From positions 124,001 to 188,000 of the forward strand of contig VGRF01000002.1 in the NCBI GenBank assembly GCA_016875395.1: a DNA stretch of 64,000 nucleotides. The letters are read 5' to 3'. Origin of the DNA: Deltaproteobacteria bacterium (GTDB lineage Bacteria > Myxococcota_A > UBA9160 > UBA6930). Under the pieces are notes generated by a model, which saw only the letters and a list, made by a program, of their open reading frames with translations, was not told where the DNA came from and searched no databases. Of the stretch, positions 1 through 64,000 are shown piece by piece (the stretch's first letter is position 1; every line of letters begins with the position of its first letter). The position numbers and the translations under genes were made by a program.

Positions 1-1232
1 AGCGCCTGCGAGAGCTTCGCGATCGAGGCGCCGTGCGTGCCGGGCTTTTTCGCGTGCGCCCAGCTCGACGAGGCGAGCGTCACGTTCGCTTCGACGCCGG
101 CGCCGAACGCGACGCGCGCGAGCTTCTTCGCGTCGTCGACCTTCAGCACGACGCCGGTGCGCGGCTTCGCGAAGAACTCCGGCGCGAGCGGCACGCCCTC
201 GGCGAGCGCGTTCTCCTCCGCGAGCTTCGGCAGCTCCGCCGCGATCGCGTCCGGAGCGACCTTGCGCAGCGCGCCGCGATAGCCGCGGCGATGGTCGAGC
301 GCCTCGACGCCGCTCTGCAGCGCCGCGACCGCGCGCTTCTGGAGCGCGAGGTCGATCGTGGTCTCGACGCGCAGCCCGCCGTTCAGCACGCGCTCGTTGC
401 CGATCTCGGCGACGAGCCGCCGGCGCACCTCTTCGGTCACGTAGGCGGCGACCTCGAAGTCCGTGGTCGACGGCGAGCGCAGCACGGGTTTTGCCGCGAG
501 CTGCGCAGCGTAAGTCGCGTCGTCGATGTGGCCGACATCGCGCATGCGTCCGAGCACGTACACGCGCCGCTCCTCTGCGCGCACGGGATTCAGGTAGGGC
601 GAGAATTTCCCCGGAGCCTTCGGCAGTCCCGCGATCAGCGCGGCCTCGCTGGCCGTCAGGTCCGCGAGCGACTTGTCGAAGTAAGTGCGCGCCGCTTCCG
701 CGACGCCGTAAGCGCCGCTGCCGAAGTAGATGTGGTTCAGGTAGCGCCAGAGGATCTCGTCCTTGCTGAAGCGCTCCTCGATTTGGCCCGCGAGCACGGC
801 CTCTTTCGCCTTGCGCGAGTAGGTGCGCTCGCTCGTGAGCAGCAGGTTCTTCGCGAGCTGCTGCGTGATCGTGCTCGCGCCCTGCGTCTCGTCGGTCGTG
901 AGATTCGTCCAGGCAGCGCGCAGCGTGGACACGAAGTCGACGCCGCCGTGCTCGTAGAACTTGTCGTCCTCGGCCGCGAGGAACGCGTTCACGACGAGCT
1001 TCGGAATCTCGTCCATCGGCGTGAGGGTGCGCCGCTCGCTGTAGAACTCGCCGATCAGCGCGCCGCTGCGGTCGTACACCCGGCTCGTGAGCGGCGGCTC
1101 GTAGCTGTCGAGCGCCGTCAGGTCGGGCAGGTCGCTCGTGACCCACATCCAGAGCAGGCCCGCGCCGGTCGCCGCGATCAGTACGAGCAGCCCGAACGCA
1201 ACGCCGATCCGAATGAGCGTCGCCCGTGACAC
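1..1232 (-). CDS. mrcA: Penicillin-binding protein 1A, N-terminal part (cut by window edge)
   Basis: Bifunctional peptidoglycan synthase; only the N-terminal part is in the window. A short cytoplasmic tail and one membrane anchor (about residues 8-28) are followed by a family-51 glycosyltransferase domain. Its motifs are clear: EDDKFYEHGGVD with the catalytic Glu, then GASTITQQLAKNL, RKAKEA and YLNHIYFGSGAYGV. The linker after the GT domain reaches a region like the PBP1A OB-like insertion; the transpeptidase SxxK lies outside the window. The chosen start is GTG at 1232, with a purine-rich stretch upstream; an in-frame GTG at 1250 is the alternative. The gene is transcribed divergently from the glutathione synthase gene. 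The family assignment is firm; the 1A subtype is inferred from GT-domain sequence. Confidence 0.9.
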   Translation of the reverse strand, partial: MSRATLIRIGVAFGLLVLIAATGAGLLWMWVTSDLPDLTALDSYEPPLTSRVYDRSGALIGEFYSERRTLTPMDEIPKLVVNAFLAAEDDKFYEHGGVDFVSTLRAAWTNLTTDETQGASTITQQLAKNLLLTSERTYSRKAKEAVLAGQIEERFSKDEILWRYLNHIYFGSGAYGVAEAARTYFDKSLADLTASEAALIAGLPKAPGKFSPYLNPVRAEERRVYVLGRMRDVGHIDDATYAAQLAAKPVLRSPSTTDFEVAAYVTEEVRRRLVAEIGNERVLNGGLRVETTIDLALQKRAVAALQSGVEALDHRRGYRGALRKVAPDAIAAELPKLAEENALAEGVPLAPEFFAKPRTGVVLKVDDAKKLARVAFGAGVEANVTLASSSWAHAKKPGTHGASIAKLSQA

Positions 1233-1336
1233 TTCCGCCCGCCCCCTCACCCTCGCGCAACCTAGCCTTTCGGCTTCGCGCTGATGTAATGACTCTCACT
1301 TCATCGGCGCTCGCATCCACGGAACGGAGACCTCGC

Positions 1337-2371
1337 GTGGCGAAGAAACGCAAAGCCCCGGCGCGCAACGAGCGCGCCCCGCGAGCGCCGAAGGCAGCCA
1401 GGCCGAGCGGGGGGGCGCGCGCCCTCTCGCTCGCGTTCGTGATGGACCCGATCCTCGGCCTCAACATCAAGGGCGACACCACCTTCGCGCTGATGCTCGA
1501 GGCGCAGCGCCGCGGGCACCGCATCTACACCGTCGACCCGAGCGACCTCGGCGTGCGCGACGCGCGCGTCACGGCGAAGGCGCAGCCCGTGGAGCTGCGC
1601 CGCGAGGTCGGGAACCACGCGACGCTCGGGCCGGCGCGGCTCGTGGGCCTCGACGAAGAGTTCGACGTGGTGTTCCAGCGCAAGGACCCGCCGGTCGACG
1701 TCGCGTACGTCACGGCCACGCAGATCCTCGCGTTGTGCCGGCGCGCGCTCGTGCTGAATCGCCCCGAAGGCATCCTCGCCGCGAACGAGAAGCTGTACGC
1801 GATGCACTTCGCCGAGGTGATGCCGACGACGCTGATCGCGCGCGAGATCCCGCAATTCGTCGACTTCATGGCCGAAATGGGCGGCCAGATGATCGTGAAG
1901 CCGCTCCACGGCAAAGGCGGCGAGGGCATCTTCCACGTCACCAACGGCGACCGGAACCTGTTCTCGATCCTCGAGCAGAGCACGAACTTCGGGACGCGCT
2001 GGGCGATCGCGCAGCAATACCTGCCCGCCGTGCGGCGCGGCGACAAGCGCATCCTGCTGCTCGACGGCGAGCCGCTCGGCGCGGTGCTGCGCGTGCCCGC
2101 CGAGAACGAGGCGCGCTCGAACCTTCACGTGGGCGGCAAGGCGACGCGCACGCAGCTCGACGCGGAAGACCTGCGCATCGTCGCGAAGCTGCGGCCGTGG
2201 CTGCAGCGCGATGGCCTCTTCTTCGTCGGCATCGACGTGATCGGCGGCAAGCTCACCGAGGTCAACGTCACGAGCCCGACGGGCATCCAGGAGATGAACG
2301 CGCTCGACGGCGCCTGCTACGAGACGCGCGTGATCGAGGCGGTGGAGAAGAAGGTGGCGGCGCGGGGGTGA
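1337..2371 (+). CDS. gshB: Glutathione synthase (ATP-grasp)
   Basis: Joins gamma-glutamylcysteine and glycine using ATP, the last step of glutathione synthesis in the cytosol. The core matches GshB: MDPILGLNIKGDTTFAL near the start, YAMHFAEVMPTTLI, then the ATP-grasp glycine loop IVKPLHGKGGEGIF, and a metal-binding C-terminal segment ending ID-x-IGGKLTEVNVTSPTG. The length of about 344 residues is slightly longer than usual because of a basic, Ala/Pro-rich N-terminal extension of about 30 residues. I chose GTG 1337 because GGAG lies seven bases upstream; an ATG at 1287 would add 17 more residues with no visible ribosome site. No gshA is nearby. Confidence 0.92.
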   Translation: MAKKRKAPARNERAPRAPKAARPSGGARALSLAFVMDPILGLNIKGDTTFALMLEAQRRGHRIYTVDPSDLGVRDARVTAKAQPVELRREVGNHATLGPARLVGLDEEFDVVFQRKDPPVDVAYVTATQILALCRRALVLNRPEGILAANEKLYAMHFAEVMPTTLIAREIPQFVDFMAEMGGQMIVKPLHGKGGEGIFHVTNGDRNLFSILEQSTNFGTRWAIAQQYLPAVRRGDKRILLLDGEPLGAVLRVPAENEARSNLHVGGKATRTQLDAEDLRIVAKLRPWLQRDGLFFVGIDVIGGKLTEVNVTSPTGIQEMNALDGACYETRVIEAVEKKVAARG

Positions 2372-2489
2372 GCCGCTGCGTCGGCCCGTTCGCGGGAGGC
2401 GCGTCAGACACCCCCGTATCGCTCTAGTCGGGGAATCACTTCCGACGGATCCTGCTAGCAACTCCGTCGGCAAGCCCGCGAAAGTCCTA

Positions 2490-2518
2490 TTGACACGTTT
2501 TCCGTCGGCGGGAATCAT
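2490..2518 (+). promoter_or_regulatory. Candidate sigma-70 promoter for the small basic protein
   Basis: TTGACA at 2490-2495 is a perfect -35 hexamer in otherwise G+C-rich DNA. A 17-base spacer leads to AATCAT at 2513-2518, a weak -10. It lies about 110 bases before the ATG at 2627. The -35 is seen directly; the -10 is a guess. Confidence 0.45.
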
Positions 2519-2626
2519 GCTCGCCGTCGGACGCGACCCCATCCCCGGTCGCGGGCGGCTTCCTCCAAGCGCGCGGTGTCCCCGTGAACGCCGGGCGTGT
2601 TCGTCACGAACCACGAAGGAGGCCTC

Positions 2627-2911
2627 ATGGCCGCAGGAAAAGTCGCGAAAGCTGGCATCAAGCGTGAGAAGGATTGGCTCTATTTCCTCGATCGCCGAGG
2701 GAACGTGAGCCGCGTGCGCCGCGCCGAGGGCGGTGGCAAGGCCAAGAAGGGCACGCAGCAGGTGGTCGCGAAGACCGGCGTGCAGAAGGAAGAGGGTTAC
2801 CTCTACTTCATCGACAAGGACGGCGACGTGTCGCGCGCGAAGATGGTTCGCCGCGGCAAGGGCACCCGCCGCAAGGCCGCGAAGAAGTCGACGGCGCGAC
2901 GCAGGCGCTAG
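2627..2911 (+). CDS. Small basic protein with two tandem WLYF-D-x-G-VSR modules, unknown function
   Basis: A 94-residue protein of no family I can name. Two copies of one module are visible. Residues 6-32 contain VAKAGIKREKDWLYFLD, and residues 47-73 contain VAKTGVQKEEGYLYFID. Each continues with x-x-G-[ND]-VSR and basic residues, which suggests a repeated short beta-hairpin. The tail from about residue 74 is almost all Lys/Arg/Ala/Ser/Thr, like histone-H1-type or nucleic-acid-binding tails. The start is well supported by AAGGAGG nine bases before ATG 2627. It stands alone with its own candidate promoter and a terminator, which suggests a strongly expressed monocistronic gene. Nucleic-acid binding is inferred from charge only. 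Confidence 0.8.
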   Translation: MAAGKVAKAGIKREKDWLYFLDRRGNVSRVRRAEGGGKAKKGTQQVVAKTGVQKEEGYLYFIDKDGDVSRAKMVRRGKGTRRKAAKKSTARRRR

Positions 2912-2926
2912 CGCTCTCGCAACCGA

Positions 2927-2968
2927 GGGGGCCGGTGCGGTGACGCGCGTCGGCCCCTTCTCCTTTTC
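2927..2968 (+). terminator. Rho-independent-type terminator after the small basic gene
   Basis: GGGGCCG at 2927-2933 pairs with CGGCCCC at 2951-2957, followed by TTCTCCTTTT. The loop is long (17 bases) and the T tract is broken by C, so termination strength is uncertain. Confidence 0.5.
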
Positions 2969-3021
2969 GGCTGCGGTGCTCGCGAATCCCGCCCACACCT
3001 CCTAGGGTCGCGCCGCGCGTC

Positions 3022-4511
<1,490 letters not shown>

Positions 4512-4515
<4 letters not shown>

Positions 4516-5585
4516 GCGATCAGCTCGGCAACGAGCTTTGCGATGCGCTCGCCCGCTTTGCCGTCGCCGAACGGATTCTGCCAGTGCCCGCGGCGGCCGA
4601 GCAGCGCCCTCGTGGCGTCGAGGATCGCATCCGCGCTCACGCCTGCGATGCGCGCGGCGCCGACGTGCACGGCCTCGGGACGCTCGGTCGTCTCGCGCAG
4701 AATCACGCACGGCACGCCCAGCACGCAGGCTTCTTCCTGGACGCCGCCCGAATCGGTCAGCACGAGCGCCGCGCTGCGATGCAGCTGCATGAACTCCACG
4801 TAGCCAGCCGGCGGAATCGCGCGCACGCGCTTGCCGAGCGCGACTCCCACCTCCGCGAGCCGCTGCTGCGTGCGCGGGTGCAGCGGCGCGACGACGGGCA
4901 TGCCCGCATGCTCGGCCGCGAGCTCGAGTCCGCGGAAGACATCGCGCAGCGCTGCGTCGTCCTCGACCGTCTCGCGCCGATGCACGGTCGCGAGCAGGAA
5001 TTCGCCAGGCGCGACGACGAAGCTCGACAAGTCTGGCGCAGGCAGGCGCGCGAGCTGTCGGTGGAGCTCGTCCACGACGGTGTTTCCGGTGACCGCGATC
5101 TGCCCCGGGACGTGCTCGCCCAGCAAGTTCGAGCGCGAGAGCTCGGTCGGCGCACACAGCAGTTGCGCGAACGCATCGCACTCGCGGCGATTGTGCTCCT
5201 CCGCCATGCGCAGGTCGCCGCAGCGCAGGCCCGCCTCGACGTGCACGACCGGGATGCCCGCGTCGAGGCCGCCGAAGGCGGCGCCGAGCGTCGAGTTCGT
5301 GTCGCCCTGCACGACGATCGCGCGGGCGCGCTTCGCTTCGAGCACTTCGCGCACCGCGGCGCGCGTGCGTGTGAGCTGCTCTTCGCGCGCGCCACCGCGC
5401 ACGTCGAGCCGCACGTCGGGCTTCTCCAGCTCGAGCTGCGCGAAGAACAGGCCGTCGAGCGCCCAGTCGTAGTGCTGGCCCGTGTGCAGCACGAACGAGT
5501 CGAAGCCGAGCGTGCGGCACGCGCGGATCACCGGGGCCATCTTCACGACTTCGGGCCGAACCCCGATCACGAGCGCGACGCTCAT
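4512..5585 (-). CDS. wecB: UDP-N-acetylglucosamine 2-epimerase (non-hydrolysing)
   Basis: Interconverts UDP-GlcNAc and UDP-ManNAc for surface polysaccharide. The 357-residue protein has the expected marks: RPEVVKMAPVI near the N-terminus, HTGQHYD, the VQGDTNSTLGAAF nucleotide segment, HVEAGLRC, HRRET, and LTDSGGVQEEA followed by the RETTERPEAV signature. The N-terminal GTRPE is VRPE here. The ATG at 5585 overlaps the upstream glycosyltransferase stop by four bases, so the two are translationally coupled. It is the last gene of a three-gene minus-strand run with the flavoprotein and GT2. Confidence 0.93.
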
Positions 5586-6349
5586 GCGGCGCTCCGGCCG
5601 AACGACTGCTCCAGCCGGCGCCGCAGCGCGAAGCGCAGCGTACGGATGGCGGTCGGGATCGCACGCATCTTGCTCGCGCCGACCCGGCTCGCGTAGTCGA
5701 GCTGGATCGGGATCTCGGTCGCGCGCACGCCGAGCGGGCGCAGGCGCAGGAGAATGTCCGAGACCGCCGCGAAACCGCCTTCGGCGATGAAGCCGTCGCC
5801 GTATGCGTCGAAGGCGCGCCGCAACAAGCCCATGCGGTACGCGCGGTAGCAACACGTGTATTCGCGCACGCCGGGGATCGGCAGCACCGTGCGCAGGATC
5901 GTGCCCGCGACGTCGGAGAGCGCGGCGCGATAGGCCGGCACGCCCGCGACCGTCGCGCCAGGCTGGTAGCGCGACGCGATCGCGAGCTCGTAGCCGCGAT
6001 CGAGGGCCGCCAGCAGCTGCGGGATTTGCTCGGGCGGATGCGTGTTGTCCGCGTCGAACGTGATCACGACGTCGTCCGCCGCCGCGTGTTCGCGCATCCA
6101 CGTGAAGCCCGTGCGCAGCGCTGCACCGAGCCCCGCGTTCTTTGCGTGGCTCACGACCTCGAGCGCGAGCGCGCCGTCGAGGTCGCGCTCGGCGCGGCGC
6201 GCCTCGGCGACCGTCGCGTCCGCGCTGCCGTCGTCCACGAGCAGCACCGACCACGGCGCTCCGTGGCGCTTCAGCGTGTCGGTGACGCGCAGCAAGAGGC
6301 GATGGATGTCGCGCTCCTCGTTGTAGGCGCACAGCATCACGCGAATCAT
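5582..6349 (-). CDS. Family 2 glycosyltransferase (dolichol-phosphate mannosyltransferase-like)
   Basis: A 255-residue GT-A glycosyltransferase, probably acting on a polyprenyl-linked acceptor. The N-terminus MIRVMLCAYNEERDI, the VLLVDDGSADAT nucleotide-binding segment, NAGLGAALRTGF and FDADNTHPPEQI (DxD-type) are standard for GT2. ASRYQPGA and YTCCYRAYR follow. A C-terminal ASRVGASKMR resembles the product-side motif of DPM1-like enzymes. There are no obvious C-terminal membrane helices, so it may be peripheral. The start overlaps the end of the flavoprotein gene by four bases. Donor and acceptor sugars cannot be read from sequence. Confidence 0.9.
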   Translation of the reverse strand: MIRVMLCAYNEERDIHRLLLRVTDTLKRHGAPWSVLLVDDGSADATVAEARRAERDLDGALALEVVSHAKNAGLGAALRTGFTWMREHAAADDVVITFDADNTHPPEQIPQLLAALDRGYELAIASRYQPGATVAGVPAYRAALSDVAGTILRTVLPIPGVREYTCCYRAYRMGLLRRAFDAYGDGFIAEGGFAAVSDILLRLRPLGVRATEIPIQLDYASRVGASKMRAIPTAIRTLRFALRRRLEQSFGRSAA

Positions 6350-7677
6350 CGACGCTCTCCGGCGAGATCGGCGGCGATCTCAGCCACCGCTTCGTCCACC
6401 ATCTCGCAGCACGCGTTCCACGAGTTGACGCGCGGATAGAGCTGCGACGTGCTCGTCAGGTAGAGACGGCCGGGCACGGCCACGTGCGGAGGCTTCTTCT
6501 TGGCGTAGCCGGTCGTCCACATCGGCTCGACGAAGGGCGCGCGGAACAGGTAGCGACCGACGATCGCGCCGCGCGCTTCCGGGTGAATCCGGCACAGGTC
6601 GGCTTCGTAGCGCGCGAGCAGCTCCGAATCGGGCAAGCCGTAGAGCTCGCTCGTGCGGTGCGTGTAGTTCACCGTGTAGTGGACGTGGAGCCCGCGCGTG
6701 CGCTCGAGCGGCACGACGCGCGACATCGCGATCAGGCCTTGTGAGGTCGCGCCGCAGTCGACCCAGGGCGCCCAGTAGTACGGAGTGAGCGCGCGATCCG
6801 TGATGAACACGCCGCTCACCACGCCTTGGTAGTCGAGCGCGAGGTCTGCGATCGCCGGCGGCAAGGCGCAGTCTTTCGCGAGGCGCTGAAACATCGGAAG
6901 GGGGAGAGTGGAGACCACGGCGTCGTGCTGCGCGCTCCGGCCGTCCCCGAACGCGACTCGCACGCTGCGCCCCTCGATGGCGAGCGCTGCGACCGGGCTC
7001 TTCGTGTGCAGCGGCGCGCCGCGAGCGACGAGGTCCTGCGCGAACGCGTCGATCAGCGAGCGATAGCCGCCGAGCAGGCAGCCCTTCTCCTCGCGCGAGA
7101 CGTTCTTCTCGCGATGCATGCGCGTCGTGAGCCAGAGCGCAGGGAGCGCGGGGTAGTGGTCACCGATCTTTGCCGCGAGCAGCGGCTTCCAGATCAGCTC
7201 GAACGCGCGCGGCCCGGCGATCTTGCGCACGAAGTCGGCGGCAGTCACGCCGTCGAGCCCCTCGCGCGTGCCGGCGAGCCGCGCGTACACGGCGATCAGA
7301 CCGAGGCGAACGCGGTCGATCCAGCCCAACGGCGCAAAGCGAAGCAGGTCGAGGGGGGTGTTCAGCGGGTAGGTCGTCTCGCGAACGGGGAAGCCCATGC
7401 CCGTCGAGCTCCAGCGCAGCTCGTAGGCGAGCCCGAGCTCCTGCACGTGGGCGAGCAGGGCCGCGTCGATCGGCAGCATGCAGTGATAGAACTTCTCGAG
7501 CTCGAGCCCGTCGTGGCTGAAGGTGCCGCCGAGACCGCCGAGCCGTTCCTCGGCCTCATACAGCGTGACGGCATGGCCGCGCTGCTGAAGACGCCGCGCG
7601 GTCGCCAGCCCGGAGATCCCGCCGCCCAGAATCGCTACGTCCAAGACCGACCTCGTGTGCGGAGGCACCTGCCGCAT
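6346..7677 (-). CDS. FAD-dependent NAD(P)-binding oxidoreductase, amine-oxidase/protoporphyrinogen-oxidase-like
   Basis: A flavoprotein of about 444 residues. The dinucleotide-binding fold is plain: VAILGGGISGLATARRLQQ followed by the ERLGGLGGTF FAD-pyrophosphate motif. A C-terminal FAD segment (RLYLTSTSQLYPRVNSWN) closes the domain. This family is often found in cell-surface polysaccharide clusters, where its substrate is usually unproven. I placed the start at ATG 7677 because earlier in-frame codons would overlap the divergent deacetylase; a TTG/GTG a few codons further in is also possible. It heads the minus-strand operon with GT2 and wecB. A role in sugar or lipid-carrier modification is inferred from the neighbours. 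Confidence 0.8.
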   Translation of the reverse strand: MRQVPPHTRSVLDVAILGGGISGLATARRLQQRGHAVTLYEAEERLGGLGGTFSHDGLELEKFYHCMLPIDAALLAHVQELGLAYELRWSSTGMGFPVRETTYPLNTPLDLLRFAPLGWIDRVRLGLIAVYARLAGTREGLDGVTAADFVRKIAGPRAFELIWKPLLAAKIGDHYPALPALWLTTRMHREKNVSREEKGCLLGGYRSLIDAFAQDLVARGAPLHTKSPVAALAIEGRSVRVAFGDGRSAQHDAVVSTLPLPMFQRLAKDCALPPAIADLALDYQGVVSGVFITDRALTPYYWAPWVDCGATSQGLIAMSRVVPLERTRGLHVHYTVNYTHRTSELYGLPDSELLARYEADLCRIHPEARGAIVGRYLFRAPFVEPMWTTGYAKKKPPHVAVPGRLYLTSTSQLYPRVNSWNACCEMVDEAVAEIAADLAGERR

Positions 7678-7732
7678 GTGATTCGCGTCACCCGAACTGA
7701 GTGGTTCGGGACTCACGGAGGTGACGCCGAAG

Positions 7733-8635
7733 TTGAAGCGCATTCCCGCGACGCTGAGTGTCGATGTCGACCCCGTAGATGCTCACCTCGCGGGCTACGG
7801 AGTCATCGGCCAGCCGCCCGACTCAGCCTGCTACGAGCGCGCGGTCCCGCGGCTGCTCGAGGCCTTCGCTGCACACGGGGTGCGCGCGACCTTCTTCTGG
7901 GTTGCGCGCGATGCCGAGCGCAGCGCCGCAGCGCTGCGAGCCGTCGTCGCAGCGGGCCACGAGGTCGCGAGCCACTCGCTGACCCACGCCGAAGCCTGGC
8001 GCAACGCTGGCTCCGCCGAGGTTGCGCACGAGTTGCGCGAGTCGAAGCAGCGCCTCGAACAATGCGCCGGGGCCTCTGTGGTGGGGTTTCGCTCGCCGGG
8101 ATGGCACGGTCCGCGCGGTCTCCACGAGGAGCTCGCGCGAGCCGGCTATCGCTACGACGCCTCCTCGTTCCCGTCGCCGCTGCTCGGCGCGATGAGCGCC
8201 CTGTTGTTCTTGGGCAGCCGAGGGCGGCGCCGCGTTCCGCTCGGGGCGGGGCAATGGTTCGCGCCGAGAGCGCCTTCGCAGCTCGCGCGCGGCCTCACGG
8301 AGTTCCCGGTGAGCGTGACGCGCCGACTGCGTTTCCCCGTCTACCACACGCTGCGCTACTCGGTTTCGAGCGCGCGCTTCGAGCGCCTCCTCGAGGCGCT
8401 CGCTCGCGAGGGCCACGAGTTGTCGTATCCGCTGCACGCCGTGGATGCGCTGGGCCTCCGGGAGGATGGCATCGAGCAGCGGCTCGCCCGTCACCCGGGG
8501 ATGTCCATGGCGCTCGAGGAAAAGCTGAGTCTTCTCTACTCTACGCTGCGCGCGATCGCGGAGAGATTCTCGCCCGCCCCGTACTGCCAGCGCCTCGCAA
8601 CGCTCGGGCACGTGGGGGAGCCAGCGAGCGCATGA
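7733..8635 (+). CDS. Polysaccharide deacetylase (NodB homology)
   Basis: Removes N-acetyl groups from a sugar polymer or lipid-linked sugar. NodB motif 1 is present as TLSVDVDPVD, with the second Asp as metal ligand. Motif 2 is ASHSLTHAE, followed by a GFRSPGWHGP segment equivalent to the arginine/aspartate motif 3. It is about 300 residues long. I prefer TTG 7733, because a full GGAGGTGA lies eight bases upstream; GTG 7721 sits directly on that ribosome site. The stop overlaps the next gene's ATG (8632) by four bases, so it forms an operon with the GT-C transferase. It is divergent from the flavoprotein operon. Cytosolic or exported location is unclear; no signal peptide is seen. Confidence 0.85.
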   Translation: MKRIPATLSVDVDPVDAHLAGYGVIGQPPDSACYERAVPRLLEAFAAHGVRATFFWVARDAERSAAALRAVVAAGHEVASHSLTHAEAWRNAGSAEVAHELRESKQRLEQCAGASVVGFRSPGWHGPRGLHEELARAGYRYDASSFPSPLLGAMSALLFLGSRGRRRVPLGAGQWFAPRAPSQLARGLTEFPVSVTRRLRFPVYHTLRYSVSSARFERLLEALAREGHELSYPLHAVDALGLREDGIEQRLARHPGMSMALEEKLSLLYSTLRAIAERFSPAPYCQRLATLGHVGEPASA

Positions 8636-10390
8636 GCGGCGGAGCGCGAGCCTTTCTCTCGGATCGCTTCGTCTGGGTGCTCGTCGCACTCTCACTGGTG
8701 CTGCTCTCACCGGGGTTCAGCGGAGGAATCCCGCGAGCGACCGCCGCCAACCGAGCGGAGGCGTGGGGCAACGACGACTTGGTGCCGATGGCGCGAAGTT
8801 CACAACGCGTTCATCCACGAGAAGCCCGACTGGAACACGGGCTACCCGCCGCTTCAGCACTACATCTTGGCGAGCGCTTACGCCCCGTACCTCGGCTGGA
8901 AGCTATTGCGCGGCGAGCTGAAGCCCGAAGCCAGCTTCCCATTCGGCCTCGCGCGTCCTACCGAGTCGATCACTCACCTCACGTGGATCGGGCGTGGAGT
9001 CGCTCTGGCATTCGCCTTGATGTGCGTGCTCGGCGTCTTCGCGATCGGGCGCGAGCTCTGGGGGCGTCGCGTTGGATTTGCCGGGGCGCTCGCATGGCTC
9101 GTGACGTTCCCGTTCTCGTACTACGCGACCACGGGAAACGTGGACGGCCCCATGCTCGCGTGGATCAGCTGGGCGCTCGTCTTTGCCGCCAAGGCGGTTC
9201 GCGACACGCTCTCGCCGAAGGTCGCGATCACGCTCGGCGCTCTCGTGGCATGCGTCGGCGCAACGAAGGACCAGGGAGCTGGCTGCTTCTTCCTCGTCGG
9301 GATGGCACTCGTGTTGCGGCATCTGCTGCGCGGCGACGCGCACCGCTGGTGGCGACTCGAGGGCCGCTGGGTGAGTCCGCTGCTCGCGGTCGCGAGTCTC
9401 GTCGCGACGTACAGCGTCGTGGGCGGCCTCATCTTCTCCCCACACCGCTTTTCGAAACATCTCGACACGATGTTGTCGGTCGGCGCTCGCGTCGGCGAGC
9501 AGATCTACCTGCGGTATCCGGTGACCGCGCACGGCGTCTGGCTGCAGACGGTCGACCTCGCGAACCACCTGTACGACGCCGTGGGCGGCGTGAACCTCGC
9601 GCTCGCCTTCGCGGGAGTCGTGATTGCGCTGCTTCGCGACCGCGCGGCGCTGGTACTGGCCGCGTCGAGCGCCGGCATGTTTCTGGTGTTGCTCGCGCCG
9701 CTGTACAGCAAGATCCAGTACGTCCTTCCCGTCGCGCTGCCGCTGTGCCCCTTCGTCGGGTTCGCGCTCGATCGCATCGCGAGCAAGACCCGATTCTCAC
9801 CCGTGGTGTGGACTGGCTTCGCCCTACTCATCGCGTGGAGATCGTTCGCGGTCATCGACCTCGCGCACGCGCGCATCAACGACTCGCGATACGAGGCGGC
9901 CGCCTGGTTCGAGAGCCAGGCGCGCGACGGCGACACGGTCGTGTTCTTCGGGGCAGACTCGAACAACACGCACATGCCGGCGCGGCTGCGCTCGGTCGGC
10001 GTGAACTACCGCGCGGAAGGGCGTGAGGTCCTCGCGCGCGTGAACCCGGAGTTCGTGCTCGTTCAGCCCGACGGCGCCGACGAGAACCGCAGGCGCATCG
10101 AATGGCGCGTCGGACCGCACTCGATTCGATCCACCTACGTCGACGACGCGCTCTGGGCGGATCTCACCGGCGGGCGGACCGTATACGTGCTGGTCGCTCA
10201 ATTTCAAACGCCGAGGCGATTCCCCTGGGCAGACCGCCCGAACCTCGCCTACCCGATGGTCAATCCGCCGGTCCTGATCTTCGCGCGCGCGGATCGCGCA
10301 GAAGGCATGCCGCCTCTCGAGCCTTGGACGACGGCGCCGCAGAACCCGCCGCTGCGCCGCGCCAACGAGCCGCCGATCCACGAGCGCTAA
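8632..10390 (+). pseudogene. GT-C membrane glycosyltransferase (PMT/ArnT-like), frameshifted near 8790-8800
   Basis: A multispanning integral-membrane glycosyltransferase split over two frames. The first part starts at ATG 8632 with a hydrophobic helix (FVWVLVALSLVLLSPGF) and reads through AEAWGNDDLVPMA. The second part continues from EVHNAFIHEKPDWNTGYPP in another frame and runs intact to 10390 (roughly ten membrane segments, then a soluble C-terminal domain). The join is at ATGGCGCGAAG near 8788-8798. Restoring two bases (GCGCGCGAAG) would make one frame, so a two-base loss in a GC run is likely, either real or an assembly error. A translation from 8867 alone would lack the first helix and catalytic loop. 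It overlaps the deacetylase stop, and its own stop overlaps the galE end. Confidence 0.75.
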
Positions 10391-11388
10391 GGCGCCTCCG
10401 GGCCACCGAGCTTCTTCCAGCTCCGCAGCCACGCCCACGCCGTCCTCACGATCGTGTCGAGGTCCGAGTGCCGCGGCTTCCAGCCGAAGTCGCGCATGAA
10501 GCGGGACGCATCCGCCACGAGGATCGGCGGATCGCCGGGCCGGCGCGGCGCGTTCTCGTACGGCACCGCTTTCCCGATCACGCGCCCGACGCCCTCGACC
10601 ACTTCGCGATTGCTGCGGCCCACGCCCGTCCCGAGGTTGTATCCGCCGCCCGGGCCGCCCGAGAGCAGCGCTTCGATCGCGCGCACGTGCGCGTCGGCGA
10701 GATCCGTGACGTGGATGTAGTCGCGCACGCAGGTGCCGTCGGGCGTCGGGTAGTCCGTTCCGAACAGCGAGAGCTTCGGACGTAGGCCCGCCGCGGCTTC
10801 GAGCGCCACGGGGATGAGATGAATCTCCGGCTCGTGGCACTCGCCGATACCGCCGTCGGGGTCCGCGCCGCACGCGTTGAAGTACCGCAGCGCCGTCCAG
10901 CGCAGGCCGTGCGCGCGCTCTACGTCCGCGAGCATGCGCTCGATCATGAGCTTGCTCGCGCCGTACGGGTTGATCGGCGCCTGTGGCGTCGCGTCGACGA
11001 TCGGCTGCCGCTCGGGGTGCCCGTAGGTCGCCGCGGTCGACGACAGCACGAACGCGCGCACGCCGTGCGCGAGGCACTCGGCGAGCAGGTTCGCCGTGCC
11101 GGCGACGTTGTTGCGGTAGTAGAGCAGCGGCTTCGCGACCGACTCGGCGACCGACAGCGAAGCCGCGAAGTGCAGCACGCCGTCGACCTTCCCGTGCGCC
11201 GCGAACAGCGCACTCATCGCCGCGCGGTCGCCGATGTCGGCGACGACGAGCTTCGCTCCCTGCGCGAAGTCCGCGCGGCCGGCGCGCAAGTCGTCCACGA
11301 CCACCGCCTCGTGTCCCGCGCGCAGAATCGCGCGCAGTGCGTGGCTCCCGATGTATCCCGCGCCGCCCGTAACGAGAAGTCGCGCCAA
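10387..11388 (-). CDS. galE: UDP-glucose 4-epimerase
   Basis: Extended short-chain dehydrogenase/epimerase of 333 residues that interconverts UDP-Glc and UDP-Gal for polysaccharide synthesis. The NAD-binding start LLVTGGAGYIGSH, the substrate-pocket SSTAATYG, the catalytic YGASK pair, RYFNACGADPDG and RDYIHVTDLADAH are all present. The start codon is TTG at 11388, firmly supported by GGAGG five bases upstream. The gene converges on the GT-C gene, their stops overlapping by four bases. It is divergent from ogt with only 35 bases between them. Confidence 0.95.
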   Translation of the reverse strand: MARLLVTGGAGYIGSHALRAILRAGHEAVVVDDLRAGRADFAQGAKLVVADIGDRAAMSALFAAHGKVDGVLHFAASLSVAESVAKPLLYYRNNVAGTANLLAECLAHGVRAFVLSSTAATYGHPERQPIVDATPQAPINPYGASKLMIERMLADVERAHGLRWTALRYFNACGADPDGGIGECHEPEIHLIPVALEAAAGLRPKLSLFGTDYPTPDGTCVRDYIHVTDLADAHVRAIEALLSGGPGGGYNLGTGVGRSNREVVEGVGRVIGKAVPYENAPRRPGDPPILVADASRFMRDFGWKPRHSDLDTIVRTAWAWLRSWKKLGGPEAP

Positions 11389-11423
11389 GAATCCTCCGTT
11401 GCGCGTGGTATTTTGCGCACGCG

Positions 11424-11951
11424 ATGGAAGTCATCCACACCGCCGAGTTCGAGTCGCCCTTCGGCGCGATGGGGTGTGCATCGACCGGCCGCGGTCTTTG
11501 CTTCATCGAGCTGCCGCGCGCCAGTGGCCGCGGCGTCGCGGGCTGGATGCGTCGCTTCGCGCCGGACGCGCGCTTGACGACCGGTTACGCGCCGAACCGA
11601 GCCGCGATCGCGCAGATCCAGGACTACCTCGCGGGCAAGCGCGAAGAGTTCCGCGTCGAGCTCGACCTGCGCGCGACCGGCTTCCAGATTCGCGTCTACG
11701 CCGCGCTGCTCGATGTCCCGTACGGCGAAGTGCGCAGCTACGGCGAGATCGCGCGCGCGATCGGCGAGCCGAGCGCCGCGCGCGCCGTCGGCGCCGCCGT
11801 CGGCGACAACCCGCTGCCGCTCGTCGTGCCGTGCCACCGCGTGATCGAGTCGAGCGGAAAGCTCGGAGGATTCGCGGGCGGCGCCCTGCTGAAGAAGCGC
11901 CTGCTCGCGCTCGAGCGCGGGAAGCATCCGGGGCAGGGCGAGCTGCTCTAG
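11424..11951 (+). CDS. ogt: Methylated-DNA--[protein]-cysteine S-methyltransferase
   Basis: Suicidal repair protein that takes O6-alkyl groups from guanine. It is 175 residues long with the C-terminal DNA-binding/active-site domain: FQIRVYAALLDVPYGEVRSYGEIA, then the acceptor cysteine in VPCHRVIESSGKLGGFAGG. The N-terminal half is the usual poorly conserved ribonuclease-like fold. There is no Ada-type regulatory domain, so it is the constitutive Ogt type. It is divergent from galE and convergent with the PLP enzyme. Confidence 0.95.
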   Translation: MEVIHTAEFESPFGAMGCASTGRGLCFIELPRASGRGVAGWMRRFAPDARLTTGYAPNRAAIAQIQDYLAGKREEFRVELDLRATGFQIRVYAALLDVPYGEVRSYGEIARAIGEPSAARAVGAAVGDNPLPLVVPCHRVIESSGKLGGFAGGALLKKRLLALERGKHPGQGELL

Positions 11952-11961
11952 CCGCCCGATC

Positions 11962-13149
11962 TCACACCCTCGCCAGCGCCTGCTCCAAGTCCGCGATCAG
12001 GTCCGCGCTGTCCTCGATTCCGCAGGCGAGGCGCACCAGCGTGTCGGTGATGCCCCAGCGCAGGCGCTCTTCGCGCGGCTGATCCCAGTACGACATCAGC
12101 ACCGGCATCTCCACGAGCGACTCGACGCCGCCCAGGCTCGGCGCGATGTACGGGAGCTTGCAGCCGTCGACGAAGCGGATCGCGGCGTCGAGATCGCCCT
12201 CGATCTCGAACGTGACGACGCCCGCGAAGCCCTTCATCAAACGCGTCGCCACCGCGTGATCCGGATGCGACGCGAGGCCCGGGTACCACACGCGCCGCAC
12301 CTTCGGATGCGTCTTGAGGAAGCGCGCAACCGCGAGGCCATTCTCGTTGTGGCGCTGAACGCGCAGCGCGAGGGTCTTCATCCCGCGCAGTAACAAGTGC
12401 GCCGCGCCCGGATCGAGGATGCCGCCGAGCACGCCCACGGCGTCGCGAATCGGCTTGATCTGCTCCGCGCTGCCCGCCGCGACGCCCGCGATCAGGTCGT
12501 TGTGGCCGCCGAGGTACTTCGTCGCGCTGTGGATCACGAGGTCCGCGCCGTCCGCGAGCGGCGCGTGATTCACCGGCGACGCGAACGTCGAGTCGACGAT
12601 CACTCTCACGCCCCGCTCGTGCGCGACGCGCGCCGCTTCCGGCAGGTCGATCACGCGCAGGTACGGATTCGTCGGCGACTCGGTGAAGAAGAACACGGTG
12701 TCGTCGCGCAGCGCGCTCTTCAGCGCATTCACGTTCGCCGGCTCGATGATCGTCGCCTCGACCTCGAGCTTCGACAGGTACTGCCGAATGAACTGCCGCG
12801 TGCGCCGATAACAATCGCTCGTGACCACGATGTGCCCGCGCTTCGGCAGCAGCGCGAGAAACGTCGTCGTCGCCGCGCACATCCCCGAAGCGAACAGCAC
12901 CGCCGACTCCGCGCCCTCGAGCTCGCAGATCTTCCGCTCCACCGCGCGCCAAGTCGGATTCGAGTACCGCCCATACTCGTCGCGCTCGAGCCGCCCCTCC
13001 GCGTACTCGCGAACCTCCGCCGAGTCGCGAAACCAGAACGTCGACGTCTGATGCAGCGGCGTCGTCAGCGCCGTGCTCTCTTTCCCCTGCCGCTCCCCGC
13101 CATGCACCGAGCGCGTCGACTCGCCAAGCCGCCTCTTCTCGTCGCTCAT
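11962..13149 (-). CDS. PLP-dependent Cys/Met metabolism enzyme (cystathionine gamma-synthase/lyase family)
   Basis: A 395-residue trans-sulfuration-type enzyme in the cytosol. Family signatures are the N-terminal TRSVHGG, TTPLHQTSTF, YGRYSNPTWRAVE, the FASGMCAATTTFLAL phosphate-loop region, TESPTNPYLRVID and the PLP lysine in HSATKYLGGHND. The C-terminal SLGGVESLVEMP is typical. Sequence alone does not separate cystathionine gamma-synthase, gamma-lyase and O-acylhomoserine sulfhydrylase. The neighbours do not help either: ogt converges from one side and a gene-poor stretch lies upstream. Confidence 0.88.
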   Translation of the reverse strand: MSDEKRRLGESTRSVHGGERQGKESTALTTPLHQTSTFWFRDSAEVREYAEGRLERDEYGRYSNPTWRAVERKICELEGAESAVLFASGMCAATTTFLALLPKRGHIVVTSDCYRRTRQFIRQYLSKLEVEATIIEPANVNALKSALRDDTVFFFTESPTNPYLRVIDLPEAARVAHERGVRVIVDSTFASPVNHAPLADGADLVIHSATKYLGGHNDLIAGVAAGSAEQIKPIRDAVGVLGGILDPGAAHLLLRGMKTLALRVQRHNENGLAVARFLKTHPKVRRVWYPGLASHPDHAVATRLMKGFAGVVTFEIEGDLDAAIRFVDGCKLPYIAPSLGGVESLVEMPVLMSYWDQPREERLRWGITDTLVRLACGIEDSADLIADLEQALARV

Positions 13150-13596
13150 CTCGCGCCCGCCTAATTCCCGAGGAAGTTCGGCAAGTTAGTCAGCCCCAAC
13201 AACCGCCGCCAACCACGCCCCGAGCGCGCGGGAGCGCAGCGATCCGCGCGCCGCACCCAGCCAGAAACCACCTCGAAACAAGAGTGCCGCTGCCGACGCC
13301 TCAACGGCGTCGGCAGCGGCACCCCTCCCAACAAGGATTGGGCAACGTCGAAGCATGCCCCGAGCTCCGAGCGAACCGAGGAGGGCACTGCGGGGAGGGC
13401 GGGTCGCGGAGCGAATGCCCGGGCGTGGTCGCGCGCGGGGCAACCGGGAGCGCGCCAGAACGCAACCCACAGCGCACAGCACCCGCCCGACGCGACCACG
13501 CGGCTGAGCGGAGGCGAGCCCGCCCGGACCGCAGCGCCCGGCGCCCCGAACGAGCGCACCACCGGAATCCCGCGAACGAGCGAGCGGGCGGAGTTG
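13150..13596. other. Gene-poor 447-base interval
   Basis: No convincing gene on either strand. Open frames here read as Ala/Arg/Pro-rich sequence without domain features. The only structured element is the perfect hairpin at 13284-13322. The left edge is the start of the PLP-enzyme gene, so its promoter should lie at about 13150-13280. The right edge is the 3' end of the flippase-phosphatase fusion. Confidence 0.6.
13284..13322. repeat. Perfect 17-bp inverted repeat with 5-base loop
   Basis: GTGCCGCTGCCGACGCC (13284-13300), loop TCAAC, then the exact complement (13306-13322). It is too G+C-rich and lacks a T tract, so it is not a typical terminator. It could be a REP-like element, a protein-binding site or an RNA hairpin in the leader of the minus-strand PLP gene. 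Confidence 0.75.
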
Positions 13597-16500
13597 TTAG
13601 TGCGGCTCCCCAGCTCCGGCGCAGTCCTGCACGTACCCGAGCTGCTTCAGCTGCTCGCACTCCTCCGCCGAAATCGTCGCCGCCTTCGCCTCGCCGATCT
13701 TGCCTGCCTTCGCGGCCTCCTCGAACGCCACCGCCTGCCGCGACATCTCCGCCGCCAGCCCCGGCTCCTGCGCCGCGATGTTCGACGTCTCACCCGGGTC
13801 CGTCTCGACGCGAAACAGCTCGCGCTCCGCGAGCCCGCGCGGGTTATCAGGGTTCGCCTCGATCCACTTCCACGTCTTCGTGCGCACCGCGCGCAGCACG
13901 TTGCCCTCGTGGTCCTCTTCCGCGAAGACCATCTGCTCCCCCGGCAGGCGCGTCGCCGGCAGCACCGCGAGATCGATGCCCTGCATCGCCGAGGGAACCT
14001 TCGCGCCTGCCTGCGCGAGCAGCGTGGGCGCCACGTCGATGATGCGCGCCGGCTCGCTGCGCGCATCCGGCGTCGCCGCGAGCGGCGAGCCCTTCGGCCA
14101 CTTCACGAGCAGCGGCACGTGAATCTGCTCGTCGTAAAGCGTGAGCCCGTGCCAGAAGCCGCCGTGCTCGTGGAACTCCTCGCCGTGATCGGCGACGAGC
14201 GCGATTACGGTGTTCTCGTAGATCCCCAATGACTCGAGCTTCTCGATGAACTTCCCGAAGTTGCCGTCGAGATACGCGATCTCGCCCACGTAGAGCTCCT
14301 GCATGCGCTTCGCTTCGCTCGCCGCGGGATGCTGGTTCGTCGCGCGATCGATGCCGACGCCGTTGTACGGGTGCTCGAAGTACGGGTCGTGCGGGTCCAT
14401 GTAGTGCATGAACAAGAAGAAGCGCGACTGCGCGTGGCGATCCAGCCACTCGAACGCCGCGCCGTTCATCACCTCGGAGTCCTGATAGAAATCTCCGAAG
14501 CGCAGGCCCGGCACGAACATGAAGTAGACGCGCCGGAAGATCTGATAGAGCACGAGCTTCGACGACGACTCCACCGCGCCGAACAAGTAGTCGGGTCCCA
14601 TGTAGTGGTACTCGTCGAAGCCCTGCGCGAAGCCGAAGGCTTCCGTGAGGTTCGTGTTCGAGACGAACGCGCCGGTCGCGTAGCCCGCGCTCTTCATCAC
14701 CTCGGCGACGGTGTCGATGTCCTCGGGAAGCGCGGACGGCTTCGACATCGTTTGGTGGCTGCTCGGCACGAGCGACGCGAGCAGCGATGCGGTCGCTGGC
14801 TTGGTCCACGACGCGTGCGAGAAGCCGCTGAAGATCGTGCCGCCGTCGGTCGCGACGCGGCACAGGTTCGGCGTCTGCACGAAGTCCGCCCCGTAACAAC
14901 TCAGGTGATCTGCGCGCAGCGTGTCGACCATCACGAGGATCACGTTCGGCCGGCTCGCGAGCGCGCCCGCAGCCGCGGGCGGCGTCGACTTCTGCATCGG
15001 CTGCGCGATCTGCCCCGCCGCGATCCAGCCGCCGCCCGCCACGAGAATCAGCAGCGCGAGCGCGATCGGCGGCGAGAACAGCTTGCCCGCGGCGCTGCGG
15101 AACACGCGCGGGCCGACGAAGAAGAGCAGCAGCGCGAGCGCGCCGAACGCGGCGAGCACCGCAGCGAGCACGGGCAGCGGCGGCATCTGCTCGAGGAACA
15201 CGTCGCGGCGCAGGCGGAACACACTGATCGCGAGGCCGACCGGCACGACCGTGAAGAGCAGCGCGAGTGACGGCGTCCAGCCGCGCGTCTCGGCCTCGTC
15301 CATCGGGAACGCCGCGAGCACGAGGCCGCCGAGCGCGCACAGCACGCCGAACAGCGCGGCGTAGGCGAGCGGTCCATACCAGAGCACCTGCGCTTCGGTG
15401 CCGAAGCCCTGCTGTGCGATCGCGATGGCTTCGCCGAGCGCGAGCACGATGCCGGCCACGATGCCGGCGCCGAGGCCGTACGCGGCTGTGCTCGTCGCCC
15501 GCGTGGCATATGGCGATTCACCGAGTGGGGCGCCGCCGAACCCTGGGGCGCCCAAGTCGATCAGGACGCCGTTCACGCGGCACCACGCCGGCTTGTAGTC
15601 CGCGCTGCGAATCCACCAGAACACGCCGCCGAGCAGCGTGAGCGCTTCCGCCGCCCAGAAGCCGAGCGCGGCAGACGTGACCGCCGCCGCGGGCCCGATC
15701 ATGTGCTGCAGCACGAGCAGCTGGGCGAGCTCGCGGATGCCTTCGCCGGCGATCGTGAACGGCGAGAGCACGGTCGCGAGGATCTGCACCGTGGAGCCGA
15801 GCACGACCGGCCAGAACTCGGCGCCCGCCGCGCCGATCGCGAGCGCGGTGAAGTAGTACATCGCTGCGGTCGTGAAGTGGACGACGAACGACAGCGCGAG
15901 CGCTTGCAGCAATAACAACTTTTGGTTGCGATAGGCGCCAGCCGCGTTCGCGACGCGCTCGACGATGCTCGTGAGCCGCGCCTTGCCCGGCAGCGGCAGC
16001 GCCACGATCACCGCCTGCACGATGCCGGGGAACCACAGCACCGCGAGCAGCGCGCCGACGACCGCGATGCACACCGCGGCGCCCGCGAGCGCAGCCGTGT
16101 TCGCGGCGTCGCGAGTCGGGAAGATCTCCGGGTGCGCGTAGAGCAGGTTCATGCCGAACGGCAGCGCGAACAGGAACGAGAGGAAGATGCCGATCGGCCC
16201 GATGATCTTCTCGAGGAACTTGGCGGCCGTCGTTTCGACGTTCCGGCCGCTGAAGCGAGCGGCGTCATAGAGCGTGTAGCCGTCGAGGCCGAGCGTGCTC
16301 GGCAGGAACGTGCCGATGAAGCGGCCGATCAGGAACGAGCCGAACACGTGTCGGAACGGCAGCTCGATGCCCTGGCCGCGCAGCATCAGGATCCAGCGCT
16401 GCATCGAGGCGAGGATTCCGACGAACTTGATGCCCGCCGCGGCGAAGCAGAACAGCGCGAACGTGCCGGCGTCGATGTTCTTCAGCGCGCGCAGGATCAG

Positions 16501-16695
16501 CGCGCCGGTGGTGACGAGCGTGCCGTCGGTGTCCTTCACCTCGTGCGCGAACAGCAGGCAGAAGATGCGCACGGTGAGCCACGCCTTGAGCACGTTCTGC
16601 ACGCGCCCGCGCCACGGGTCGCTGAGCAGGCGGCCCGCGAGCAGGGCCGCGACGACGATCGCGAGGAGCTCACCGAGCAGCAGAACGAGGCGCAT
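13597..16695 (-). CDS. Fusion: flippase-like membrane domain (LPG-synthase TM/UPF0104 type) plus alkaline-phosphatase-superfamily domain
   Basis: A 1032-residue membrane enzyme. Residues 1 to about 375 form a multi-helix domain like the transmembrane half of lysylphosphatidylglycerol synthase (LASMQRWILMLRGQGIELPF, FLPSTLGLDGYTLYDAARFSG, EGIRELAQLL). About 395-575 adds further helices. From about 585 a sulfatase/phosphodiesterase-fold domain follows: NVILVMVDTLRADHLSCYG, HYMDPHDPYFEHPY and LVADHGEEFHEHGGFWHG metal sites. The sulfatase CxPSR signature is absent. The equivalent site reads FSHASWTKPATASLL, so Thr is the likely nucleophile, as in phosphoethanolamine/phosphoglycerol-transferase relatives. 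Transfer or removal of a lipid head group at the outer face of the membrane is inferred. The TAA stop lies inside a TAACAA motif. Confidence 0.85.
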   Translation of the reverse strand: MRLVLLLGELLAIVVAALLAGRLLSDPWRGRVQNVLKAWLTVRIFCLLFAHEVKDTDGTLVTTGALILRALKNIDAGTFALFCFAAAGIKFVGILASMQRWILMLRGQGIELPFRHVFGSFLIGRFIGTFLPSTLGLDGYTLYDAARFSGRNVETTAAKFLEKIIGPIGIFLSFLFALPFGMNLLYAHPEIFPTRDAANTAALAGAAVCIAVVGALLAVLWFPGIVQAVIVALPLPGKARLTSIVERVANAAGAYRNQKLLLLQALALSFVVHFTTAAMYYFTALAIGAAGAEFWPVVLGSTVQILATVLSPFTIAGEGIRELAQLLVLQHMIGPAAAVTSAALGFWAAEALTLLGGVFWWIRSADYKPAWCRVNGVLIDLGAPGFGGAPLGESPYATRATSTAAYGLGAGIVAGIVLALGEAIAIAQQGFGTEAQVLWYGPLAYAALFGVLCALGGLVLAAFPMDEAETRGWTPSLALLFTVVPVGLAISVFRLRRDVFLEQMPPLPVLAAVLAAFGALALLLFFVGPRVFRSAAGKLFSPPIALALLILVAGGGWIAAGQIAQPMQKSTPPAAAGALASRPNVILVMVDTLRADHLSCYGADFVQTPNLCRVATDGGTIFSGFSHASWTKPATASLLASLVPSSHQTMSKPSALPEDIDTVAEVMKSAGYATGAFVSNTNLTEAFGFAQGFDEYHYMGPDYLFGAVESSSKLVLYQIFRRVYFMFVPGLRFGDFYQDSEVMNGAAFEWLDRHAQSRFFLFMHYMDPHDPYFEHPYNGVGIDRATNQHPAASEAKRMQELYVGEIAYLDGNFGKFIEKLESLGIYENTVIALVADHGEEFHEHGGFWHGLTLYDEQIHVPLLVKWPKGSPLAATPDARSEPARIIDVAPTLLAQAGAKVPSAMQGIDLAVLPATRLPGEQMVFAEEDHEGNVLRAVRTKTWKWIEANPDNPRGLAERELFRVETDPGETSNIAAQEPGLAAEMSRQAVAFEEAAKAGKIGEAKAATISAEECEQLKQLGYVQDCAGAGEPH

Positions 16696-16832
16696 GAAGT
16701 CTCCCGAGTGCGCGCGCGGCCGTGGCGCGAATCAAGCGTGTGTGTCGGCCGTGCGGCGCGGGAAGTAACGAGCAAATCCGAGCGTGTCGGCCGACGAGGC
16801 GCGCGCGCGTGCGGATGGTGCGGCGGGCCGCG

Positions 16833-17628
16833 CTAGCTGCCTTCGGCCTGCGCCAGTTCTGCGCGCCGGCGTTGGTATTCCGCCTCGGAGATCGTGCCCG
16901 CGCGCCGCGCCTCTTCGAGCTCCGCGAGCGCGCGCAGCCGGGCCGGATCGGAGGGCAGCTCGCTCGGCACCCGTTTCACGGGCGCGAGGGATCCCGGCGC
17001 ATCCATGAGAATCGTGGTGCGGCCGCGGCCCGCCTCGCGCTCGGACGGCGCGCGCGCGAAGTCCGCCGCGCGAAAGTCCACGGCCACCGCCCGCTGACCT
17101 AACACCTGTGCGTGCGCGCTCGGAACGGTGCGAATCGCGTGCGTGCTCTGGGTCGCGACGGGATCGGCGAGCTGCGTGTCCTCGCCGGCGGCGAGCTCGC
17201 GGTCGGCGTCGACGAGATGGATCTGGAGGCGCTGCTCGGAATCGACGAAGGCGATGAAGCGCGTCGCGAAGTTGCGCGAGAACACGCCGAGCTTGCGCTC
17301 GCGGCGCAGCGCGCGGAGCGAGACTTCCTGCGTCGCGTCCGCCCGCGCGAGCGCGTCGGCGAGCACGGGCCCGAGCTTGCGCGCGAGCGCTGGCGCCAGC
17401 GCGGGCCGCCGCGTGTTCTCGTCGCCCGCGCTCTCGCGCACGTCGAGGCTCGCGAGCACCGCGACGGCGCGCTCGGGCTCGATCTGTGCCGGGTGCGCGA
17501 AGCGCGCGGCGCCGCCCTTCTCGCTGCGCAGCATCACGACGAGGTCGGGCGTATCGACGAGCGAGACGCGCGAGTAGCTCGCGCCGCACGCGAGCGTCGC
17601 CACGAGAACGAAAGCGATCGCGCAGGCT

Positions 17629-17636
<8 letters not shown>
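16833..17636 (-). CDS. SHOCT-domain lipoprotein, coupled to feoB
   Basis: A 267-residue protein. The N-terminus MRRACAIAFVLVATLACGAS is a lipoprotein signal with a lipobox-like LATLAC. The middle part is not recognised. The last about 30 residues (LRALAELEEARRAGTISEAEYQRRR...) match the SHOCT (short C-terminal) motif, which is usually linked to oligomerisation. The start codon overlaps the end of feoB by eight bases, so it is probably translated from the feoAB message. A role in ferrous-iron uptake or envelope assembly is inferred from that coupling alone. Confidence 0.75.
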
Positions 17637-19507
<1,871 letters not shown>

Positions 19508-19515
<8 letters not shown>

Positions 19516-19759
19516 GCGTCACCCGAACCGCACGCGCCTCGTTCGCGCGCAGGCAGAGCTGGCTCCCGCGCAGCTCGTACACGCGCGGGTCCCCCAGCGG
19601 CGCGCGGCGCCGCACGACGACGACGGTGCCGGGCACGAAGCCGAGGTCTTCGAGGCGTTCAGCGAGCGCGGCGTCGCTGTCGACGGACGCGACGGTCGCC
19701 GACTCACCCAAGGGGAGCAGGTCGAGGGTCAGCGGCTGTCCATCCTTAAGACCGGGCAT
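19508..19759 (-). CDS. feoA: FeoA family protein
   Basis: Small cytosolic SH3-like partner of FeoB, 83 residues. It has the standard FeoA pattern: a hydrophilic N-terminus, LTLDLLPLGESATVASVD, LAERLEDLGFVPGTVVVVRRRAPLGDP and a closing ELRGSQLCLRANEARAVRV. The ribosome site GAGGAAG precedes ATG 19759. It is the first gene of feoA-feoB-lipoprotein, each joined by an eight-base overlap. A Fur-like operator begins ten bases upstream of the ATG. Confidence 0.93.
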
Positions 19760-19768
19760 CGCTTCCTC

Positions 19769-19783
19769 TGAAAACGATTTTCA
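19769..19783 (-). promoter_or_regulatory. Fur-like operator ahead of feoA
   Basis: TGAAAACGATTTTCA is a perfect 6-3-6 inverted repeat, followed on the + strand by AATTTC. It is strikingly A+T-rich against the surroundings and sits just upstream of the feoA ribosome site. Its position and iron-transport target point to Fur; the match to the consensus is partial. Confidence 0.65.
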
Positions 19784-19797
19784 ATTTCGCTCAGCCG

Positions 19798-19824
19798 GCC
19801 ATTCCGTGCCAGGCACGGATTGGC
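19798..19824. repeat. REP-like palindrome, TGCCAGGCA type
   Basis: Arms of 13 bases with one mismatch flank a central A (core TCCGTGCCAGGCACGGA at 19803-19819). A half-copy GGGCACCGATGGC follows at about 19835-19847. The same family recurs at 43456-43521. It sits between the convergent-side end of gpsA and the feo promoter. Confidence 0.7.
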
Positions 19825-19849
19825 GCTTCCCGCGGGCACCGATGGCTAC

Positions 19850-20866
19850 TCAGCCCTCGAGCCCCTCGCTCTCGGCTTTGAGGCGGCGCGACATCAGGCG
19901 CAGGCCGGCCTGGGCGGGCGTGATCTGGCCGTCGAGCACGGCGCGCAGGCCCGTCGCGATGGGCATCTCCATCCCGAGCTTGGCGGCGAGGCGGCAGGCG
20001 GCGTAGGTGGTGCGCACGCCCTCGGCCACTTCGTTCATGCTCTGCGTGATCTCGGCGAGGCTGCGGCCGCGCGCGAGCTCGAGGCCGACGGTGCGGTTGC
20101 GCGAGAGGTCGCCCGTGCAGGTGAGGATCAGGTCGCCCATCCCCGAGAGTCCGAGGAAGGTGAGCGAGTCGGCGCCGAGGGCGATGCCGAGCCGCGCGAT
20201 CTCGTGGAGGCCGCGCGTCATCAGCGCCGAGCGCGCGGAGAGACCGGTGCCGAGGCCATCGCTCATGCCGACCGCGATCGCGACGACGTTCTTCAGCGCG
20301 CCGCCCACCTCCACGCCCACGATGTCCTTGTGCGTGTAGCAGCGGAACGTGGGCGACGAGAGCGCGCGCTGCACCGCGATCGCGTGGGCTTCCTCGGCGC
20401 ACGCGAGCGTTACCGCGGTGGGCTTGCCCGCGGCGACTTCGCGCGCGAACGACGGTCCCGAGAGCGCGACGACGCGGGTTCGCAGCGGCTCGGGCAGCAC
20501 TTCCGCGAGCACGTCGTGCATCAGCAGCGAGGTCTCGACCTCGATGCCCTTCACGGTGGAGACCACGTACGCGTCGTGCGCCATGTGCGCGCCGGCTCCG
20601 CGCATCACCTCGCGCACGCCGTGGCTCGGAATCGCGCACACCACGAGCTGCGCGCCGGCGACGGCGTCCGCGAGGTCCGTCGTCACGCGCACGCGCTCGG
20701 GCAGCGCGAAGTCGCTCAGGTAGCGCGGGTTGCGGCGCTCGCGCTGCATCACGCGCGCAGCCTCCGCATCGCGCGTCCACAGCGTCACGTCGTGCGCTCG
20801 CGCCGCCAGCAGCGCGAGGCACGTGCCGAAGCTTCCGCCTCCGAGAACCGCGACGCGCTGCGACAT
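19850..20866 (-). CDS. gpsA: NAD(P)-dependent glycerol-3-phosphate dehydrogenase
   Basis: Makes sn-glycerol-3-phosphate from dihydroxyacetone phosphate for phospholipids. The 338-residue cytosolic protein has Rossmann start VAVLGGGSFGTCLA, LWTRDAE, AIPSHGVREVM, the catalytic-lysine region VSTVKGIE, LSGPSFAREVA, VGGALKNVVAIAVG (second catalytic lysine), and LSGMGDLILTCTGDLSRNR. The start is ATG 20866; upstream in-frame codons have no family similarity. It is divergent from the nuo operon. Confidence 0.96.
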   Translation of the reverse strand: MSQRVAVLGGGSFGTCLALLAARAHDVTLWTRDAEAARVMQRERRNPRYLSDFALPERVRVTTDLADAVAGAQLVVCAIPSHGVREVMRGAGAHMAHDAYVVSTVKGIEVETSLLMHDVLAEVLPEPLRTRVVALSGPSFAREVAAGKPTAVTLACAEEAHAIAVQRALSSPTFRCYTHKDIVGVEVGGALKNVVAIAVGMSDGLGTGLSARSALMTRGLHEIARLGIALGADSLTFLGLSGMGDLILTCTGDLSRNRTVGLELARGRSLAEITQSMNEVAEGVRTTYAACRLAAKLGMEMPIATGLRAVLDGQITPAQAGLRLMSRRLKAESEGLEG

Positions 20867-20925
20867 GACGCGCACTCTATCGACCCGCTGTTGCGAAGGA
20901 CGCGCGAGAAGCCGCGCAAAAATCG

Positions 20926-20953
20926 TTGAACGAGAAGTCCATCGCGCTAGCAT
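20926..20953 (+). promoter_or_regulatory. Candidate promoter of the nuo operon
   Basis: TTGAAC (20926-20931), a 16-base spacer, then TAGCAT (20948-20953), each four of six to the sigma-70 consensus. It leaves a leader of about 75 bases before nuoA at 21035. It is placed in the only sizeable gap ahead of the operon. Confidence 0.4.
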
Positions 20954-21034
20954 GCCCGCGCTTTTTTCAGCCGCGACGCGCAGTTAACTCCAGTTTTCAC
21001 GCGTGCCGGGCAATGCGGAAACGGAGGTCGCGGC

Positions 21035-21388
21035 GTGCTCGGGGAATTCGCCGGCGTTTTGCTGCTGCTCGCCGTCGCGATCATCGTAGCCAGCGCCATG
21101 GTCTCCGCGCCGAAGCTGCTCGGACCGAAGCGCGAGTTCCCGGAGAAGCAGGACCCCTTCGAGTGCGGCGAGAAGCAGATCGTCTCACCGAAGCAGCGCT
21201 TCTCCGTGAAGTTCTATCTCGTCGCGATGCTGTTCGTGCTGTTCGATCTCGAGGCGGTGTTCTTCTATCCGTGGGGCGCCTTGATGCGCGAGCTCGGTGT
21301 CTTCGGCTTCGTCGCGATGACCGTGTTCACCGTCCCGCTCGTGCTCGGGCTCGTCTACGAGTGGCGCAAGGGAGCGCTCGAGTGGTGA
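21035..21388 (+). CDS. nuoA: NADH-quinone oxidoreductase subunit A
   Basis: Membrane-arm subunit of complex I next to the quinone channel, 117 residues with three predicted helices. The conserved loop EKQDPFECGEKQIVSPKQRFSV and the FYLVAMLFVLFDLEAVFFYPW helix identify it. The start is GTG 21035 with GGAGG eight bases upstream. It is first in the operon, but the next gene is nuoE rather than nuoB. Confidence 0.95.
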   Translation: MLGEFAGVLLLLAVAIIVASAMVSAPKLLGPKREFPEKQDPFECGEKQIVSPKQRFSVKFYLVAMLFVLFDLEAVFFYPWGALMRELGVFGFVAMTVFTVPLVLGLVYEWRKGALEW

Positions 21389-21876
21389 AGAGCGCTTCTG
21401 TTGATCCGAAGGACCTGTCCGCCGAGTCGCGCGCGCGCATCGAGCGCGAGATGGCGAAGTTCCCGAAGAAGCGCGGCGCGCTGCTCGCGGCGCTGCACAT
21501 CGCGCAGGAAGAGCACGGCTGGATCTCGCCGGCGCTCGCCAAGGTGCTCGCGCACATGTTCGAGATCGCACCGATCGAAGTGATGGAAGTCGTCTCGTTC
21601 TACAACATGTTCTACGACCGCCCGCAGGGCCGGCACCACGTCTACGTGTGCACGAATCTGCCGTGCTCGCTGCGCGGCGCGCGCGGGATGCTGCGCGCGA
21701 TCGAATCGCACCTCGGCGTGCGCGCGGGCGAGACGACGGCCGACGGGCGCATCACGCTCGGCCACGAGGAGTGCCTCGGCGCCTGCGCGTACGCACCGAT
21801 GCTGCGCGTCGGCGAGACCTACCACGAGAACCTGGACGTCGAGCAGGCCAAGCGCCTGGTCGACGCGCTCGAGTAA
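21385..21876 (+). CDS. nuoE: NADH-quinone oxidoreductase subunit E
   Basis: 24-kDa subunit of the NADH-oxidising module, carrying the N1a [2Fe-2S] cluster. It is 163 residues long. The N-terminal helical part RIEREMAKFPKKRGALLAAL and HIAQEEHGWISPALAKVLA precede the thioredoxin-like fold. The four cluster cysteines are in CTNLPC and ECLGAC. GTG 21385 overlaps the nuoA stop by four bases, so translation is coupled. nuoB, nuoC and nuoD, which usually separate A from E, are absent. Confidence 0.95.
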   Translation: MKSASVDPKDLSAESRARIEREMAKFPKKRGALLAALHIAQEEHGWISPALAKVLAHMFEIAPIEVMEVVSFYNMFYDRPQGRHHVYVCTNLPCSLRGARGMLRAIESHLGVRAGETTADGRITLGHEECLGACAYAPMLRVGETYHENLDVEQAKRLVDALE

Positions 21877-21879
21877 CGC

Positions 21880-23178
21880 ATGGGACTCAAGGCGCCGTAC
21901 GTCACGAACTACCTGACGCAGCACTTCGCGGACGACGCCTTCGGTCACGTGGACGGCTACGTCGCGCGCGGCGGCTACGAGGCCGCGCGCCAGGCGATCA
22001 CGCGCATGGCGCCCGAAGAGGTCGCCACGCTCGTCAAGGACGCGGGCCTGCAAGGGCGCGGCGGCGCGGGCTTCGTCGCGGGCCTCAAGTGGACGTTCAT
22101 GCCCAAGGGCAACGACAAGCCCAAGTACCTCGTCTGCAACGCAGACGAATCGGAGCCGGGCTCGTTCAAGGATCGCCTCCTGATGGAGCGCGGCCCGCAT
22201 CAGCTGCTCGAAGGCATCCTGATCGCCGCGTGGGCGACGGGCGCGGAGAAGACCTTCGTCTACATCCGCGGCGAGTACGCGTTCGCCGCGCAGGTGTTGC
22301 AGCGCGCGATCGACGAGGCGTATTCGCGCGGCTACCTCGGCCCGCGCGTGATGGGCACCGCGCTCTCGCACGACGTGGTGCTCGTGCGCGGCGCGGGCGC
22401 CTACATCTGCGGCGAAGAGACGGGCCTGCTCGAATCGCTCGAGGGCAAGAAGGGCCAGCCGCGCAAGAAGCCGCCGTTCCCCGCGCAGTACGGCGCGTTC
22501 GGCATGCCCACCACGGTGAACAACGTCGAGACGTTCAGCCACGTCCCGCACATCGTCGCGCGGGGCAAGGACTGGTTCCGCGGCATCGGCACCGAGAAGA
22601 GCCCGGGCACCACGATCTTCGGCGTGTCCGGGCATGTCGTCAGGCCCGGGCTCTACGAGCTGCCGCTCGGCACGAAGCTCGACACGATCATCTTCGAGCA
22701 CGCGGGCGGTGTGCCCGACGGCAAGAAGGTGAAGGGCGTCATCCCCGGCGGCATGTCGATGAAGATCCTGCCCGCCGGCCAGCTGGACACGCCGATGGCG
22801 AACGAGTCGCTGCGCGAGCGCGGCTCGATGCTCGGCACCGGCGGCATCATCGTGATGGACGAGACCACCTGCATGGTGCGCGCGGCCAGCGTGATCTCGT
22901 ACTTCTTCCGCGACGAGTCGTGCGGCCAGTGCACGCAGTGCCGCGAAGGCACGGGCTGGCTGAACAAGATCATCGGCCGCATCGAGCGCGGGGCGGGCAC
23001 GCGCGAGGACATCGACATCCTGCTCGACGTCGCGGGCAAGATGGAGGGCGCCACGATCTGCGCGTTCTCCGACGCCGCCGCGTGGCCGGTGCAGGGCATC
23101 CTCAAACACTTCCGCGACGACTTCGAAGCGCACGTGCGCGAACAGAAGTGTCCGTTCCCCGCGAGCTTCGAGCTGTAA
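21880..23178 (+). CDS. nuoF: NADH-quinone oxidoreductase subunit F
   Basis: 51-kDa NADH-binding subunit, 432 residues, with FMN and the N3 [4Fe-4S] cluster. The glycine-rich NADH/FMN motif GLQGRGGAGFVAGLKW, the CNADESEPGSFKDR segment, GAGAYICGEETGL and the cluster motif DESCGQCTQCREGT with a later Cys in ATICAFSD are all present. It starts three bases after the nuoE stop, and a short gap leads to nuoG. Together with E and G it makes the NADH dehydrogenase module. Confidence 0.97.
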   Translation: MGLKAPYVTNYLTQHFADDAFGHVDGYVARGGYEAARQAITRMAPEEVATLVKDAGLQGRGGAGFVAGLKWTFMPKGNDKPKYLVCNADESEPGSFKDRLLMERGPHQLLEGILIAAWATGAEKTFVYIRGEYAFAAQVLQRAIDEAYSRGYLGPRVMGTALSHDVVLVRGAGAYICGEETGLLESLEGKKGQPRKKPPFPAQYGAFGMPTTVNNVETFSHVPHIVARGKDWFRGIGTEKSPGTTIFGVSGHVVRPGLYELPLGTKLDTIIFEHAGGVPDGKKVKGVIPGGMSMKILPAGQLDTPMANESLRERGSMLGTGGIIVMDETTCMVRAASVISYFFRDESCGQCTQCREGTGWLNKIIGRIERGAGTREDIDILLDVAGKMEGATICAFSDAAAWPVQGILKHFRDDFEAHVREQKCPFPASFEL

Positions 23179-23182
23179 CGAC

Positions 23183-24772
23183 ATGGCAAACGTCACGATC
23201 GACGGCGTGAAGTACGAAGTGCAGGACGGGCGCACGATCCTGCAGGCGCTCGACGACCTCGGGCTGCTCATGAACGGCGTCGACGTGCCGCACTACTGCT
23301 GGCATCCGAAGCTCTCGATCGACGGCTCGTGCCGACTCTGCCAAGTCGAGGTGAAGGGTCAGCCGAAGCTCCAGATCGCCTGCAACACGCCCGTCGCCGA
23401 GGGCATGGAGATCACCACCGCGAACGAGCGCGTGAAGAAGGCGCGCGAGGGCGTGATGGAGCTGCTGCTCGTCAATCACCCCCTCGATTGCCCGATCTGC
23501 GATCAGGCGGGCGAGTGCAAGCTGCAGGACTACGCCTACGAGTACGGCGTCACGCACGCGCGCACGAAAGAGCCGCGGCGCGCGCTGAAGAAGCGCGTCG
23601 ACCTCGGGCCGACGATCACGTTCGACCAGGAGCGCTGCATCTTGTGCCGGCGCTGCGTGCGCTTCACGCGCGAGATCTCGCAGACGAGCGAGCTCACCGT
23701 GATGAGCCGCGGCGATCGCTCGACGATCGAGACGTTCCCCGGCGCGCCGCTCGACAACGACTACTCGATGAACGTGGCCGACATCTGCCCGGTCGGCGCG
23801 CTCACCACGAAGGACTTCCGCTTCAAGATCCGCGTGTGGTTCCTCGACGACAAGCCGGGCGTCTGCACCGGCTGCGCGAGTGGCTGCAACATCCACCTCG
23901 GCGTCGCGAACAATCAGGTCTACCGCTACGTGCCGCGGCGCAACGACGCGGTGAACGCGACCTGGATGTGCGACGAAGGCCGCATGTCCTACAAGCGCAT
24001 CGGCGCGAGCGACCGCATCCGTGAAGCCGGCGTGCGCACCGCGACGGGCGGCCTCGCGAGCGCGAAGCTCGACGCCGCGGTCGCCGCCGCCGCCGCGAAG
24101 CTGCGCGCCGTAACGACAGCGGGCGGCGCCTCGGTCGCCGCGCTCGCCTCCGCGCACGCGACGAACGAGGACCTGTTCGTGCTGCGCCGCTTCTGCGAGG
24201 CGATCGGCACGGAGACGATGGGCGTCGCGGTTCCGAAGGGGCGCTCCGACGAGATCTTGATCAAGGCGGAGAAGGCCGCGAACGGCGCCGGCGCGCGTGC
24301 GCTCGGCTTCAAGGACGCGGCGAGCGTCGCCGAGCGCGTGAAGGCCGGCGCGGTGCGCGCGCTGATCGTGCTCGGCAGCGATGCGCTCGCGTTGTTAGGT
24401 GGCGAGGCCGCGCTCGCGAAGCTCGACTGCGTGATCCTGCTGGGCACGCATCACTCCGCGCTCGAGCGCGCTGCGCACGTGGTGTTCCCCGCGCGCGTCG
24501 CCGCGGAGAAGCGCGGCACGCTCACGAATCACGCGGGCCACGTGCAGCGCGTGGCGCCCGCGGTGGAGCCCGCGTTCGACGCGTGGAGCGAGGGCGAGGT
24601 GCTGCTGCGCCTCGGCCAGGCGCTCGGGCTCGCGGGCTTCGCGCCGGGCGTCGCGTTCAATGCGCGCGAAGTCTCGAAGGCGATCGGGCAGGTGGTGCCC
24701 GCGTTCGCGGGCTGCGACTACGACTCGGTGGGCGACGAAGGGCGACCGCTCGGCGGCGCGGGAGCGCGCTGA
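23183..24772 (+). CDS. nuoG: NADH-quinone oxidoreductase subunit G (short form)
   Basis: Iron-sulfur subunit of the NADH module, 529 residues, clearly shorter than typical NuoG (about 700-900). The N-terminal ferredoxin domain binds [2Fe-2S] (HYCWHPK, SCRLCQVEV, IACNTPV). A His/Cys N5-type site follows (HPLDCPICDQAGECKLQDY), then CILCRRC with CPVGAL. A further four-cysteine site CTGCASGCN with Cys in TWMCDEGR matches the N7-type cluster. The molybdopterin-like domain that follows is truncated and Ala-rich, with no cofactor site visible. A TTG-TTA pair encodes Leu-Leu at 24391-24396. Confidence 0.94.
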   Translation: MANVTIDGVKYEVQDGRTILQALDDLGLLMNGVDVPHYCWHPKLSIDGSCRLCQVEVKGQPKLQIACNTPVAEGMEITTANERVKKAREGVMELLLVNHPLDCPICDQAGECKLQDYAYEYGVTHARTKEPRRALKKRVDLGPTITFDQERCILCRRCVRFTREISQTSELTVMSRGDRSTIETFPGAPLDNDYSMNVADICPVGALTTKDFRFKIRVWFLDDKPGVCTGCASGCNIHLGVANNQVYRYVPRRNDAVNATWMCDEGRMSYKRIGASDRIREAGVRTATGGLASAKLDAAVAAAAAKLRAVTTAGGASVAALASAHATNEDLFVLRRFCEAIGTETMGVAVPKGRSDEILIKAEKAANGAGARALGFKDAASVAERVKAGAVRALIVLGSDALALLGGEAALAKLDCVILLGTHHSALERAAHVVFPARVAAEKRGTLTNHAGHVQRVAPAVEPAFDAWSEGEVLLRLGQALGLAGFAPGVAFNAREVSKAIGQVVPAFAGCDYDSVGDEGRPLGGAGAR

Positions 24773-25876
24773 GTGGAGCTCCAAGTCGTCGTCAAGATGC
24801 TCGTGATCGTGCTCGTGATCATGGGTCTGTTCCTGCCTCTCATCACCTGGGTCGAGCGCAAGCAGAGCGCCGTGATGCAGGACCGCATCGGCGCCAACCG
24901 CGCCCACGTGCTCGGCATCACCGCGCTCGGCCTGCTGCACCCCGCGGCCGACGTCGTGAAGCTCGCGACCAAAGAAGACGTCGTGCCCGCCGGCGCGAAT
25001 CGCTGGATCCATCAGCTCGCGCCGATCATCGCGCTGGTGCCCGCGATCATCACGCTCGCCGTGATCCCGTACGGCGGGAAGTACCAGATGGACGGCTGGG
25101 TGCTGAACCTCGTCGTCGCCGACATCGACTGGGGAATGCTCTACGTGTTCGCGGTCGGCTCGATCGCGACCTACGGCGCCGTGATGGCGGGCTGGGCGAG
25201 CAACTCGAACTGGGGCTTGCTCGGCTCGATGCGCGCCTCGGCGCAGATGATCTCGTACGAAGTGACGATGGGGCTCTCGCTCGTCGGCCTCTTCATGGTG
25301 TTCAACTCGCTGAGCCTCGTGGAGATCGCGCAGGCGCAGGACAAGACGCTCTGGCTGTTCGGCCTCGTTCCGCTGCCGAACTGGGGGATCTTCCTCCAGC
25401 CGCTCGGCTTCATCCTGTTCCTCACCTGCATCATGGCCGAGAACAAGCGGCCGCCGTTCGACGCGCCGGAAGGCGAGAGCGAGCTCGTGGCCGGGTACCA
25501 CATGGAGTACTCGGGCATGCGCTTCGGCCTGTTCTACACGGCCGAGTTCCTCGAAGTGCCGGTGATCGGCATGATCGTCACCACGCTGTTCCTCGGCGGC
25601 TATGCGATCCCGTTCGTCTCGCAGGAGATGATCATCGGCGGCCTCACGCCCGCGCTCGGCGCGAGCTTCGCGACGGTCGTCTGCATCGCGCTGCACTTCG
25701 TCACGTTCCTGATCAAGGTGATCGTGATGATCTGGCTGCAGATGGCGATCCGCTGGACGCTGCCGCGCTTCCGGTACGACCAGGTGATGGACCTGTGCTG
25801 GAAGATGATCCTGCCGATCTCGATCGCGAATGCGTTCGTGACGGCCGGCGTGATCTTGTTCCTGGAGCGCGCATGA
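24773..25876 (+). CDS. nuoH: NADH-quinone oxidoreductase subunit H
   Basis: Membrane subunit that forms much of the quinone chamber, 367 residues with about eight or nine helices. Marks include [48 protein letters not shown], and the long conserved loop [28 protein letters not shown]. The start is GTG 24773, immediately after the nuoG stop. The usual following gene nuoI is missing; nuoJ overlaps its end directly. Confidence 0.97.
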
Positions 25877-26361
25877 CGCTCTTCTACATCTTCGCGTTCA
25901 TCGCGATCGCCGGCGCGCTCGGCATGCTGCTCAACACGCGCAACACCGTGGCCGCGGCGCTCTCGCTCGTCGTCACGATGTGCGCGCTCGCCGCGATCTA
26001 CGTGCAGCTCGACGCGTACCTGATCGGCGCGCTGCAGGTGATGGTCTACGCCGGCGCGATCCTCGTGCTGTTCCTGTTCGTGGTGATGCTGCTCAACCTG
26101 CGCAGCGACGACTTCGGCGGCGCGCGCTACGCGAAGCCATTGCTCGCGACGCTCGGCGCCGCCGCGATCGGCGCAGGCTTCCTCACGCTGCTGCCCGGCG
26201 CGTTCGGCCCCGCCGCGGAGCTCAGCGCAGGCTTCGGCGGCTACCGCGAAGTCGGGCGCGAGCTCTTCACCAACTACGTGCTCGCGTTCGAAGTCACCTC
26301 GCTGCTGCTGCTCGGCGCGATGATCGGCGCAGTGATTCTCGCCAAGCGGAAGATCGACTGA
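25873..26361 (+). CDS. nuoJ: NADH-quinone oxidoreductase subunit J
   Basis: Membrane-arm subunit of 162 residues with five predicted helices, including the conserved [27 protein letters not shown] helix that contains the pi-bulge region in other species. ATG 25873 overlaps the nuoH stop by four bases. The last helix [18 protein letters not shown]-type end is present, and its stop shares a base with the nuoK start. Confidence 0.95.
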
Positions 26362-26657
26362 TGGTCACGCAAGCCGTCGCGCTCTCGGGGATCCTGTTCT
26401 TGCTCGGCGTGATCGGCGCGCTCACGCGCCGCAACCTGATCGTGATCCTGATGTCGATCGAGCTGATGCTGAACGCGGTGAACCTCGCGCTCGTCGCGTT
26501 CTCGCGGCAGTGGGGCGATCACGCGGGCCAGCTGTTCGTGCTGATGGTGATCGTCGTCGCCGCCGCCGAAGTCGCGGTCGGCCTCGGCATCGTGATCGCG
26601 CTGTTCCGCAACCGCGAGAGCGTCAACGTCGAGGACGCGAGTCTCCTGAAATGGTAG
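26361..26657 (+). CDS. nuoK: NADH-quinone oxidoreductase subunit K
   Basis: Small membrane subunit, 98 residues and three helices, part of the charged pathway across the membrane arm. The conserved [20 protein letters not shown] segment carries the expected buried Glu, and [21 protein letters not shown] carries the second Glu. Its ATG at 26361 lies on the nuoJ stop (TGATG), and its end overlaps the nuoL start by seven bases. Confidence 0.96.
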
Positions 26658-28708
26658 AAGCGACGCCGAACGACCTGATCCGCTGGGTGCCCCTGCTGCC
26701 GCTGCTCGGCGCTCTCGTGCACGGCGTGCTGCTCGCCTTCTTCCGCACGCAGCTCTCGCGCACGCTCACGATCGCGCTCTCGTGCGGCTCGGTCGTCGCG
26801 TCGTTCCTGCTCTCGCTCGCGCTCGTGAACGACCTCACGCAGCTCGCGCCGGGCGCGCGCGTGATGAGCGACTCGCTCTTCACCTGGATCGGCACCGCCA
26901 GCTTCACCGCCGAAGCCGCGTTCCTGCTCGATCCGCTCAGCGCCGTGATGATCCTCGTCGTCACCGGGGTCGGCTCGCTCATCCACATCTACTCGATCGG
27001 GTACATGGATGACGACCACCGCGACGACCGCGGCTTCGCGCGCTTCTTCTGTTACCTGAACCTGTTCACGTTCTCGATGCTGATGCTGGTGCTCGGGGAC
27101 AACCTGCTGGTGATGTTCCTCGGCTGGGAAGGCGTCGGCGTCTGTTCCTACCTGCTGATCGGCTTCTGGTACTCGGACACGTGGAACGCCTACTGCGGCA
27201 GCAAGGCGTTCATCGTCAACCGCATCGGCGACTTCGGCTTCTTGCTCGGCTTGTTCCTGCTGTTCTGGTCGCTCTCCGGCGAGGGCCAGGCCGCGATCGC
27301 GTTCCGCGACATCCAGGCCGCGTTCCCCGCGATCGCAGAGCAGACGGTGCAGCTGCCGCAGTGGCTCTCGTTCCTGCCCGGCTTCCCCGAGTGGAAGCTC
27401 GCCACGCTGATCGGCCTGTGCTTCTTCGTCGGCGCCGCCGGCAAGTCCGCGCAGCTGCCGCTCTACGTGTGGCTGCCCGACGCGATGGCGGGCCCGACGC
27501 CCGTGTCCGCGCTGATTCACGCCGCCACGATGGTGACCGCGGGCGTCTACATGGTCTCGCGCATGAGCTTCGTCTACGCGGAGGCGGACGGCGCGATGGC
27601 GTTCATCGCGTGGACGGGCGCGATCACGGCGCTGCTCTCGGCCACGATCGCGATCGCGCAGACCGACATCAAGAAAGTGCTCGCGTACTCCACCGTCTCG
27701 CAGCTCGGCTTCATGTTCGTGGCCGCGGGCTGCGGCGCGTTCGGCGCGGCGATGTTCCACGTCGTCACGCACGCGTTCTTCAAGGCGCTGCTCTTCCTCG
27801 GCGCCGGCAGCGTGATCCTCGCGATGCACCACGAGCAGGACACGGACAAGATGGGCGGCCTGCGGACGAAGCTGCCGTGGACGCACAAGGTGTTCCTGAT
27901 GGGCGTGCTCGCGATCGCGGGTGCGCCGTTCTTCTCCGGATTCTTCTCGAAGGACGAGATCCTGCTCGCCGCGAAGCTCTCGCACGTGCCCGCCCACGGC
28001 GCGCTCTACGCAGTCATGCTCGGCACCGCAGGCATCACGGCCTTCTACATGTTCCGCCTCTACTTCCGCACGTTCCTCGGCAAGAGCCGCGCGAGCGAGC
28101 AGACGTTGTCTCACGTGCACGAGCCCGCGTGGACGGTCGTCGCGCCGCTCGTCGTGCTGGCCCTCGCCTCGATCTTCGGCGGCTTCCTCGGTCCAGCGGC
28201 GGCGCTGAACCCGCTGCTCGGCATCCTCAACATCGCGCCTGAGAACTCGAACAGCTTCGCGAACTTCGTCGCGCCCGTGCTCTCGAACGCGCACCACGAG
28301 ATCACGCTGAGCGAAGAGCGCCTGCTCGCCGTGTACTCGGTGCTCGTCGCGGGCGTCGGCGTCGCGCTCGCAGCGCTGATGTACGTGTGGCGCCCCGCCA
28401 TCCCCGTCGCGATTCGCGGCGCGCTCGGGCCGCTCCATCGCGCGGTCGAGAACAAGTACTACGTGGACGAGATCTACGACGCGCTGTTCGTGAAGCCCCT
28501 CGTGTGGCTCTCGAAGAACGTTCTGCACCGCTTCTTCGACGCGGGCGTGATCGACGGCGTGCTCGTGAACGGCTCGGCGGCGACGGTGCGCGGGGTGACG
28601 AGCGGCCTGCTCAAGTACGCGCAGTCGGGCTTCGCGCAGAGCTACCTCGGCTGGATGGCGCTCGGCACGGCGTGCCTGCTCGTCTGGCTCGCGACGCAGG
28701 TGGCGTGA
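26651..28708 (+). CDS. nuoL: NADH-quinone oxidoreductase subunit L
   Basis: Terminal antiporter-like proton-pumping subunit, 685 residues. Typical segments include [31 protein letters not shown] (key Glu), [35 protein letters not shown] (key Lys and His residues), [11 protein letters not shown]-like [13 protein letters not shown], and GFFSKDEIL. The long amphipathic lateral helix is expected in the C-terminal region around [21 protein letters not shown] 26651 overlaps the nuoK end, and the stop shares a base with the nuoM start. Confidence 0.97.
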
Positions 28709-30321
28709 TGTTCGAAGGCAACCTCGTCAGCGTCGTCTCGTTCCTGCCGCTCGCCGCGGCGCTCGTGCTGCTCGTCGTCGACCAGATCGCGAAGCTCGCG
28801 GACGCGGTGTGGAAGAGCGCGGCGCTGATCACGAGCCTGCTCACCTTCGTGATCTCGCTCCAGCTCTGGTGCGGCTACGACGCGACGCGCGCCGACTACC
28901 AGTTCGTCGAGCACGTGCCGTGGCTCGCGGAGTGGGGCGTCAACTACTTCGTCGGCATCGACGGCATCAGCCTGCTCTTGATCCTGCTCACGACGTTCCT
29001 GCAGCCGATCGTGCTGGTCGCGTCGTGGAACGACATCAAGACCAGCGTCAAGTCGTTCCTGTTCTTCATGCTCGCGCTCGAGACGGGCATGATCGCGACC
29101 TTCGCCGCGCTGAATCTCTTCCAGTTCTACCTGTTCTGGGAGCTGATGCTGATTCCGATGTACTTCATCATCGGGATCTGGGGCGGCCCGCGGCGCGTGT
29201 ACGCCGCGATCAAGTTCTTCCTGTTCACGATGGCCGGCTCGCTGCTGATGCTCGTCGCGATGCTGGTCGTCTACCGCCTGCACTTCGAGCAGACCGGCAC
29301 GCTCACGCTCGACCTCGTCGCGCCGCCGGGCTCCACGCTCCCGGGTCTGCTCGACACCGCGATCCTGCCGGGCGGCGACGTGTGGTGGCGCACGCAGCCG
29401 TGGCTGTTCGCGGCCTTCGCGCTCGCGTTCGGCATCAAGGTCCCGGTGTTCCCGTTCCACACCTGGCTTCCCGACGCGCACGTCGAGGCGCCCACCGCTG
29501 GCTCCGCGATCCTCGCCGGCGTGCTGCTGAAGATGGGCACCTACGGCTTCGTGCGCTTCGCGCTGCCGCTCTTCCCCGACGCCGCAGTCGAGTTCGCGCC
29601 GCTCGTGTTCGGCCTCGGCGTGATGGGCATCGTGTACGGCGCGCTCGTGGCGATGGTGCAGAGCGACATCAAGAAGCTCGTCGCGTACTCGTCGGTCGCG
29701 CACCTCGGCTTCGTGATGCTCGGAACCTTCGCGCTGAACGACGAGGGCCTGAAGGGTTCCGTGCTGCAGATGGTGAACCACGGCCTCTCGACCGGCGCGC
29801 TCTTCCTGCTCGTCGGCATGATCTACGAGCGCCGTCACACCCGCGAGATCGGCGCGTTCGGCGGCATCGCGAAGCCGATGCCGGTGTACGCCGCGATGTT
29901 CGGGATCGTGACGATGTCGAGCATCGGCCTGCCCGGGCTGAACGGCTTCGTGGGCGAGTTCCTGATCTTGTTAGGCACGTTCGAGGCCGCGCCGCTCGTC
30001 GCGACGCTCGCGACCTTCGGCGTCGTGCTCGCCGCGGTCTACATGCTGTGGATGTATCGCCGCGTGTTCTTCGGGCCCGTCGAGGTGCCGGAGAATCGCG
30101 GCCTGATCGACCTCGACCTGCGCGAGAAGCTCGTGATCGCCGCGGTCGTGATCCCGATCGTGTGGATCGGCGTCTACCCGCAGCCGCTGCTCACGCGCCT
30201 CTCGGCGCCGGTCAGCGAGATCCTGCGCGTGATGGAGGCGAAGCGCGCGGCCACGGCGGCGGAGGCGACCGCGCCGCTCCCGGTTCCCGTGCGCGTGAGC
30301 CTCACGGAGCCGCAGCGATGA
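28708..30321 (+). CDS. nuoM: NADH-quinone oxidoreductase subunit M
   Basis: Second antiporter-like proton-pumping subunit, 537 residues and about 14 helices. YFVGIDGISLLLILLTTFL, FYLFWELMLIPMYFIIGIWGG, KVPVFPFHTWLPDAHVEAPTAGS, LLKMGTYGFVRF, YSSVAHLGFVMLG and the NGFVGEFLILLG loop are all family marks. ATG 28708 sits on the nuoL stop (GTGATG). One Leu-Leu is written TTG-TTA at 29968-29973, a rare codon pair in this DNA. Confidence 0.97.
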   Translation: MFEGNLVSVVSFLPLAAALVLLVVDQIAKLADAVWKSAALITSLLTFVISLQLWCGYDATRADYQFVEHVPWLAEWGVNYFVGIDGISLLLILLTTFLQPIVLVASWNDIKTSVKSFLFFMLALETGMIATFAALNLFQFYLFWELMLIPMYFIIGIWGGPRRVYAAIKFFLFTMAGSLLMLVAMLVVYRLHFEQTGTLTLDLVAPPGSTLPGLLDTAILPGGDVWWRTQPWLFAAFALAFGIKVPVFPFHTWLPDAHVEAPTAGSAILAGVLLKMGTYGFVRFALPLFPDAAVEFAPLVFGLGVMGIVYGALVAMVQSDIKKLVAYSSVAHLGFVMLGTFALNDEGLKGSVLQMVNHGLSTGALFLLVGMIYERRHTREIGAFGGIAKPMPVYAAMFGIVTMSSIGLPGLNGFVGEFLILLGTFEAAPLVATLATFGVVLAAVYMLWMYRRVFFGPVEVPENRGLIDLDLREKLVIAAVVIPIVWIGVYPQPLLTRLSAPVSEILRVMEAKRAATAAEATAPLPVPVRVSLTEPQR

Positions 30322-31829
30322 TTCCCGCGCCCGTGCTGAACCTCGCGGCCGCGATGCCGCTGCTGCTGATCGCCGGCGGCGCGTTCCTCGTGCTCCTGCT
30401 CGACCTCTTCCTCGGCCGCGCGACCGACAGCGAGCGCTGGCGCAAGAACCTCGCGCTCACCTTCGTCTCGGTCGGCGTTCTCGCCGCCGTGGGCTGGTCG
30501 GCCAACGCGTTCCTCGCCGGCGGCGCGCTCGAGTTCAGCCCCGATCACCCGATGTTCCAGCTCGATCGCTTGACCGCGTTCGGCACGATCTCGGTCTGCA
30601 TCGGTGCCGTGCTCGCGCTCTTGCTCTCGACCTATTACTTGAAGGAGGTCGGCGTCCAGCACGGCGAGTACTACGCGCTCGTGCTGCTCGCGACGAGCGG
30701 CATGATCCTGCTCGTCGGCTCGGTCGATCTGATCAGCGCCTTCCTCGGCATCGAGCTGATGAGCATCCCGATCTACGTGCTCGCCGGCTTCGACCGCCGC
30801 CGCGTGCGCGCGAACGAATCCGCGCTGAAGTACTTCCTCGCCGGCTCGTTCGCGAGCGCACTTCTGCTCTACGGCATGGCGCTCCTCTACGGCGCGACCG
30901 GCGAGACGAGCTACGCGGGAATCGGGGCCGCCTTCGACGGCAGCGATCCGCTCGCGGTGATCGGCCTCGCGCTCTTGCTCGTCGGCTTCACCTTCAAGGT
31001 CTCCGCGGTGCCGTTCCACCAGTGGACGCCCGACGTCTACGAAGGCGCGCCCGCCTCCGTGACGGCCTACATGTCCGTCACCGTGAAGGCCGCCGCGTTC
31101 GTCGCGCTGGTGCGCCTCGCGCACACCACGTTCGGGGGCGTGGAGGGCCCGCTCACCGACGCGCTCTGGGTGATCGCCGCGGCCACGATGATCGTGGGCA
31201 ACCTGATGGCGGTGATTCAGGACAACGTGAAGCGCATGCTCGCTTACTCGAGCGTCGCGCACGCGGGCTACCTGCTCGTCGGCCTCGTGGCCGCTTCGCC
31301 CGGCGGCTACGGCGACGCCTACGCCAGCGTGCTCTTCTACCTCGTCGCGTACCTGTTCCTGAACCTCGGCGCCTTCGGCGTGATCATCGCGCTCACGCAC
31401 CGCGGCCAGGACGCCGACCGCTTCGAGGACTACGCCGGGCTCGCGAAGCGCCGCCACGCGCTCGCCGGCCTGATGACTCTGTTCCTGATCGGCCTCGCCG
31501 GCATCCCCGGCACCGCGGGCTTCGTCGCCAAGTTCAAGATCTTCATGGCCGCGGTGCAGCAGGGCTACGTCTCGCTCGTCGTGATCGCCGTGATGACGAG
31601 CCTCGTCTCGGTCTACTACTACCTGCGCCTGCCCGTGCTCATGTACATGCGCGAGCCCGGCGAAGCCGCGGGCCGCCTGCGACTCGCGACCGGCGAGCAG
31701 ATCGCGCTCGTCGCGTGCGCGGTCGCGGTGGTCGTGCTCGGCATCCTGCCCAACAACGGCCCCGAGGACCTGCTCAGCTTCGTGCGCGCCCTCGACTGGT
31801 CGCGCGAAGCGGTGGCGGCGCTGAACTGA
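30318..31829 (+). CDS. nuoN: NADH-quinone oxidoreductase subunit N
   Basis: Third antiporter-like subunit, 503 residues, last gene of the operon. DLISAFLGIELMSIPIYVLAGF, NESALKYFLAGSFASALLLYG, FKVSAVPFHQWTPDVYEGAP, YSSVAHAGYLLVG and AGIPGTAGFVAKFKIF are diagnostic. ATG 30318 overlaps the nuoM stop by four bases. The acetyltransferase gene converges 68 bases downstream; no clear T-rich terminator is seen between them. Confidence 0.97.
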   Translation: MIPAPVLNLAAAMPLLLIAGGAFLVLLLDLFLGRATDSERWRKNLALTFVSVGVLAAVGWSANAFLAGGALEFSPDHPMFQLDRLTAFGTISVCIGAVLALLLSTYYLKEVGVQHGEYYALVLLATSGMILLVGSVDLISAFLGIELMSIPIYVLAGFDRRRVRANESALKYFLAGSFASALLLYGMALLYGATGETSYAGIGAAFDGSDPLAVIGLALLLVGFTFKVSAVPFHQWTPDVYEGAPASVTAYMSVTVKAAAFVALVRLAHTTFGGVEGPLTDALWVIAAATMIVGNLMAVIQDNVKRMLAYSSVAHAGYLLVGLVAASPGGYGDAYASVLFYLVAYLFLNLGAFGVIIALTHRGQDADRFEDYAGLAKRRHALAGLMTLFLIGLAGIPGTAGFVAKFKIFMAAVQQGYVSLVVIAVMTSLVSVYYYLRLPVLMYMREPGEAAGRLRLATGEQIALVACAVAVVVLGILPNNGPEDLLSFVRALDWSREAVAALN

Positions 31830-31897
31830 CGCGCAGGCGAAGCGCGCAGCCTCCGCGCGCGTCGATCCTCCGTGCATCGCGCTCGCGCGTCCGTGGG

Positions 31898-32446
31898 CTA
31901 CCGAAGCGGACTGCGCGCGAGCCATGCCGCGCGCGTGAGCTCGAAGATGTCGTCGTTCTCGGCGAAGTCCTTGCGCGCGTGTAGGAAGCCGAGGCGCTGC
32001 GCGAGCCCGGCCGACGCGCGGTTGTCGAAGTGGATCTCGGCTTGGAGTCGCGCGACTCCCCAGACCTCGAAGAGGTGCGCCACCAACGCCGCGACGGCCT
32101 CGCGCGCGTAGCCGCGTCGCTGATGCGCAGCGCCGATCACGTAGGCGATCGAGCCGCCCTCGCCGCGCAGAGTCGCCTGCGTGAAGCCGATCGCCTCTCG
32201 CGAATCCCGCAGCCGCAGGATCCAGTTGAGCCAATGCTGAGCGCCGTCCGGGCTGCGCCCGCCCGCGAGGAACGCGTACTCGCGCTCCAGCGCCGCGACG
32301 CTTTCGGGCGGCCCGCCCGGCATGTGCGCGTAGAGCCGCGCATCGCTCAGCACGGGAAACATCGCCGAGGCGTGTTCGCCGCGGACGGGTTCGCAAAGGA
32401 GCCGCGCTGTCTCGATCTGCGCGAAGCGCGCATCGCGCTCGCTCAC
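31898..32446 (-). CDS. GNAT N-acetyltransferase (RimJ/RimL type)
   Basis: A 182-residue acetyl-CoA-dependent N-acetyltransferase. The N-terminus IETARLLCEPVRGEH is typical of the RimJ/RimL group, as is the central IAYVIGAAHQRRGYAREAVAALVAHLF, whose Q/RxxGxG/A loop binds acetyl-CoA. IHFDNRASAGLAQRLGF closes the fold. The substrate is unknown. GTG 32446 overlaps the selB stop by four bases, so the gene is co-translated with selB. That linkage does not by itself imply a role in selenoprotein synthesis. Confidence 0.88.
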   Translation of the reverse strand: MSERDARFAQIETARLLCEPVRGEHASAMFPVLSDARLYAHMPGGPPESVAALEREYAFLAGGRSPDGAQHWLNWILRLRDSREAIGFTQATLRGEGGSIAYVIGAAHQRRGYAREAVAALVAHLFEVWGVARLQAEIHFDNRASAGLAQRLGFLHARKDFAENDDIFELTRAAWLARSPLR

Positions 32447-34365
32447 TTCGCGCGCCGCTTCAGCACGCGCACTTCGCCGCGGCGCACGGTGAGCTGCTCC
32501 GTGTCGAACAGCTCCATCAGCGGCACGACGAACTTGCGCGTGCCGCCGATCAGCTCCTTGTAGGCCGCGGTGCCGATTTCGCCGTGCGCTTCGAGATGGG
32601 CGACGACTCGCGTCCGCAGCGCGGCGACGGCGCTCACATCGAACCACAGCTCGCCCGGCGCGCGCACGAGCGCGCCTTCGCGCTCGAGATGCGCGAGCAC
32701 CTCGCGCAGCTCCGCCTCGCTCGCGCGCAGCTCCGCTTCCCACTCGCGCAGCGTGCGCGGCGCGAGACCCGCCTCGCGCGCGCCCGCGCGCAGCCTCGCG
32801 GCGAGCTCCTGCTCGCGCGCAGCGAGCCGCGGCGCGAAGTCAGCGCGGCGCACGAGCTCGCCTTCGACCGCGACTTCTCCGCGCGCTGCGAGCTGTGCGA
32901 GCGCGCGCTCGTAAAGCGCGGGCGCAGCGTTCTCGGGCAGCGCACCGCGCAGCGTTCCCTTCGGCATGCCCGGCTTGATCGGGTTCGCGGCGTGAAACGC
33001 AGCGAGAGCCTCCGCGCAGCGGGACTCCGCCTGCGACACGAGCTCGGTCGACGCGAACACGTCTGCAGCGAGCGCGACGATCTTGCCGCTCTCCTCGGCG
33101 CTCGTGAGCGCTGAAGCGAGCGCCGCAGGCAGGAGCCCGCTCTGCGTGCGCAGCGCCTCGAGCGACATGCCCGCGAATCCGGAGCGAGCGACGCGCTGCG
33201 CCACGCCTTCGGTCGCATCGCCCCGGGCGAGCACTTCGAGGCCGCGCGCGAGAGCGCGGTCGCTGCGCCGCCGGTGCGGCGGCGCGACGTCGAGGATCTC
33301 GCCGCCACCGAGCGTCGCGCCCGAGGCGAAGCCGCGCACGACGAAGCGATCACCGGGCAGTAGTGCGAGCGCGCCGTCGTCGAGATGGATGCGCGCGAAC
33401 GAGCGCGACCCCGGCTCGAAGAAGTCTCCGCCGACGGGCGCGACGTGCGCGCGCACCGCAGCGGTGCCCACCAGCAGCTCGCACGCGACCGGCTTGGGTC
33501 CGCTGTGCGGCGCGGTCGCGAGCCAGCGCAGTGAAGCATCGAACGTGCTCGACGGCGCGAGTGAGCCGGGCGCTGCGACGAGCATCCCGCGCGCGAGATC
33601 CGCGAGCGCGATGCCCTGCAGGTTCACCGCGCAGCGCGAGCCCGGCTCGAGCCGCTCCGCGCTCGCGCCGAAGCTCTGCAGCCCGCGCACGCGCGCACGT
33701 GCGCCGCCGGGGAAGAGCTCGACCGCATCTCCCGCAGTGAGCTCGGCGCCTGCGAGCGTTCCCGTGACGACCGAGCCGAAGCCGCGCATCTCGAAGCAGC
33801 GATCCACCCAGAGCCGCGCGGGGCCCGCGCGCCTCGCTCGCTCGCGCGCCTGCTCCGCCGCGCGCACGAGGGCGCTGCGCAGCTCCGCGATGCCCGCGCC
33901 CGTCGTCGCGGACACGCGCAGCACGTCAGCGCTCGCGAGCGACGTGTCCGCGAGCAGATCGCGCACCTCGGTTTCGGCGAGGTCCGCGACGTCGGCGTCG
34001 GCAAGATCGCTCTTCGTCAGCGCGACGACGCCGTGCGCGATCCCGAGCAAGTCGATGATCGCCAGGTGCTCGCGCGTCTGCGGCATCGCGCCTTCGTCCG
34101 CGGCGACGACGAGCAGCACGAAGTCGATCCCCGTCGCGCCCGACACCATCGTGCGCACGAGCCCCTCATGCCCCGGCACGTCGACGACGCCGATCGTGAG
34201 CCCGGGCGCGAGCGCGAGCGGCGCGAACCCGAGCTCGATCGTGATGCCGCGCGCCTTCTCCTCGGGCAGCCGATCCGTGTCGACGCCCGTGAGCGCGCGC
34301 ACGAGCGTGGTCTTGCCGTGATCGATGTGACCCGCGGTGCCGAGGATGAGGTTGTTACGGGACAT
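32443..34365 (-). CDS. selB: Selenocysteine-specific elongation factor
   Basis: GTPase that delivers Sec-tRNA to the ribosome at UGA codons with a SECIS hairpin. The N-terminus LILGTAGHIDHGKTTLVRALTGVDTDRLPEEK with the ARGITIELGFAPL switch, DVPGHE (G3) and TKSD (G4) identifies an EF-Tu-like domain of the SelB type. Domains II/III follow, and the C-terminal half has winged-helix repeats ending EIGTAAYKELIGGTRKFVVPLMELFD, the SECIS-binding part. It is about 640 residues long. ATG 34365 is my start; a GTG nine bases earlier is possible. The upstream DNA contains two further copies of the first 48 or so bases (see repeat). No selA, selC or selD is in the window. Confidence 0.93.
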   Translation of the reverse strand: MSRNNLILGTAGHIDHGKTTLVRALTGVDTDRLPEEKARGITIELGFAPLALAPGLTIGVVDVPGHEGLVRTMVSGATGIDFVLLVVAADEGAMPQTREHLAIIDLLGIAHGVVALTKSDLADADVADLAETEVRDLLADTSLASADVLRVSATTGAGIAELRSALVRAAEQARERARRAGPARLWVDRCFEMRGFGSVVTGTLAGAELTAGDAVELFPGGARARVRGLQSFGASAERLEPGSRCAVNLQGIALADLARGMLVAAPGSLAPSSTFDASLRWLATAPHSGPKPVACELLVGTAAVRAHVAPVGGDFFEPGSRSFARIHLDDGALALLPGDRFVVRGFASGATLGGGEILDVAPPHRRRSDRALARGLEVLARGDATEGVAQRVARSGFAGMSLEALRTQSGLLPAALASALTSAEESGKIVALAADVFASTELVSQAESRCAEALAAFHAANPIKPGMPKGTLRGALPENAAPALYERALAQLAARGEVAVEGELVRRADFAPRLAAREQELAARLRAGAREAGLAPRTLREWEAELRASEAELREVLAHLEREGALVRAPGELWFDVSAVAALRTRVVAHLEAHGEIGTAAYKELIGGTRKFVVPLMELFDTEQLTVRRGEVRVLKRRAK

Positions 34366-34584
34366 CGAAGCCACTGTCCGATCTCCGCTCGGCTTCGCCT
34401 CGCTGCGCGCCGCTTGGCGGCTTGCCGCCGTGATCGATGTGGCCCGCGGTGCCGAGGATGAGGTTGCTACGCGTCATCGAAGCCACTGTCCGATCTCCGC
34501 TCGGCTTCGCCTCGCTGCGCGCCGCTTCGCGGCTTGCTGCCGTGATCGATGTGGCCCGCGGTGCCGAGGATGAGGTTGTTACGG
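34319..34584. repeat. 112-bp tandem repeat made of the selB 5' end plus a REP-like insert
   Basis: Units begin at 34319, 34431 and 34543 (the third is partial, to about 34584), exactly 112 bases apart. Each unit starts with the complement of the selB codons for NNLILGTAGHIDHG, including a copy of the start region. It then runs through a CGGCTTCGCCTCGCTGCGCG element. Unit 1 is the functional selB start. Units 2 and 3 encode short truncated copies beginning MTRSNLILG and MTTPALRNNLILG that leave the SelB sequence right after HIDHG. Because 112 is not a multiple of three, the copies are not one reading frame. Confidence 0.92.
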
Positions 34585-34642
34585 AGTGCCGGAGTCGTCA
34601 TTGCTGGCAGGGTTGCACACACGCAGCTCGGCGCCGGATGGG

Positions 34643-34658
34643 GTGAACGGTCGTTCAC
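34643..34658. promoter_or_regulatory. Palindromic operator candidate ahead of the Phd/VapC pair
   Basis: GTGAACG-GT-CGTTCAC is a perfect 7-2-7 inverted repeat, 36 bases before the antitoxin ATG. Autorepression by the antitoxin-toxin complex is the usual arrangement. The half-site also resembles TetR-family operators, so another regulator is possible. Confidence 0.5.
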
Positions 34659-34694
34659 GTTGACGCCGCCGGAGCGTGAGGCCAACTTCGCGCG

Positions 34695-34979
34695 ATGGCG
34701 AAAGAGAGAATCATCGGAGTTCGCGAGCTGCGGGAACGGCTGAGCGATTATCTCGAGCTCGTTGCGAACGGGGAGTCGCTCACGATCGGAACGCGCAAAG
34801 CCGCGGTTGCGCGGCTCGTGCCCGCAGCGCCGCTGAGCGAGGGCGAAGCGTTGGATCGGCTCGCGGCGGAGGGACGAATTCAGAAGCCGCGTGGGAAGCT
34901 CCGCCTGCGCGGGCCCGTGAAGCTGCGCAAGCGGCAAACGAAGTCGGTCTCAGACCAAGTCGTCGAGGATCGGCGATGA
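34695..34979 (+). CDS. Type II antitoxin, Phd/YefM family
   Basis: A 94-residue antitoxin. The N-terminal half, MAKERIIGVRELRERLSDYL through ESLTIGTRKAAVARLVP, is the Phd/YefM DNA-binding fold. The basic C-terminal half (about 60-94) is presumably disordered and wraps the toxin. Its stop overlaps the toxin ATG by four bases, the classical antitoxin-first order. A perfect palindrome lies upstream. It is transcribed away from selB and converges with serS through the toxin gene. Confidence 0.9.
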   Translation: MAKERIIGVRELRERLSDYLELVANGESLTIGTRKAAVARLVPAAPLSEGEALDRLAAEGRIQKPRGKLRLRGPVKLRKRQTKSVSDQVVEDRR

Positions 34980-35404
34980 TCCTCTACCTCGACACGAGCG
35001 CGCTGGTGAAGCTCTATGTCGAGGAAGCGGGCTCCGCGCGGACTCGCGAGCTCGTCGATCGCTCCGACGGCGCCTACACGTCACGGATCAGCTACGTCGA
35101 GGCGCGTGCCGCATTTGCGCGGCGGCTACGCGCGCAGGCGATGAGCCGCCGCGAACACGGCGACATCGTGAGTAGGTTCGAGGCGGGCTGGAGCGGCTTC
35201 GGCGTCGTCGAGCTCTCCGACCCACTCGCGCGAAGCGCGGGCACGCTCGCCGAGAAGCACGGCCTACGGGCGCTCGACGCGACCCAGCTGGCAGCGGCGC
35301 TCGAGCTGCGCACGGGGTCTGTGCCGGTCGACTTCGCTTGTTTCGACCGCCGCCTTGCGCACGCTGCGCGCGAGGAACGCCTGCCGCTCGCAGCGAGCCT
35401 CTAG
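34976..35404 (+). CDS. vapC: PIN-domain ribonuclease toxin, VapC family
   Basis: A 142-residue toxin expected to cleave RNA, often tRNA. PIN acidic residues are visible: D6 in ILYLDTSALVKL, Glu in SRISYVEARAAF, and Asp in RALDATQLAAAL, with a last Asp in FACFDRRL. ATG 34976 overlaps the antitoxin stop. The 3' end overlaps the serS stop by four bases on the other strand. It is paired with a Phd-type rather than AbrB/VapB-type antitoxin, a common mixed pairing. Confidence 0.9.
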   Translation: MILYLDTSALVKLYVEEAGSARTRELVDRSDGAYTSRISYVEARAAFARRLRAQAMSRREHGDIVSRFEAGWSGFGVVELSDPLARSAGTLAEKHGLRALDATQLAAALELRTGSVPVDFACFDRRLAHAAREERLPLAASL

Positions 35405-36678
35405 CGCTTCCCGATCACCTCGCGCCCCACGTACGGCTGCAGCGCCTTCGGCACCGCGATCGTGCCGTCGGCGCGCTGGTGGTTCTCGAGCAGCGCGAGG
35501 ATCAGGCGCGCGTTCGAGACCGCGGTGCCGTTCAGCATGTGCGCGAACTCGTTCTTCTTCTTGGCCTTGCGCCGGAAGCGCACGCGCAGCCGGCGCGCCT
35601 GATAATCGGTGCAGTTCGACGTGCTCGAGATCTCGCCGTAGCTGCCGCGCTCGCCGCGCCCCGGCATCCACGCCTCGATGTCGAACTTGCGATACGCCGG
35701 CGCGCCGAGGTCGCCGGCCGCGATGTCGACCACGCGATACGGCAGCTGGAGTCCCTGATAAATGCGCTCCTCGATCGCGAGCAGCTGCTCGTGCATCGCG
35801 TCGGAATCTTCGGGGCGCGTGATCGCGAACATCTCCACCTTCGTGAACTGATGCACGCGGTAGAGGCCCTTGCTCTCGCGCCCCGCGGCGCCCGCCTCGG
35901 TGCGGAAGCAGTGAGAGATGCCGGCCATCTTCACCGGCAGCTGCTCTTCCTCGAGGATCGTGTCTGCGTAGAGGCCACCCAGCGTGATCTCCGCAGTGCC
36001 GACGAGGCAGAGGTCGCTGTTCGCGACCGAGTAGATCTGCGTCTCCTCGCCGCGCGGGTTGAAGCCGATGCCTTCGAGGATGTCCGCGCGCGCGAGGTCG
36101 GGCGTGACGTAGGGCGTGAAGCCTTCGGCCAACAACAAGTCGAGCGCGTAGCGCTGCAGCCCGAGCTCGAGCAGCACGGCCTCGTTCTTCAGGTAGTAGA
36201 ACTTCTGTCCCGCCACCTTCGCGCCGCCGTCGAAGTCCGCGAGATCGAGCGCCGCCGCGAGCTGGAGATGATCCTTCGGCGCGAAGCCGAGCTGCGCTGG
36301 CGCGCCGACGCGGCGCAGCTCCTTCGCGTCGTCCTCGCCCCCATCCGGTACGGCGGCGTGCAGGAAGTTCGGGAGATCGCGCAGCTTCGCGTCGAGCTTC
36401 GCGCGCAGCGCCTCGGTCTCTGCCTCCACGCGCACGACCGCCTCCTTCAGCGCGCGACCCTCGGCGCCGTGCGCTTCGCGCTCCTCGGGCGCGAGCTTCT
36501 TCTTGCCGCGCTCCTGGTGCTCGTTGCGCCGGCGATTCGTCTCGTTCAGCTCGTGCTGCTTCGCCGCGACCTGCGCGTGCAGCGCGATCGCGCCATCCAG
36601 ATCGGCGCGCACGCCGCGCCGGCGAATGCTCGCCGCTATTTCATCGCGGCGTTCGGCGAGGCTGCGGGCATCGAGCAT
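35401..36678 (-). CDS. serS: Serine--tRNA ligase
   Basis: Charges tRNA-Ser, and tRNA-Sec in organisms that use selenocysteine. It is 425 residues long. The N-terminal coiled-coil tRNA-binding arm spans about 25-105, rich in KQHELNETNRRRN-type heptads. Class II motif 2 is FRTEAGAAGRESKGLYRVHQF. The motif 3 region NGTAVSNARLILALLENHQ resembles the Thermus-type form, and the C-terminus ends VPKALQPYVGREVIGKR. The ATG at 36678 is clear. selB lies one kilobase downstream on the same strand, separated by the toxin-antitoxin pair and repeats. Confidence 0.96.
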   Translation of the reverse strand: MLDARSLAERRDEIAASIRRRGVRADLDGAIALHAQVAAKQHELNETNRRRNEHQERGKKKLAPEEREAHGAEGRALKEAVVRVEAETEALRAKLDAKLRDLPNFLHAAVPDGGEDDAKELRRVGAPAQLGFAPKDHLQLAAALDLADFDGGAKVAGQKFYYLKNEAVLLELGLQRYALDLLLAEGFTPYVTPDLARADILEGIGFNPRGEETQIYSVANSDLCLVGTAEITLGGLYADTILEEEQLPVKMAGISHCFRTEAGAAGRESKGLYRVHQFTKVEMFAITRPEDSDAMHEQLLAIEERIYQGLQLPYRVVDIAAGDLGAPAYRKFDIEAWMPGRGERGSYGEISSTSNCTDYQARRLRVRFRRKAKKKNEFAHMLNGTAVSNARLILALLENHQRADGTIAVPKALQPYVGREVIGKR

Positions 36679-36793
36679 GAGCGAAGACTCCGGGCGCGCG
36701 CGCAGGCGCGGCGGGGCGAGATAGCGGGAGGGCGGGGACGGGGCCAGGAGGAGAATCGAGGGGCCAGCGTCAGGCGCCGAATCCTCGACTTCT

Positions 36794-37525
36794 TTACCGC
36801 AGCTCGCTCGCGAACAGGGCCTTCACGCGGGACCACGCGTCGTCAGCGCTCGGCGCGTGGTAGGAGCCGCGCGCGTTGCAGAAGAACCCGTGGTCCGCCT
36901 CGTACACGACCACCTCGTGCCGCGTACCCGCGCGCTTCAGCGCGTCGCGCATCGCGTCGACCTGCGCCATCGGGATGAGCGCGTCCTTGGCGCCCATCAG
37001 GCACACGATCTTGCCCTTGATCTTGGGCGTGCGGCCGAGTGTCGAGGCCTTGCCGCCGGGGCCCTTCGGCGCGGCGATGCCGCCGCCATAGAACGAGGCC
37101 GCCGCGGCGACGTCGGTCTCGCATGCGGTGAGGTACGTCATGTGCCCGCCGATGCAGAAGCCCATCGCGCCGATCTTGCCGGTGCAGCCGGGCTGCTTGC
37201 GCAGGAACGCGACCGCGGCCTGCGCGTCCGCGGTCATCGTGTCGGCGTCGAGCGACATCAGGCCCTTCATGCCCACACCCATGCCCGCTTCGTCGTAGGC
37301 GACGTCGAGGCCGGGATGCGTGCGATGAAAGAAGTCCGGCGCGAGCACGATGTAGCCCTCGCGCGCGACGCGCTCCGCCACTTCGCGGATGTGCGCATTC
37401 ACTCCGAAGATCTCCATGTACACGATCACGCCCGCGCGCGGCGCCGAGTCCGCGGGGCGCACCAGGTAGCCGCCCATGTTCGTGCCGCCGACCGGGATCG
37501 AAACGCGCTCGCTGCGAATCTCCAT
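36794..37525 (-). CDS. Dienelactone hydrolase family protein
   Basis: An alpha/beta hydrolase of 243 residues. The family's nucleophilic cysteine sits in IGAMGFCIGGHMTYL. The Asp of the triad is probably in LMGAKDALIP, and the His in YEADHGFFCN. VIVYMEIFGVNAHIREVAERVA at the N-terminus is typical of the cytosolic carboxymethylenebutenolidase-like group. It is divergent from the transporter gene. The substrate is not predictable; aromatic or lactone degradation is the family's known context. Confidence 0.9.
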   Translation of the reverse strand: MEIRSERVSIPVGGTNMGGYLVRPADSAPRAGVIVYMEIFGVNAHIREVAERVAREGYIVLAPDFFHRTHPGLDVAYDEAGMGVGMKGLMSLDADTMTADAQAAVAFLRKQPGCTGKIGAMGFCIGGHMTYLTACETDVAAAASFYGGGIAAPKGPGGKASTLGRTPKIKGKIVCLMGAKDALIPMAQVDAMRDALKRAGTRHEVVVYEADHGFFCNARGSYHAPSADDAWSRVKALFASELR

Positions 37526-37598
37526 GAAGCCTCCTCGAAGCGCGGCACGCTATCGCGGGTCCCCGCCCCTGGCATAGTGTGCGCGACGTGGAGGGCGC

Positions 37599-38873
37599 AT
37601 GGGCGACGCGAGTTCTCCCGCGGACGACGCGGGCAGCAGCCTCACGCTGCGCATTCTCGTCGGGATGCTCTCGGGATTTCTGCTCGGCCTCGTGATCAAT
37701 GGGCTCTTCGCGCCGGGCGCCGCGCGCGACGCCGTGCTCGGCGTGCTCCAGGTCGGCGGCGCGATCTTCGTCGCGAGCTTGAAGCTGCTCGTGGTGCCGC
37801 TCGTGTTCGTATCGCTCGTGTGCGGCGCGGCCTCGCTCGACGACGTCGCGAAGCTCGGCCGCGTCGGCGGCAAGACGATGGCGCTCTACCTCGTGACGAC
37901 GACGATCGCGATCGCCATCGCGGTGAGCGCGGGCGCGCTGGTACGCCCCGGCGACGGCTTCGCGCTCCCGACCGACGTCGCCTACTCGCCGCCGCCCGCG
38001 CCGGCGCTCTCCGAGGTGCTGCTCGGCATCTTCCCGACGAATCCGGTGCAGGCGATGGCCGATGGCAACATGCTGCAGATCATCGTGTTCGCCGTGCTGT
38101 TCGGCGTCGCGATGACGCTCTCGGGAGCGCCGGGCAAGCGTCTGCTCGCGTTCTTTCAGGACGCGAACGAAGTCGTGCTGCGCCTCGTGCTCGTGCTGAT
38201 GAAGCTCGCCCCGCTCGGCGTGTTCTGCTTGATCGCGAAGGTGTTCGCGGAGCAAGGCTTTGGCGCCTTCGCGCCGCTGCTGAAGTACTTCTTCCTCGTG
38301 CTCGCGGTGCTCGTCGTGCACATGACGGTCGTCTACCCGTCGCTGCTCGTGCTGCTCGGACGCCTGAATCCGCGCGCGTTCTTCCTCGGCTTCCGCGAGC
38401 CGATCGCCGTCGCGTTCGGCACCTCGAGCAGCAACGCCACGCTGCCCGTCACGCTGCGCGCGGTCGAGCACAAGCTCGGCGTCGACAACGCGATCGCGTC
38501 GTTCACGATCCCGCTCGGCGCCACGATCAACATGGACGGCACCGCGATCATGCAGGGCGTCGCCGCCTGCTTCATCGCACAGGTCTACGGCGTCGACCTG
38601 ACGACCACGGACTACCTGATGGTCGTCGTGACGGCGACGCTCGCTTCGATCGGTACCGCGGGCGTGCCCGGCGTCGGCCTCGTGATGCTCGCGATGGTGC
38701 TGCGCCAGGTGAACCTGCCCGTCGAAGGCATCGCGCTGATCATCGGCGTCGACCGGCTGCTCGACATGTCGCGCACCATCGTGAACGTGACCGGCGACGC
38801 CGCCGTCACCTGCATCGTCGCGAAGAGCGAGGGCCGGCTCGATCTCGCGAAGTACAACGCCAACGCCGGGTAG
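37599..38873 (+). CDS. Dicarboxylate/amino acid:cation symporter (DAACS family)
   Basis: Inner-membrane sodium- or proton-coupled importer of C4-dicarboxylates or glutamate/aspartate, 424 residues with eight helices and two re-entrant hairpins. Hairpin 1 carries the serine-rich GTSSSNATLPVT. The family signature is IPLGATINMDGTAIMQGVAACFIAQ, followed by ASIGTAGVPGVGLVML (hairpin 2) and VDRLLDMSRTIVNVTGDAAVT with the substrate-binding Asp/Arg/Asn region. It is followed after seven bases by the SnoaL-like gene, a likely operon. Confidence 0.94.
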   Translation: MGDASSPADDAGSSLTLRILVGMLSGFLLGLVINGLFAPGAARDAVLGVLQVGGAIFVASLKLLVVPLVFVSLVCGAASLDDVAKLGRVGGKTMALYLVTTTIAIAIAVSAGALVRPGDGFALPTDVAYSPPPAPALSEVLLGIFPTNPVQAMADGNMLQIIVFAVLFGVAMTLSGAPGKRLLAFFQDANEVVLRLVLVLMKLAPLGVFCLIAKVFAEQGFGAFAPLLKYFFLVLAVLVVHMTVVYPSLLVLLGRLNPRAFFLGFREPIAVAFGTSSSNATLPVTLRAVEHKLGVDNAIASFTIPLGATINMDGTAIMQGVAACFIAQVYGVDLTTTDYLMVVVTATLASIGTAGVPGVGLVMLAMVLRQVNLPVEGIALIIGVDRLLDMSRTIVNVTGDAAVTCIVAKSEGRLDLAKYNANAG

Positions 38874-38880
38874 GGAGACC

Positions 38881-39267
38881 ATGCTCGCAACGCACGACAT
38901 CGTCGCGATCCAGCAGCTCACGGCGCGCTACGGCCACCTGGTCGACGCGCGCGAGTGGAAGCAGCTCGGCGAGATCTTCACGAGCGACGGCGTGTTCGAC
39001 GTCACCGCCTTCAACGCCGGCCGCCACGAAGGCCTCGCCGCCGTGATCGCGTTCTTCGAGCGCGCCGCGCATCCGGCCGCGCACCACGCGACCAATCTCT
39101 ACGTGTACGAGGAAGGCACGATCGTGCGCGCGCTCAGCAAGTACGCCGTGCCGAGCGAAGGCGGCAAGCTGTTCGGCGGCGACTACCGCGACACGCTGAT
39201 GCGCACCGCGAACGGGTGGCGAATCAAGGAGCGCGTCGTGACGACGAGGTGGCCGGCGCGGCCCTAA
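38881..39267 (+). CDS. SnoaL-like (NTF2-fold) protein
   Basis: A 128-residue cone-shaped NTF2-like protein. DIVAIQQLTARYGHLVDAREWKQL and FTSDGVFDV are typical of the SnoaL_4 group, and the C-terminal RDTLMRTANGWRIKERVV closes the sheet. Members include dehydratases, isomerases and non-enzymatic binders, so function is open. Start ATG 38881 has a GGGAG site upstream. It follows the symporter gene closely and converges on the nucleotidyltransferase gene with a four-base stop overlap. Confidence 0.85.
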   Translation: MLATHDIVAIQQLTARYGHLVDAREWKQLGEIFTSDGVFDVTAFNAGRHEGLAAVIAFFERAAHPAAHHATNLYVYEEGTIVRALSKYAVPSEGGKLFGGDYRDTLMRTANGWRIKERVVTTRWPARP

Positions 39268-39809
39268 CGAGCCTTCTCGCGCTTTCGCAGCTCGCGTCGA
39301 AACGCGCGGAACTTCTCGGCAGCGCGTTCCCCCTCGGACCAGCGCGCGATGCGGCTCAAGTCCACGTCGTGGCGCCGCGCGACCTCGAGCGCCTGCGCGA
39401 GCCCCTGCGCATCGTTCGAGTGATAGAACCAAGCGAGTCGATCCATCACGCAGTCGGTCGGCGTGAGCATTCGCAGCGTGCCGAGCTTCGTCTCCTTCTC
39501 CGCGAACTCGGTGATCGTGAGCTCCCCGATCTGAACCGGGCCGGGCGGGAGCTCGACGAGATAGGGCGTGCCGTCGTGAACCCAGTGTCGGCCCTGCCTG
39601 CGAAAGCCGAGTCCGTCCATCGCCGCATCGACCTTCCGGCCGAGGCCAGTTCGGATGAAGTCGAGGTCGAACGACTGGTACGCGTTGTCGGAGTAGATCG
39701 AGACGACGCTTCCGCCCGAGAGCACGGCCTCGATTCCGGCTTGGTCGAGCGCGGCGCAAATCAATCCAGCAAGGTCGGCGAGCGAGAGCTTCGGGTGGAT
39801 GCGACTCAA
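39264..39809 (-). CDS. Nucleotidyltransferase-fold protein paired with a winged-helix regulator
   Basis: A 181-residue protein with a minimal Pol-beta-type nucleotidyltransferase signature: GGS in AVLSGGSVVSIYSD, followed by the SFDLDFI DxD pair. It is shorter than AbiEii/MenT-type toxins. Start codon TTG 39809 overlaps the upstream wHTH stop by four bases (TTGA), so the two are translationally coupled. The regulator-first order and the operator palindrome ahead of the pair are like AbiEi/AbiEii or MNT-type toxin-antitoxin modules. Toxicity and target are inference. It could instead be a housekeeping NTase of unknown role. Confidence 0.7.
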   Translation of the reverse strand: MSRIHPKLSLADLAGLICAALDQAGIEAVLSGGSVVSIYSDNAYQSFDLDFIRTGLGRKVDAAMDGLGFRRQGRHWVHDGTPYLVELPPGPVQIGELTITEFAEKETKLGTLRMLTPTDCVMDRLAWFYHSNDAQGLAQALEVARRHDVDLSRIARWSEGERAAEKFRAFRRELRKREKAR

Positions 39810-40138
39810 CGCGGCTTGCCGCTGCGCCGCGGGCGCGTGCGCTGCGCGAAGTATCGCTCGCGCTCAGCGGCGGGCAGCAGCGCCAGCGCCTTCTGCAGGA
39901 GCGCGCTCAACTCGACGCGGAAGGCGAAGCGCGGGTTCCACGAGAAGACTCGCGTCTTGCCCTGGAGCCGGCTCGCGAGCACACCGCCAGCTTCGAGTCG
40001 CGCGAGCTGGCGCTGCACCATGCTGACCGGCATGTCGTCGAACGCGCGCGAGATCGCGAGCGCGTAACCCTCGCCGTACCGCTCCAGATAGAGCAGCACG
40101 CGCTCCGCGGACGGACTCCCGAAGAGACCTTCGAGCAT
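39806..40138 (-). CDS. Small winged-helix transcriptional regulator (antitoxin-like)
   Basis: A 110-residue protein with an ArsR/MarR-like winged helix: SAERVLLYLERYGEGYALAISRAF, MVQRQLARLEAGGVLASRLQGK (recognition helix and wing). A basic C-terminus ends RTRPRRSGKPR. ATG 40138 is preceded by GAGG with good spacing. A 38-bp palindrome lies 13-50 bases upstream, so it probably represses its own operon. Its partner gene encodes a nucleotidyltransferase-fold protein. Confidence 0.8.
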   Translation of the reverse strand: MLEGLFGSPSAERVLLYLERYGEGYALAISRAFDDMPVSMVQRQLARLEAGGVLASRLQGKTRVFSWNPRFAFRVELSALLQKALALLPAAERERYFAQRTRPRRSGKPR

Positions 40139-40150
40139 CGAAGCCTCAAC

Positions 40151-40188
40151 TACCTTGATTCCAGGTAACGTTACCTGAAATCAAGGTA
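40151..40188. promoter_or_regulatory. 38-bp operator-like palindrome
   Basis: The left arm TACCTTGATTCCAGGTAAC (40151-40169) and the right arm (40170-40188) are complementary at 18 of 19 positions, with no spacer (centre AACGTT). It is an A+T-rich island in G+C-rich DNA. It can also be read as nested half-sites, CCTTGATT outside and CAGGTAAC inside. The position suggests the autoregulatory site of the wHTH gene. Confidence 0.85.
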
Positions 40189-40227
40189 ATCGGCCTCGGG
40201 CCCAGAGACCTGGAGCGAAGGTCCGGT

Positions 40228-40530
40228 TCAGCGCTTCCCGATGTTCATCGTCTGCGAGATCACCGCGAAGCCCTCGGTCGCGGCGAGGCGCTTGCCGACC
40301 ACGGCCTGGTAGGCGGGCGACTTGTACCAAGCCTTCGCCTTGTCGACGGACTCGAACTCGATGATCACGGTTTGCTGGCCGGGCGGCTTGCCCTCGATCG
40401 TCTCCGACGCGACGTCGAAGCTGACGAGCTTTCCGCCGTGCGCGGCCACGGTGGGGCCGGCGCCTTGCGAGTACTCGCCGTAGAGGGCGGGGTTCTTAAC
40501 GACGTATTGAGCGATGAAGTAGGCAGGCAT
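40228..40530 (-). CDS. DUF1330 family protein
   Basis: A 100-residue dimeric alpha/beta-barrel-like protein. MPAYFIAQYVVKNPALYGEYS and the TVIIEFESVDKAKAWYKSPAYQAV segment are diagnostic of DUF1330, a stand-alone member of the ferredoxin-like dimeric alpha-beta fold. Function is unknown. It stands alone, divergent from the VOC gene. Confidence 0.9.
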   Translation of the reverse strand: MPAYFIAQYVVKNPALYGEYSQGAGPTVAAHGGKLVSFDVASETIEGKPPGQQTVIIEFESVDKAKAWYKSPAYQAVVGKRLAATEGFAVISQTMNIGKR

Positions 40531-40587
40531 GGATCGCGAGTTACCACACTCGGGATTCGTGCTTCAATGCGTTCCACGAGGGCGCGC

Positions 40588-41109
40588 ATGCAATCCGGAT
40601 TGATCCGCTACCCGATCCTCCAGTGGGCTTACGTCGTGAACGACGTCGAGGCGGCCTGCGCGAAGTGGACGCAGATGACCGGCGCCGGGCCGTTCTACGT
40701 GAGCCTGCATCACAAGGGCACGCACACGTATCGCGGGCGCGTGACGGAGCCCGATCTCAGCTACGCGTTCGGCTCGGTCGGCGACGTGCACGTGCAGCTG
40801 ATCCAGCAGCACTGCGACACGCCCTCCGTCTACCGCGATCTCTTCCCCCGCGGCAAGGAGGGCTTCCACCACTTCGCGCTGCTCGTGCCCGACTACGAGG
40901 CCGAGCGCGCGCGCTTCGTCGCCGCGGGCTGCCCCGTCGTGACGGAGCTCGTGTCGGCGGCGCGCGTCGGTTACGTCGACGCGCGCTCGTGGCTCGGCGC
41001 GTTCGTCGAGCTGTACGAGGACAACGCGCCGCTGCGCAAGATCTTCGCCTCGTGGAACGAGGAGCACGCGCGCTGGGACGGCGTGACCGAACCGATCCGG
41101 AAGCTCTGA
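40588..41109 (+). CDS. VOC-family protein (glyoxalase/epimerase-like)
   Basis: A 173-residue vicinal-oxygen-chelate protein. It begins YPILQWAYVVNDVEAACAKW, with GEGFHHFALLV-like KEGFHHFALLVPDYEAE as the second half and ARSWLGAFVELYED as the C-terminal metal-ligand strand (Glu). The pattern resembles methylmalonyl-CoA-epimerase-type or Glyoxalase_4 proteins. ATG 40588 is preceded by GAGGG; ATG 40567 would add seven residues. The cupin gene follows 36 bases downstream, probably in the same operon. Confidence 0.85.
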   Translation: MQSGLIRYPILQWAYVVNDVEAACAKWTQMTGAGPFYVSLHHKGTHTYRGRVTEPDLSYAFGSVGDVHVQLIQQHCDTPSVYRDLFPRGKEGFHHFALLVPDYEAERARFVAAGCPVVTELVSAARVGYVDARSWLGAFVELYEDNAPLRKIFASWNEEHARWDGVTEPIRKL

Positions 41110-41145
41110 CTGCTTCGTACTTCAACTGACACAAGGAGAATCGCG

Positions 41146-41580
41146 ATGGGCCTCATGCAAGACGTCACGCCGGTGAACGATCAGCTCGCCGACATCATCG
41201 TGCGCGCGAACGAGCCGTGGATCGAGCAAGAGAAGGACATGGCGTGGATGAAGGTGCTCTACACGGGCAGCGAAACCGGCCGCTGGGCCGCGCTGTTCCG
41301 CTGGAACAAGGGCTACACCGCCGCGCCGCACAAGCACCTCAGCGCCGCGCACACGTTCATCCTGAAGGGCAAGCTCCAGGTGCGCGACGGCATCCTGAGT
41401 GCCGGCGACTACGACTACGAGCCGAACGGCGTGCTGCACGGCGCGACGACCGCGCTCGAAGACACCGAGTACCTGTTCATCTGCGACGGCCCCGTGCTCT
41501 TCTACAACGACGACGGGCTGCAGTCGTACCTCGGTTGGGAAGAGCTGTATCGGATGCGCGAGGCGGCGAAGGCGAAGTGA
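41146..41580 (+). CDS. Cupin-domain protein, acetylacetone-cleaving-enzyme/ChrR-like
   Basis: A 144-residue single cupin. The metal-binding motif is APHKHLSAAHTFILKG (HxHx4H) and the second motif GVLHGATTALEDTEYLFI supplies a further His. This group includes metal-dependent dioxygenases that split beta-diketones and dihydroxyacetophenone, and ChrR-type sensors. The ribosome site AAGGAG is well spaced from ATG 41146. It overlaps the following secreted protein gene by four bases. Confidence 0.85.
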   Translation: MGLMQDVTPVNDQLADIIVRANEPWIEQEKDMAWMKVLYTGSETGRWAALFRWNKGYTAAPHKHLSAAHTFILKGKLQVRDGILSAGDYDYEPNGVLHGATTALEDTEYLFICDGPVLFYNDDGLQSYLGWEELYRMREAAKAK

Positions 41581-42095
41581 GGCCGCACGCGCTCGCGTTG
41601 GCACTCGCGCTCGCGAGCGCCGCGCAGGCGGAGGAGGCGACCAAGCCGGCGCCGCCTCCGCCCCCGGCCTCGTGCGCCACTGCAGAGCATCGCGCGTTCG
41701 ACTTCTGGCTCTGGGCTTGGCGCGTCGAGACACCGGCCGGCAAGCCCGCCGGCTCGAGCACGATCACGTCACTGCTGGGCGGCTGCGCGCTGCTCGAACA
41801 GTGGGAAGGCGCGGGCGGCTTTCGAGGCACGAGCCTCAACGCGTGGGACGCTGCAACGAAGCGCTGGCGACAGACGTGGATGGACGCGAGCGGCGGCGTT
41901 CTGCTGCTCGAAGGCGGCATCGAGAATGGCGCGATGGTGATGCGCGGCGTCACGCGCGAGGGCGAGGCGGACGTGCAGGAGCGCATCTCGTGGTTGCGCC
42001 TCGAGAGCGGCGACGTGAAGCAGCACTGGCAGCAGTCGCGCGACGGCGGCGCGACCTGGGCCGACGCGTTCGTCGGGATCTACAAGCGCCGTTGA
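41577..42095 (+). CDS. Secreted DUF1579-like protein
   Basis: About 172 residues from GTG 41577, which overlaps the cupin stop by four bases. The N-terminus (ALALALALASAAQAEE) is a signal peptide with an AQA cleavage site. A Pro-rich linker follows. The mature domain begins CATAEHRAFDFWLWAWRVE, a lipocalin-like start seen in DUF1579-type proteins, and has repeated WxxTWMDASGGVLLLEGG strands. The function is unknown. Confidence 0.75.
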   Translation: MRPHALALALALASAAQAEEATKPAPPPPPASCATAEHRAFDFWLWAWRVETPAGKPAGSSTITSLLGGCALLEQWEGAGGFRGTSLNAWDAATKRWRQTWMDASGGVLLLEGGIENGAMVMRGVTREGEADVQERISWLRLESGDVKQHWQQSRDGGATWADAFVGIYKRR

Positions 42096-42152
42096 GCGCC
42101 GCGCTCGCGCCTCGGGGTAACGTCGCGCGCCTCAACCGAAAGGGCGCTCGCG

Positions 42153-43454
42153 ATGTGGAGCTTCGAGACCGACGCGGAGTATCAGAAAGAGCTCGATTGG
42201 ATCGACGAGTTCGTCCGCAAGCGCATCGAGCCGCTCGACTTCGTGGTGCGCGCGCCGTACGACACGAAGGATCCCGTCCGTAACAAGATCATCCGCCCGC
42301 TCCAGAAGGAAGTGCAGGAGCGCGGGCTCTGGGCGTGCCACCTCGGGCCGCACCTCGGCGGGCGCGGCTACGGGCAAGTGAAGCTCGCGCTGATGAACGA
42401 GATCCTCGGCCGCGCGCGCTGCGCCTCGATCATCTTCGGCTGCCAGGCGCCCGACTCGGGCAACAGCGAGATCCTCGCGCACTACGGCACCGAGGCGCAG
42501 AAGAAGCAGTTCCTCGAGCCGCTGCTGCGCAACGAGATCGTGTCGTGCTTCTCGATGACGGAGCCTCAGGGCGGCGCGGACCCGAAGGTGTTCCAGACGC
42601 GCGCCGTGCTCGACGGCGACACGTGGGTGATCAACGGCGAGAAGTGGTTCTCGTCGAACGCGCGCTGGTCCGAGTTCCTGATCGTGATGGTCGTGACGGA
42701 CCCCGACGCGCCGCCGTACCAGAAGATGTCGATGCTGCTCGTGCCCACGAACACGCCCGGCGTGAACATCGTGCGCAACGTCGGCCTCGGCTACGAGCCG
42801 CCCGAGCACGGCGCGCACGCCTACATCCGTTACGAGAACGTGCGCGTGCCGAAGGAGAACATGCTCGGGCCGCGCGGCGGCGCGTTCGTGGTGGCGCAGA
42901 CTCGGCTCGGCGGCGGGCGCATCCACCACGCGATGCGCACGATCGGCCTCGCGCGGCGCGCCTTCGAGATGATGTGCGAGCGCGCGCTCTCGCGATCGAC
43001 CCAGGGCGAGCTGCTCGCGAAGAAGCAGATGACGCAGGAGAAGATCGCCGACTCGTGGACCGACCTCGAGACGTTCCGCCTGCTCGTGATGCAGACCGCG
43101 TGGAAGATCGATCGCTACAAGGACTATCAGAAGGTGCGCAAGGACATCGCCGCGGTGAAGGCGATGATGCCGCGCGTGCTGCACGACGTGACGGCGCGCG
43201 CGCTGCAGCTGCACGGCTCGCTCGGCGCGTCGAACGAGATGCCGTTCTCGAAATACCTCGTCGAGTCGTTCCACATGGGCCTTGCCGACGGGCCGACCGA
43301 GGTGCACAAGGTGACCCTCGCGCGCGAAGTGCTCTCGGGCTTCACGCAGGCCGGCGATCTCTTCCCCACCCGCCACATCCCGAAGCTGCGCGACGCCGCC
43401 CGCGCACAGTTCGCGGACGTGATCGAGGAGATGGAGGGGGATCTCGCGGAGTGA
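42153..43454 (+). CDS. Acyl-CoA dehydrogenase family protein
   Basis: FAD-dependent alpha,beta-dehydrogenation of an acyl-CoA, cytosolic, 433 residues. FAD and substrate-binding segments are SCFSMTEPQGGADPKVFQT, NGEKWFSSNARWSEF and RLGGGRIHHAMRTIGLARRAF. The C-terminal helical domain ends near LHGSLGASNEMPFSKYLVESFHMGLADGPTEVHK, where the usual catalytic Glu region is modified. It belongs to the ACAD10/11-like branch by overall look. The nearby phosphotransferase (ACAD10-N-like) gene strengthens that view, since mammalian ACAD10/11 fuse these two domains. Confidence 0.93.
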   Translation: MWSFETDAEYQKELDWIDEFVRKRIEPLDFVVRAPYDTKDPVRNKIIRPLQKEVQERGLWACHLGPHLGGRGYGQVKLALMNEILGRARCASIIFGCQAPDSGNSEILAHYGTEAQKKQFLEPLLRNEIVSCFSMTEPQGGADPKVFQTRAVLDGDTWVINGEKWFSSNARWSEFLIVMVVTDPDAPPYQKMSMLLVPTNTPGVNIVRNVGLGYEPPEHGAHAYIRYENVRVPKENMLGPRGGAFVVAQTRLGGGRIHHAMRTIGLARRAFEMMCERALSRSTQGELLAKKQMTQEKIADSWTDLETFRLLVMQTAWKIDRYKDYQKVRKDIAAVKAMMPRVLHDVTARALQLHGSLGASNEMPFSKYLVESFHMGLADGPTEVHKVTLAREVLSGFTQAGDLFPTRHIPKLRDAARAQFADVIEEMEGDLAE

Positions 43455-43455
43455 C

Positions 43456-43521
43456 GTGGCCATCGGTGCCAGGCACCGATGGCCACCGCCGCTCGTGAGC
43501 TTCCGTGCCTGGCACCGATGG
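43456..43521. repeat. Pair of REP-like palindromes in opposite orientation
   Basis: The first has perfect 15-base arms (43456-43470, 43472-43486) around a central A, with core GGTGCCAGGCACC. The second (about 43502-43521) has the inverted core GTGCCTGGCAC, with only the right arm extended. It begins two bases after the acyl-CoA dehydrogenase stop and may act as its terminator. It belongs to the same family as 19798-19824. Such cores are often mobilised by REP-associated tyrosine transposases, but none is in the window. Confidence 0.75.
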
Positions 43522-43538
43522 CGCATTCAGGGGGAGTC

Positions 43539-44699
43539 GTGACCGAGCCTCGCAGCAGCGAGACCGAGCTTGCTCCGGTGCGCCCGGGCGAGCAGCTCGA
43601 CTGGGCGCGCATCGACGCGTGGCTGCGCGCGAACGCGCCGCGAGATCTCGCGCTCGGCGCGGGCCCCGAGGTGCTGCAGTTCCCGAACGGCGCGGCGAAC
43701 CTGACGTACTTATTACGGTACGAAGCGCGCGAGCTGGTGCTGCGCCGGCCGCCGTTCGGCGTGATCGCGCCCGGCGCGCACGACATGCGGCGCGAGTTCA
43801 AGGTGCTCTCGCGCCTGTGGCGGCACACGCGCCTCGCGCCGCGCGCGGTCGCGTTCTGTGAGGACAAGTCCGTGTGCGGCGCCGACTTCTTCGTGATGGA
43901 GCGCCGCACGGGCGTCGTCGCGCGCGCATCGATCCCGGAGCCGATGCGCCATCACGAAAATGCCGGCCGCCGCATGGGCTTCGCGATCGCCGACGCGATG
44001 GCGGAGCTGCACTCGCTCGACCCCGCGCAGTGCGACCTCGCCGATCTCGGCAAGCCCGAAGGCTTCGCCGCGCGCCAAGTCGCGGGCTGGCGCAAACGCT
44101 GGGAGCTGGTTCGCCCCGCAAGCGCAGCGCGCAGCGAGCCGCAGGCGAGCGAAGCCAAACGCGGTAGCGAAGCGCGCAGCGAGCCGCAGGCGAGCGAGGT
44201 CGACGAGATGGATGCGGTCGCCGATCGGCTCGCAGCGCGCGTGCCCGCCGCGCAGCGCACGAGCTTCGTCCACAACGATCTCAAGCCTGATAACTGCCAG
44301 TTCGACCCCGCCGACCCCGACCGCTGCAAGTCGATCTTCGATTGGGACATGACGACACTCGGCGATCCGCTGATCGACCTCGGCACGCTGATCCAGTACT
44401 GGCCCGACGCCGGCGACCCGAGCTTCCGCGAGCTGTCGAGCCATCCGGGGATGCTGGACATGGGCCTGCCCCCGCGCGCCGAGATCGCCGCACGCTACGC
44501 GGAGCGCACCGGCGCGGACCTGACAGCTCTGCCGTGGTGGGTCGCCTTCGCGTACTGGAAGACCGCCGTCGTGTGCCAGCAGCTCTACACGCGCTACGCG
44601 CGCGGCGAGAGCAAAGACGCGCGCATGGTCGCGATCGGGGCGCGCGTGCCGGTGCTCGCGGCACGTGCGAGCGAGGAGCTGCGGCGCGCGGGGATGTGA
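43539..44699 (+). CDS. Phosphotransferase (APH/ACAD10-N-like kinase fold)
   Basis: A kinase-like phosphotransferase of about 386 residues. QFPNGAANLTYLLRY and LVLRRPPFG form the nucleotide-binding lobe. The catalytic loop is FVHNDLKPDNCQF and the metal-binding motif is SIFDWDMTTLGDPLIDLG. This subfamily is associated with acyl-CoA dehydrogenases that use 4-hydroxyacids (ACAD10/11 pathway), consistent with the gene just upstream. The start GTG 43539 has a close GGGGGAG; ATG 43518 inside the REP element is an alternative. Residues encoded by 44121-44197 are an inserted repeat (ARSEPQASE twice) that looks foreign to the fold. Confidence 0.88.
   Translation: MTEPRSSETELAPVRPGEQLDWARIDAWLRANAPRDLALGAGPEVLQFPNGAANLTYLLRYEARELVLRRPPFGVIAPGAHDMRREFKVLSRLWRHTRLAPRAVAFCEDKSVCGADFFVMERRTGVVARASIPEPMRHHENAGRRMGFAIADAMAELHSLDPAQCDLADLGKPEGFAARQVAGWRKRWELVRPASAARSEPQASEAKRGSEARSEPQASEVDEMDAVADRLAARVPAAQRTSFVHNDLKPDNCQFDPADPDRCKSIFDWDMTTLGDPLIDLGTLIQYWPDAGDPSFRELSSHPGMLDMGLPPRAEIAARYAERTGADLTALPWWVAFAYWKTAVVCQQLYTRYARGESKDARMVAIGARVPVLAARASEELRRAGM
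44121..44197. repeat. In-frame duplicated insert inside the phosphotransferase gene
   Basis: Two 32-base copies (44121-44152, 44166-44197) with one mismatch and a period of 45 bases encode ARSEPQASE twice. The unit contains GCGCAGCGAGCCGCAGGCG, whose complement resembles the element at about 61543-61570 and the insert in the selB repeats. Confidence 0.8.
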
Positions 44700-44718
44700 G
44701 CGGACCTCCGAATCCTCT

Positions 44719-47700
44719 TCAGCGCAGCGGTCCGTACGGAGCGCTGTGCGTGCCCGCGTCGCTCGTTGCGACCGCGATCAGGTACTTCCCCTTCGGCACG
44801 AGCGTCGCCGGGAGCGTCGTCTTCAGCTTGACCTTGCGCGAAGTCCCCGCCGTCAGCGTGGGAATCGCGAGACTCCGCACCGGTGCGTCGTTCGCGCCAT
44901 GGGTCGTGTCGTCGGAGAGCACGATCGTCAGCTGCGCGTCGTCGGAGACGCTCGCGGGATTGCTCACGACGAGCTTCGCCTTCACCTTGCACGCGCCGCT
45001 GCTCTTGCACTTCGTGCGGAAGCTCGACCACTGCACCTCGACCGGCGGGGTCGGCGGCGGAGGGGGAGGCGGCGGCGGATCGGGCGGCGGTGGCGGTTGC
45101 AGCTCCTGGATCACGAACGAGAAGGTGTCGCGGACGCCGTCCTTTCCATCGACCGCGATCGCGAACGTCTCGCCCGCGGCCGCGCGGAATCTGACGTTGC
45201 TCCACGCTCCACCATGTCCGCTGTCGTTCTCGGCGACGAGCTCGAGCGAGTCGACCTGGCTCCCGCGATAAACGGCGAGCAGCGAGTCGAAGTCCGAGTA
45301 TCCGCTCGAAGTCGTCCACACGGTGAACTCACCGGCATTGGGCGCACTCCAGCTCCACCACACGGAACCGCCACCTGCGTTGCCTGCGTGATCGGGCTCG
45401 CCGAGCTCCTTCGTCGCCACGAAGTTGTCGCCGCCGACATCCGACCACATCCACGGCACCGGGGCGCGGTTCGCGAAGTCGTCATTCAGCGGCGGCTCGT
45501 TGGGCTGCGTCCACGACCGCTCGATGTCGCAGCCGTACTGAGTGCCCGAGTTCGGACCGAACACGCGGAGGTGATACGTCCCCGATCGAGCGAGATCGCG
45601 CTCGAACTTGTCGTAGGCGCGCCCTACCGAGGAGTGGACGAGGTTGCCGGCGCCATCGAGGATCTCGATGTCGAAGAGGTCGGCCCATCCGCAGTTGACC
45701 CTCAGGTGGCGGCCTTCACGCGGCACATCGAACCGGTAGTAGTCGTCGTCGAACTGGTATCCGCTGCCATGCAGGGACCAGAAGTTGACCAGCCAACCCG
45801 CCGGCACTTGCCACGCCGTCGCCAAGCTGTCGTTCTCTTCGTACGCGTCGTCGCCGCCGTAGGGCACGCACACCGTGTCGAGCCGCAGCCAGTACGCGAT
45901 CTCCTCGTCGTCGCCCTTCTCGCCGACGACGACGTAATAGGTGCCCGCCGGGAGCCACGACTGCTCGGCACGCGTGCGGTCGATTCGCGCCGAGAACGGT
46001 CCCTCGGCGTACTCGACCAAGCTCCCGTCGCTGGCGTAGAGCCACATCTCGAGCTCGTCCGAGTGTCCGTACGCACCGTACGCCTCGACCGTGACCTCGC
46101 TCAGCTGATCGAGCGTGAACACCGAGTAGTCCTCGTCTCCTCTCGGGGAGAGCGTGTGCCCTACCGCCGGCCAGGTCGTGAGCGGCGTCGCCTGCGCGAA
46201 CGAATCGTCGGGCTCGAGGTTGTCGGGGCCCGGGAACGAGACGGTGGCGAGCGTGACGTCGTACGCGTCGATCTCGACGTCGCCGCCCGCTTCCTCGATC
46301 GAGACGTAATAAGTTCCCGCCGGGAGTGGGTCGCCGCCGGTGCGGTCGCGTTCGATGCGCGACTGCGCCGTGCCGCCGAAGTCGTCGTTCACCTCGATCA
46401 CCGCGCCGCTCGCGTCGTAGAGCGTGAGCAGCGTGTCGTCGCCAGCGGCGGTGCCGATCACCGCGAGCGTGACGTCGGCGTGGCTGGTCAGCGTGAAGGT
46501 GCGGAAGTCGACGTCGTCGGCCGGCGCGATCGTGTGCGTCTCGGGGCGACCGAACGGGAGCGCCTGCACGAAGGTGTCGTCGGGCTCGTACTGATCGCCG
46601 AAGGAGCTGCCGGCCTGCGCGTAGAGCGCGCGGATCGCGTAGATGTCGTCGATTCCGAGGCCGGTCAGCGGCCCGGTGTAGTGCGCGTACATCACGGCGC
46701 TGGGGCTGTCCGAGTGCCCGATCCCGAGCGCGTGCCCGATCTCGTGGAGCGCGACGGTGTACATGTCGACGTCCGCGCCGATCCGCCAGAGCTCGTCGTC
46801 GTCGAAGTGCACATCGCCCGCTTCTGGCTCCGGGTTCGCGGGGGGCGGATAGAGCGCGTGAGCGAGCACTTGGCCGGGCCCGTCGAATGGACTGCCGTCG
46901 CCGTGGTCGCCGCGCGCCCAGAGAAAGTCGATCGACTGCGGCTGACGCGCGAACCCGGCCGGAGCCCACTAGATCTGCGCGTACTGGCTCCAAGTCCAGA
47001 GCGCGCGAACGACTTCGTTCTCCTCGTTCACCAGATCGGGCGTGTCGTTCTCGAAGAAGTACGTGAGCGACGCGGGGCCGAGCCCCGGGCCGTCCCACCC
47101 GTCGTCGGTGTACGAGTAGTTCGGGGCGAACAGGTTCTGCGTCAGCGCGCCTGTGCAGCTGACGACGGGGCGCCCCGCTTTGATCGCGTCGGACGCGGCG
47201 TACACGAAGCTGATCTCGTCCTGAGCGCTGAGGGCGGCGAGGTCGCGTGCAGCGATCTCGACGTGCAGCGTGGTCGCGCGCAGGTAGCGATTCGGGATCT
47301 CGCGACCCCCGGCGCGGCGAATCGCGGCGACCGCGGCTGCGCGCGTCACGTCGGGGAAAACGTCCACGAGCACGCTCATCTCGGACGCGAGCTCTCCGGG
47401 CGGCAGCGAGACTTTGTCGCGCGCCTCGAGCGTGCCGACCCAGCGCACGCCCGCGGCTTTGCGCGCATCCACGCCTGCAGGCACCCACGCGGAGACCGCG
47501 TTGCGCGGCACGGCTTCGAGCACGCGCACGCCCTGCCTGCGAAGCGCGGCGAGCGCGTCGGCTCTGCGGCTCGGGTCGTACTGAATGATCAGGTGGCGGC
47601 CGTGCCGACTTGGCGCCGCGGACTGCTTCGCAGCGGCGTCGACCGTGCGCGTGCGCAGGAGCAGCTCGGTCGGCTTCGGGGGCCGCGGCGGCAGCGCGAG

Positions 47701-47757
47701 CGCAGCCGATGCGGCGAACACGGCGAACACGAGCGCGATCGGAAGCAGCCTATGCAT
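44719..47757 (-). pseudogene. Secreted matrixin-type metalloprotease with PPC domains, interrupted by in-frame TAG
   Basis: A 1012-codon frame broken by one TAG (46969-46971, codon 263). Before it come a signal peptide (LLPIALVFAVFAASAALA) and two I9-like prodomains. After it the same frame continues WAPAGFARQPQSIDFLWARG into the zinc site HEIGHALGIGHS with Met-turn VMYAHY. Three PPC domains (each with GTYY-type strands), an NDDFANR beta domain and a Pro-rich linker follow. A two-cysteine C-terminal domain (TKCKSSGACKVKAKLVV) ends it. The paralogue at 47805-50876 has Thr at the TAG position and the same layout. It is either a recent nonsense mutation or a sequence error. Confidence 0.85.
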
Positions 47758-47804
47758 CACCGGGCCCGCCGGAAACGCCGCGATCCTCCCGACGGCGCGG
47801 CGAC

Positions 47805-50800
47805 TCAAAAGAGCGGCCCGAACACTACGGTCTGACTCGCCGCTCCGCTCGTCAGCCGCGCGATCACGAACTTCCCGCTCACGGTCGTCCCCGCCGGCAG
47901 CCTCGCGCGGAGCTTCACCTTCTTCGTCTTGCCCGCCTTGAGCGCGGGTGCCGAGCCTCCCCCGATCGCGGCGTCGCCCGGGTCCCACGAGTTGTCGTTC
48001 GAGAGATGGAAGCTGACTTGCGCAGGCGCCGAGACGCCCGCGATGACGTTGCGCACGAGCAGCTTGCCTTTGAGCTTGCACACCTGCGTCGACAACTTGC
48101 ACTTGCTCGTGAGGTTCGCCCAAGTCGCTTGCAGGTCGGGGATCAGCGCTTGCTGCGAGATCTGCAGTGACAGCGCCCCGTTCGCTCCGTTCCAACCGTC
48201 GACCGCGATCGCGTAGGTCGTGCCGGCATTCGCGCGGAAGGAGACGGCGCTCTGCAGAGAGCTCAGGTCGACGTCGTCGTTCGAGGCGACGTGCGTGAGC
48301 GCAGCGATGTCCGTTCCCGTGTACACGCCGAGGAGTGTGTCGAAGACGCTGCCGGCGGTGTCGATGACGACATCCCCCGTGACCGGCGCAGTCCACGACC
48401 ACCACAGCGAAACGCCGCCCGGTTGCCCTGCGTGAAGCGGCTCGCCGCTCTCCTTGGTGGCGGACGCGTTGTTCGCACTCGTGCTGGTGTTCTGTCCCGT
48501 GAGCGTGATGCGACTCGCGAAAGCGTCGTTGCTCGGCGCCAGCGGCGGGACGAGATCGTCCCACCACAGGTCGTAGGAGTTGCCCGCCCCTCCGCCGACG
48601 TACGGGTAGGCGACGACCACGAGGAAGTAGGTCCCGCCGCCTGCCGGCACGACCATGTCGATCTCCTCGCGATCTGCCGTCGAGGCCGAGGACGCCAGAA
48701 TCTGGCCGGCCGCGTTCTCGAGGAACAAGTCGATGTTGCCCTCGCTGTTCCGGAGCTGAAGAGTCGCGACGACGCGCTCCTGTCCGGGCGAGACGTCGAT
48801 GCGGTAGTAGTCGTCGTCGAGCTGGACGCCGGGCCCGTCGAGCGACGAGAGCCAGAAGCCTTCCCACGAGACACCGCCGTTGTCCCATGCCTCGGCGTAG
48901 TCGTCGTTCTCCTCGTACGCGTCGTCGGTGCTTCCGCCGAGCGGCGTCACCGTGAGCTGGATGTCGTATGCCGCGATCTCGTCGTCGTTGCCGAACTCGT
49001 CGACGAGCACGTAATAAGTACCGGGCTGCAGCGCGTCGCCGCCCGCCTGCGTGCGCTCGATGCGCGAGTAGAGGCCTGCGCCGCTGTCGTCGTCGTATTC
49101 GAGCGCGCTGAGGTCTTGTGCGAACAGCCACATGCGCGTGTCGTCCACCGAGCCGCCGCCGCTCGTCTCGATCGCGACCTCGGCAGGCTGACTCAGCGAG
49201 AAGCGCGTGTAGTCGCCGTCGTTCGCCGGCCGGAGGCTGTGCGCCTGCGGCGCACCGGGCGCGAGCGGGACGGCCTGCGACGCGGTGTCGTCGGGCTCGT
49301 AGGCGTCCCCGATCGCGTGCGTCACGACTTGGAGCGAAAGGTTGTAGCTCGCGATCGCGGAGTTGTTGCCGAACTCGTCCACGCGCACGTAATAAGTTCC
49401 CGCAGGCAGCGCGTTGTTCTCGGCGCGGCTGCGGTCGATGCGCGAGAACAAGTTGGGCGAGCCGACATCGTCGTTGAACTCGATCTGATTCAGGTTGGCG
49501 TCGTAGAGCCACATGCGTGTGTCGTCGCCCGCGGCCCCGGACGTTTCGATCACGACGTCCGCGCCGCCGAAGAGCGTGAAGCGCGCGTAGTCGACGTCGC
49601 TTGCGGGCACGATGCTGTGCGACTGCTGCGAGCCCGGCGCGATCGTGCGCGCAGCGGCCGGCGTGTCGTCCGGCTCGAAGCTGTCCGCGCCGAAGCCGCC
49701 CGCCGGCGCGTAGAGCGCGCGAATTCCCGCGATGTCGTCGGATGCGAGGTCGGTCCAGACTCCGCCGCCGTAATGCGGATACATCACGGCGCCGGGATCG
49801 GCGGAGTGGCCGAGCCCGAGCGCGTGGCCGAGCTCGTGCAGTGCGACCGAGTAGACGTCCATGCCCGGCCCGTGCGTCCAGAGCTCGTCCTCGTCGAAGT
49901 GCATGTCGCCGGCGATCGGCTCCGGGTTCGGCGGCGACGGGAAGTACGCATGCGCGAGGACGCCGAACGGACCGTCGAACGGATTCGGGTCTCCGTGACT
50001 GCCACTCGCCCAGAGAATGTCGAGCGAGCGCGGGCGACCGCTCGAAGGCGCCTGCGACCAGGTGATCGCGGCATAGGCGCTCCACGTGTTCATCGCGCGC
50101 AACACTTCGGCCTGCTCGTTCGCGACGTCGGGCGTGCCGTTCAGGAAGATGTAGGACAGCGACGCACTGCCGAGGCCGAAGCCGTCCCAGCCGTTGCCGT
50201 TGGCGACGTAGTTCGCGACGGGGCCCTGCTCGGTGATCGCACCGGGGCACGTGTGCAGCGGCTGCATCGTCTCCACCGCCTTCGACGCGGGGTAGACGAA
50301 GCTGACTTCGTCGAGGCCAGCGAGCGCGTGGAGGCGGCTCGACTCGATCTCCACGAGCAGCGTGTTGCCGGTCAGGTGCGCGTGATGAATCGCGCGCCCG
50401 CCGGCGCGCTTCACTGCGATGTCCGCGGCCGCCCGCTTCACACCGGGGAAGACATCGACGAGCACGCGCAACTTCTCGGGAACGGGCTTCTTCGGGACCG
50501 CGAGTTTGTCCGAGGCCCTCAGCTTCCCGGCCCAGCGGACCGCCGGAACGACAGTGGGTTCGAAACCCGCCGGCACGTACGCCGAGACCGCATTGCGCGG
50601 CACGAACTCGAGCACCCGAACGCCACTCTTCTCGAGCGCGGCGATGCCCTCCTTCATGCGACCCTGCTCGAACTGGATCAGCAGGTGACGCGCAGCTTCA
50701 CGCGCGCCGAGCGCCGCAGCCTTCGATGCGGGCGGCGGCACGAACGTGCGCGCCTTCAGCAGCAGCTCGTTCGGATCGGGGCTCGGCGCCTGCGCTGCCG

Positions 50801-50876
50801 CGAGAGCTGGCGTGAGCAAGAGCGCGAGGACGAGCGTTCGTGAGTGGGTGCGCACGGACAGCGAGGTGAACGCCAC
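47805..50876 (-). CDS. Secreted matrixin-type metalloprotease with three PPC domains
   Basis: A zinc endopeptidase exported through the inner membrane, about 1023 residues. The signal peptide is RTLVLALLLTPALAAAQA. Two I9-like inhibitory prodomain units follow (about 55-205). The catalytic domain holds HELGHALGLGHS (about 347-358) with Met-turn GAVMYPHY. Three bacterial pre-peptidase C-terminal domains begin YEPDDTPAAA, YEPDDTASQA and YEENDDYAEA. Then come a NDAFASRITLTG beta domain and a C-terminal domain with LTSKCKLSTQVCKLKGKLLV. GTG 50876 has GGAGG five bases upstream; TTG 50909 and GTG 50855 are alternatives. It lies 47 bases upstream of its broken paralogue in the same direction. Confidence 0.9.
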   Translation of the reverse strand: MAFTSLSVRTHSRTLVLALLLTPALAAAQAPSPDPNELLLKARTFVPPPASKAAALGAREAARHLLIQFEQGRMKEGIAALEKSGVRVLEFVPRNAVSAYVPAGFEPTVVPAVRWAGKLRASDKLAVPKKPVPEKLRVLVDVFPGVKRAAADIAVKRAGGRAIHHAHLTGNTLLVEIESSRLHALAGLDEVSFVYPASKAVETMQPLHTCPGAITEQGPVANYVANGNGWDGFGLGSASLSYIFLNGTPDVANEQAEVLRAMNTWSAYAAITWSQAPSSGRPRSLDILWASGSHGDPNPFDGPFGVLAHAYFPSPPNPEPIAGDMHFDEDELWTHGPGMDVYSVALHELGHALGLGHSADPGAVMYPHYGGGVWTDLASDDIAGIRALYAPAGGFGADSFEPDDTPAAARTIAPGSQQSHSIVPASDVDYARFTLFGGADVVIETSGAAGDDTRMWLYDANLNQIEFNDDVGSPNLFSRIDRSRAENNALPAGTYYVRVDEFGNNSAIASYNLSLQVVTHAIGDAYEPDDTASQAVPLAPGAPQAHSLRPANDGDYTRFSLSQPAEVAIETSGGGSVDDTRMWLFAQDLSALEYDDDSGAGLYSRIERTQAGGDALQPGTYYVLVDEFGNDDEIAAYDIQLTVTPLGGSTDDAYEENDDYAEAWDNGGVSWEGFWLSSLDGPGVQLDDDYYRIDVSPGQERVVATLQLRNSEGNIDLFLENAAGQILASSASTADREEIDMVVPAGGGTYFLVVVAYPYVGGGAGNSYDLWWDDLVPPLAPSNDAFASRITLTGQNTSTSANNASATKESGEPLHAGQPGGVSLWWSWTAPVTGDVVIDTAGSVFDTLLGVYTGTDIAALTHVASNDDVDLSSLQSAVSFRANAGTTYAIAVDGWNGANGALSLQISQQALIPDLQATWANLTSKCKLSTQVCKLKGKLLVRNVIAGVSAPAQVSFHLSNDNSWDPGDAAIGGGSAPALKAGKTKKVKLRARLPAGTTVSGKFVIARLTSGAASQTVVFGPLF

Positions 50877-50968
50877 AGCGGCCTCCGGTGGAGAACGCGC
50901 CTCTCGCAATCAGTTTATGACGCCGGCGGGGGCGCCGGGTGAGAGATCGTTCACAGGGCGGGGCGGAC

Positions 50969-51487
50969 TCAGTCCCGCTGACCGCGACTCGGGATCTTGC
51001 GCATCGCAAGCGAGAGGCCGAGCGCGGTGGCGAGCGTGCACGCGACGAATGCGATCAGCAGCGCAACGAATGGGCCCTGCGCGAGGCGCGGCGGAGCGTG
51101 CGTGTTCGCGTCGACCAGGAGCGCGTGCATGGCGCCGAAGAACAGCGCGGCAGCGCCCGCCACGAAGTAGCCCGCCAAGGCGAGCCGCCGGAACAGCGTG
51201 TCCCTGAGCTCCGGCGTGAGCCACAGCTCGCGGTGCGGAACGTTCACGAAGCGGCTGAAGCGACGCGGAAGCCACGTGAACGCGCTCACCAGCACGAGCG
51301 GCAGCAGCGCGCTGAAGGCGACGAAGAAGACTCCGTACACGCGCCGCGTCATGAAGCCCTGCGCGGCGCCGCCGGCGCCGAAGTTCGAGGCCACGACCTC
51401 GGGCAAGCCTGCGAGTGAGCTCACGACGTAGGCGAGGCTCGCGGCCCAGGCCAAGGCGAACAGGTTGCGCGCCGTCTCGACTCGCAT
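50969..51487 (-). CDS. Integral membrane protein with DUF1648-like N-terminus
   Basis: A 172-residue protein with four predicted membrane helices. The LPEVVASNFGAGGAAQGFMTRRVYGVFF stretch after helix 1 resembles DUF1648, a module of SdpI-type immunity and signal-transduction proteins. LWLTPELRDTLFRRLALAGYFVAG follows. Function is unknown. It lies downstream of the lut genes with only 18 bases between and may be their last operon member. Confidence 0.75.
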   Translation of the reverse strand: MRVETARNLFALAWAASLAYVVSSLAGLPEVVASNFGAGGAAQGFMTRRVYGVFFVAFSALLPLVLVSAFTWLPRRFSRFVNVPHRELWLTPELRDTLFRRLALAGYFVAGAAALFFGAMHALLVDANTHAPPRLAQGPFVALLIAFVACTLATALGLSLAMRKIPSRGQRD

Positions 51488-51505
51488 GCTCTTCTCCCCG
51501 CGCTG

Positions 51506-52090
51506 TCATCGCACGAGCACGACCGTGCACGAACATGGCCCATGTGCGCCGAGCACGAGCGCCTGCTCGATGTCGGCGGTCTTCGACGGGCCCGCGAGGA
51601 ACCAGCCGAACGCGTGCGCTGAGGGCGAGATGCGCGCGTACGCGTCGTGCAGCGAGCCCACGAGCGCGGCTTCGTCCACCACGAGCACGAGCTGCTCCGC
51701 GAGCAGCGCGGCTGCACGCTCCAGCGGTGAGCGCGGCGCGTGCCACAGCGCGCCGTTCTCGGCGACGGCGAGGGCGCCGCGCAGCACCGCGACGTCGAGC
51801 GCCGCGAGCTCGTGCGGCTCGCGAGCTGTCAGGGCGCAGCCGCGCGCAGCCAGCTCGGGCAGCTCGCTCCACACGTGCGCCGCGCTCGCGCTGAGGCGCG
51901 CGAGCTCGCTGCCGAGTGCGCTCGCTGCGCAGCGCACGAGCTCTCCGCCCGCCGCAGCGAGGCTCGCGCCGAACGTCTCGGCGCTCGCGTCGAGGCGCGG
52001 CGCGGCGTAGGCGGCGCGAGGCGAACTCGGCCGCGCTGCGGATGCCGCGCGCATCGCGGCGAAGATCGCAGCGCGGCTCGCGTCACTCAC
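51506..52090 (-). CDS. lutC: Lactate utilisation protein C (LUD domain)
   Basis: A 194-residue LUD-domain protein, third partner of the LutABC L-lactate oxidising complex. The core fold is recognisable: ALAVAENGALWHAP, LLAEQLVLVVDEAALVGSLHDAYARI, and GPSKTADIEQALVLGAHGPCSCTVVLV at the end, typical of LutC/YkgG. The N-terminal part is Ala-rich and diverged. GTG 52090 overlaps the lutB stop by eight bases. Confidence 0.9.
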   Translation of the reverse strand: MSDASRAAIFAAMRAASAARPSSPRAAYAAPRLDASAETFGASLAAAGGELVRCAASALGSELARLSASAAHVWSELPELAARGCALTAREPHELAALDVAVLRGALAVAENGALWHAPRSPLERAAALLAEQLVLVVDEAALVGSLHDAYARISPSAHAFGWFLAGPSKTADIEQALVLGAHGPCSCTVVLVR

Positions 52091-53453
52091 GCTCGCGGCT
52101 CCGCTTTTCGTACAGCGCGCGGAAGCTCTCGCGCGGCAGCGGCGGCAGCTCGCGCCCGCGCGTCCAGGGCGCAGCGATGTGCGCGGCGGCGCCGGGCAGC
52201 GCGCGCCCAAGAGCTCGCGCGAGCGCGCCCGCCGCCGCGAACAGCGCGGGCCGCTCGAGCACGAAGCGCGCCAGCGACGTCGCGCCGCGCCAGCGCGCGC
52301 CGCGCAGTCCGCGCGCGGTCAGCTCGCCGCGCCACGTCAGCAGCTGGTGGTGCAGGGGGACGCGCACGGGGCACACCTCGCTGCACGAGCCGCACAGGCT
52401 GCACGCGTGCGGCAGGCTCGCGTGCGCTGCGGCGTCGCGCGCCGGTGCGAGCACCGAGCCGATCGGCCCGGCGACCGCCACCTGATAACTGTGACCGCCG
52501 CTGCGGCGATACACCGGACACGTGTTGAGGCACGCGGCGCAGCGGATGCACGCGAGCGCCTCCCAGAACGACGGATGCGCGAGCAGGCGCGAGCGCCCGT
52601 TGTCGACCACGACGATGTGCTGCTCGCGATCCGGTGCGAGGGGCCCGTGGTAGTGCGAGGTGTAGACCGAGAGCGCCTGCCCCGTCGCCGAGCGCGCGAG
52701 CAGGCGTAGGAACACGGGCAGGTCGGCGATGCGCGGCACGATCTTTTCGAGCCCGACGCTCGCGATGTGCAGCTTCGGCAGCGTCGTGCCGAGGTCGGCG
52801 TTGCCCTCGTTCGTGACGACGACGAAGCCGCCGCTCTCGGCTACCGCGAAGTTCACGCCCGTGATGCCCGCCTGCGCCGCGAGGAGGCGTGCGCGCAGAT
52901 CGCGGCGCGCGACGCGCGTGAGCTCCGTCGGATCGCTGAGTCCCGGCGCGCTGCCCATCTCGCGCGCGAACAGCTCGCCGATCTCCTCCTTCTTGAGGTG
53001 GATCGCCGGCATCACGATGTGGCTCGGCGGCTCGCGGCGCAGCTGCACGATGCGTTCGCCCAGATCGGTGTCGATCACCTCGACGCCGTGCGCCTCGAGG
53101 TGCTCGTTGAGCGCGCACTCCTCGGTGAGCATCGACTTGCTCTTCACGACGCGCGTCGCGCCGTGCCTCCGTAACAACTCGAGCACGATCGCGTCGTGCT
53201 CCGCGGCGTCGCGCGCCCAGTGCACGACGGCGCCGCGCTGCTTCGCGTTCGCCTCGAACTGCTCCCACAGCGCGGGCAAGCGCGCGAGCGCATCGCGCTT
53301 GATCGCGGCGGCTTCGTCGCGCAGCGCCTCCCAGTCGGGCACGGAGTCCGCGGCGCGATCGCGCTTCGTGCGCACGAACCAGAGCGCTTGGTCGTGCCAT
53401 GTCGTGCGAGTGGAGTCGGCCACGAACGCGGACGCGCGCTGTGCGTGGCTCAC
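52083..53453 (-). CDS. lutB: Lactate utilisation iron-sulfur protein B
   Basis: A 456-residue fusion of an LUD domain and a ferredoxin domain, electron-transfer subunit of the LutABC lactate dehydrogenase. KSKSMLTEECALNEHLE, HIVMPAIHLKKEEIGELF and FAVAESGGFVVVTNEGNA mark the LUD part. The two [4Fe-4S] sites are CIRCAACLNTCPVYR and CSLCGSCSEVCPVRVP. GTG 53453 overlaps the lutA stop by four bases. Expected reaction: L-lactate to pyruvate, with electrons passed to the quinone pool. Confidence 0.95.
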   Translation of the reverse strand: MSHAQRASAFVADSTRTTWHDQALWFVRTKRDRAADSVPDWEALRDEAAAIKRDALARLPALWEQFEANAKQRGAVVHWARDAAEHDAIVLELLRRHGATRVVKSKSMLTEECALNEHLEAHGVEVIDTDLGERIVQLRREPPSHIVMPAIHLKKEEIGELFAREMGSAPGLSDPTELTRVARRDLRARLLAAQAGITGVNFAVAESGGFVVVTNEGNADLGTTLPKLHIASVGLEKIVPRIADLPVFLRLLARSATGQALSVYTSHYHGPLAPDREQHIVVVDNGRSRLLAHPSFWEALACIRCAACLNTCPVYRRSGGHSYQVAVAGPIGSVLAPARDAAAHASLPHACSLCGSCSEVCPVRVPLHHQLLTWRGELTARGLRGARWRGATSLARFVLERPALFAAAGALARALGRALPGAAAHIAAPWTRGRELPPLPRESFRALYEKRSRERE

Positions 53454-54193
53454 GGTTGCGCGCGCCCCGCGAGGATCTCCGCGACGTGGTGCACGCGCAG
53501 CGGCAGCGCGCGGCGCCTTGCCACGCCTTCGAGATGCATCAGGCACGAGATGTCCGTCGAGGTCACGACCTCGGCGCGCGCGGCCGCGTGATCCGCGAGC
53601 CGGTCGAGCGCCATGCGGCACGACACGGCTTCTTCTTCCACTGCGAACACGCCGCCGAAGCCGCAGCACTCGTCGGCGCGCGCGAGCGGGGTGAGCTCGA
53701 CGCCAGGCACGCGCAGGAGCAACTCGCGCGCAGGATCGCTGCGCGGCGCCGCGCGCGACTCGCTGGGCGCGCCGAGGCGCAGCTCGCGCAGTGCGTGGCA
53801 GCTCGCGTGCAGGGCGACTCGACGCGGGAACGCGGGGGCGCTCGGCGCGATGCCGCGCGCGTGGAGGAACTCGCACAGCTCGAACACGCGCGGAGCGAGC
53901 GCGCGCGCTTCCTGCGCGGGGAAGAGGTGCGCGAGATGGCTGCGCAGCGTCGCCGCGCAGCTGCCCGACGGCGCGACCACCGCCTCGAAGCGCGCGAACA
54001 CGCGCACGAAGCGCTCGGCGAGCTTCGCCGCTTCCATGGGCGCGCCTGCCGTCAGCAGCGGTTGGCCGCAGCAGGTTTGCTCCCGCGGAAACTCGACGCT
54101 GCAGCCGCCGCGCTCCAGCAAGTCGAGCGCCGCGAGCCCGACTTCGGGCCGCAGCTGGTCGACATAACAAGGCACGAACAGGGCGACGCGCAC
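53450..54193 (-). CDS. lutA: Lactate utilisation protein A (CCG-domain, GlcF-like)
   Basis: A 247-residue protein with two CCG cysteine-rich domains, as in LutA/YkgE and HdrB. The sites are REQTCCGQPLL and DECCGFGGVF, with further cysteines in VPCYVD, SGSCAA and ASCHAL. The start GTG 54193 is the first codon of the operon lutA-lutB-lutC. It is divergent from the beta-barrel gene at 54249. No GntR/LldR regulator is adjacent. Confidence 0.93.
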   Translation of the reverse strand: MRVALFVPCYVDQLRPEVGLAALDLLERGGCSVEFPREQTCCGQPLLTAGAPMEAAKLAERFVRVFARFEAVVAPSGSCAATLRSHLAHLFPAQEARALAPRVFELCEFLHARGIAPSAPAFPRRVALHASCHALRELRLGAPSESRAAPRSDPARELLLRVPGVELTPLARADECCGFGGVFAVEEEAVSCRMALDRLADHAAARAEVVTSTDISCLMHLEGVARRRALPLRVHHVAEILAGRAQP

Positions 54194-54248
54194 GGCGTCA
54201 CGCTAGCCCGGCGCGGCTACGGCGTATGCTGCGCGAAGCGAGGTGTGC

Positions 54249-55148
54249 ATGCGCAGGCCGTGCGCGCTGACGACGATTGCGCTGATGGTTCTCGTGCAGA
54301 GAGCGCGCGCCGAGGATCGAGCGTGGACCGACGGCTTGCGCGCGCGACTCTCCGTCGACGGTGTTCACAGCGTCGACTACGGCGCCGCCGAGGTGAGCTT
54401 CGTGCGCGCGCACGGGCTCGTCTCGCTCGAAGGCCCGCTCTCGGACGACTGGGTCGGCGCGGCCTCCTGGTCGCTCGAGTACGAAGGGCCGCGCTACGAG
54501 GACGAAGGGGCATTTCTGCCGGGCGGCGCGGCGCCGCGCGACCTCGTCGAGTCGACCTTTCGCATCGGCGCGCGCCGCCGCGTGACCGATCATTGGTGGC
54601 TCGGCGCGCAGCCGTATCTGTCGGCCAAGCTCGAAGTGGGCGCCGACCTCGAGGATGGGCTGAAGGGCGGCAGCGTGTTCGTGGTCGGCTACACGCACAG
54701 CGACGACCTCGAGATCCTCGCCGGCATAAAGCTCGGCACGAAGCTCGATCGCAGCGGCGCCTTCGTGTGGCCGTACCTGCGCGTGCGCTGGCAGATTCGC
54801 GACGACCTGCAGCTGCGCCTCGACAGCGCGACGCTGCGCCTCGCGTACGAGCTCAGCGACGACCTCGACCTGATCGCGTTCGCCGGCGGGCGCACCGATC
54901 GCTACCGCCTCGATGCGAGCGACGGGCCCGCCGTCGGTCCGGCGCCCGCGACGTTCAGCCTCACCGAGATTTCCGCGGGAGCCGGCGCCCGCGTTCAGCT
55001 GAGCCCGCGCGTGCGGCTCGCCGCGAACGCGGGCCTCTCGTTCTGGCAGCGCATTCGCATCGCCGATCGCGACGCCGATCGCCTCGCAAGCCGCTCGACG
55101 CACGATCCGGCGCCGTTCCTCACGCTCCAGCTGGAGTCGCGCTTCTAA
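54249..55148 (+). CDS. Predicted outer-membrane beta-barrel protein (DUF6268/porin-like)
   Basis: A 299-residue exported protein with a signal peptide ending RARAED. The mature part is made of alternating amphipathic strands (WSLEYEGPRYEDEGAF, AFVWPYLRVRWQIRDDLQLRL, LIAFAGGRTDRYRL) and ends LTLQLESRF, a C-terminal phenylalanine as required for Bam-dependent outer-membrane proteins. Two in-frame starts exist, GTG 54243 and ATG 54249; I chose ATG. The TAA stop lies inside TAACAA. The role is unknown. Confidence 0.75.
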   Translation: MRRPCALTTIALMVLVQRARAEDRAWTDGLRARLSVDGVHSVDYGAAEVSFVRAHGLVSLEGPLSDDWVGAASWSLEYEGPRYEDEGAFLPGGAAPRDLVESTFRIGARRRVTDHWWLGAQPYLSAKLEVGADLEDGLKGGSVFVVGYTHSDDLEILAGIKLGTKLDRSGAFVWPYLRVRWQIRDDLQLRLDSATLRLAYELSDDLDLIAFAGGRTDRYRLDASDGPAVGPAPATFSLTEISAGAGARVQLSPRVRLAANAGLSFWQRIRIADRDADRLASRSTHDPAPFLTLQLESRF

Positions 55149-55250
55149 CAAGCCGAGCGCGGCGGCCGGTCGTCGCAGCGCGGCAGCGGAGCCGATACCC
55201 TGCCGCCCTTCGCGACACCCACACGAAGCGGGGTTGCAGGAGCGCAGCGC

Positions 55251-55865
55251 TTGCTCGTACTCGGCCTCACAGGCGGAATCGCTTCCGGCAAGTCGACGGT
55301 CGCGAAGCACCTCGCGCAGCGCGGCGCGCGCGTCATCGACGCGGACAAGCTCGGTCACCGCGCCTACGAGCCCGGCACGCAGGCGCATCGCGAGGTGATC
55401 GCCGCGTTCGGCCCCGAGGTGCGCGCGGCGGACGGCACGATCGATCGCGCGGCGCTCGGCGCGCGCGTGTTCGGCAAGCCCGCCGAGCTGAAGCGCCTCA
55501 CCGACATCGTGTGGCCCGAGATTCGGCGCCTTGCGGAGAAGGAGATCGCGGCCATCCGCGCGAGCGACGCGCGCGCGGTGGTCGTGCTCGAGGCGGCGGT
55601 GCTGTTCGAGGCGGGCTGGGAGCCGCTCGTCGACGAGATCTGGGTCGCCGTCGTGGAGCGCGCGGTCGCGGTCGCGCGCGCGGTCGCGCGCGGCGGCCTG
55701 AGCGCGGCGCAGGTCGAAGCGCGCATCGACTCGCAGCTCGGGAACGGCGAGCGCAAGAAGCGCGCGCACGTCGTGCTCGACAACTCCGGCGACGAGGCCG
55801 CGCTCGTGCTTCAGCTCGATGCGCAGTGGCCGCGCGTCGCGGAAGCGGCGAGGGCGCGCGCGTGA
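55251..55865 (+). CDS. coaE: Dephospho-CoA kinase
   Basis: Last step of coenzyme A synthesis, cytosolic, 204 residues. P-loop VLGLTGGIASGKSTVAKHLA, the DADKLGHRAYEPGT substrate motif and the LIVLEAAVLFEAGW-like VVVLEAAVLFEAGWE lid region are canonical, and HVVLDNSGDEAAL closes the fold. The start is TTG 55251, supported by AGGAG eight bases upstream. The stop overlaps the PHP gene GTG by four bases. Confidence 0.94.
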   Translation: MLVLGLTGGIASGKSTVAKHLAQRGARVIDADKLGHRAYEPGTQAHREVIAAFGPEVRAADGTIDRAALGARVFGKPAELKRLTDIVWPEIRRLAEKEIAAIRASDARAVVVLEAAVLFEAGWEPLVDEIWVAVVERAVAVARAVARGGLSAAQVEARIDSQLGNGERKKRAHVVLDNSGDEAALVLQLDAQWPRVAEAARARA

Positions 55866-56497
55866 TCCTCGATCTGCACTCGCACTCGGTGAAGAGCGAC
55901 GACGGCCGCGCGCAGGTCGAGAACTACTGCCTGTGGATCCGCAAGCGCGAGCTGCCGATCGACGGCTTCGTGCTCACCGAGCATCGTCAGTGGGACGGCG
56001 ACTCGGACTACTCCGCGCTCGCGCAGCAGCACGGCCTCACGATCCTGAAGGCGAGCGAGGTCGAGACCGAGTACGGCCACGTGCTGGTGTTCGGCGTGAC
56101 CGACGCGCTGACGCGCGCCTTCGACTTCCGCGACATCCGGCTGCCGCTCGCGCGCGTGCTCGACGAGAGCGAGCGCCACGGCGCCGTCGCGGTGCCGTGT
56201 CATCCGGGCCGCCCGCGCGTGGGAATGTGCGCGCACGCAGAGAAGCTCGGTGTGCCCGCGGGCGTGCGAATCATCGAGACGCTGAACGGCGGCAGCCGCG
56301 GCACCGAGGACGAAGACGCGCGGGCGATGGCCGAGCGCATGGGCTACCTCGGCATCGGCGGCAGCGACGCGCACATCGTCAGCCACATCGGCCGCTGCGC
56401 GACGCGCTTTCCGAGCGCGTTGCGCAGCGAAGGCGAGCTCGTCGAGGCGCTGCGCGCCGGAGAATTCGAGGCGATCTCGTGGAAATCGAAGAGCTGA
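55862..56497 (+). CDS. PHP-domain phosphoesterase
   Basis: A 211-residue metal-dependent PHP protein. Metal-ligand motifs are ILDLHSHSVKSDDG, VLTEHRQWDGDS, CHPGRPRVGM and GGSDAHIVSHIG. The overall pattern is that of stand-alone PHP phosphatases rather than the polymerase-linked form. GTG 55862 overlaps the coaE stop by four bases, and its end overlaps the next gene by 19 bases. The physiological substrate is unknown. Confidence 0.9.
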   Translation: MILDLHSHSVKSDDGRAQVENYCLWIRKRELPIDGFVLTEHRQWDGDSDYSALAQQHGLTILKASEVETEYGHVLVFGVTDALTRAFDFRDIRLPLARVLDESERHGAVAVPCHPGRPRVGMCAHAEKLGVPAGVRIIETLNGGSRGTEDEDARAMAERMGYLGIGGSDAHIVSHIGRCATRFPSALRSEGELVEALRAGEFEAISWKSKS

Positions 56498-56973
56498 AGG
56501 CGAAGTACCTCAACAAGGAGTTCGACGAGAAGGACTTCCCGGTGCGCGCGGAGGCGATGGTCGACTTCGCCGTCTCCGTGGGCGAGACCGCGCCGTACTA
56601 CACCGACCCGTCGCATCCCGACTTTCGCGCGGTGCCGACGTTCCCCGCGCGCTTCCACGGGCGCCGCATGCTGCCTGCCGACTTCCCGAAGATCGGCTTG
56701 CCGCTCGACGGCGGGAAGGCGGTGATGCCGCAGGCGCCGATTCGCGCCGGCGTCACGCTCGTGGGCAAGAGCCACCTGCACGAGATCTACGAGAAGACGG
56801 GCCGCACGGGCCGCATGATCTTCCTGATCTCGCGCATGGAAGTGTTCCACCACGACGGGCACCTCGTGTCGATCGTCGACTCGCGCCAAGTGATTCGGGA
56901 GCGACCGCCGGGTGCGGAGCCGGCGCACGGCTGGGGACCGCCGCCCGGCGGCGACAAGGGGAGCGCGCGATGA
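56479..56973 (+). CDS. MaoC-like dehydratase, N-terminal-type hotdog subunit
   Basis: A 164-residue FAS1-type dehydratase N-domain-like protein. It begins EELKAKYLNKEFDEKDFPVR, contains VPTFPARFHG and VTLVGKSHLHEIYEKTGRTGRMIF, and lacks the full catalytic Asp-His hydratase-2 motif, as expected of the non-catalytic half. GTG 56479 starts inside the PHP gene end; the stop overlaps the partner by four bases. It should pair with the following subunit as a two-chain enoyl-CoA hydratase or (R)-specific dehydratase. Confidence 0.82.
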   Translation: MEIEELKAKYLNKEFDEKDFPVRAEAMVDFAVSVGETAPYYTDPSHPDFRAVPTFPARFHGRRMLPADFPKIGLPLDGGKAVMPQAPIRAGVTLVGKSHLHEIYEKTGRTGRMIFLISRMEVFHHDGHLVSIVDSRQVIRERPPGAEPAHGWGPPPGGDKGSAR

Positions 56974-57380
56974 CCGCGCGCCGCTTCGAGGACGTCGAGT
57001 TCGGTGAGGAAATCCCGCCGCTCGTGCCGGACTTCTCGATCGAGAACGTGCGCAAGTTCGGCCGCGCCGCGGAGATGGTGGCGCCGCGCTTCAGCGATCA
57101 CGAGGGCGCGCGCAAGGAAGGCCTGCCCGGCGCGATCGTTCCCGGCGTGATGAGCCAGGCGATCCTCGTGGCGATGATCCACCGCTGGGCCGAGAACGCG
57201 GAGCTCGAGAAGATCGACACGGTGTTCCGCGCGCCGGTGCTGGTGGATCACGAGCACTCGATCACGGGCGTCGTGACGAACCTCGAAGCCGAGACGCGCA
57301 GCGTCGACATCGATCTCACCGTGGTGAACGAAGCGGGCGAGACGCGCGTGCTGGGCACTGCGCGCGTGAAGCTGCCGTAA
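56970..57380 (+). CDS. MaoC-like dehydratase, catalytic-type hotdog subunit
   Basis: A 136-residue MaoC-like hotdog protein. RRFEDVEFGEEIPPLVPDF begins the fold. ATG 56970 overlaps the preceding subunit's stop by four bases. The Asp-His dyad region is RFSDHEGARKEGLPGAIVPGVMSQAIL; SDHEGA lies where the usual N-xxH/D-P-xH loop sits. AGVLVDHE and TLVVNEAGETRVLGTARVKL complete the sheet. Two-chain dehydratases like this act on fatty- or polyketide-type acyl thioesters; here the substrate is unknown. The TAA stop is part of a TAACAA motif. Confidence 0.85.
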   Translation: MTARRFEDVEFGEEIPPLVPDFSIENVRKFGRAAEMVAPRFSDHEGARKEGLPGAIVPGVMSQAILVAMIHRWAENAELEKIDTVFRAPVLVDHEHSITGVVTNLEAETRSVDIDLTVVNEAGETRVLGTARVKLP

Positions 57381-57391
57381 CAACCCGCGCG

Positions 57392-57595
57392 ATGAGTGAA
57401 CCGCGCGTTCCTGCGCACCCCGACATCGGGTCGAGCGCGGGGTAGCCGCTGCACGCGCGCGCCGAGGTGCTCGGGAGAAGCGCGTGGCATGCGGCCGTGC
57501 GAGTGGAGCTCGTTGACGCGGGCGACGGGGATCGGGTCGTGTCCGCGGCGCTGCTCTACGTCTCGGAGACGAGGTCCACCACGACGGCCGAGTGA
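57392..57595 (+). pseudogene. Remnant of a PaaI-like hotdog thioesterase
   Basis: An ATG frame beginning MSEPRVPAHPDIG meets TAG at 57443-57445. In the same frame it then reads PLHARAEVLGRSAWHAAVRV and ELVDAGDGDRVVSAALLYVS, matching the C-terminal strands of PaaI-type thioesterases. The central active-site helix is missing, so an internal deletion is likely. It overlaps the end of the convergent nuclease-like gene. Identification rests on the strand pattern only. Confidence 0.5.
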
Positions 57596-58329
57596 TCGCT
57601 GCCGCGCACCGGCACGACCTGCACGTTCGCCGCGAGCACGCCGGCGCCGAGCACGTGGTCGATCCGTAACAAGCGCGGCGCGCCGGACCACGGTCCCCAC
57701 GTCCGCATCGGAGTCTCGCGGCGCAGCTCGGCATGCTCGAGCGCGAGATCGGGGATGCGCGAAGCGAGCGCGCGGTAGACGGGCCAGAGCGGCGTGGCGT
57801 TGAAGTCGCCGCACACGATGCGCGCCGTTTCGGGCGCGGCCTCGAAGTGCGGGAGCAGCTGCGCGATCTGCTCGCGCCGCAGCGCGAGCGAGCGCCAGGG
57901 CGGGAAGACGTGGGGCGCCTGGATGTGCAGGTTGATCAGCTCGAGCTTCGCATCGAGCTCGGGCCAGTCGCGCGGATCGAGCTCGGCGCGGTGCGCGTCG
58001 CGCTTCGGCAGCGCGATGCGACTCGGCGCGAGCGGCCGGCGCGCGGCGATGCCCATGCCGTCGTGATCGTGCTTCGTCGCACCCGGCTCGAGCTTGCCGT
58101 GCGGGAGCACGCGCGCGATCGCAGCAGCCTGTTGCGCGCCGAGCTCCTGGAAGCACGCGACGTCGACGCGCAGCGCTTCGAGCTGTTCCGCGAGCGCGAC
58201 CGGATCGGCGGCTTCACTCCACAAGTTCGCGGTGAGCAGGCGAATCGATCCAGCAAGCGGCGCTTCGCCGCGCGCAGCGAGGGGGAGCCGAGCGGGGTCA
58301 GCACGGAGTCCGGGAGCAAGGGCAGGCAT
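57556..58329 (-). CDS. Endonuclease/exonuclease/phosphatase family protein
   Basis: A 257-residue member of the EEP superfamily. RLLTANLWSEAADP (Asn), CFQELG (Glu), LINLHIQAPHVFPPW (His/Asn), ARIVCGDFNATPL (Asp/Asn) and PVRGSDHSAVVVDL (Asp-His) supply the active-site set. The family includes DNases, sphingomyelinases and lipid phosphatases. The first about 28 residues fall in a REP-like stretch (58255-58300), so the true start may be further in. It is downstream of the acyltransferase gene with three bases between. Confidence 0.85.
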   Translation of the reverse strand: MPALAPGLRADPARLPLAARGEAPLAGSIRLLTANLWSEAADPVALAEQLEALRVDVACFQELGAQQAAAIARVLPHGKLEPGATKHDHDGMGIAARRPLAPSRIALPKRDAHRAELDPRDWPELDAKLELINLHIQAPHVFPPWRSLALRREQIAQLLPHFEAAPETARIVCGDFNATPLWPVYRALASRIPDLALEHAELRRETPMRTWGPWSGAPRLLRIDHVLGAGVLAANVQVVPVRGSDHSAVVVDLVSET

Positions 58330-58332
58330 TCG

Positions 58333-58998
58333 TCAGGGGCTCGCGAGTCGTTCCTGTGCGGCGTGCAGCGCGCGATTCAGCTCGTACGTGAGCCGGGCGC
58401 GCGCAGCCTCCAGCGCCGCAGCGTCCGAACTTCTCGGAATTTCGAGCGCGGCGCCGTAGTGCAGCTGCACGCGCGCGAACGGGCGCGGAAGCAGCGCGCG
58501 GTCCCAGCTGCCGAGGCGCGCGGCCGGACGCGCGGCGATGCCCACCGGCACTAGCGGCACGCCCGTGGCCTCGGCGAGTGCGAGCACGCCGGGCTTCAGC
58601 TCGAGCGCGGGGCCGCGCGGGCCGTCGGGCAGCACGCCGCCGCTCTCGCCCGCGCGCACGCGGCGGATCATCTCGCGCAGGAGCGCGCTGCCGCCGCGTG
58701 AGCTCGAGCCACGCGGCGAGCGCGCGAAGCCCATGCGCGCGAGGAAGCCCTGCGCGAGCTCGCCGTCGCGGCTCAGGCTGAGCGGCACCCAGAGCCCGCG
58801 GTCGCGCAGCACGAATGCGGCAACGAGCAGACCTTGGTGCCACGTCACGAGCACGAACGGAGCTCGCGCGGGCTCGGCGCCGGAGCGCTCGACGCGCCAG
58901 GTCGCGCCGAGCGCGCGCACGCCCCACGCAGCGAGCGCGCCGAGCACCGCGCGCTGCACTCGCGCGAGCGCGGAATCGCCGCGCGGCGCCGCGCTCAC
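58333..58998 (-). CDS. Lysophospholipid acyltransferase family protein (DUF374-like)
   Basis: A 221-residue acyltransferase. The HX4D-like site is TWHQGLLVAAF, and SRDGELAQGFLARMGFARSPRGSSSRGG followed by VLPDGPRGPALELKPGVLALAEATG is highly typical of the DUF374/LpxL-like group (the PDGPRGP motif). Such enzymes are linked to lipid A or envelope lipid acylation. GTG 58998 overlaps the EamA stop by four bases. A membrane-associated location is likely. Confidence 0.9.
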   Translation of the reverse strand: MSAAPRGDSALARVQRAVLGALAAWGVRALGATWRVERSGAEPARAPFVLVTWHQGLLVAAFVLRDRGLWVPLSLSRDGELAQGFLARMGFARSPRGSSSRGGSALLREMIRRVRAGESGGVLPDGPRGPALELKPGVLALAEATGVPLVPVGIAARPAARLGSWDRALLPRPFARVQLHYGAALEIPRSSDAAALEAARARLTYELNRALHAAQERLASP

Positions 58999-59870
58999 CC
59001 GAACACCGCGATCAGCGCCACGCCCACGACCGTCAGCGTCGCGCCCGCGAGCCGCTGCGCGCTCGGCTTCTCGCCGAGGAAGCGCATCGCGATCAGCGCG
59101 GCGAACAGCACGGAGAGCTGGCGCACCGCGACGACGTAGCTCGCGCTCGCGGTCTGCAGCACGTGCAGGATCAGGCCGTAGCCGACGACGCCGCCGACGA
59201 TCGAGAACAAAACGCGCCCCGGCGCCGCGCGGCCCGCCTCGAACACCGCGCGCGCGCCGACGCGCTGCAGCGTCAGCGGGAAGCGCACCGCGCCGCCCGC
59301 GAGCACGGTGAACGCGTACCACGCGAGCGCGCGCGGCAGCGCGCCGCGCCAGTCGAGCGCGGCGAGCTCGGCCATCGCGAACTTGTCGGTGAGCGAGTAC
59401 GCGACGGTGGTGGTGAGCGTGAGCCACGCGTACACGAGCTCGGGCGCGAAGAGGCGGCGCAGCGCGAGCGCGTCGCCGTACACGAGCCACACGCCGCCGA
59501 CCACGATCGCGATGCCGAGCGCGCCGAGCTCGGTGACGCTTTCGCCGAGCGGAATCGCGACGAGCGGCAGCAGCGCCGGCGTGGAGCGGATGATCGGGTA
59601 CACGCGGGTCAGCTCGGCGCGCGCGTAGGCGAGGCTCATCCAGTAGCCGTAGAGCCCGTGCGCGAGACCGGTCGCCGCGAGCAGCCACCAGACGGCGGGC
59701 GTGAGATCGCGCAGATCGACGAACGCGAGCGCGACGAGCGCGAGGGGGACCTGCGCGGCGTGCTCGGCGGCGCCGAACGCGAGCGGGTCGCGCGCGCCCT
59801 TGATCGCAGTGCTCCACGCGGCGTGGAGCACTGCGCTGGCGAGGACTAGGGCCAGGTCGGTGGGGGTCAT
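58995..59870 (-). CDS. EamA-family (DMT superfamily) transporter
   Basis: A 291-residue inner-membrane protein with ten helices in two EamA repeats. The first begins LALVLASAVLHAAWSTAIKG; the second starts around LVYAWLTLTTTVAYSLTDKFA. The closing GEKPSAQRLAGATLTVVGVALIAVFG is typical. The substrate is unknown; drug/metabolite exporters and lipid-related flippases occur in this family. It is first in the minus-strand set EamA, acyltransferase, nuclease-like. Confidence 0.9.
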   Translation of the reverse strand: MTPTDLALVLASAVLHAAWSTAIKGARDPLAFGAAEHAAQVPLALVALAFVDLRDLTPAVWWLLAATGLAHGLYGYWMSLAYARAELTRVYPIIRSTPALLPLVAIPLGESVTELGALGIAIVVGGVWLVYGDALALRRLFAPELVYAWLTLTTTVAYSLTDKFAMAELAALDWRGALPRALAWYAFTVLAGGAVRFPLTLQRVGARAVFEAGRAAPGRVLFSIVGGVVGYGLILHVLQTASASYVVAVRQLSVLFAALIAMRFLGEKPSAQRLAGATLTVVGVALIAVFG

Positions 59871-60186
59871 GGGGTGTTGGGGCGTGCGGGGCGTGGTGCC
59901 TCGGCGGGGCCTCGCCAGCTCTAGCCCGGTTTACTCCGCATCAGGCTCGAAGACTCGCCCGATGCTGCGCGCTTCGCTTGCGGTCTCGGCCGACGTGGCT
60001 GGGAGTTGCGTGCGACTTCGAGGTTGTTCTGGCGTGGCGGTGGCGCGGGGCAGGCGAGCCGTCGAAGACTCGGCTCGCGGAGGTGGAGGGCTCGCCGTCG
60101 AGGACTCGGCTCGCGGAGCGTGCGGGGCTCGCAAAGCGCGGGGCTGCGCGTAATTCTTGGCGCCTTCGCGTCGGAGCGTCCCCCCA
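59871..60186. other. Gene-free 316-base interval with short direct repeats
   Basis: Lies between the divergent EamA and ctaB genes, so it should hold both promoters, but I could not pick a convincing -35/-10 pair. CGTCGA(A/G)GACTCGGCTCGCG occurs twice with a 36-base period (about 60058-60081 and 60094-60117). A related GCTCGAAGACTCGCC lies at about 59945. Frames across it give only Ser/Ala/Pro/Arg-rich sequence, so I see no gene. Confidence 0.6.
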
Positions 60187-61095
60187 ATGAGCGCAGCTTC
60201 TGTGCATGGTTCTGCGCGCTCGTTCGCTCGCACGGTCGGGAACTACGTTGCGCTGACGAAGCCGCGGATTCTGCCGCTCGTGATCTTCACGGCGCTGCCG
60301 GTGTTGTTGATGGCGCCGCAGCGGCCGGGGTTCGCGGAGAGCCTCGCGGTGCTCGTTGCGATTTCGCTCGCGGCTTCGGCGGCGAACGCGCTCAACATGT
60401 ACGTGGAGCGCGACCGCGACGCGCTGATGGAGCGCACGCGCACGCGCCCGCTGCCCACGGCCGAGATGGCGCCGCGCGCGGCGCTCGTGTTCGGGCTCGC
60501 GCTGTCGGTGCTCTCGACCCTCGCGCTGCAGCTCATCGCGGGCGCGCCGGCGGCGCTGCTCGGCGTCGCGTCGATTCTGTTCTACGTGTTCGTCTACACG
60601 ATCTGGCTGAAGCCGCGCACGCCTTACAACGCGGTGATCGGCGGCGCCGCGGGCGCTGCAGCGCCGCTGATCGCGGACGCCGCGGTGAATGGCAGTGTCG
60701 GCTGGCCGGGCCTGCTGCTGTTCTCGATCGTGTTCTTCTGGCAACCGCCGCACGTGTGGGCGATCGCGCTCTACCGCAAGGGCGACTACGCCGCGGCGGG
60801 CATTCCGATGATGCCCGCCGTCGTCGGCGACGAGCGCACGCGCTGGCGGATGCTCTGGTACACGCTCGGCCTCTTGCCGGTGACGATCCTGCCCGCGCCG
60901 CTCGGCCTGCTCGGTCCCATCTATCTGAGCGCCGCGGTCGTGCTCGGCGCCTGGTTCACCTGGGTCGGCGTGCGACTCATCCGCGAGCGCAGCGACGCCG
61001 CGGCGCAGCGCGTGTTCCGCGTGTCGCTCGCGTACCTCGCGCTGCTGTTCGTCGCGATGCTGGCGGACCTGCTCGCAGCGCCGCTGCTCGCGTAG
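60187..61095 (+). CDS. ctaB: Protoheme IX farnesyltransferase (heme O synthase)
   Basis: Polyprenyltransferase of about 302 residues with seven to nine helices that turns heme B into heme O for the oxidase. The aspartate-rich motif is NALNMYVERDRDALMERTRTRPLP (NxxxxRDxD type), the second is YKGDY-like LYRKGDYAAAGIPMMP, and YTIWLKPRTPYNAVIGGAAGAAAPLI is conserved. ATG 60187 is the clear start. It is the first gene of the oxidase locus with DUF420 ten bases downstream. Confidence 0.95.
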   Translation: MSAASVHGSARSFARTVGNYVALTKPRILPLVIFTALPVLLMAPQRPGFAESLAVLVAISLAASAANALNMYVERDRDALMERTRTRPLPTAEMAPRAALVFGLALSVLSTLALQLIAGAPAALLGVASILFYVFVYTIWLKPRTPYNAVIGGAAGAAAPLIADAAVNGSVGWPGLLLFSIVFFWQPPHVWAIALYRKGDYAAAGIPMMPAVVGDERTRWRMLWYTLGLLPVTILPAPLGLLGPIYLSAAVVLGAWFTWVGVRLIRERSDAAAQRVFRVSLAYLALLFVAMLADLLAAPLLA

Positions 61096-61105
61096 AGCGG
61101 CCGCG

Positions 61106-61543
61106 GTGGACCTCTCGTCGCTGCCCGCGGTCAACGCGTCGCTGAACGCCGTCGCGACCGTGCTCTTGATCCGCGGCCGCATGCTCGTGAAGCGCGGCCA
61201 GGTCGAGGCGCACCGGCGCACGATGCTCGCGGCGTTCGGCGTCTCGAGCCTGTTCCTCGTCTTCTACGTCGCGCACAAGGCGGCGCGCTCGTTCGAGAAC
61301 ACCACGTTCAACGCAGAGGGCGCCGCCAAGACCGCGTACCTCGCGCTGCTCGCGAGCCACGTAGTGCTGGCAGCCTGCGTGCCATTTCTTGCGCTCGCGC
61401 TGATTCGCTTCGGCCTGCGCGGAGAAATCGCGCGCCACCGCAGTCTCGCGCGCATCGCGTGGCCGATCTGGATGTACGTGTCGATCACCGGCGTCGCGAT
61501 CTACGTCCTGCTCTACCACCTGAATCCGCCGCTATCGCGCTGA
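61106..61543 (+). CDS. DUF420 membrane protein (CtaM/CtaG-like oxidase assembly partner)
   Basis: A 145-residue protein with four predicted helices. The start NASLNAVATVLLIRGRMLVKRG and the following QVEAHRRTMLAAFGVSSLFLVFYV segment with conserved His are diagnostic of DUF420, which accompanies heme-copper oxidase genes and has been linked to oxidase maturation. The C-terminal HRSLARIAWPIWMYVSITGV carries another conserved His. GTG 61106 is the start. The stop leads directly into a dispersed REP-like element. Confidence 0.88.
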   Translation: MDLSSLPAVNASLNAVATVLLIRGRMLVKRGQVEAHRRTMLAAFGVSSLFLVFYVAHKAARSFENTTFNAEGAAKTAYLALLASHVVLAACVPFLALALIRFGLRGEIARHRSLARIAWPIWMYVSITGVAIYVLLYHLNPPLSR

Positions 61544-61571
61544 CTTCGCTCGCCTACGGCACGCTGCGCTT

Positions 61572-61613
61572 GCGTTCTCAGCGAGGAGAGGCTTCTCGCC
61601 TCGGCGAGAACGC
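61572..61613 (+). terminator. Hairpin after the ctaB-DUF420 operon
   Basis: GCGTTCTC (61572-61579) pairs with GAGAACGC (61606-61613). An inner CGAGG/CCTCG and AGA/TCT stem sits inside. There is no T tract, so this is a possible terminator or processing site only. The adjacent segment 61543-61570 resembles the dispersed TTCGCTCGCCT/CGCTGCGC element. Confidence 0.4.
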
Positions 61614-61781
61614 CGAGATCGCGCGCAAACGGCCCGTTTCGCACACGTTTTCCGCGGCGCATCCCTTGAAAATCGAGGGGGGTCACCTCAAACTGCGCGC
61701 GCTTCTCGGCGGGCGCGCCGCTGTGATTCGATGAGTCCGCCGCGCGCGTGCGCCTTCGAGAACACGCGTGCAAGGATCATC

Positions 61782-62483
61782 ATGACGTTCACTCGCTCGC
61801 TCGCAGTCTGCTTCATCGCAGGCGCACTTCTCGGTTTCCCCACGCTCGCGGCTGCGCAAGAGGCGAACGTGGCCCACGGAGCCAAGCTGTTCACGCTGTG
61901 CGCTCAGTGCCACGGCAACGCAGGGGAGGGCAATCAAGCGCTCGGCGCGCCTGCGATCGCCGGCATGCCTGCGTGGTACGTACAGGCTCAGGTCGTGAAG
62001 TTCTCGAACGGCCTGCGCGGCAAGCACTTCTACGACCGCGAGGGCCTGCGCATGCGGCCGATGTCGCTGTGGCTGATCGCGGCTGCTCGCGCCGATCGCG
62101 TCGCGAAGGGCGAGGCGCCGATCTCGAGCGAGGTCGACGCGAACATTCGCGATGTCGCCGCCTACGTCGGCGCGATGCCGGCGACGAACCCGCCGCCTAC
62201 GATCGAGGGCGGCAACGTGGCCGCGGGCGAAGCGCAGTGGGCACTATGCGGCTCCTGCCACGGCATGCAGGGCGAAGGCAGCGAGCCGCAGAGCGCGCCG
62301 CCGCTCGTCGGACAGAGCGACTGGTACCTCGTCGCCTCGATGAAGAAGTACAAGGCGATGACGCGCGGCTACGACGGCCCGAACGATCCGTTCGGCGCCA
62401 CGATGGCGGGCATGTCGAACGTGCTCGCCGACGACCAGGCCGTGAAGGACGTGGTCGCTTTCATCTCGACCCTCAAGAAGTAG
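61782..62483 (+). CDS. Periplasmic di-heme cytochrome c (c553-like)
   Basis: A 233-residue exported electron carrier. The signal peptide is LAVCFIAGALLGFPTLAAAQ. Two tandem class I cytochrome domains carry CAQCH (HGNAGEGNQALG follows) and CGSCH (HGMQGEGSEP follows), with axial Met likely in MPAWY/MRPMSLW and MAGMSNV. ATG 61782 is preceded by AAGGA. It lies just ahead of coxB and probably donates electrons to the CuA site. An upstream in-frame ATG at 61731 would add 17 residues without a ribosome site. Confidence 0.92.
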   Translation: MTFTRSLAVCFIAGALLGFPTLAAAQEANVAHGAKLFTLCAQCHGNAGEGNQALGAPAIAGMPAWYVQAQVVKFSNGLRGKHFYDREGLRMRPMSLWLIAAARADRVAKGEAPISSEVDANIRDVAAYVGAMPATNPPPTIEGGNVAAGEAQWALCGSCHGMQGEGSEPQSAPPLVGQSDWYLVASMKKYKAMTRGYDGPNDPFGATMAGMSNVLADDQAVKDVVAFISTLKK

Positions 62484-62493
62484 GAGCCCCACG

Positions 62494-62604
62494 ATGGCGA
62501 ACCCGCTGAAATCGCCCGAAGAGCTCGTCTCGAACTCGTTCTGGCTGACGATGGGCGGCCTCGCGGCGTGGATCGCGGCGGCCTTCTACATCATTTTGAA
62601 CTGA
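62494..62604 (+). CDS. 36-residue single-helix membrane peptide in the cox operon
   Basis: A tiny protein between cytochrome c and coxB: a short polar start (MANPLKSPEELVSNSFWL) and one hydrophobic helix (GGLAAWIAAAFYIILN). The ribosome site TAGGAG is about nine bases before ATG 62494, and coxB starts seven bases after its stop. Its position and size suggest a small accessory subunit of the oxidase (like subunit IV/CcoQ-type peptides). That is inference; it is too short for a family call. Confidence 0.75.
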   Translation: MANPLKSPEELVSNSFWLTMGGLAAWIAAAFYIILN

Positions 62605-62611
62605 GGCCCGT

Positions 62612-63337
62612 ATGGACTTCATCGAGTCGATTCTCCAGCTCGACATCTTCAACTTCACCGGCCTTCCGGCGCTCTCGAGCTACGCGAAGAGCATCGACGG
62701 CGTGATCGGCTGGGTCACGGTGCTCGTCGGCTTCTGGTTCATCCTCACCGAAGCGGTGTTCTTCTACTTCATCTTCAAGTACCGCAAGCAGAACTCGCCG
62801 AAGGCCGCCTACATCACCGGCGAGGAGCCGGAGCTGCACAAGTGGATCAGCCGGCCGCACGCGGCAGTGCTCGTGTTCGACGTGTTCATCGTCGTGATCG
62901 GCATTTCGGTGTGGCACGACGTGAAGCTCTCGCTGCCGCCGGAACCCGTGCCGCACATCAAGGTCGTCGCCCAGCAGTGGGCGTGGAGCTTCGTGCATCC
63001 GGGCCTCGACGGTCAGCTCGGCACAGACGACGACATCAAGAGCGTCGACGATCTCCACATCCAGGCGAACCAGCAGTACGTGTGGGAGCTCGAGTCGCGC
63101 GACGTGCTGCACAGCTTCTCGGTGCCGGCGATGCGCCTCAAGCAGGACGCCGTGCCCGGCCGTGTGATCAAGGGCTGGATGGATGCGAACGCGGTCGGCA
63201 CGTACGAGATCCAGTGCGCGGAGATCTGTGGCATCGGCCACGGCCTGATGCCCGCCAAGATCCACGTGCAGGACGCCGCCACGCACACGGCTTGGATGCA
63301 GGCGAACGCGCCCGTCGCGCGGATCGCGGCGAACTAG
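62612..63337 (+). CDS. coxB: Cytochrome c oxidase subunit II
   Basis: CuA-bearing subunit of the heme-copper oxidase, 241 residues. Two N-terminal helices (IGWVTVLVGFWFILTEAVFFYF, VLVFDVFIVVIGISVW) anchor a periplasmic cupredoxin domain. The electron-entry aromatic region is VVAQQWAWSF. The CuA ligands are His in DVLHSFSVPAMRLKQDAVPG and EIQCAEICGIGHGLM (Cys, Glu, Cys, His, Met). It has no fused cytochrome c domain, consistent with the separate di-heme cytochrome upstream. Confidence 0.96.
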   Translation: MDFIESILQLDIFNFTGLPALSSYAKSIDGVIGWVTVLVGFWFILTEAVFFYFIFKYRKQNSPKAAYITGEEPELHKWISRPHAAVLVFDVFIVVIGISVWHDVKLSLPPEPVPHIKVVAQQWAWSFVHPGLDGQLGTDDDIKSVDDLHIQANQQYVWELESRDVLHSFSVPAMRLKQDAVPGRVIKGWMDANAVGTYEIQCAEICGIGHGLMPAKIHVQDAATHTAWMQANAPVARIAAN

Positions 63338-63355
63338 TTAGGGACGAGGCACACC

Positions 63356-64000
63356 ATGGCCCACGCAGTCGAGCACGCTCACGGTCAGGACGATCACGGC
63401 CACCACGAGCAAAGCTTCTTCATGAAGTATCTGTGGTCCACCGACCACAAGATGATCGCCATGCAATACCTGTTCACGGGCATGTTCATGGCGCTGATCG
63501 GCGGCTTCTTCGCCTACGTGTTCCGCATGCAGAACGCGTTTCCCGGCATGGACGTGCCGGGCTTCGGCATGGTGACGCCCGCCGACTACAACATGCTCGT
63601 CACCAACCACGGCACGATCATGATCTTCTGGGTCGCGATGCCGGTGTTGGTGGCCGCCTTCGGGAACTTCTTGATCCCGCTGATGGTCGGCTGCGACGAC
63701 ATGGTGTTCCCGAAGCTGAACCGGCTCTCGTATCAGATCTTCCTGCTGTCGGCGATCGTGCTGATCGCGAGCTTCTTCGTCGAAGGCGGCGGCTTCGGCG
63801 GCGCGTGGACGGCCTATCCGCCGCTCTCGGCCGTGGGGAACTTCAACCTCACGCCGATGGGCTCGACGCTCTGGGTCGTGGCGGTCGGCCTCGAGTTCGT
63901 CGCGTTCTTGTTAGGCGGCATCAACTTCATCACCACCGCGATGAACTCGCGCGCGCCGGGGATGAAGCTCTACGACATCCCGATCGTGGTCTGGACGATC
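63356..64000 (+). CDS. coxA: Cytochrome c oxidase subunit I, N-terminal part (cut by window edge)
   Basis: Catalytic heme-copper subunit; about 215 residues are visible. The N-terminus is His-rich (AHAVEHAHGQDDHGHHEQS), an unusual possible metal-binding tail. FMKYLWSTDHKMIAMQYLFTGM begins helix I and NMLVTNHGTIMIFWVAMPVL carries the low-spin heme His ligand. The heme-copper ligands lie outside. One Leu-Leu is TTG-TTA at 63907-63912. It starts 18 bases after the coxB stop. Confidence 0.95.
   Translation, partial: MAHAVEHAHGQDDHGHHEQSFFMKYLWSTDHKMIAMQYLFTGMFMALIGGFFAYVFRMQNAFPGMDVPGFGMVTPADYNMLVTNHGTIMIFWVAMPVLVAAFGNFLIPLMVGCDDMVFPKLNRLSYQIFLLSAIVLIASFFVEGGGFGGAWTAYPPLSAVGNFNLTPMGSTLWVVAVGLEFVAFLLGGINFITTAMNSRAPGMKLYDIPIVVWTI

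Follow-up and report, generated by a model that had tools for sequence, protein, structure and literature searches.

REP/BIME, ERIC and Correia elements and MITEs are short repeats that are dispersed between genes, and Rickettsia palindromic elements are repeats that are inserted in frame into genes. In E. coli, the selAB operon has an upstream SECIS-like element, which is bound by SelB. In this study, a window of 64,000 nucleotides was analysed, in which a dispersed repeat, referred to here as R, forms a tandem array with copies of the first codons of selB. Like REP/BIME, ERIC and Correia elements and MITEs, R is short, multicopy and intergenic, has small palindromic parts and forms tandem clusters in places. 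It differs from them in that its tail belongs to this genome alone among the genomes searched, that it bears a GGAG-8 nt-GTG start signal, and that no dedicated transposase was found adjoining it. R resembles the Rickettsia palindromic elements as a dispersed repeat that has turned coding, but all that it gives a real gene is the start codon with a short stretch of N-terminal residues, and the gene-internal R copies here are found in truncated mini-ORFs. As in the E. coli selAB operon, a leader stands ahead of a gene of the selenocysteine machinery; unlike the E. coli element, this leader has no structure above that of shuffled sequences and no Rfam match, and R is not restricted to sel genes. 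The literature searched, which left out most subscription journals, gave no account of a selB leader made of tandem repeats.

selB and the tandem array at its start

The gene at 32443..34374 on the minus strand was assigned from profiles and from reading of the ORF. It is a bona fide selB, with 643 aa from GTG 34374 (VASMSRNNLILGTAGHIDHGKTT...) and an alternative start at ATG 34365. The product scored 301 bits against TIGR00475 of NCBIfam (cut-off 242.25), and in Pfam it has GTP_EFTU and SelB-wing domains, with PF09106, PF09107 and PF25461 over their cut-offs. Because a tRNA-Sec (RF01852, 71.3 bits) and SelA (TIGR00474, 514.9 bits) are present in the genome, the selenocysteine pathway is likely used.

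The initial annotation had described a 112-bp tandem repeat of the start of this gene, and the repeat was confirmed. TRF reported a tandem array at 34315..34583 on the minus strand with a period of 112 bp, 2.4 copies, a 95% match and a score of 496, against a score of 122 for the runner-up array in the window, and the 112-bp register was reproduced by a second repeat search. Another tandem repeat, 36-bp x 2.1, was seen by TRF at 60058-60132 of the window. In the sense of selB, the array reads S0-R1-S1-R2-S2-selB, in which S is the initial ~45 bp of selB, through HIDHG, and R is the dispersed intergenic repeat of ~60 bp. All its parts are on the minus strand. S0, the outermost copy of the selB start (34539..34601), reads ATG ACG ACT CCG GCA CTC CGT AAC AAC ... 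ATC GAT CAC GGC (MTTPALRNNLILGTAGHIDHG), and S1, the middle copy (34427..34486), runs from GTG (34486) or ATG (34477) to HIDHG. R1 (34475..34538) has the tail GGAG-ATCGGACA-GTG-GCT-TCG-ATG, and R2 (34363..34426) abuts the upstream side of selB. The 45 bp common to the S copies (CGTAACAACCTC...GATCACGGC) have one to two base differences between copies, and R1 and R2, with the three following bases included, have four. Three units had been proposed in which the start region switches to a REP-like sequence; the start region does occur three times, but the REP-like part only twice. Copies 1 and 2 pass into R after HIDHG, copy 3 runs on into selB, and no R lies upstream of S0. The peptides attributed to the upstream copies, MTRSNLILG... 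and MTTPALRNNLILG..., are present as claimed.

The S part of the array had no match elsewhere in the genome, in which the array is unique, and a second copy of the selB start outside it was ruled out. Among arrays with a period of at least 30 in the ~0.66 Mb sampled of the 4.5-Mb genome, no other composite of a repeat and a gene part was found; the other R-core arrays in the ~0.66 Mb scanned had periods of 45-46 bp and carried no gene parts.

R2 is the source of the GGAG and of the GTG/ATG start codons of selB. GTG 34374, which lies inside R, 8 nt past GGAG, is the best-placed start, ahead of the ATG. When the sequence of selB (VASMSRNNLILGTAGHIDHGKT...) was read, no ATG, GTG or TTG was found from the start codons of R to the conserved domain, and the start codon of selB therefore comes from R. 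The start codons in R are the sole ones open to this gene, and selB would most likely be translated from the GTG of R2.

Dispersal of R and other repeated sequences of the genome

The core of R had 48 matches in the genome. Its tail, GAGATCGRACAGTGGCYTC, had 39 genome matches with at most 3 mismatches (reversed control, 1), and with at most 2 mismatches 29 matches were obtained here versus 0-3 in each of 40 relatives, in which the motif was at chance level. This form of R is confined to this genome among the genomes searched. When aligned, the copies extend from GCAAGC by way of GCGCGCAGCGAGGCGAAGCCGAGCGGAG to ATCGAACA-GTG-GCC-TCG, and they mostly lie 40-60 nt past the stop of an upstream long ORF, so that R, with many copies mainly between genes, is a dispersed intergenic repeat of the REP-like kind. 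In the copies, the GGCGAAGCC and GCCGAAGGC forms of a candidate palindrome are both present.

The GTG lies 8 nt past GGAG or GAAG in 26 of the 29 aligned copies, and in about 10 of these it is in frame with a long ORF; fmt-, folP- and mazG-like genes are among them. These three names were recognised from the encoded sequence; a family search stands behind the names of selB, serS, selA and the toxin-antitoxin pair only. In the fmt-like case (VASASGSEKPSALAAQPRALRVAFFGTPDF...), the sequence likewise reads without ATG, GTG or TTG from the start codons of R to the conserved domain, so R provides the start of this gene too. In a scan of named genomes, with the window's own genome excluded, the closest was the MAG Deltaproteobacteria OFTM60, 59% identical.

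The possibility that R is the REP of a resident RAYT (Y1) transposase was considered and rejected, with a single PF01797 match in the genome and no significant R copy within +/-1.5 kb of it. This sole Y1_Tnp gene (L188, G000:C6:88585-88881) scored 24.9 bits, and its translated flanks have a recurring GTYVH/GRTCTEA pattern, which suggests a short repeat of its own and not R. Genome-wide, the core of R was also observed in a second class of copies, with a longer leader (CCGAACGCGGCTCGGGAAGC...) and the tail TCGnAAAGGA, for example at C20:68770, C34:5690, C13:64469, C10:18032 and C6:11694; copies of this class lie a short way upstream of an rpmJ-like start (MKVRASVKKMCEKC) and in the vicinity of tRNA-like sequences. 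A separate dispersed repeat around CTTGTTTACT has similar flanks (gctcttcCTTGTTTACTtcgc...) and was found at L120:12986, L126:17495 and 17779, L129:3440 and 3571, L130:2179 and 3722, and L133:13812.

During the comparison of R copies, a 10-mer, GTTGTTACGG, was noticed, and its abundance is more surprising than the array itself. The genome has 379 copies of it, 195 on the forward and 184 on the reverse strand (1 and 1, respectively, for the reversed-pattern control), whereas 90 other genomes of the class have 0-7 copies each. Its positions in the window are 34351 and 34575 on the plus strand and 14891, 53169 and 57375 on the minus strand, and the selB array thus contains two of the 379 copies, one at the first bases of S0 and one at those of S2. 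The core was (G/C)TTGTTA(C/G)GG in a 0.49-Mb sample, and most other single-base variants were rare. The 10-mer is found in several reading frames, as LLR, SCYG and VVT, and in antisense as RNN or RNK. In Leu-Leu-Arg runs, TTG TTA CGG was used 23 times versus <0.1 predicted by codon usage, and 67 of 112 TTA codons were preceded by TTG; the rare codon pair TTG TTA is strongly favoured in this context. Conservation of the encoded residues in relatives is mixed: some are conserved and others, for example RNN in SelB, are not. Taken together, these observations point to selection or a mutational process that acts on the DNA sequence, perhaps as with DNA uptake sequences; alternatives would be another motif under selection or a systematic error of sequencing where the motif is modified. 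GTTACGG does not match GTTRRRY, and for this reason CCTAACAAC/GTTGTTACGG was not retained as an attC (integron) site.

The array as a candidate leader of selB

Two short ORFs lie upstream on the minus strand, as the initial annotation had proposed. Mini-ORF 1 (34467..34601, 44 aa, ATG 34601) is part of a longer open frame, and its TAG stop begins 17 nt past the S1 GTG; mini-ORF 2 (34355..34486, 43 aa, VASMTRSNLILGTAGHIDHGGKPPSGAQRGEAERRSDSGFDVP), obtained from ORF reading, has its stop just inside selB. The several potential ribosome-loading sites that had been suggested were also found, with GGAG-8 nt-GTG in each R. What was not supported was the idea of a leader specific to selB, since R lies upstream of many unrelated genes in the genome.

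It is conceivable that the tandem starts form a tunable translational leader, in which slippage would alter the copy number and the upstream mini-ORFs would couple to or compete with initiation at selB. The loading sites and the stop positions of the mini-ORFs fit such a leader, the 112-bp units with ~95% identity are long enough for recombination, and the presence of tRNA-Sec and SelA suggests that SelB is used. A need for control is plausible because, as stated in PMC8124441, Sec-tRNA may be sequestered by an excess of SelB when selenium is deficient. We nevertheless consider this leader unlikely. Besides the many unrelated genes preceded by R, the fold of the leader RNA was no better than that of shuffles (z = -0.5), no Rfam match was obtained in the leader at E <= 1, neither a sigma-70-like promoter nor a hairpin-U terminator was found within the array, and no family match or homologue was found for the mini-peptides. 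The arrangement is also unconserved in relatives, bar a different array in one genus. An RNA leader or attenuator was rejected on the fold, Rfam, terminator and promoter results, and the same fold and Rfam results gave no SECIS or known structured RNA leader. A dedicated regulatory role of the array has no support in anything found. Tuning of SelB by copy number or slippage, and coupling or competition between the mini-ORFs and selB initiation, are possible on the layout of the starts, the former as speculation, and decoy peptides would likewise be speculative. A broader proposal, in which the ~30-copy genome-specific repeats are portable cassettes of a ribosome-binding site and a start codon for many genes and the selB expansion is a copy-number-variable leader that sets SelB dosage, is likewise unlikely.

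Origin of the array

We believe that the array is probably a repeat-driven duplication, which arose as a by-product when the repeat proliferated and is neutral or mildly modifying in its effect. R1 and R2 both read GATCGGACAGTGGCTTC, a combination that is in no other copy among those listed, which argues for sister copies from a local tandem duplication and not for two insertions. Most simply, the two would have been made on the spot.

The neighbourhood of the gene was also compared. The serS stop lies upstream of selB in 26 of 29 relatives, and the distance from this stop to GHIDHGK was 22-76 nt in 24 of the 26 and 160 and 235 nt in the other two. In this genome, serS (35401..36678, minus strand, TIGR00414, 443.6 bits) is separated from selB by the array and by a toxin-antitoxin-like pair on the opposite strand, whereas the gap is short in most relatives. 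The pair consists of a Phd/YefM-like antitoxin gene divergent from selB (34695..34979, plus strand; PF02604 26.4 bits, under the cut-off, and TIGR01552 over the cut-off) and a PIN-domain (VapC-like) toxin gene that overlaps the antitoxin stop (34976..35404, plus strand; PF01850 49.6 bits). An inverted repeat, GTGAACG-nn-CGTTCAC, was read at 34643..34658, in the interval that separates the antitoxin gene from the selB array, and may be the antitoxin operator.

In a genome of another genus of the same family (G007, L069 1314-1507), R-like tandem repeats were likewise found in the gap that separates serS from the conserved selB start. That array differs from the one described here in that its unit is 48 bp in 4.1 copies, it carries no copied selB codons, and it is in frame with selB. 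Tandem growth of R-like repeats at the serS-selB gap has thus occurred twice, with different units, and the array in G007 points to a repeat-driven origin.

In the probable course of events, a dispersed R of ~60 bp came to lie directly before selB, where it gives a Shine-Dalgarno-like GGAG and a GTG start, and R and the initial ~45 bp of selB were then duplicated in tandem. The likely cause would be slippage or template switching that involved the 5'-terminal GCAAG of R and the GGCAAG of the P-loop codons, with later mispairing of the 112-bp units. The result would be two truncated, overlapping start regions (S0-R1 and S1-R2) ahead of an intact, still translated selB, and the two mini-ORFs, which end just past the next start, might permit multiple initiation or re-initiation by ribosomes. 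selB gives way to R past the GGC of HIDHG; at this point selB has GGCAAGACC and R opens with (A/G)GCAAGCC. A duplication guided by microhomology is a fair inference, but the junction, CACGGC(A/G)GCAAGCC, is not a clean GGCAAG join. The neutrality of the array is presumed from missing evidence only.

The order of the units is partly unexplained by a single duplication of R and S, because S0 has no upstream R. One has to assume either that an R0 was lost, perhaps when the toxin-antitoxin pair arrived, or that R was inserted with a long duplication of its target. In the insertion scheme, R would have entered within the selB start with a target-site duplication of ~45 bp (S-R-S), and one slippage expansion would have followed. 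This would explain how S0, which lacks its own R, comes to lie upstream of R1, and why S0 has a longer N-terminus (MTTPAL), which could be the ancestral start. We think that such an insertion is improbable, as no comparable target duplication was seen by eye in the printed flanks of other R copies, no other such composite was found among the arrays of period at least 30 that were scanned, and no transposase is linked to R, the lone Y1 match (24.9 bits) having no significant R copy adjoining it. An assembly artefact, with a real locus of a single copy or of another copy number, is very improbable: the source is a draft genome of 96 contigs, but the array sits in the middle of a 342-kb contig, ordinary reads span a 112-bp unit with its distinguishing bases, and the units differ at several base positions, which argues against a simple assembly duplication.

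With repeat-driven duplication as the probable origin, the locus indicates that a proliferating intergenic repeat can capture the translation start of housekeeping genes (selB and apparently fmt) and go on to copy some of the gene along with itself. If the copy number is in truth variable, the array would offer a simple means by which the incorporation of selenocysteine could be tuned. On the present evidence, it is a neat case of a gene start remodelled by a repeat.

Follow-up and report, generated by a model that had tools for sequence, protein, structure and literature searches.

A putative AbiE/MenAT-like, autoregulated toxin-antitoxin-type family composed of a winged-helix protein and a nucleotidyltransferase

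In the window, that is, the whole 64-kb stretch of DNA that was analysed, two small genes follow each other on the minus strand. The first (40138-39806, ATG start) encodes a winged helix-turn-helix (wHTH) protein of 110 aa, a putative and probable autorepressor and antitoxin. The second (39809-39264, TTG start) encodes a putative nucleotidyltransferase (NTase) of 181 aa, which is probably the toxin. The first-pass annotation had described an overlapping pair of a regulator and an NTase-fold gene, and both ORFs were found as described, with the stop codon of the wHTH gene and the start codon of the NTase gene sharing the TTGA sequence at 39806-39809 (minus strand). This overlap suggests translational coupling. 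A 4-base overlap of the NTGA type is present in 36 of 59 relatives, while the junction distance is from -1 to +4 in 17 of the 59; six cyanobacterial junctions have another type of overlap, with an NTase start that the script did not fix. The NTase may be translated from the shared message via termination-reinitiation at the NTGA overlap, and would thus be made in step with its wHTH partner.

A 38-bp palindrome (40151-40188, without strand) ends 12 bp from the ATG of the wHTH gene. It has the 19-nt arms claimed for it, with no spacer and 18 of 19 pairs formed (95% complementary), and is a putative double operator of the operon. Two putative sites of the form TACCT-N7-AGGTA make up this element, neither assigned to a strand; site 1 (40151-40167) is proximal to the wHTH start codon, and the centre of site 2 (40172-40188) is 21 bp from that of site 1. 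No other 38-bp palindrome of the window forms more than 15 pairs, and none of eight windows simulated by a Markov-1 model exceeded 16. The palindrome scores 17 when the 110 bp upstream are evaluated, against a maximum of 9 in 60 dinucleotide shuffles of this region. With one mismatch or fewer, TACCT-N7-AGGTA sites occur twice in the window versus 0.05 expected, and the operator pair, with up to three mismatches, occurs only once in the 4.5-Mb genome. The G+C content of the palindrome is 39%, that of the window 70%. Reading the palindrome as a single dimer site is disfavoured by the two-site architecture and the 21-bp spacing. The palindrome had also been placed at the expected promoter, which was not borne out: a sigma-70 consensus scan of 39000-40600 gave no site, and neither a terminator nor a promoter consensus was found in this region.

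Is the double operator common among the relatives? The best inverted repeat in each of 58 upstream regions (the window and 57 other loci) was compared with those of 60 dinucleotide shuffles of the same region. It exceeded all 60 shuffles in 37 regions and reached p<0.05 in 41, while in the other 17 it did not reach this level. Paired sites with exact 5-base arms, 20-24 bp apart, are present in 20 of the 58 regions, versus a mean of 1.2 and a maximum of 5 in 100 shuffled sets of 58. Within this range a spacing of 21 bp is the commonest, and three sites are present at some loci. The half-site letters vary between loci (ACCT, ACCCA, ACCAC, GAAC, etc.), but the geometry is constant, as expected if adjacent dimers occupied the same DNA face. 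This pattern suggests autorepression: the wHTH protein probably represses its own operon through the conserved double operator, its dimers binding two operators on the same DNA face, 21 bp or two helical turns apart. Two short palindromic sites with this spacing are a ready marker for further members.

The predicted structure of the wHTH protein (pLDDT 89.5) matches winged helices of the MarR, ArsR, PadR, and AspA types. Besides the winged helix it has two helices and a low-pLDDT tail, with no further effector domain. The basic C-terminal tail of the R-x-RPRR-x-GKP type (codons at 39809-39847, minus strand) is highly conserved; R100, R102, P103, R104, and K108 are invariant in 47 rows, and the mean pLDDT of residues 101-110 is 53. 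A PDB sequence search with the protein returned generic winged helices. All 47 wHTH members match the PADLOC model PDC-M05A (best E 2e-10), although residues 16-87 of the window protein align with profile positions 22-92 of 201, which is the winged-helix part only. Each of the AbiEi models listed matches one of the 47 members (E 0.01 and 0.02).

With the window NTase as a query, Pfam gave no family, PADLOC gave no match, and the PDB sequence search gave no credible relative. Weak matches to two Pfam NTase families of unassigned function, DUF2204 (18 of 46 members, best E 1.6e-4) and NTP_transf_5 (four of 46, best E 2.5e-4), were found among the members, but the window protein matches neither. 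The relatives have only weak PADLOC matches, to AbiEii and to models of unrelated systems (best E 0.001). The alignment of the members defines the motifs G32-G33, Y44-x-S46-x-D48-L49-D50, E86, R124, D133, and Q139. Thirteen residues (L30, G32, G33, Y44, S46, D48, L49, D50, G95, P117, D123, D133, and Q139) are invariant in all 46, position 86 is E or D in all, and R124 is present in 45. These conserved catalytic residues suggest an active nucleotidyltransferase of the polymerase-beta fold. The codons of S46-F47-D48-L49-D50 (39660-39674, minus strand) specify the metal site and a putative phospho-acceptor Ser. MenT1 is auto-phosphorylated at T39 within T39-x-D41-x-D43 (PMC11375011). S46 lies at the position of T39 and precedes the first catalytic Asp by two residues.

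A structure prediction had been proposed as a check, and the model (pLDDT 96.2) did show an NTase fold. It is nearest to MenT1 (Z 12.6, 4.3 A over 167 residues), a fungal protein (5uvd, Z 12.3), ANT(2'')-Ia (Z 11.6), and LnuA (Z 10.4), with weaker matches to MenT3 (Z about 9) and AbiEi (Z 8.7). Since Z differences under 1 are ties, toxin and antibiotic-modifying relatives are indistinguishable by fold; and since ANT(2'') and LnuA are among the fold neighbours, the fold is no proof of a toxin. It is conceivable, but unlikely, that the NTase modifies a small molecule as antibiotic-type adenylyltransferases do, the wHTH protein being a ligand- or stress-responsive repressor of a resistance or detoxification operon. 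In favour of this, ANT(2'')-Ia and LnuA rank high by fold (Foldseek E 9e-5 to 3e-3, Z 10-12), and two-gene detoxification operons of the ArsR type exist (PMC2701414). The identity to these two enzymes is 11-19%, and the NTase here is always paired with a wHTH protein. Against a detoxification operon, the wHTH protein has nothing that could serve as an effector domain beyond its winged helix, short helical part, and basic tail.

The MenAT1 and MenAT3 systems of Mycobacterium tuberculosis resemble the pair in the NTase fold, the two-gene layout, and the MenT1-like size. The S/T-x-D-x-D metal site of MenT toxins, with the acceptor residue two positions before the first Asp, was found in 46 of 46 members. 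In contrast, R37 of MenT1 is replaced by Tyr. K137 and D152 of MenT1, which I read as the motif III Lys and the motif IV Asp, are 15 residues apart, as are R124 and Q139; judged by this spacing only, the equivalents here are likely Arg and Gln. MenA1 has no wHTH and MenA3 is a two-domain protein, whereas the partner here is a MarR/ArsR-like wHTH protein with a basic tail. Furthermore, MenAT1 is reported not to autoregulate (PMC11375011), while a putative double operator is present here. Growth of E. coli was not affected by MenT1 (PMC10435456).

AbiE, a type IV toxin-antitoxin system, likewise combines a wHTH-bearing antitoxin with an NTase in a bicistronic operon with promoter repeats (the antitoxin role of the wHTH protein here is putative), and AbiEi represses its own operon (PMC7319586). 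The first-pass annotation had suggested an HMM check against AbiEii. The window NTase has no match to PF08843, which recovered one of the 46 members (E 0.04), and hhalign gave a probability of 1.2% against 14 local AbiEii sequences; on these grounds, membership in AbiE was rejected. The 110-aa wHTH protein lacks the separate C-terminal antitoxin domain of AbiEi. AbiEi binds 23-bp repeats as a monomer, whereas the sites here are short, of the dimer type, and 21 bp apart. Both proteins are smaller than classical AbiEi and AbiEii, as had been noted, but the size of the NTase is not unusual, since MenT1 chains are listed with only 176-195 residues. Most of AbiEi (6y8q) from residue 43 on matches the NTase model over 146 residues, in agreement with the DALI matches of Beck et al. 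AbiEi may be a fusion of a wHTH with an eroded NTase, and the pair described here could show the unfused, active state.

One scan of genome contigs with an NTase alignment gave 59 loci. In all of them, the gene immediately upstream of the NTase gene encodes a wHTH protein of this family (L020 and L066 are cut by a contig end). An NTase widespread without its wHTH partner, which had been named as the finding that would speak against a module, was thus not seen. The loci carry 13 NCBI phylum labels (the submitters' own; some bins may be contaminated), and several phyla are split in the tree of 46 NTases. Closest relatives with the module include MAGs titled Myxococcota, Deltaproteobacteria, or just bacterium. 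The NTase and wHTH trees co-vary (Mantel r 0.64, 45 rows; none of 2000 permutations as high), which is expected of genes travelling together. Of 282 genomes sampled from the phylum of the window, 15 have a match, which for four of them is partial (L012, L014, and L015) or distant (L013). In its family, five of 14 genomes have the module, and presence is split inside three genera. Thus, two general traits of toxin-antitoxin systems were found, namely two small coupled genes that are always together and a patchy, mobile distribution over family genomes, plasmids, and many phyla. Among viral contigs, 33 stretches fitted the pattern but none was a relative, and phages gave none. An actinobacterial contig (L060) has two wHTH-NTase copies about 4 kb apart (3419-4549 and 7536-8246).

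The neighbourhoods of the loci in the genome collection are many and unlike one another. It is very unlikely, though, that the NTase is a domesticated, non-toxic enzyme that modifies RNA or protein under autoregulation in a housekeeping or stress role. Such a role would suit these loci, which are not on obvious mobile elements, and one NTase frame (L054, 557-3277) reads through into an ATP-grasp/CoA-binding/Succ_CoA_lig protein (907 aa in all), whose downstream part I take to be of the ADP-forming acyl-CoA synthetase type; this join is a fusion, a frameshift, or an assembly join. Patchiness within genera, spread across phyla, and carriage on plasmids all argue against domestication. An empty insertion site could not be demonstrated: with the transporter P0006 and the glyoxalase-like P0007 as queries, each against 60 genomes from the order, none of 29 transporter loci kept from relatives carries the neighbours found in the window.

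In the window itself, a gene for a Phd/YefM-like antitoxin (34695-34979, plus strand; E 6e-6, just under the Pfam cut-off) overlaps a gene for a PIN-domain toxin (34976-35404, plus strand; E 8e-13). The two form a second, ordinary toxin-antitoxin pair, about 4 kb away from the wHTH and NTase genes. A 112-bp tandem repeat (34315-34583, 2.4 copies, 95% match) extends into the start of a gene that is presumably SelB-like (32443-34374, minus strand), so that the first codons of this gene appear duplicated.

Is a third gene part of the module? No recurrent one was found; when 1414 flanking ORFs were clustered, no cluster extended over more than three of the 59 loci. No HEPN family was named among the four nearest neighbours of the window module that were scanned, and an adjacent HEPN gene, as expected of a HEPN/MNT or PDC-M05 system, was not a recurrent neighbour in the 59 loci. 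PDC-M05, a candidate defence system of an NTase and a HEPN protein, resembles the module in that the wHTH protein is similar to the N-terminal part of PDC-M05A; in contrast, no NTase member matches PDC-M05. These results bear on the idea that the NTase plays an antitoxin-like part, comparable to that of MntA, which modifies HepT, or that the NTase and the wHTH protein together make up a split antitoxin of the AbiEi kind; in either case, the toxin would be encoded elsewhere. The match of the wHTH protein to PDC-M05A is in line with this idea, as is that of AbiEi to the NTase model (Z 8.7 over 146 residues); Beck et al. also place AbiEi nearest to the same adenylyltransferases and 5UVD (PMC7319586). 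Nevertheless, I consider it improbable, as no HEPN or third gene recurs and the HepT/MNT genes of Leptospira lie inside or beside broken copies.

Plasmids carry the module as well: 33 of 72,556 plasmid records match, of which 30 are from Leptospira, and the hosts are Leptospira, Bdellovibrio, Sulfurospirillum, and Sulfurimonas. Among the neighbours in the retrieved Leptospira regions are ParA/ParB, MazEF, Phd-PIN, HigBA, HepT/MNT, and an AbiJ-domain gene. This location in clusters of toxin-antitoxin and partition genes also speaks against a detoxification operon. On a Bdellovibrio plasmid, an integrase gene follows the wHTH-NTase pair. The plasmid members inspected are annotated as a hypothetical protein, a winged-helix protein, or an ArsR regulator.

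Some copies are decaying. The NTase gene is broken and the wHTH gene is whole in L012 (stop), L064 (frameshift), and L072, L073, and L074 (truncated), the NTases of the last two stopping within 100 nt of contig ends. Ten regions were taken from 44 Leptospira records with a trace of the NTase, and four types of the same imbalance were found: an IS5 in L131; a stop, a frameshift, and loss of the 3′ part in L132, L133, and L137; an interruption in L134; and a frameshift in L135. The reverse case, a frameshifted wHTH gene with an intact NTase gene, was found on two plasmids of one L. noguchii strain (L129 and L130). Both genes are damaged in L136, and L138 has an NTase remnant with no wHTH gene found. 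L044, whose NTase stops late, and the remnant L014 were kept outside the count. The tally is nine NTase events versus one wHTH event (p about 0.01, sign test by hand calculation), although p rises to about 0.06 and is not significant when the longer NTase gene is allowed for (also by hand). The genome scan started from NTase peptides and would therefore miss wHTH genes that stand alone. Loss of the NTase while the repressor is kept does not suit a detoxification operon, but this and the other counter-points are not conclusive. In L133, L136, and L137, MNT/HepT genes follow the wHTH gene closely and lie at or within the former position of the NTase; apparently, one toxin-antitoxin module has disrupted another.

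Taken together, I consider it fairly probable that the wHTH-NTase pair represents a putative AbiE/MenAT-like, autoregulated family of the toxin-antitoxin type. Counted for this reading were the constant pairing, the operators, the MenT1 fold, the conserved active site, the patchiness, the co-varying trees, the lack of a third gene, the Leptospira plasmid copies among toxin-antitoxin genes, and the broken NTases beside intact wHTH genes. Counted against it were the reported lack of autoregulation in MenAT1, the 17 of 58 regions without a significant repeat, and the absence of a sigma-70-like promoter. The L. noguchii plasmids count against a strict antitoxin role, unless coupling lowers the NTase level or another copy protects the cell. 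Of the layout first proposed, toxin-antitoxin or abortive infection, the two-gene toxin-antitoxin part holds, being probably autoregulated, patchy, and found on plasmids; the profiles do not make it AbiE. The module had also been called an undescribed defence or stress module. It is true that no family library names the pair, but the defence part gained no support from PADLOC, where the window NTase has no match and the wHTH protein matches chiefly the wHTH part of the candidate PDC-M05A, or from the viral and phage searches. No description of the pair was found in the literature searched, which is a weak negative because most subscription papers and all bioRxiv preprints lay outside the scope of the search.

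If the toxin-antitoxin reading holds, the fold suggests that the NTase most likely adds nucleotides to RNA, for example, to tRNA 3′ ends, like MenT1 and MenT3, and that the free NTase would arrest growth. The wHTH protein would hold the NTase inactive, probably via its invariant basic tail; speculatively, the tail might plug the acidic active site or promote modification of Ser46. The module may serve in plasmid or locus maintenance or in a response to stress or phage. A more specific proposal, which I put forward only tentatively and regard as rather doubtful in its full form, is that these modules form an unnamed family of NTase toxin-antitoxin systems spanning multiple phyla, where a separate MarR/ArsR-like repressor, unlike the two-domain AbiEi, reads a 21-bp-phased double operator and also neutralises the NTase via the invariant, disordered R-x-RPRR-x-GKP tail at or near Ser46. 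If the role of the tail is true, repression and antitoxicity might compete for one short tail. The double operator allows testing how a small wHTH protein can be a repressor and an antitoxin at once, and the module allows testing whether active-site Ser/Thr modification of NTase toxins extends beyond MenT. If true, the toxin-antitoxin reading would mean that a compact and broadly spread branch of NTase toxin-antitoxin systems has been overlooked by the family libraries.
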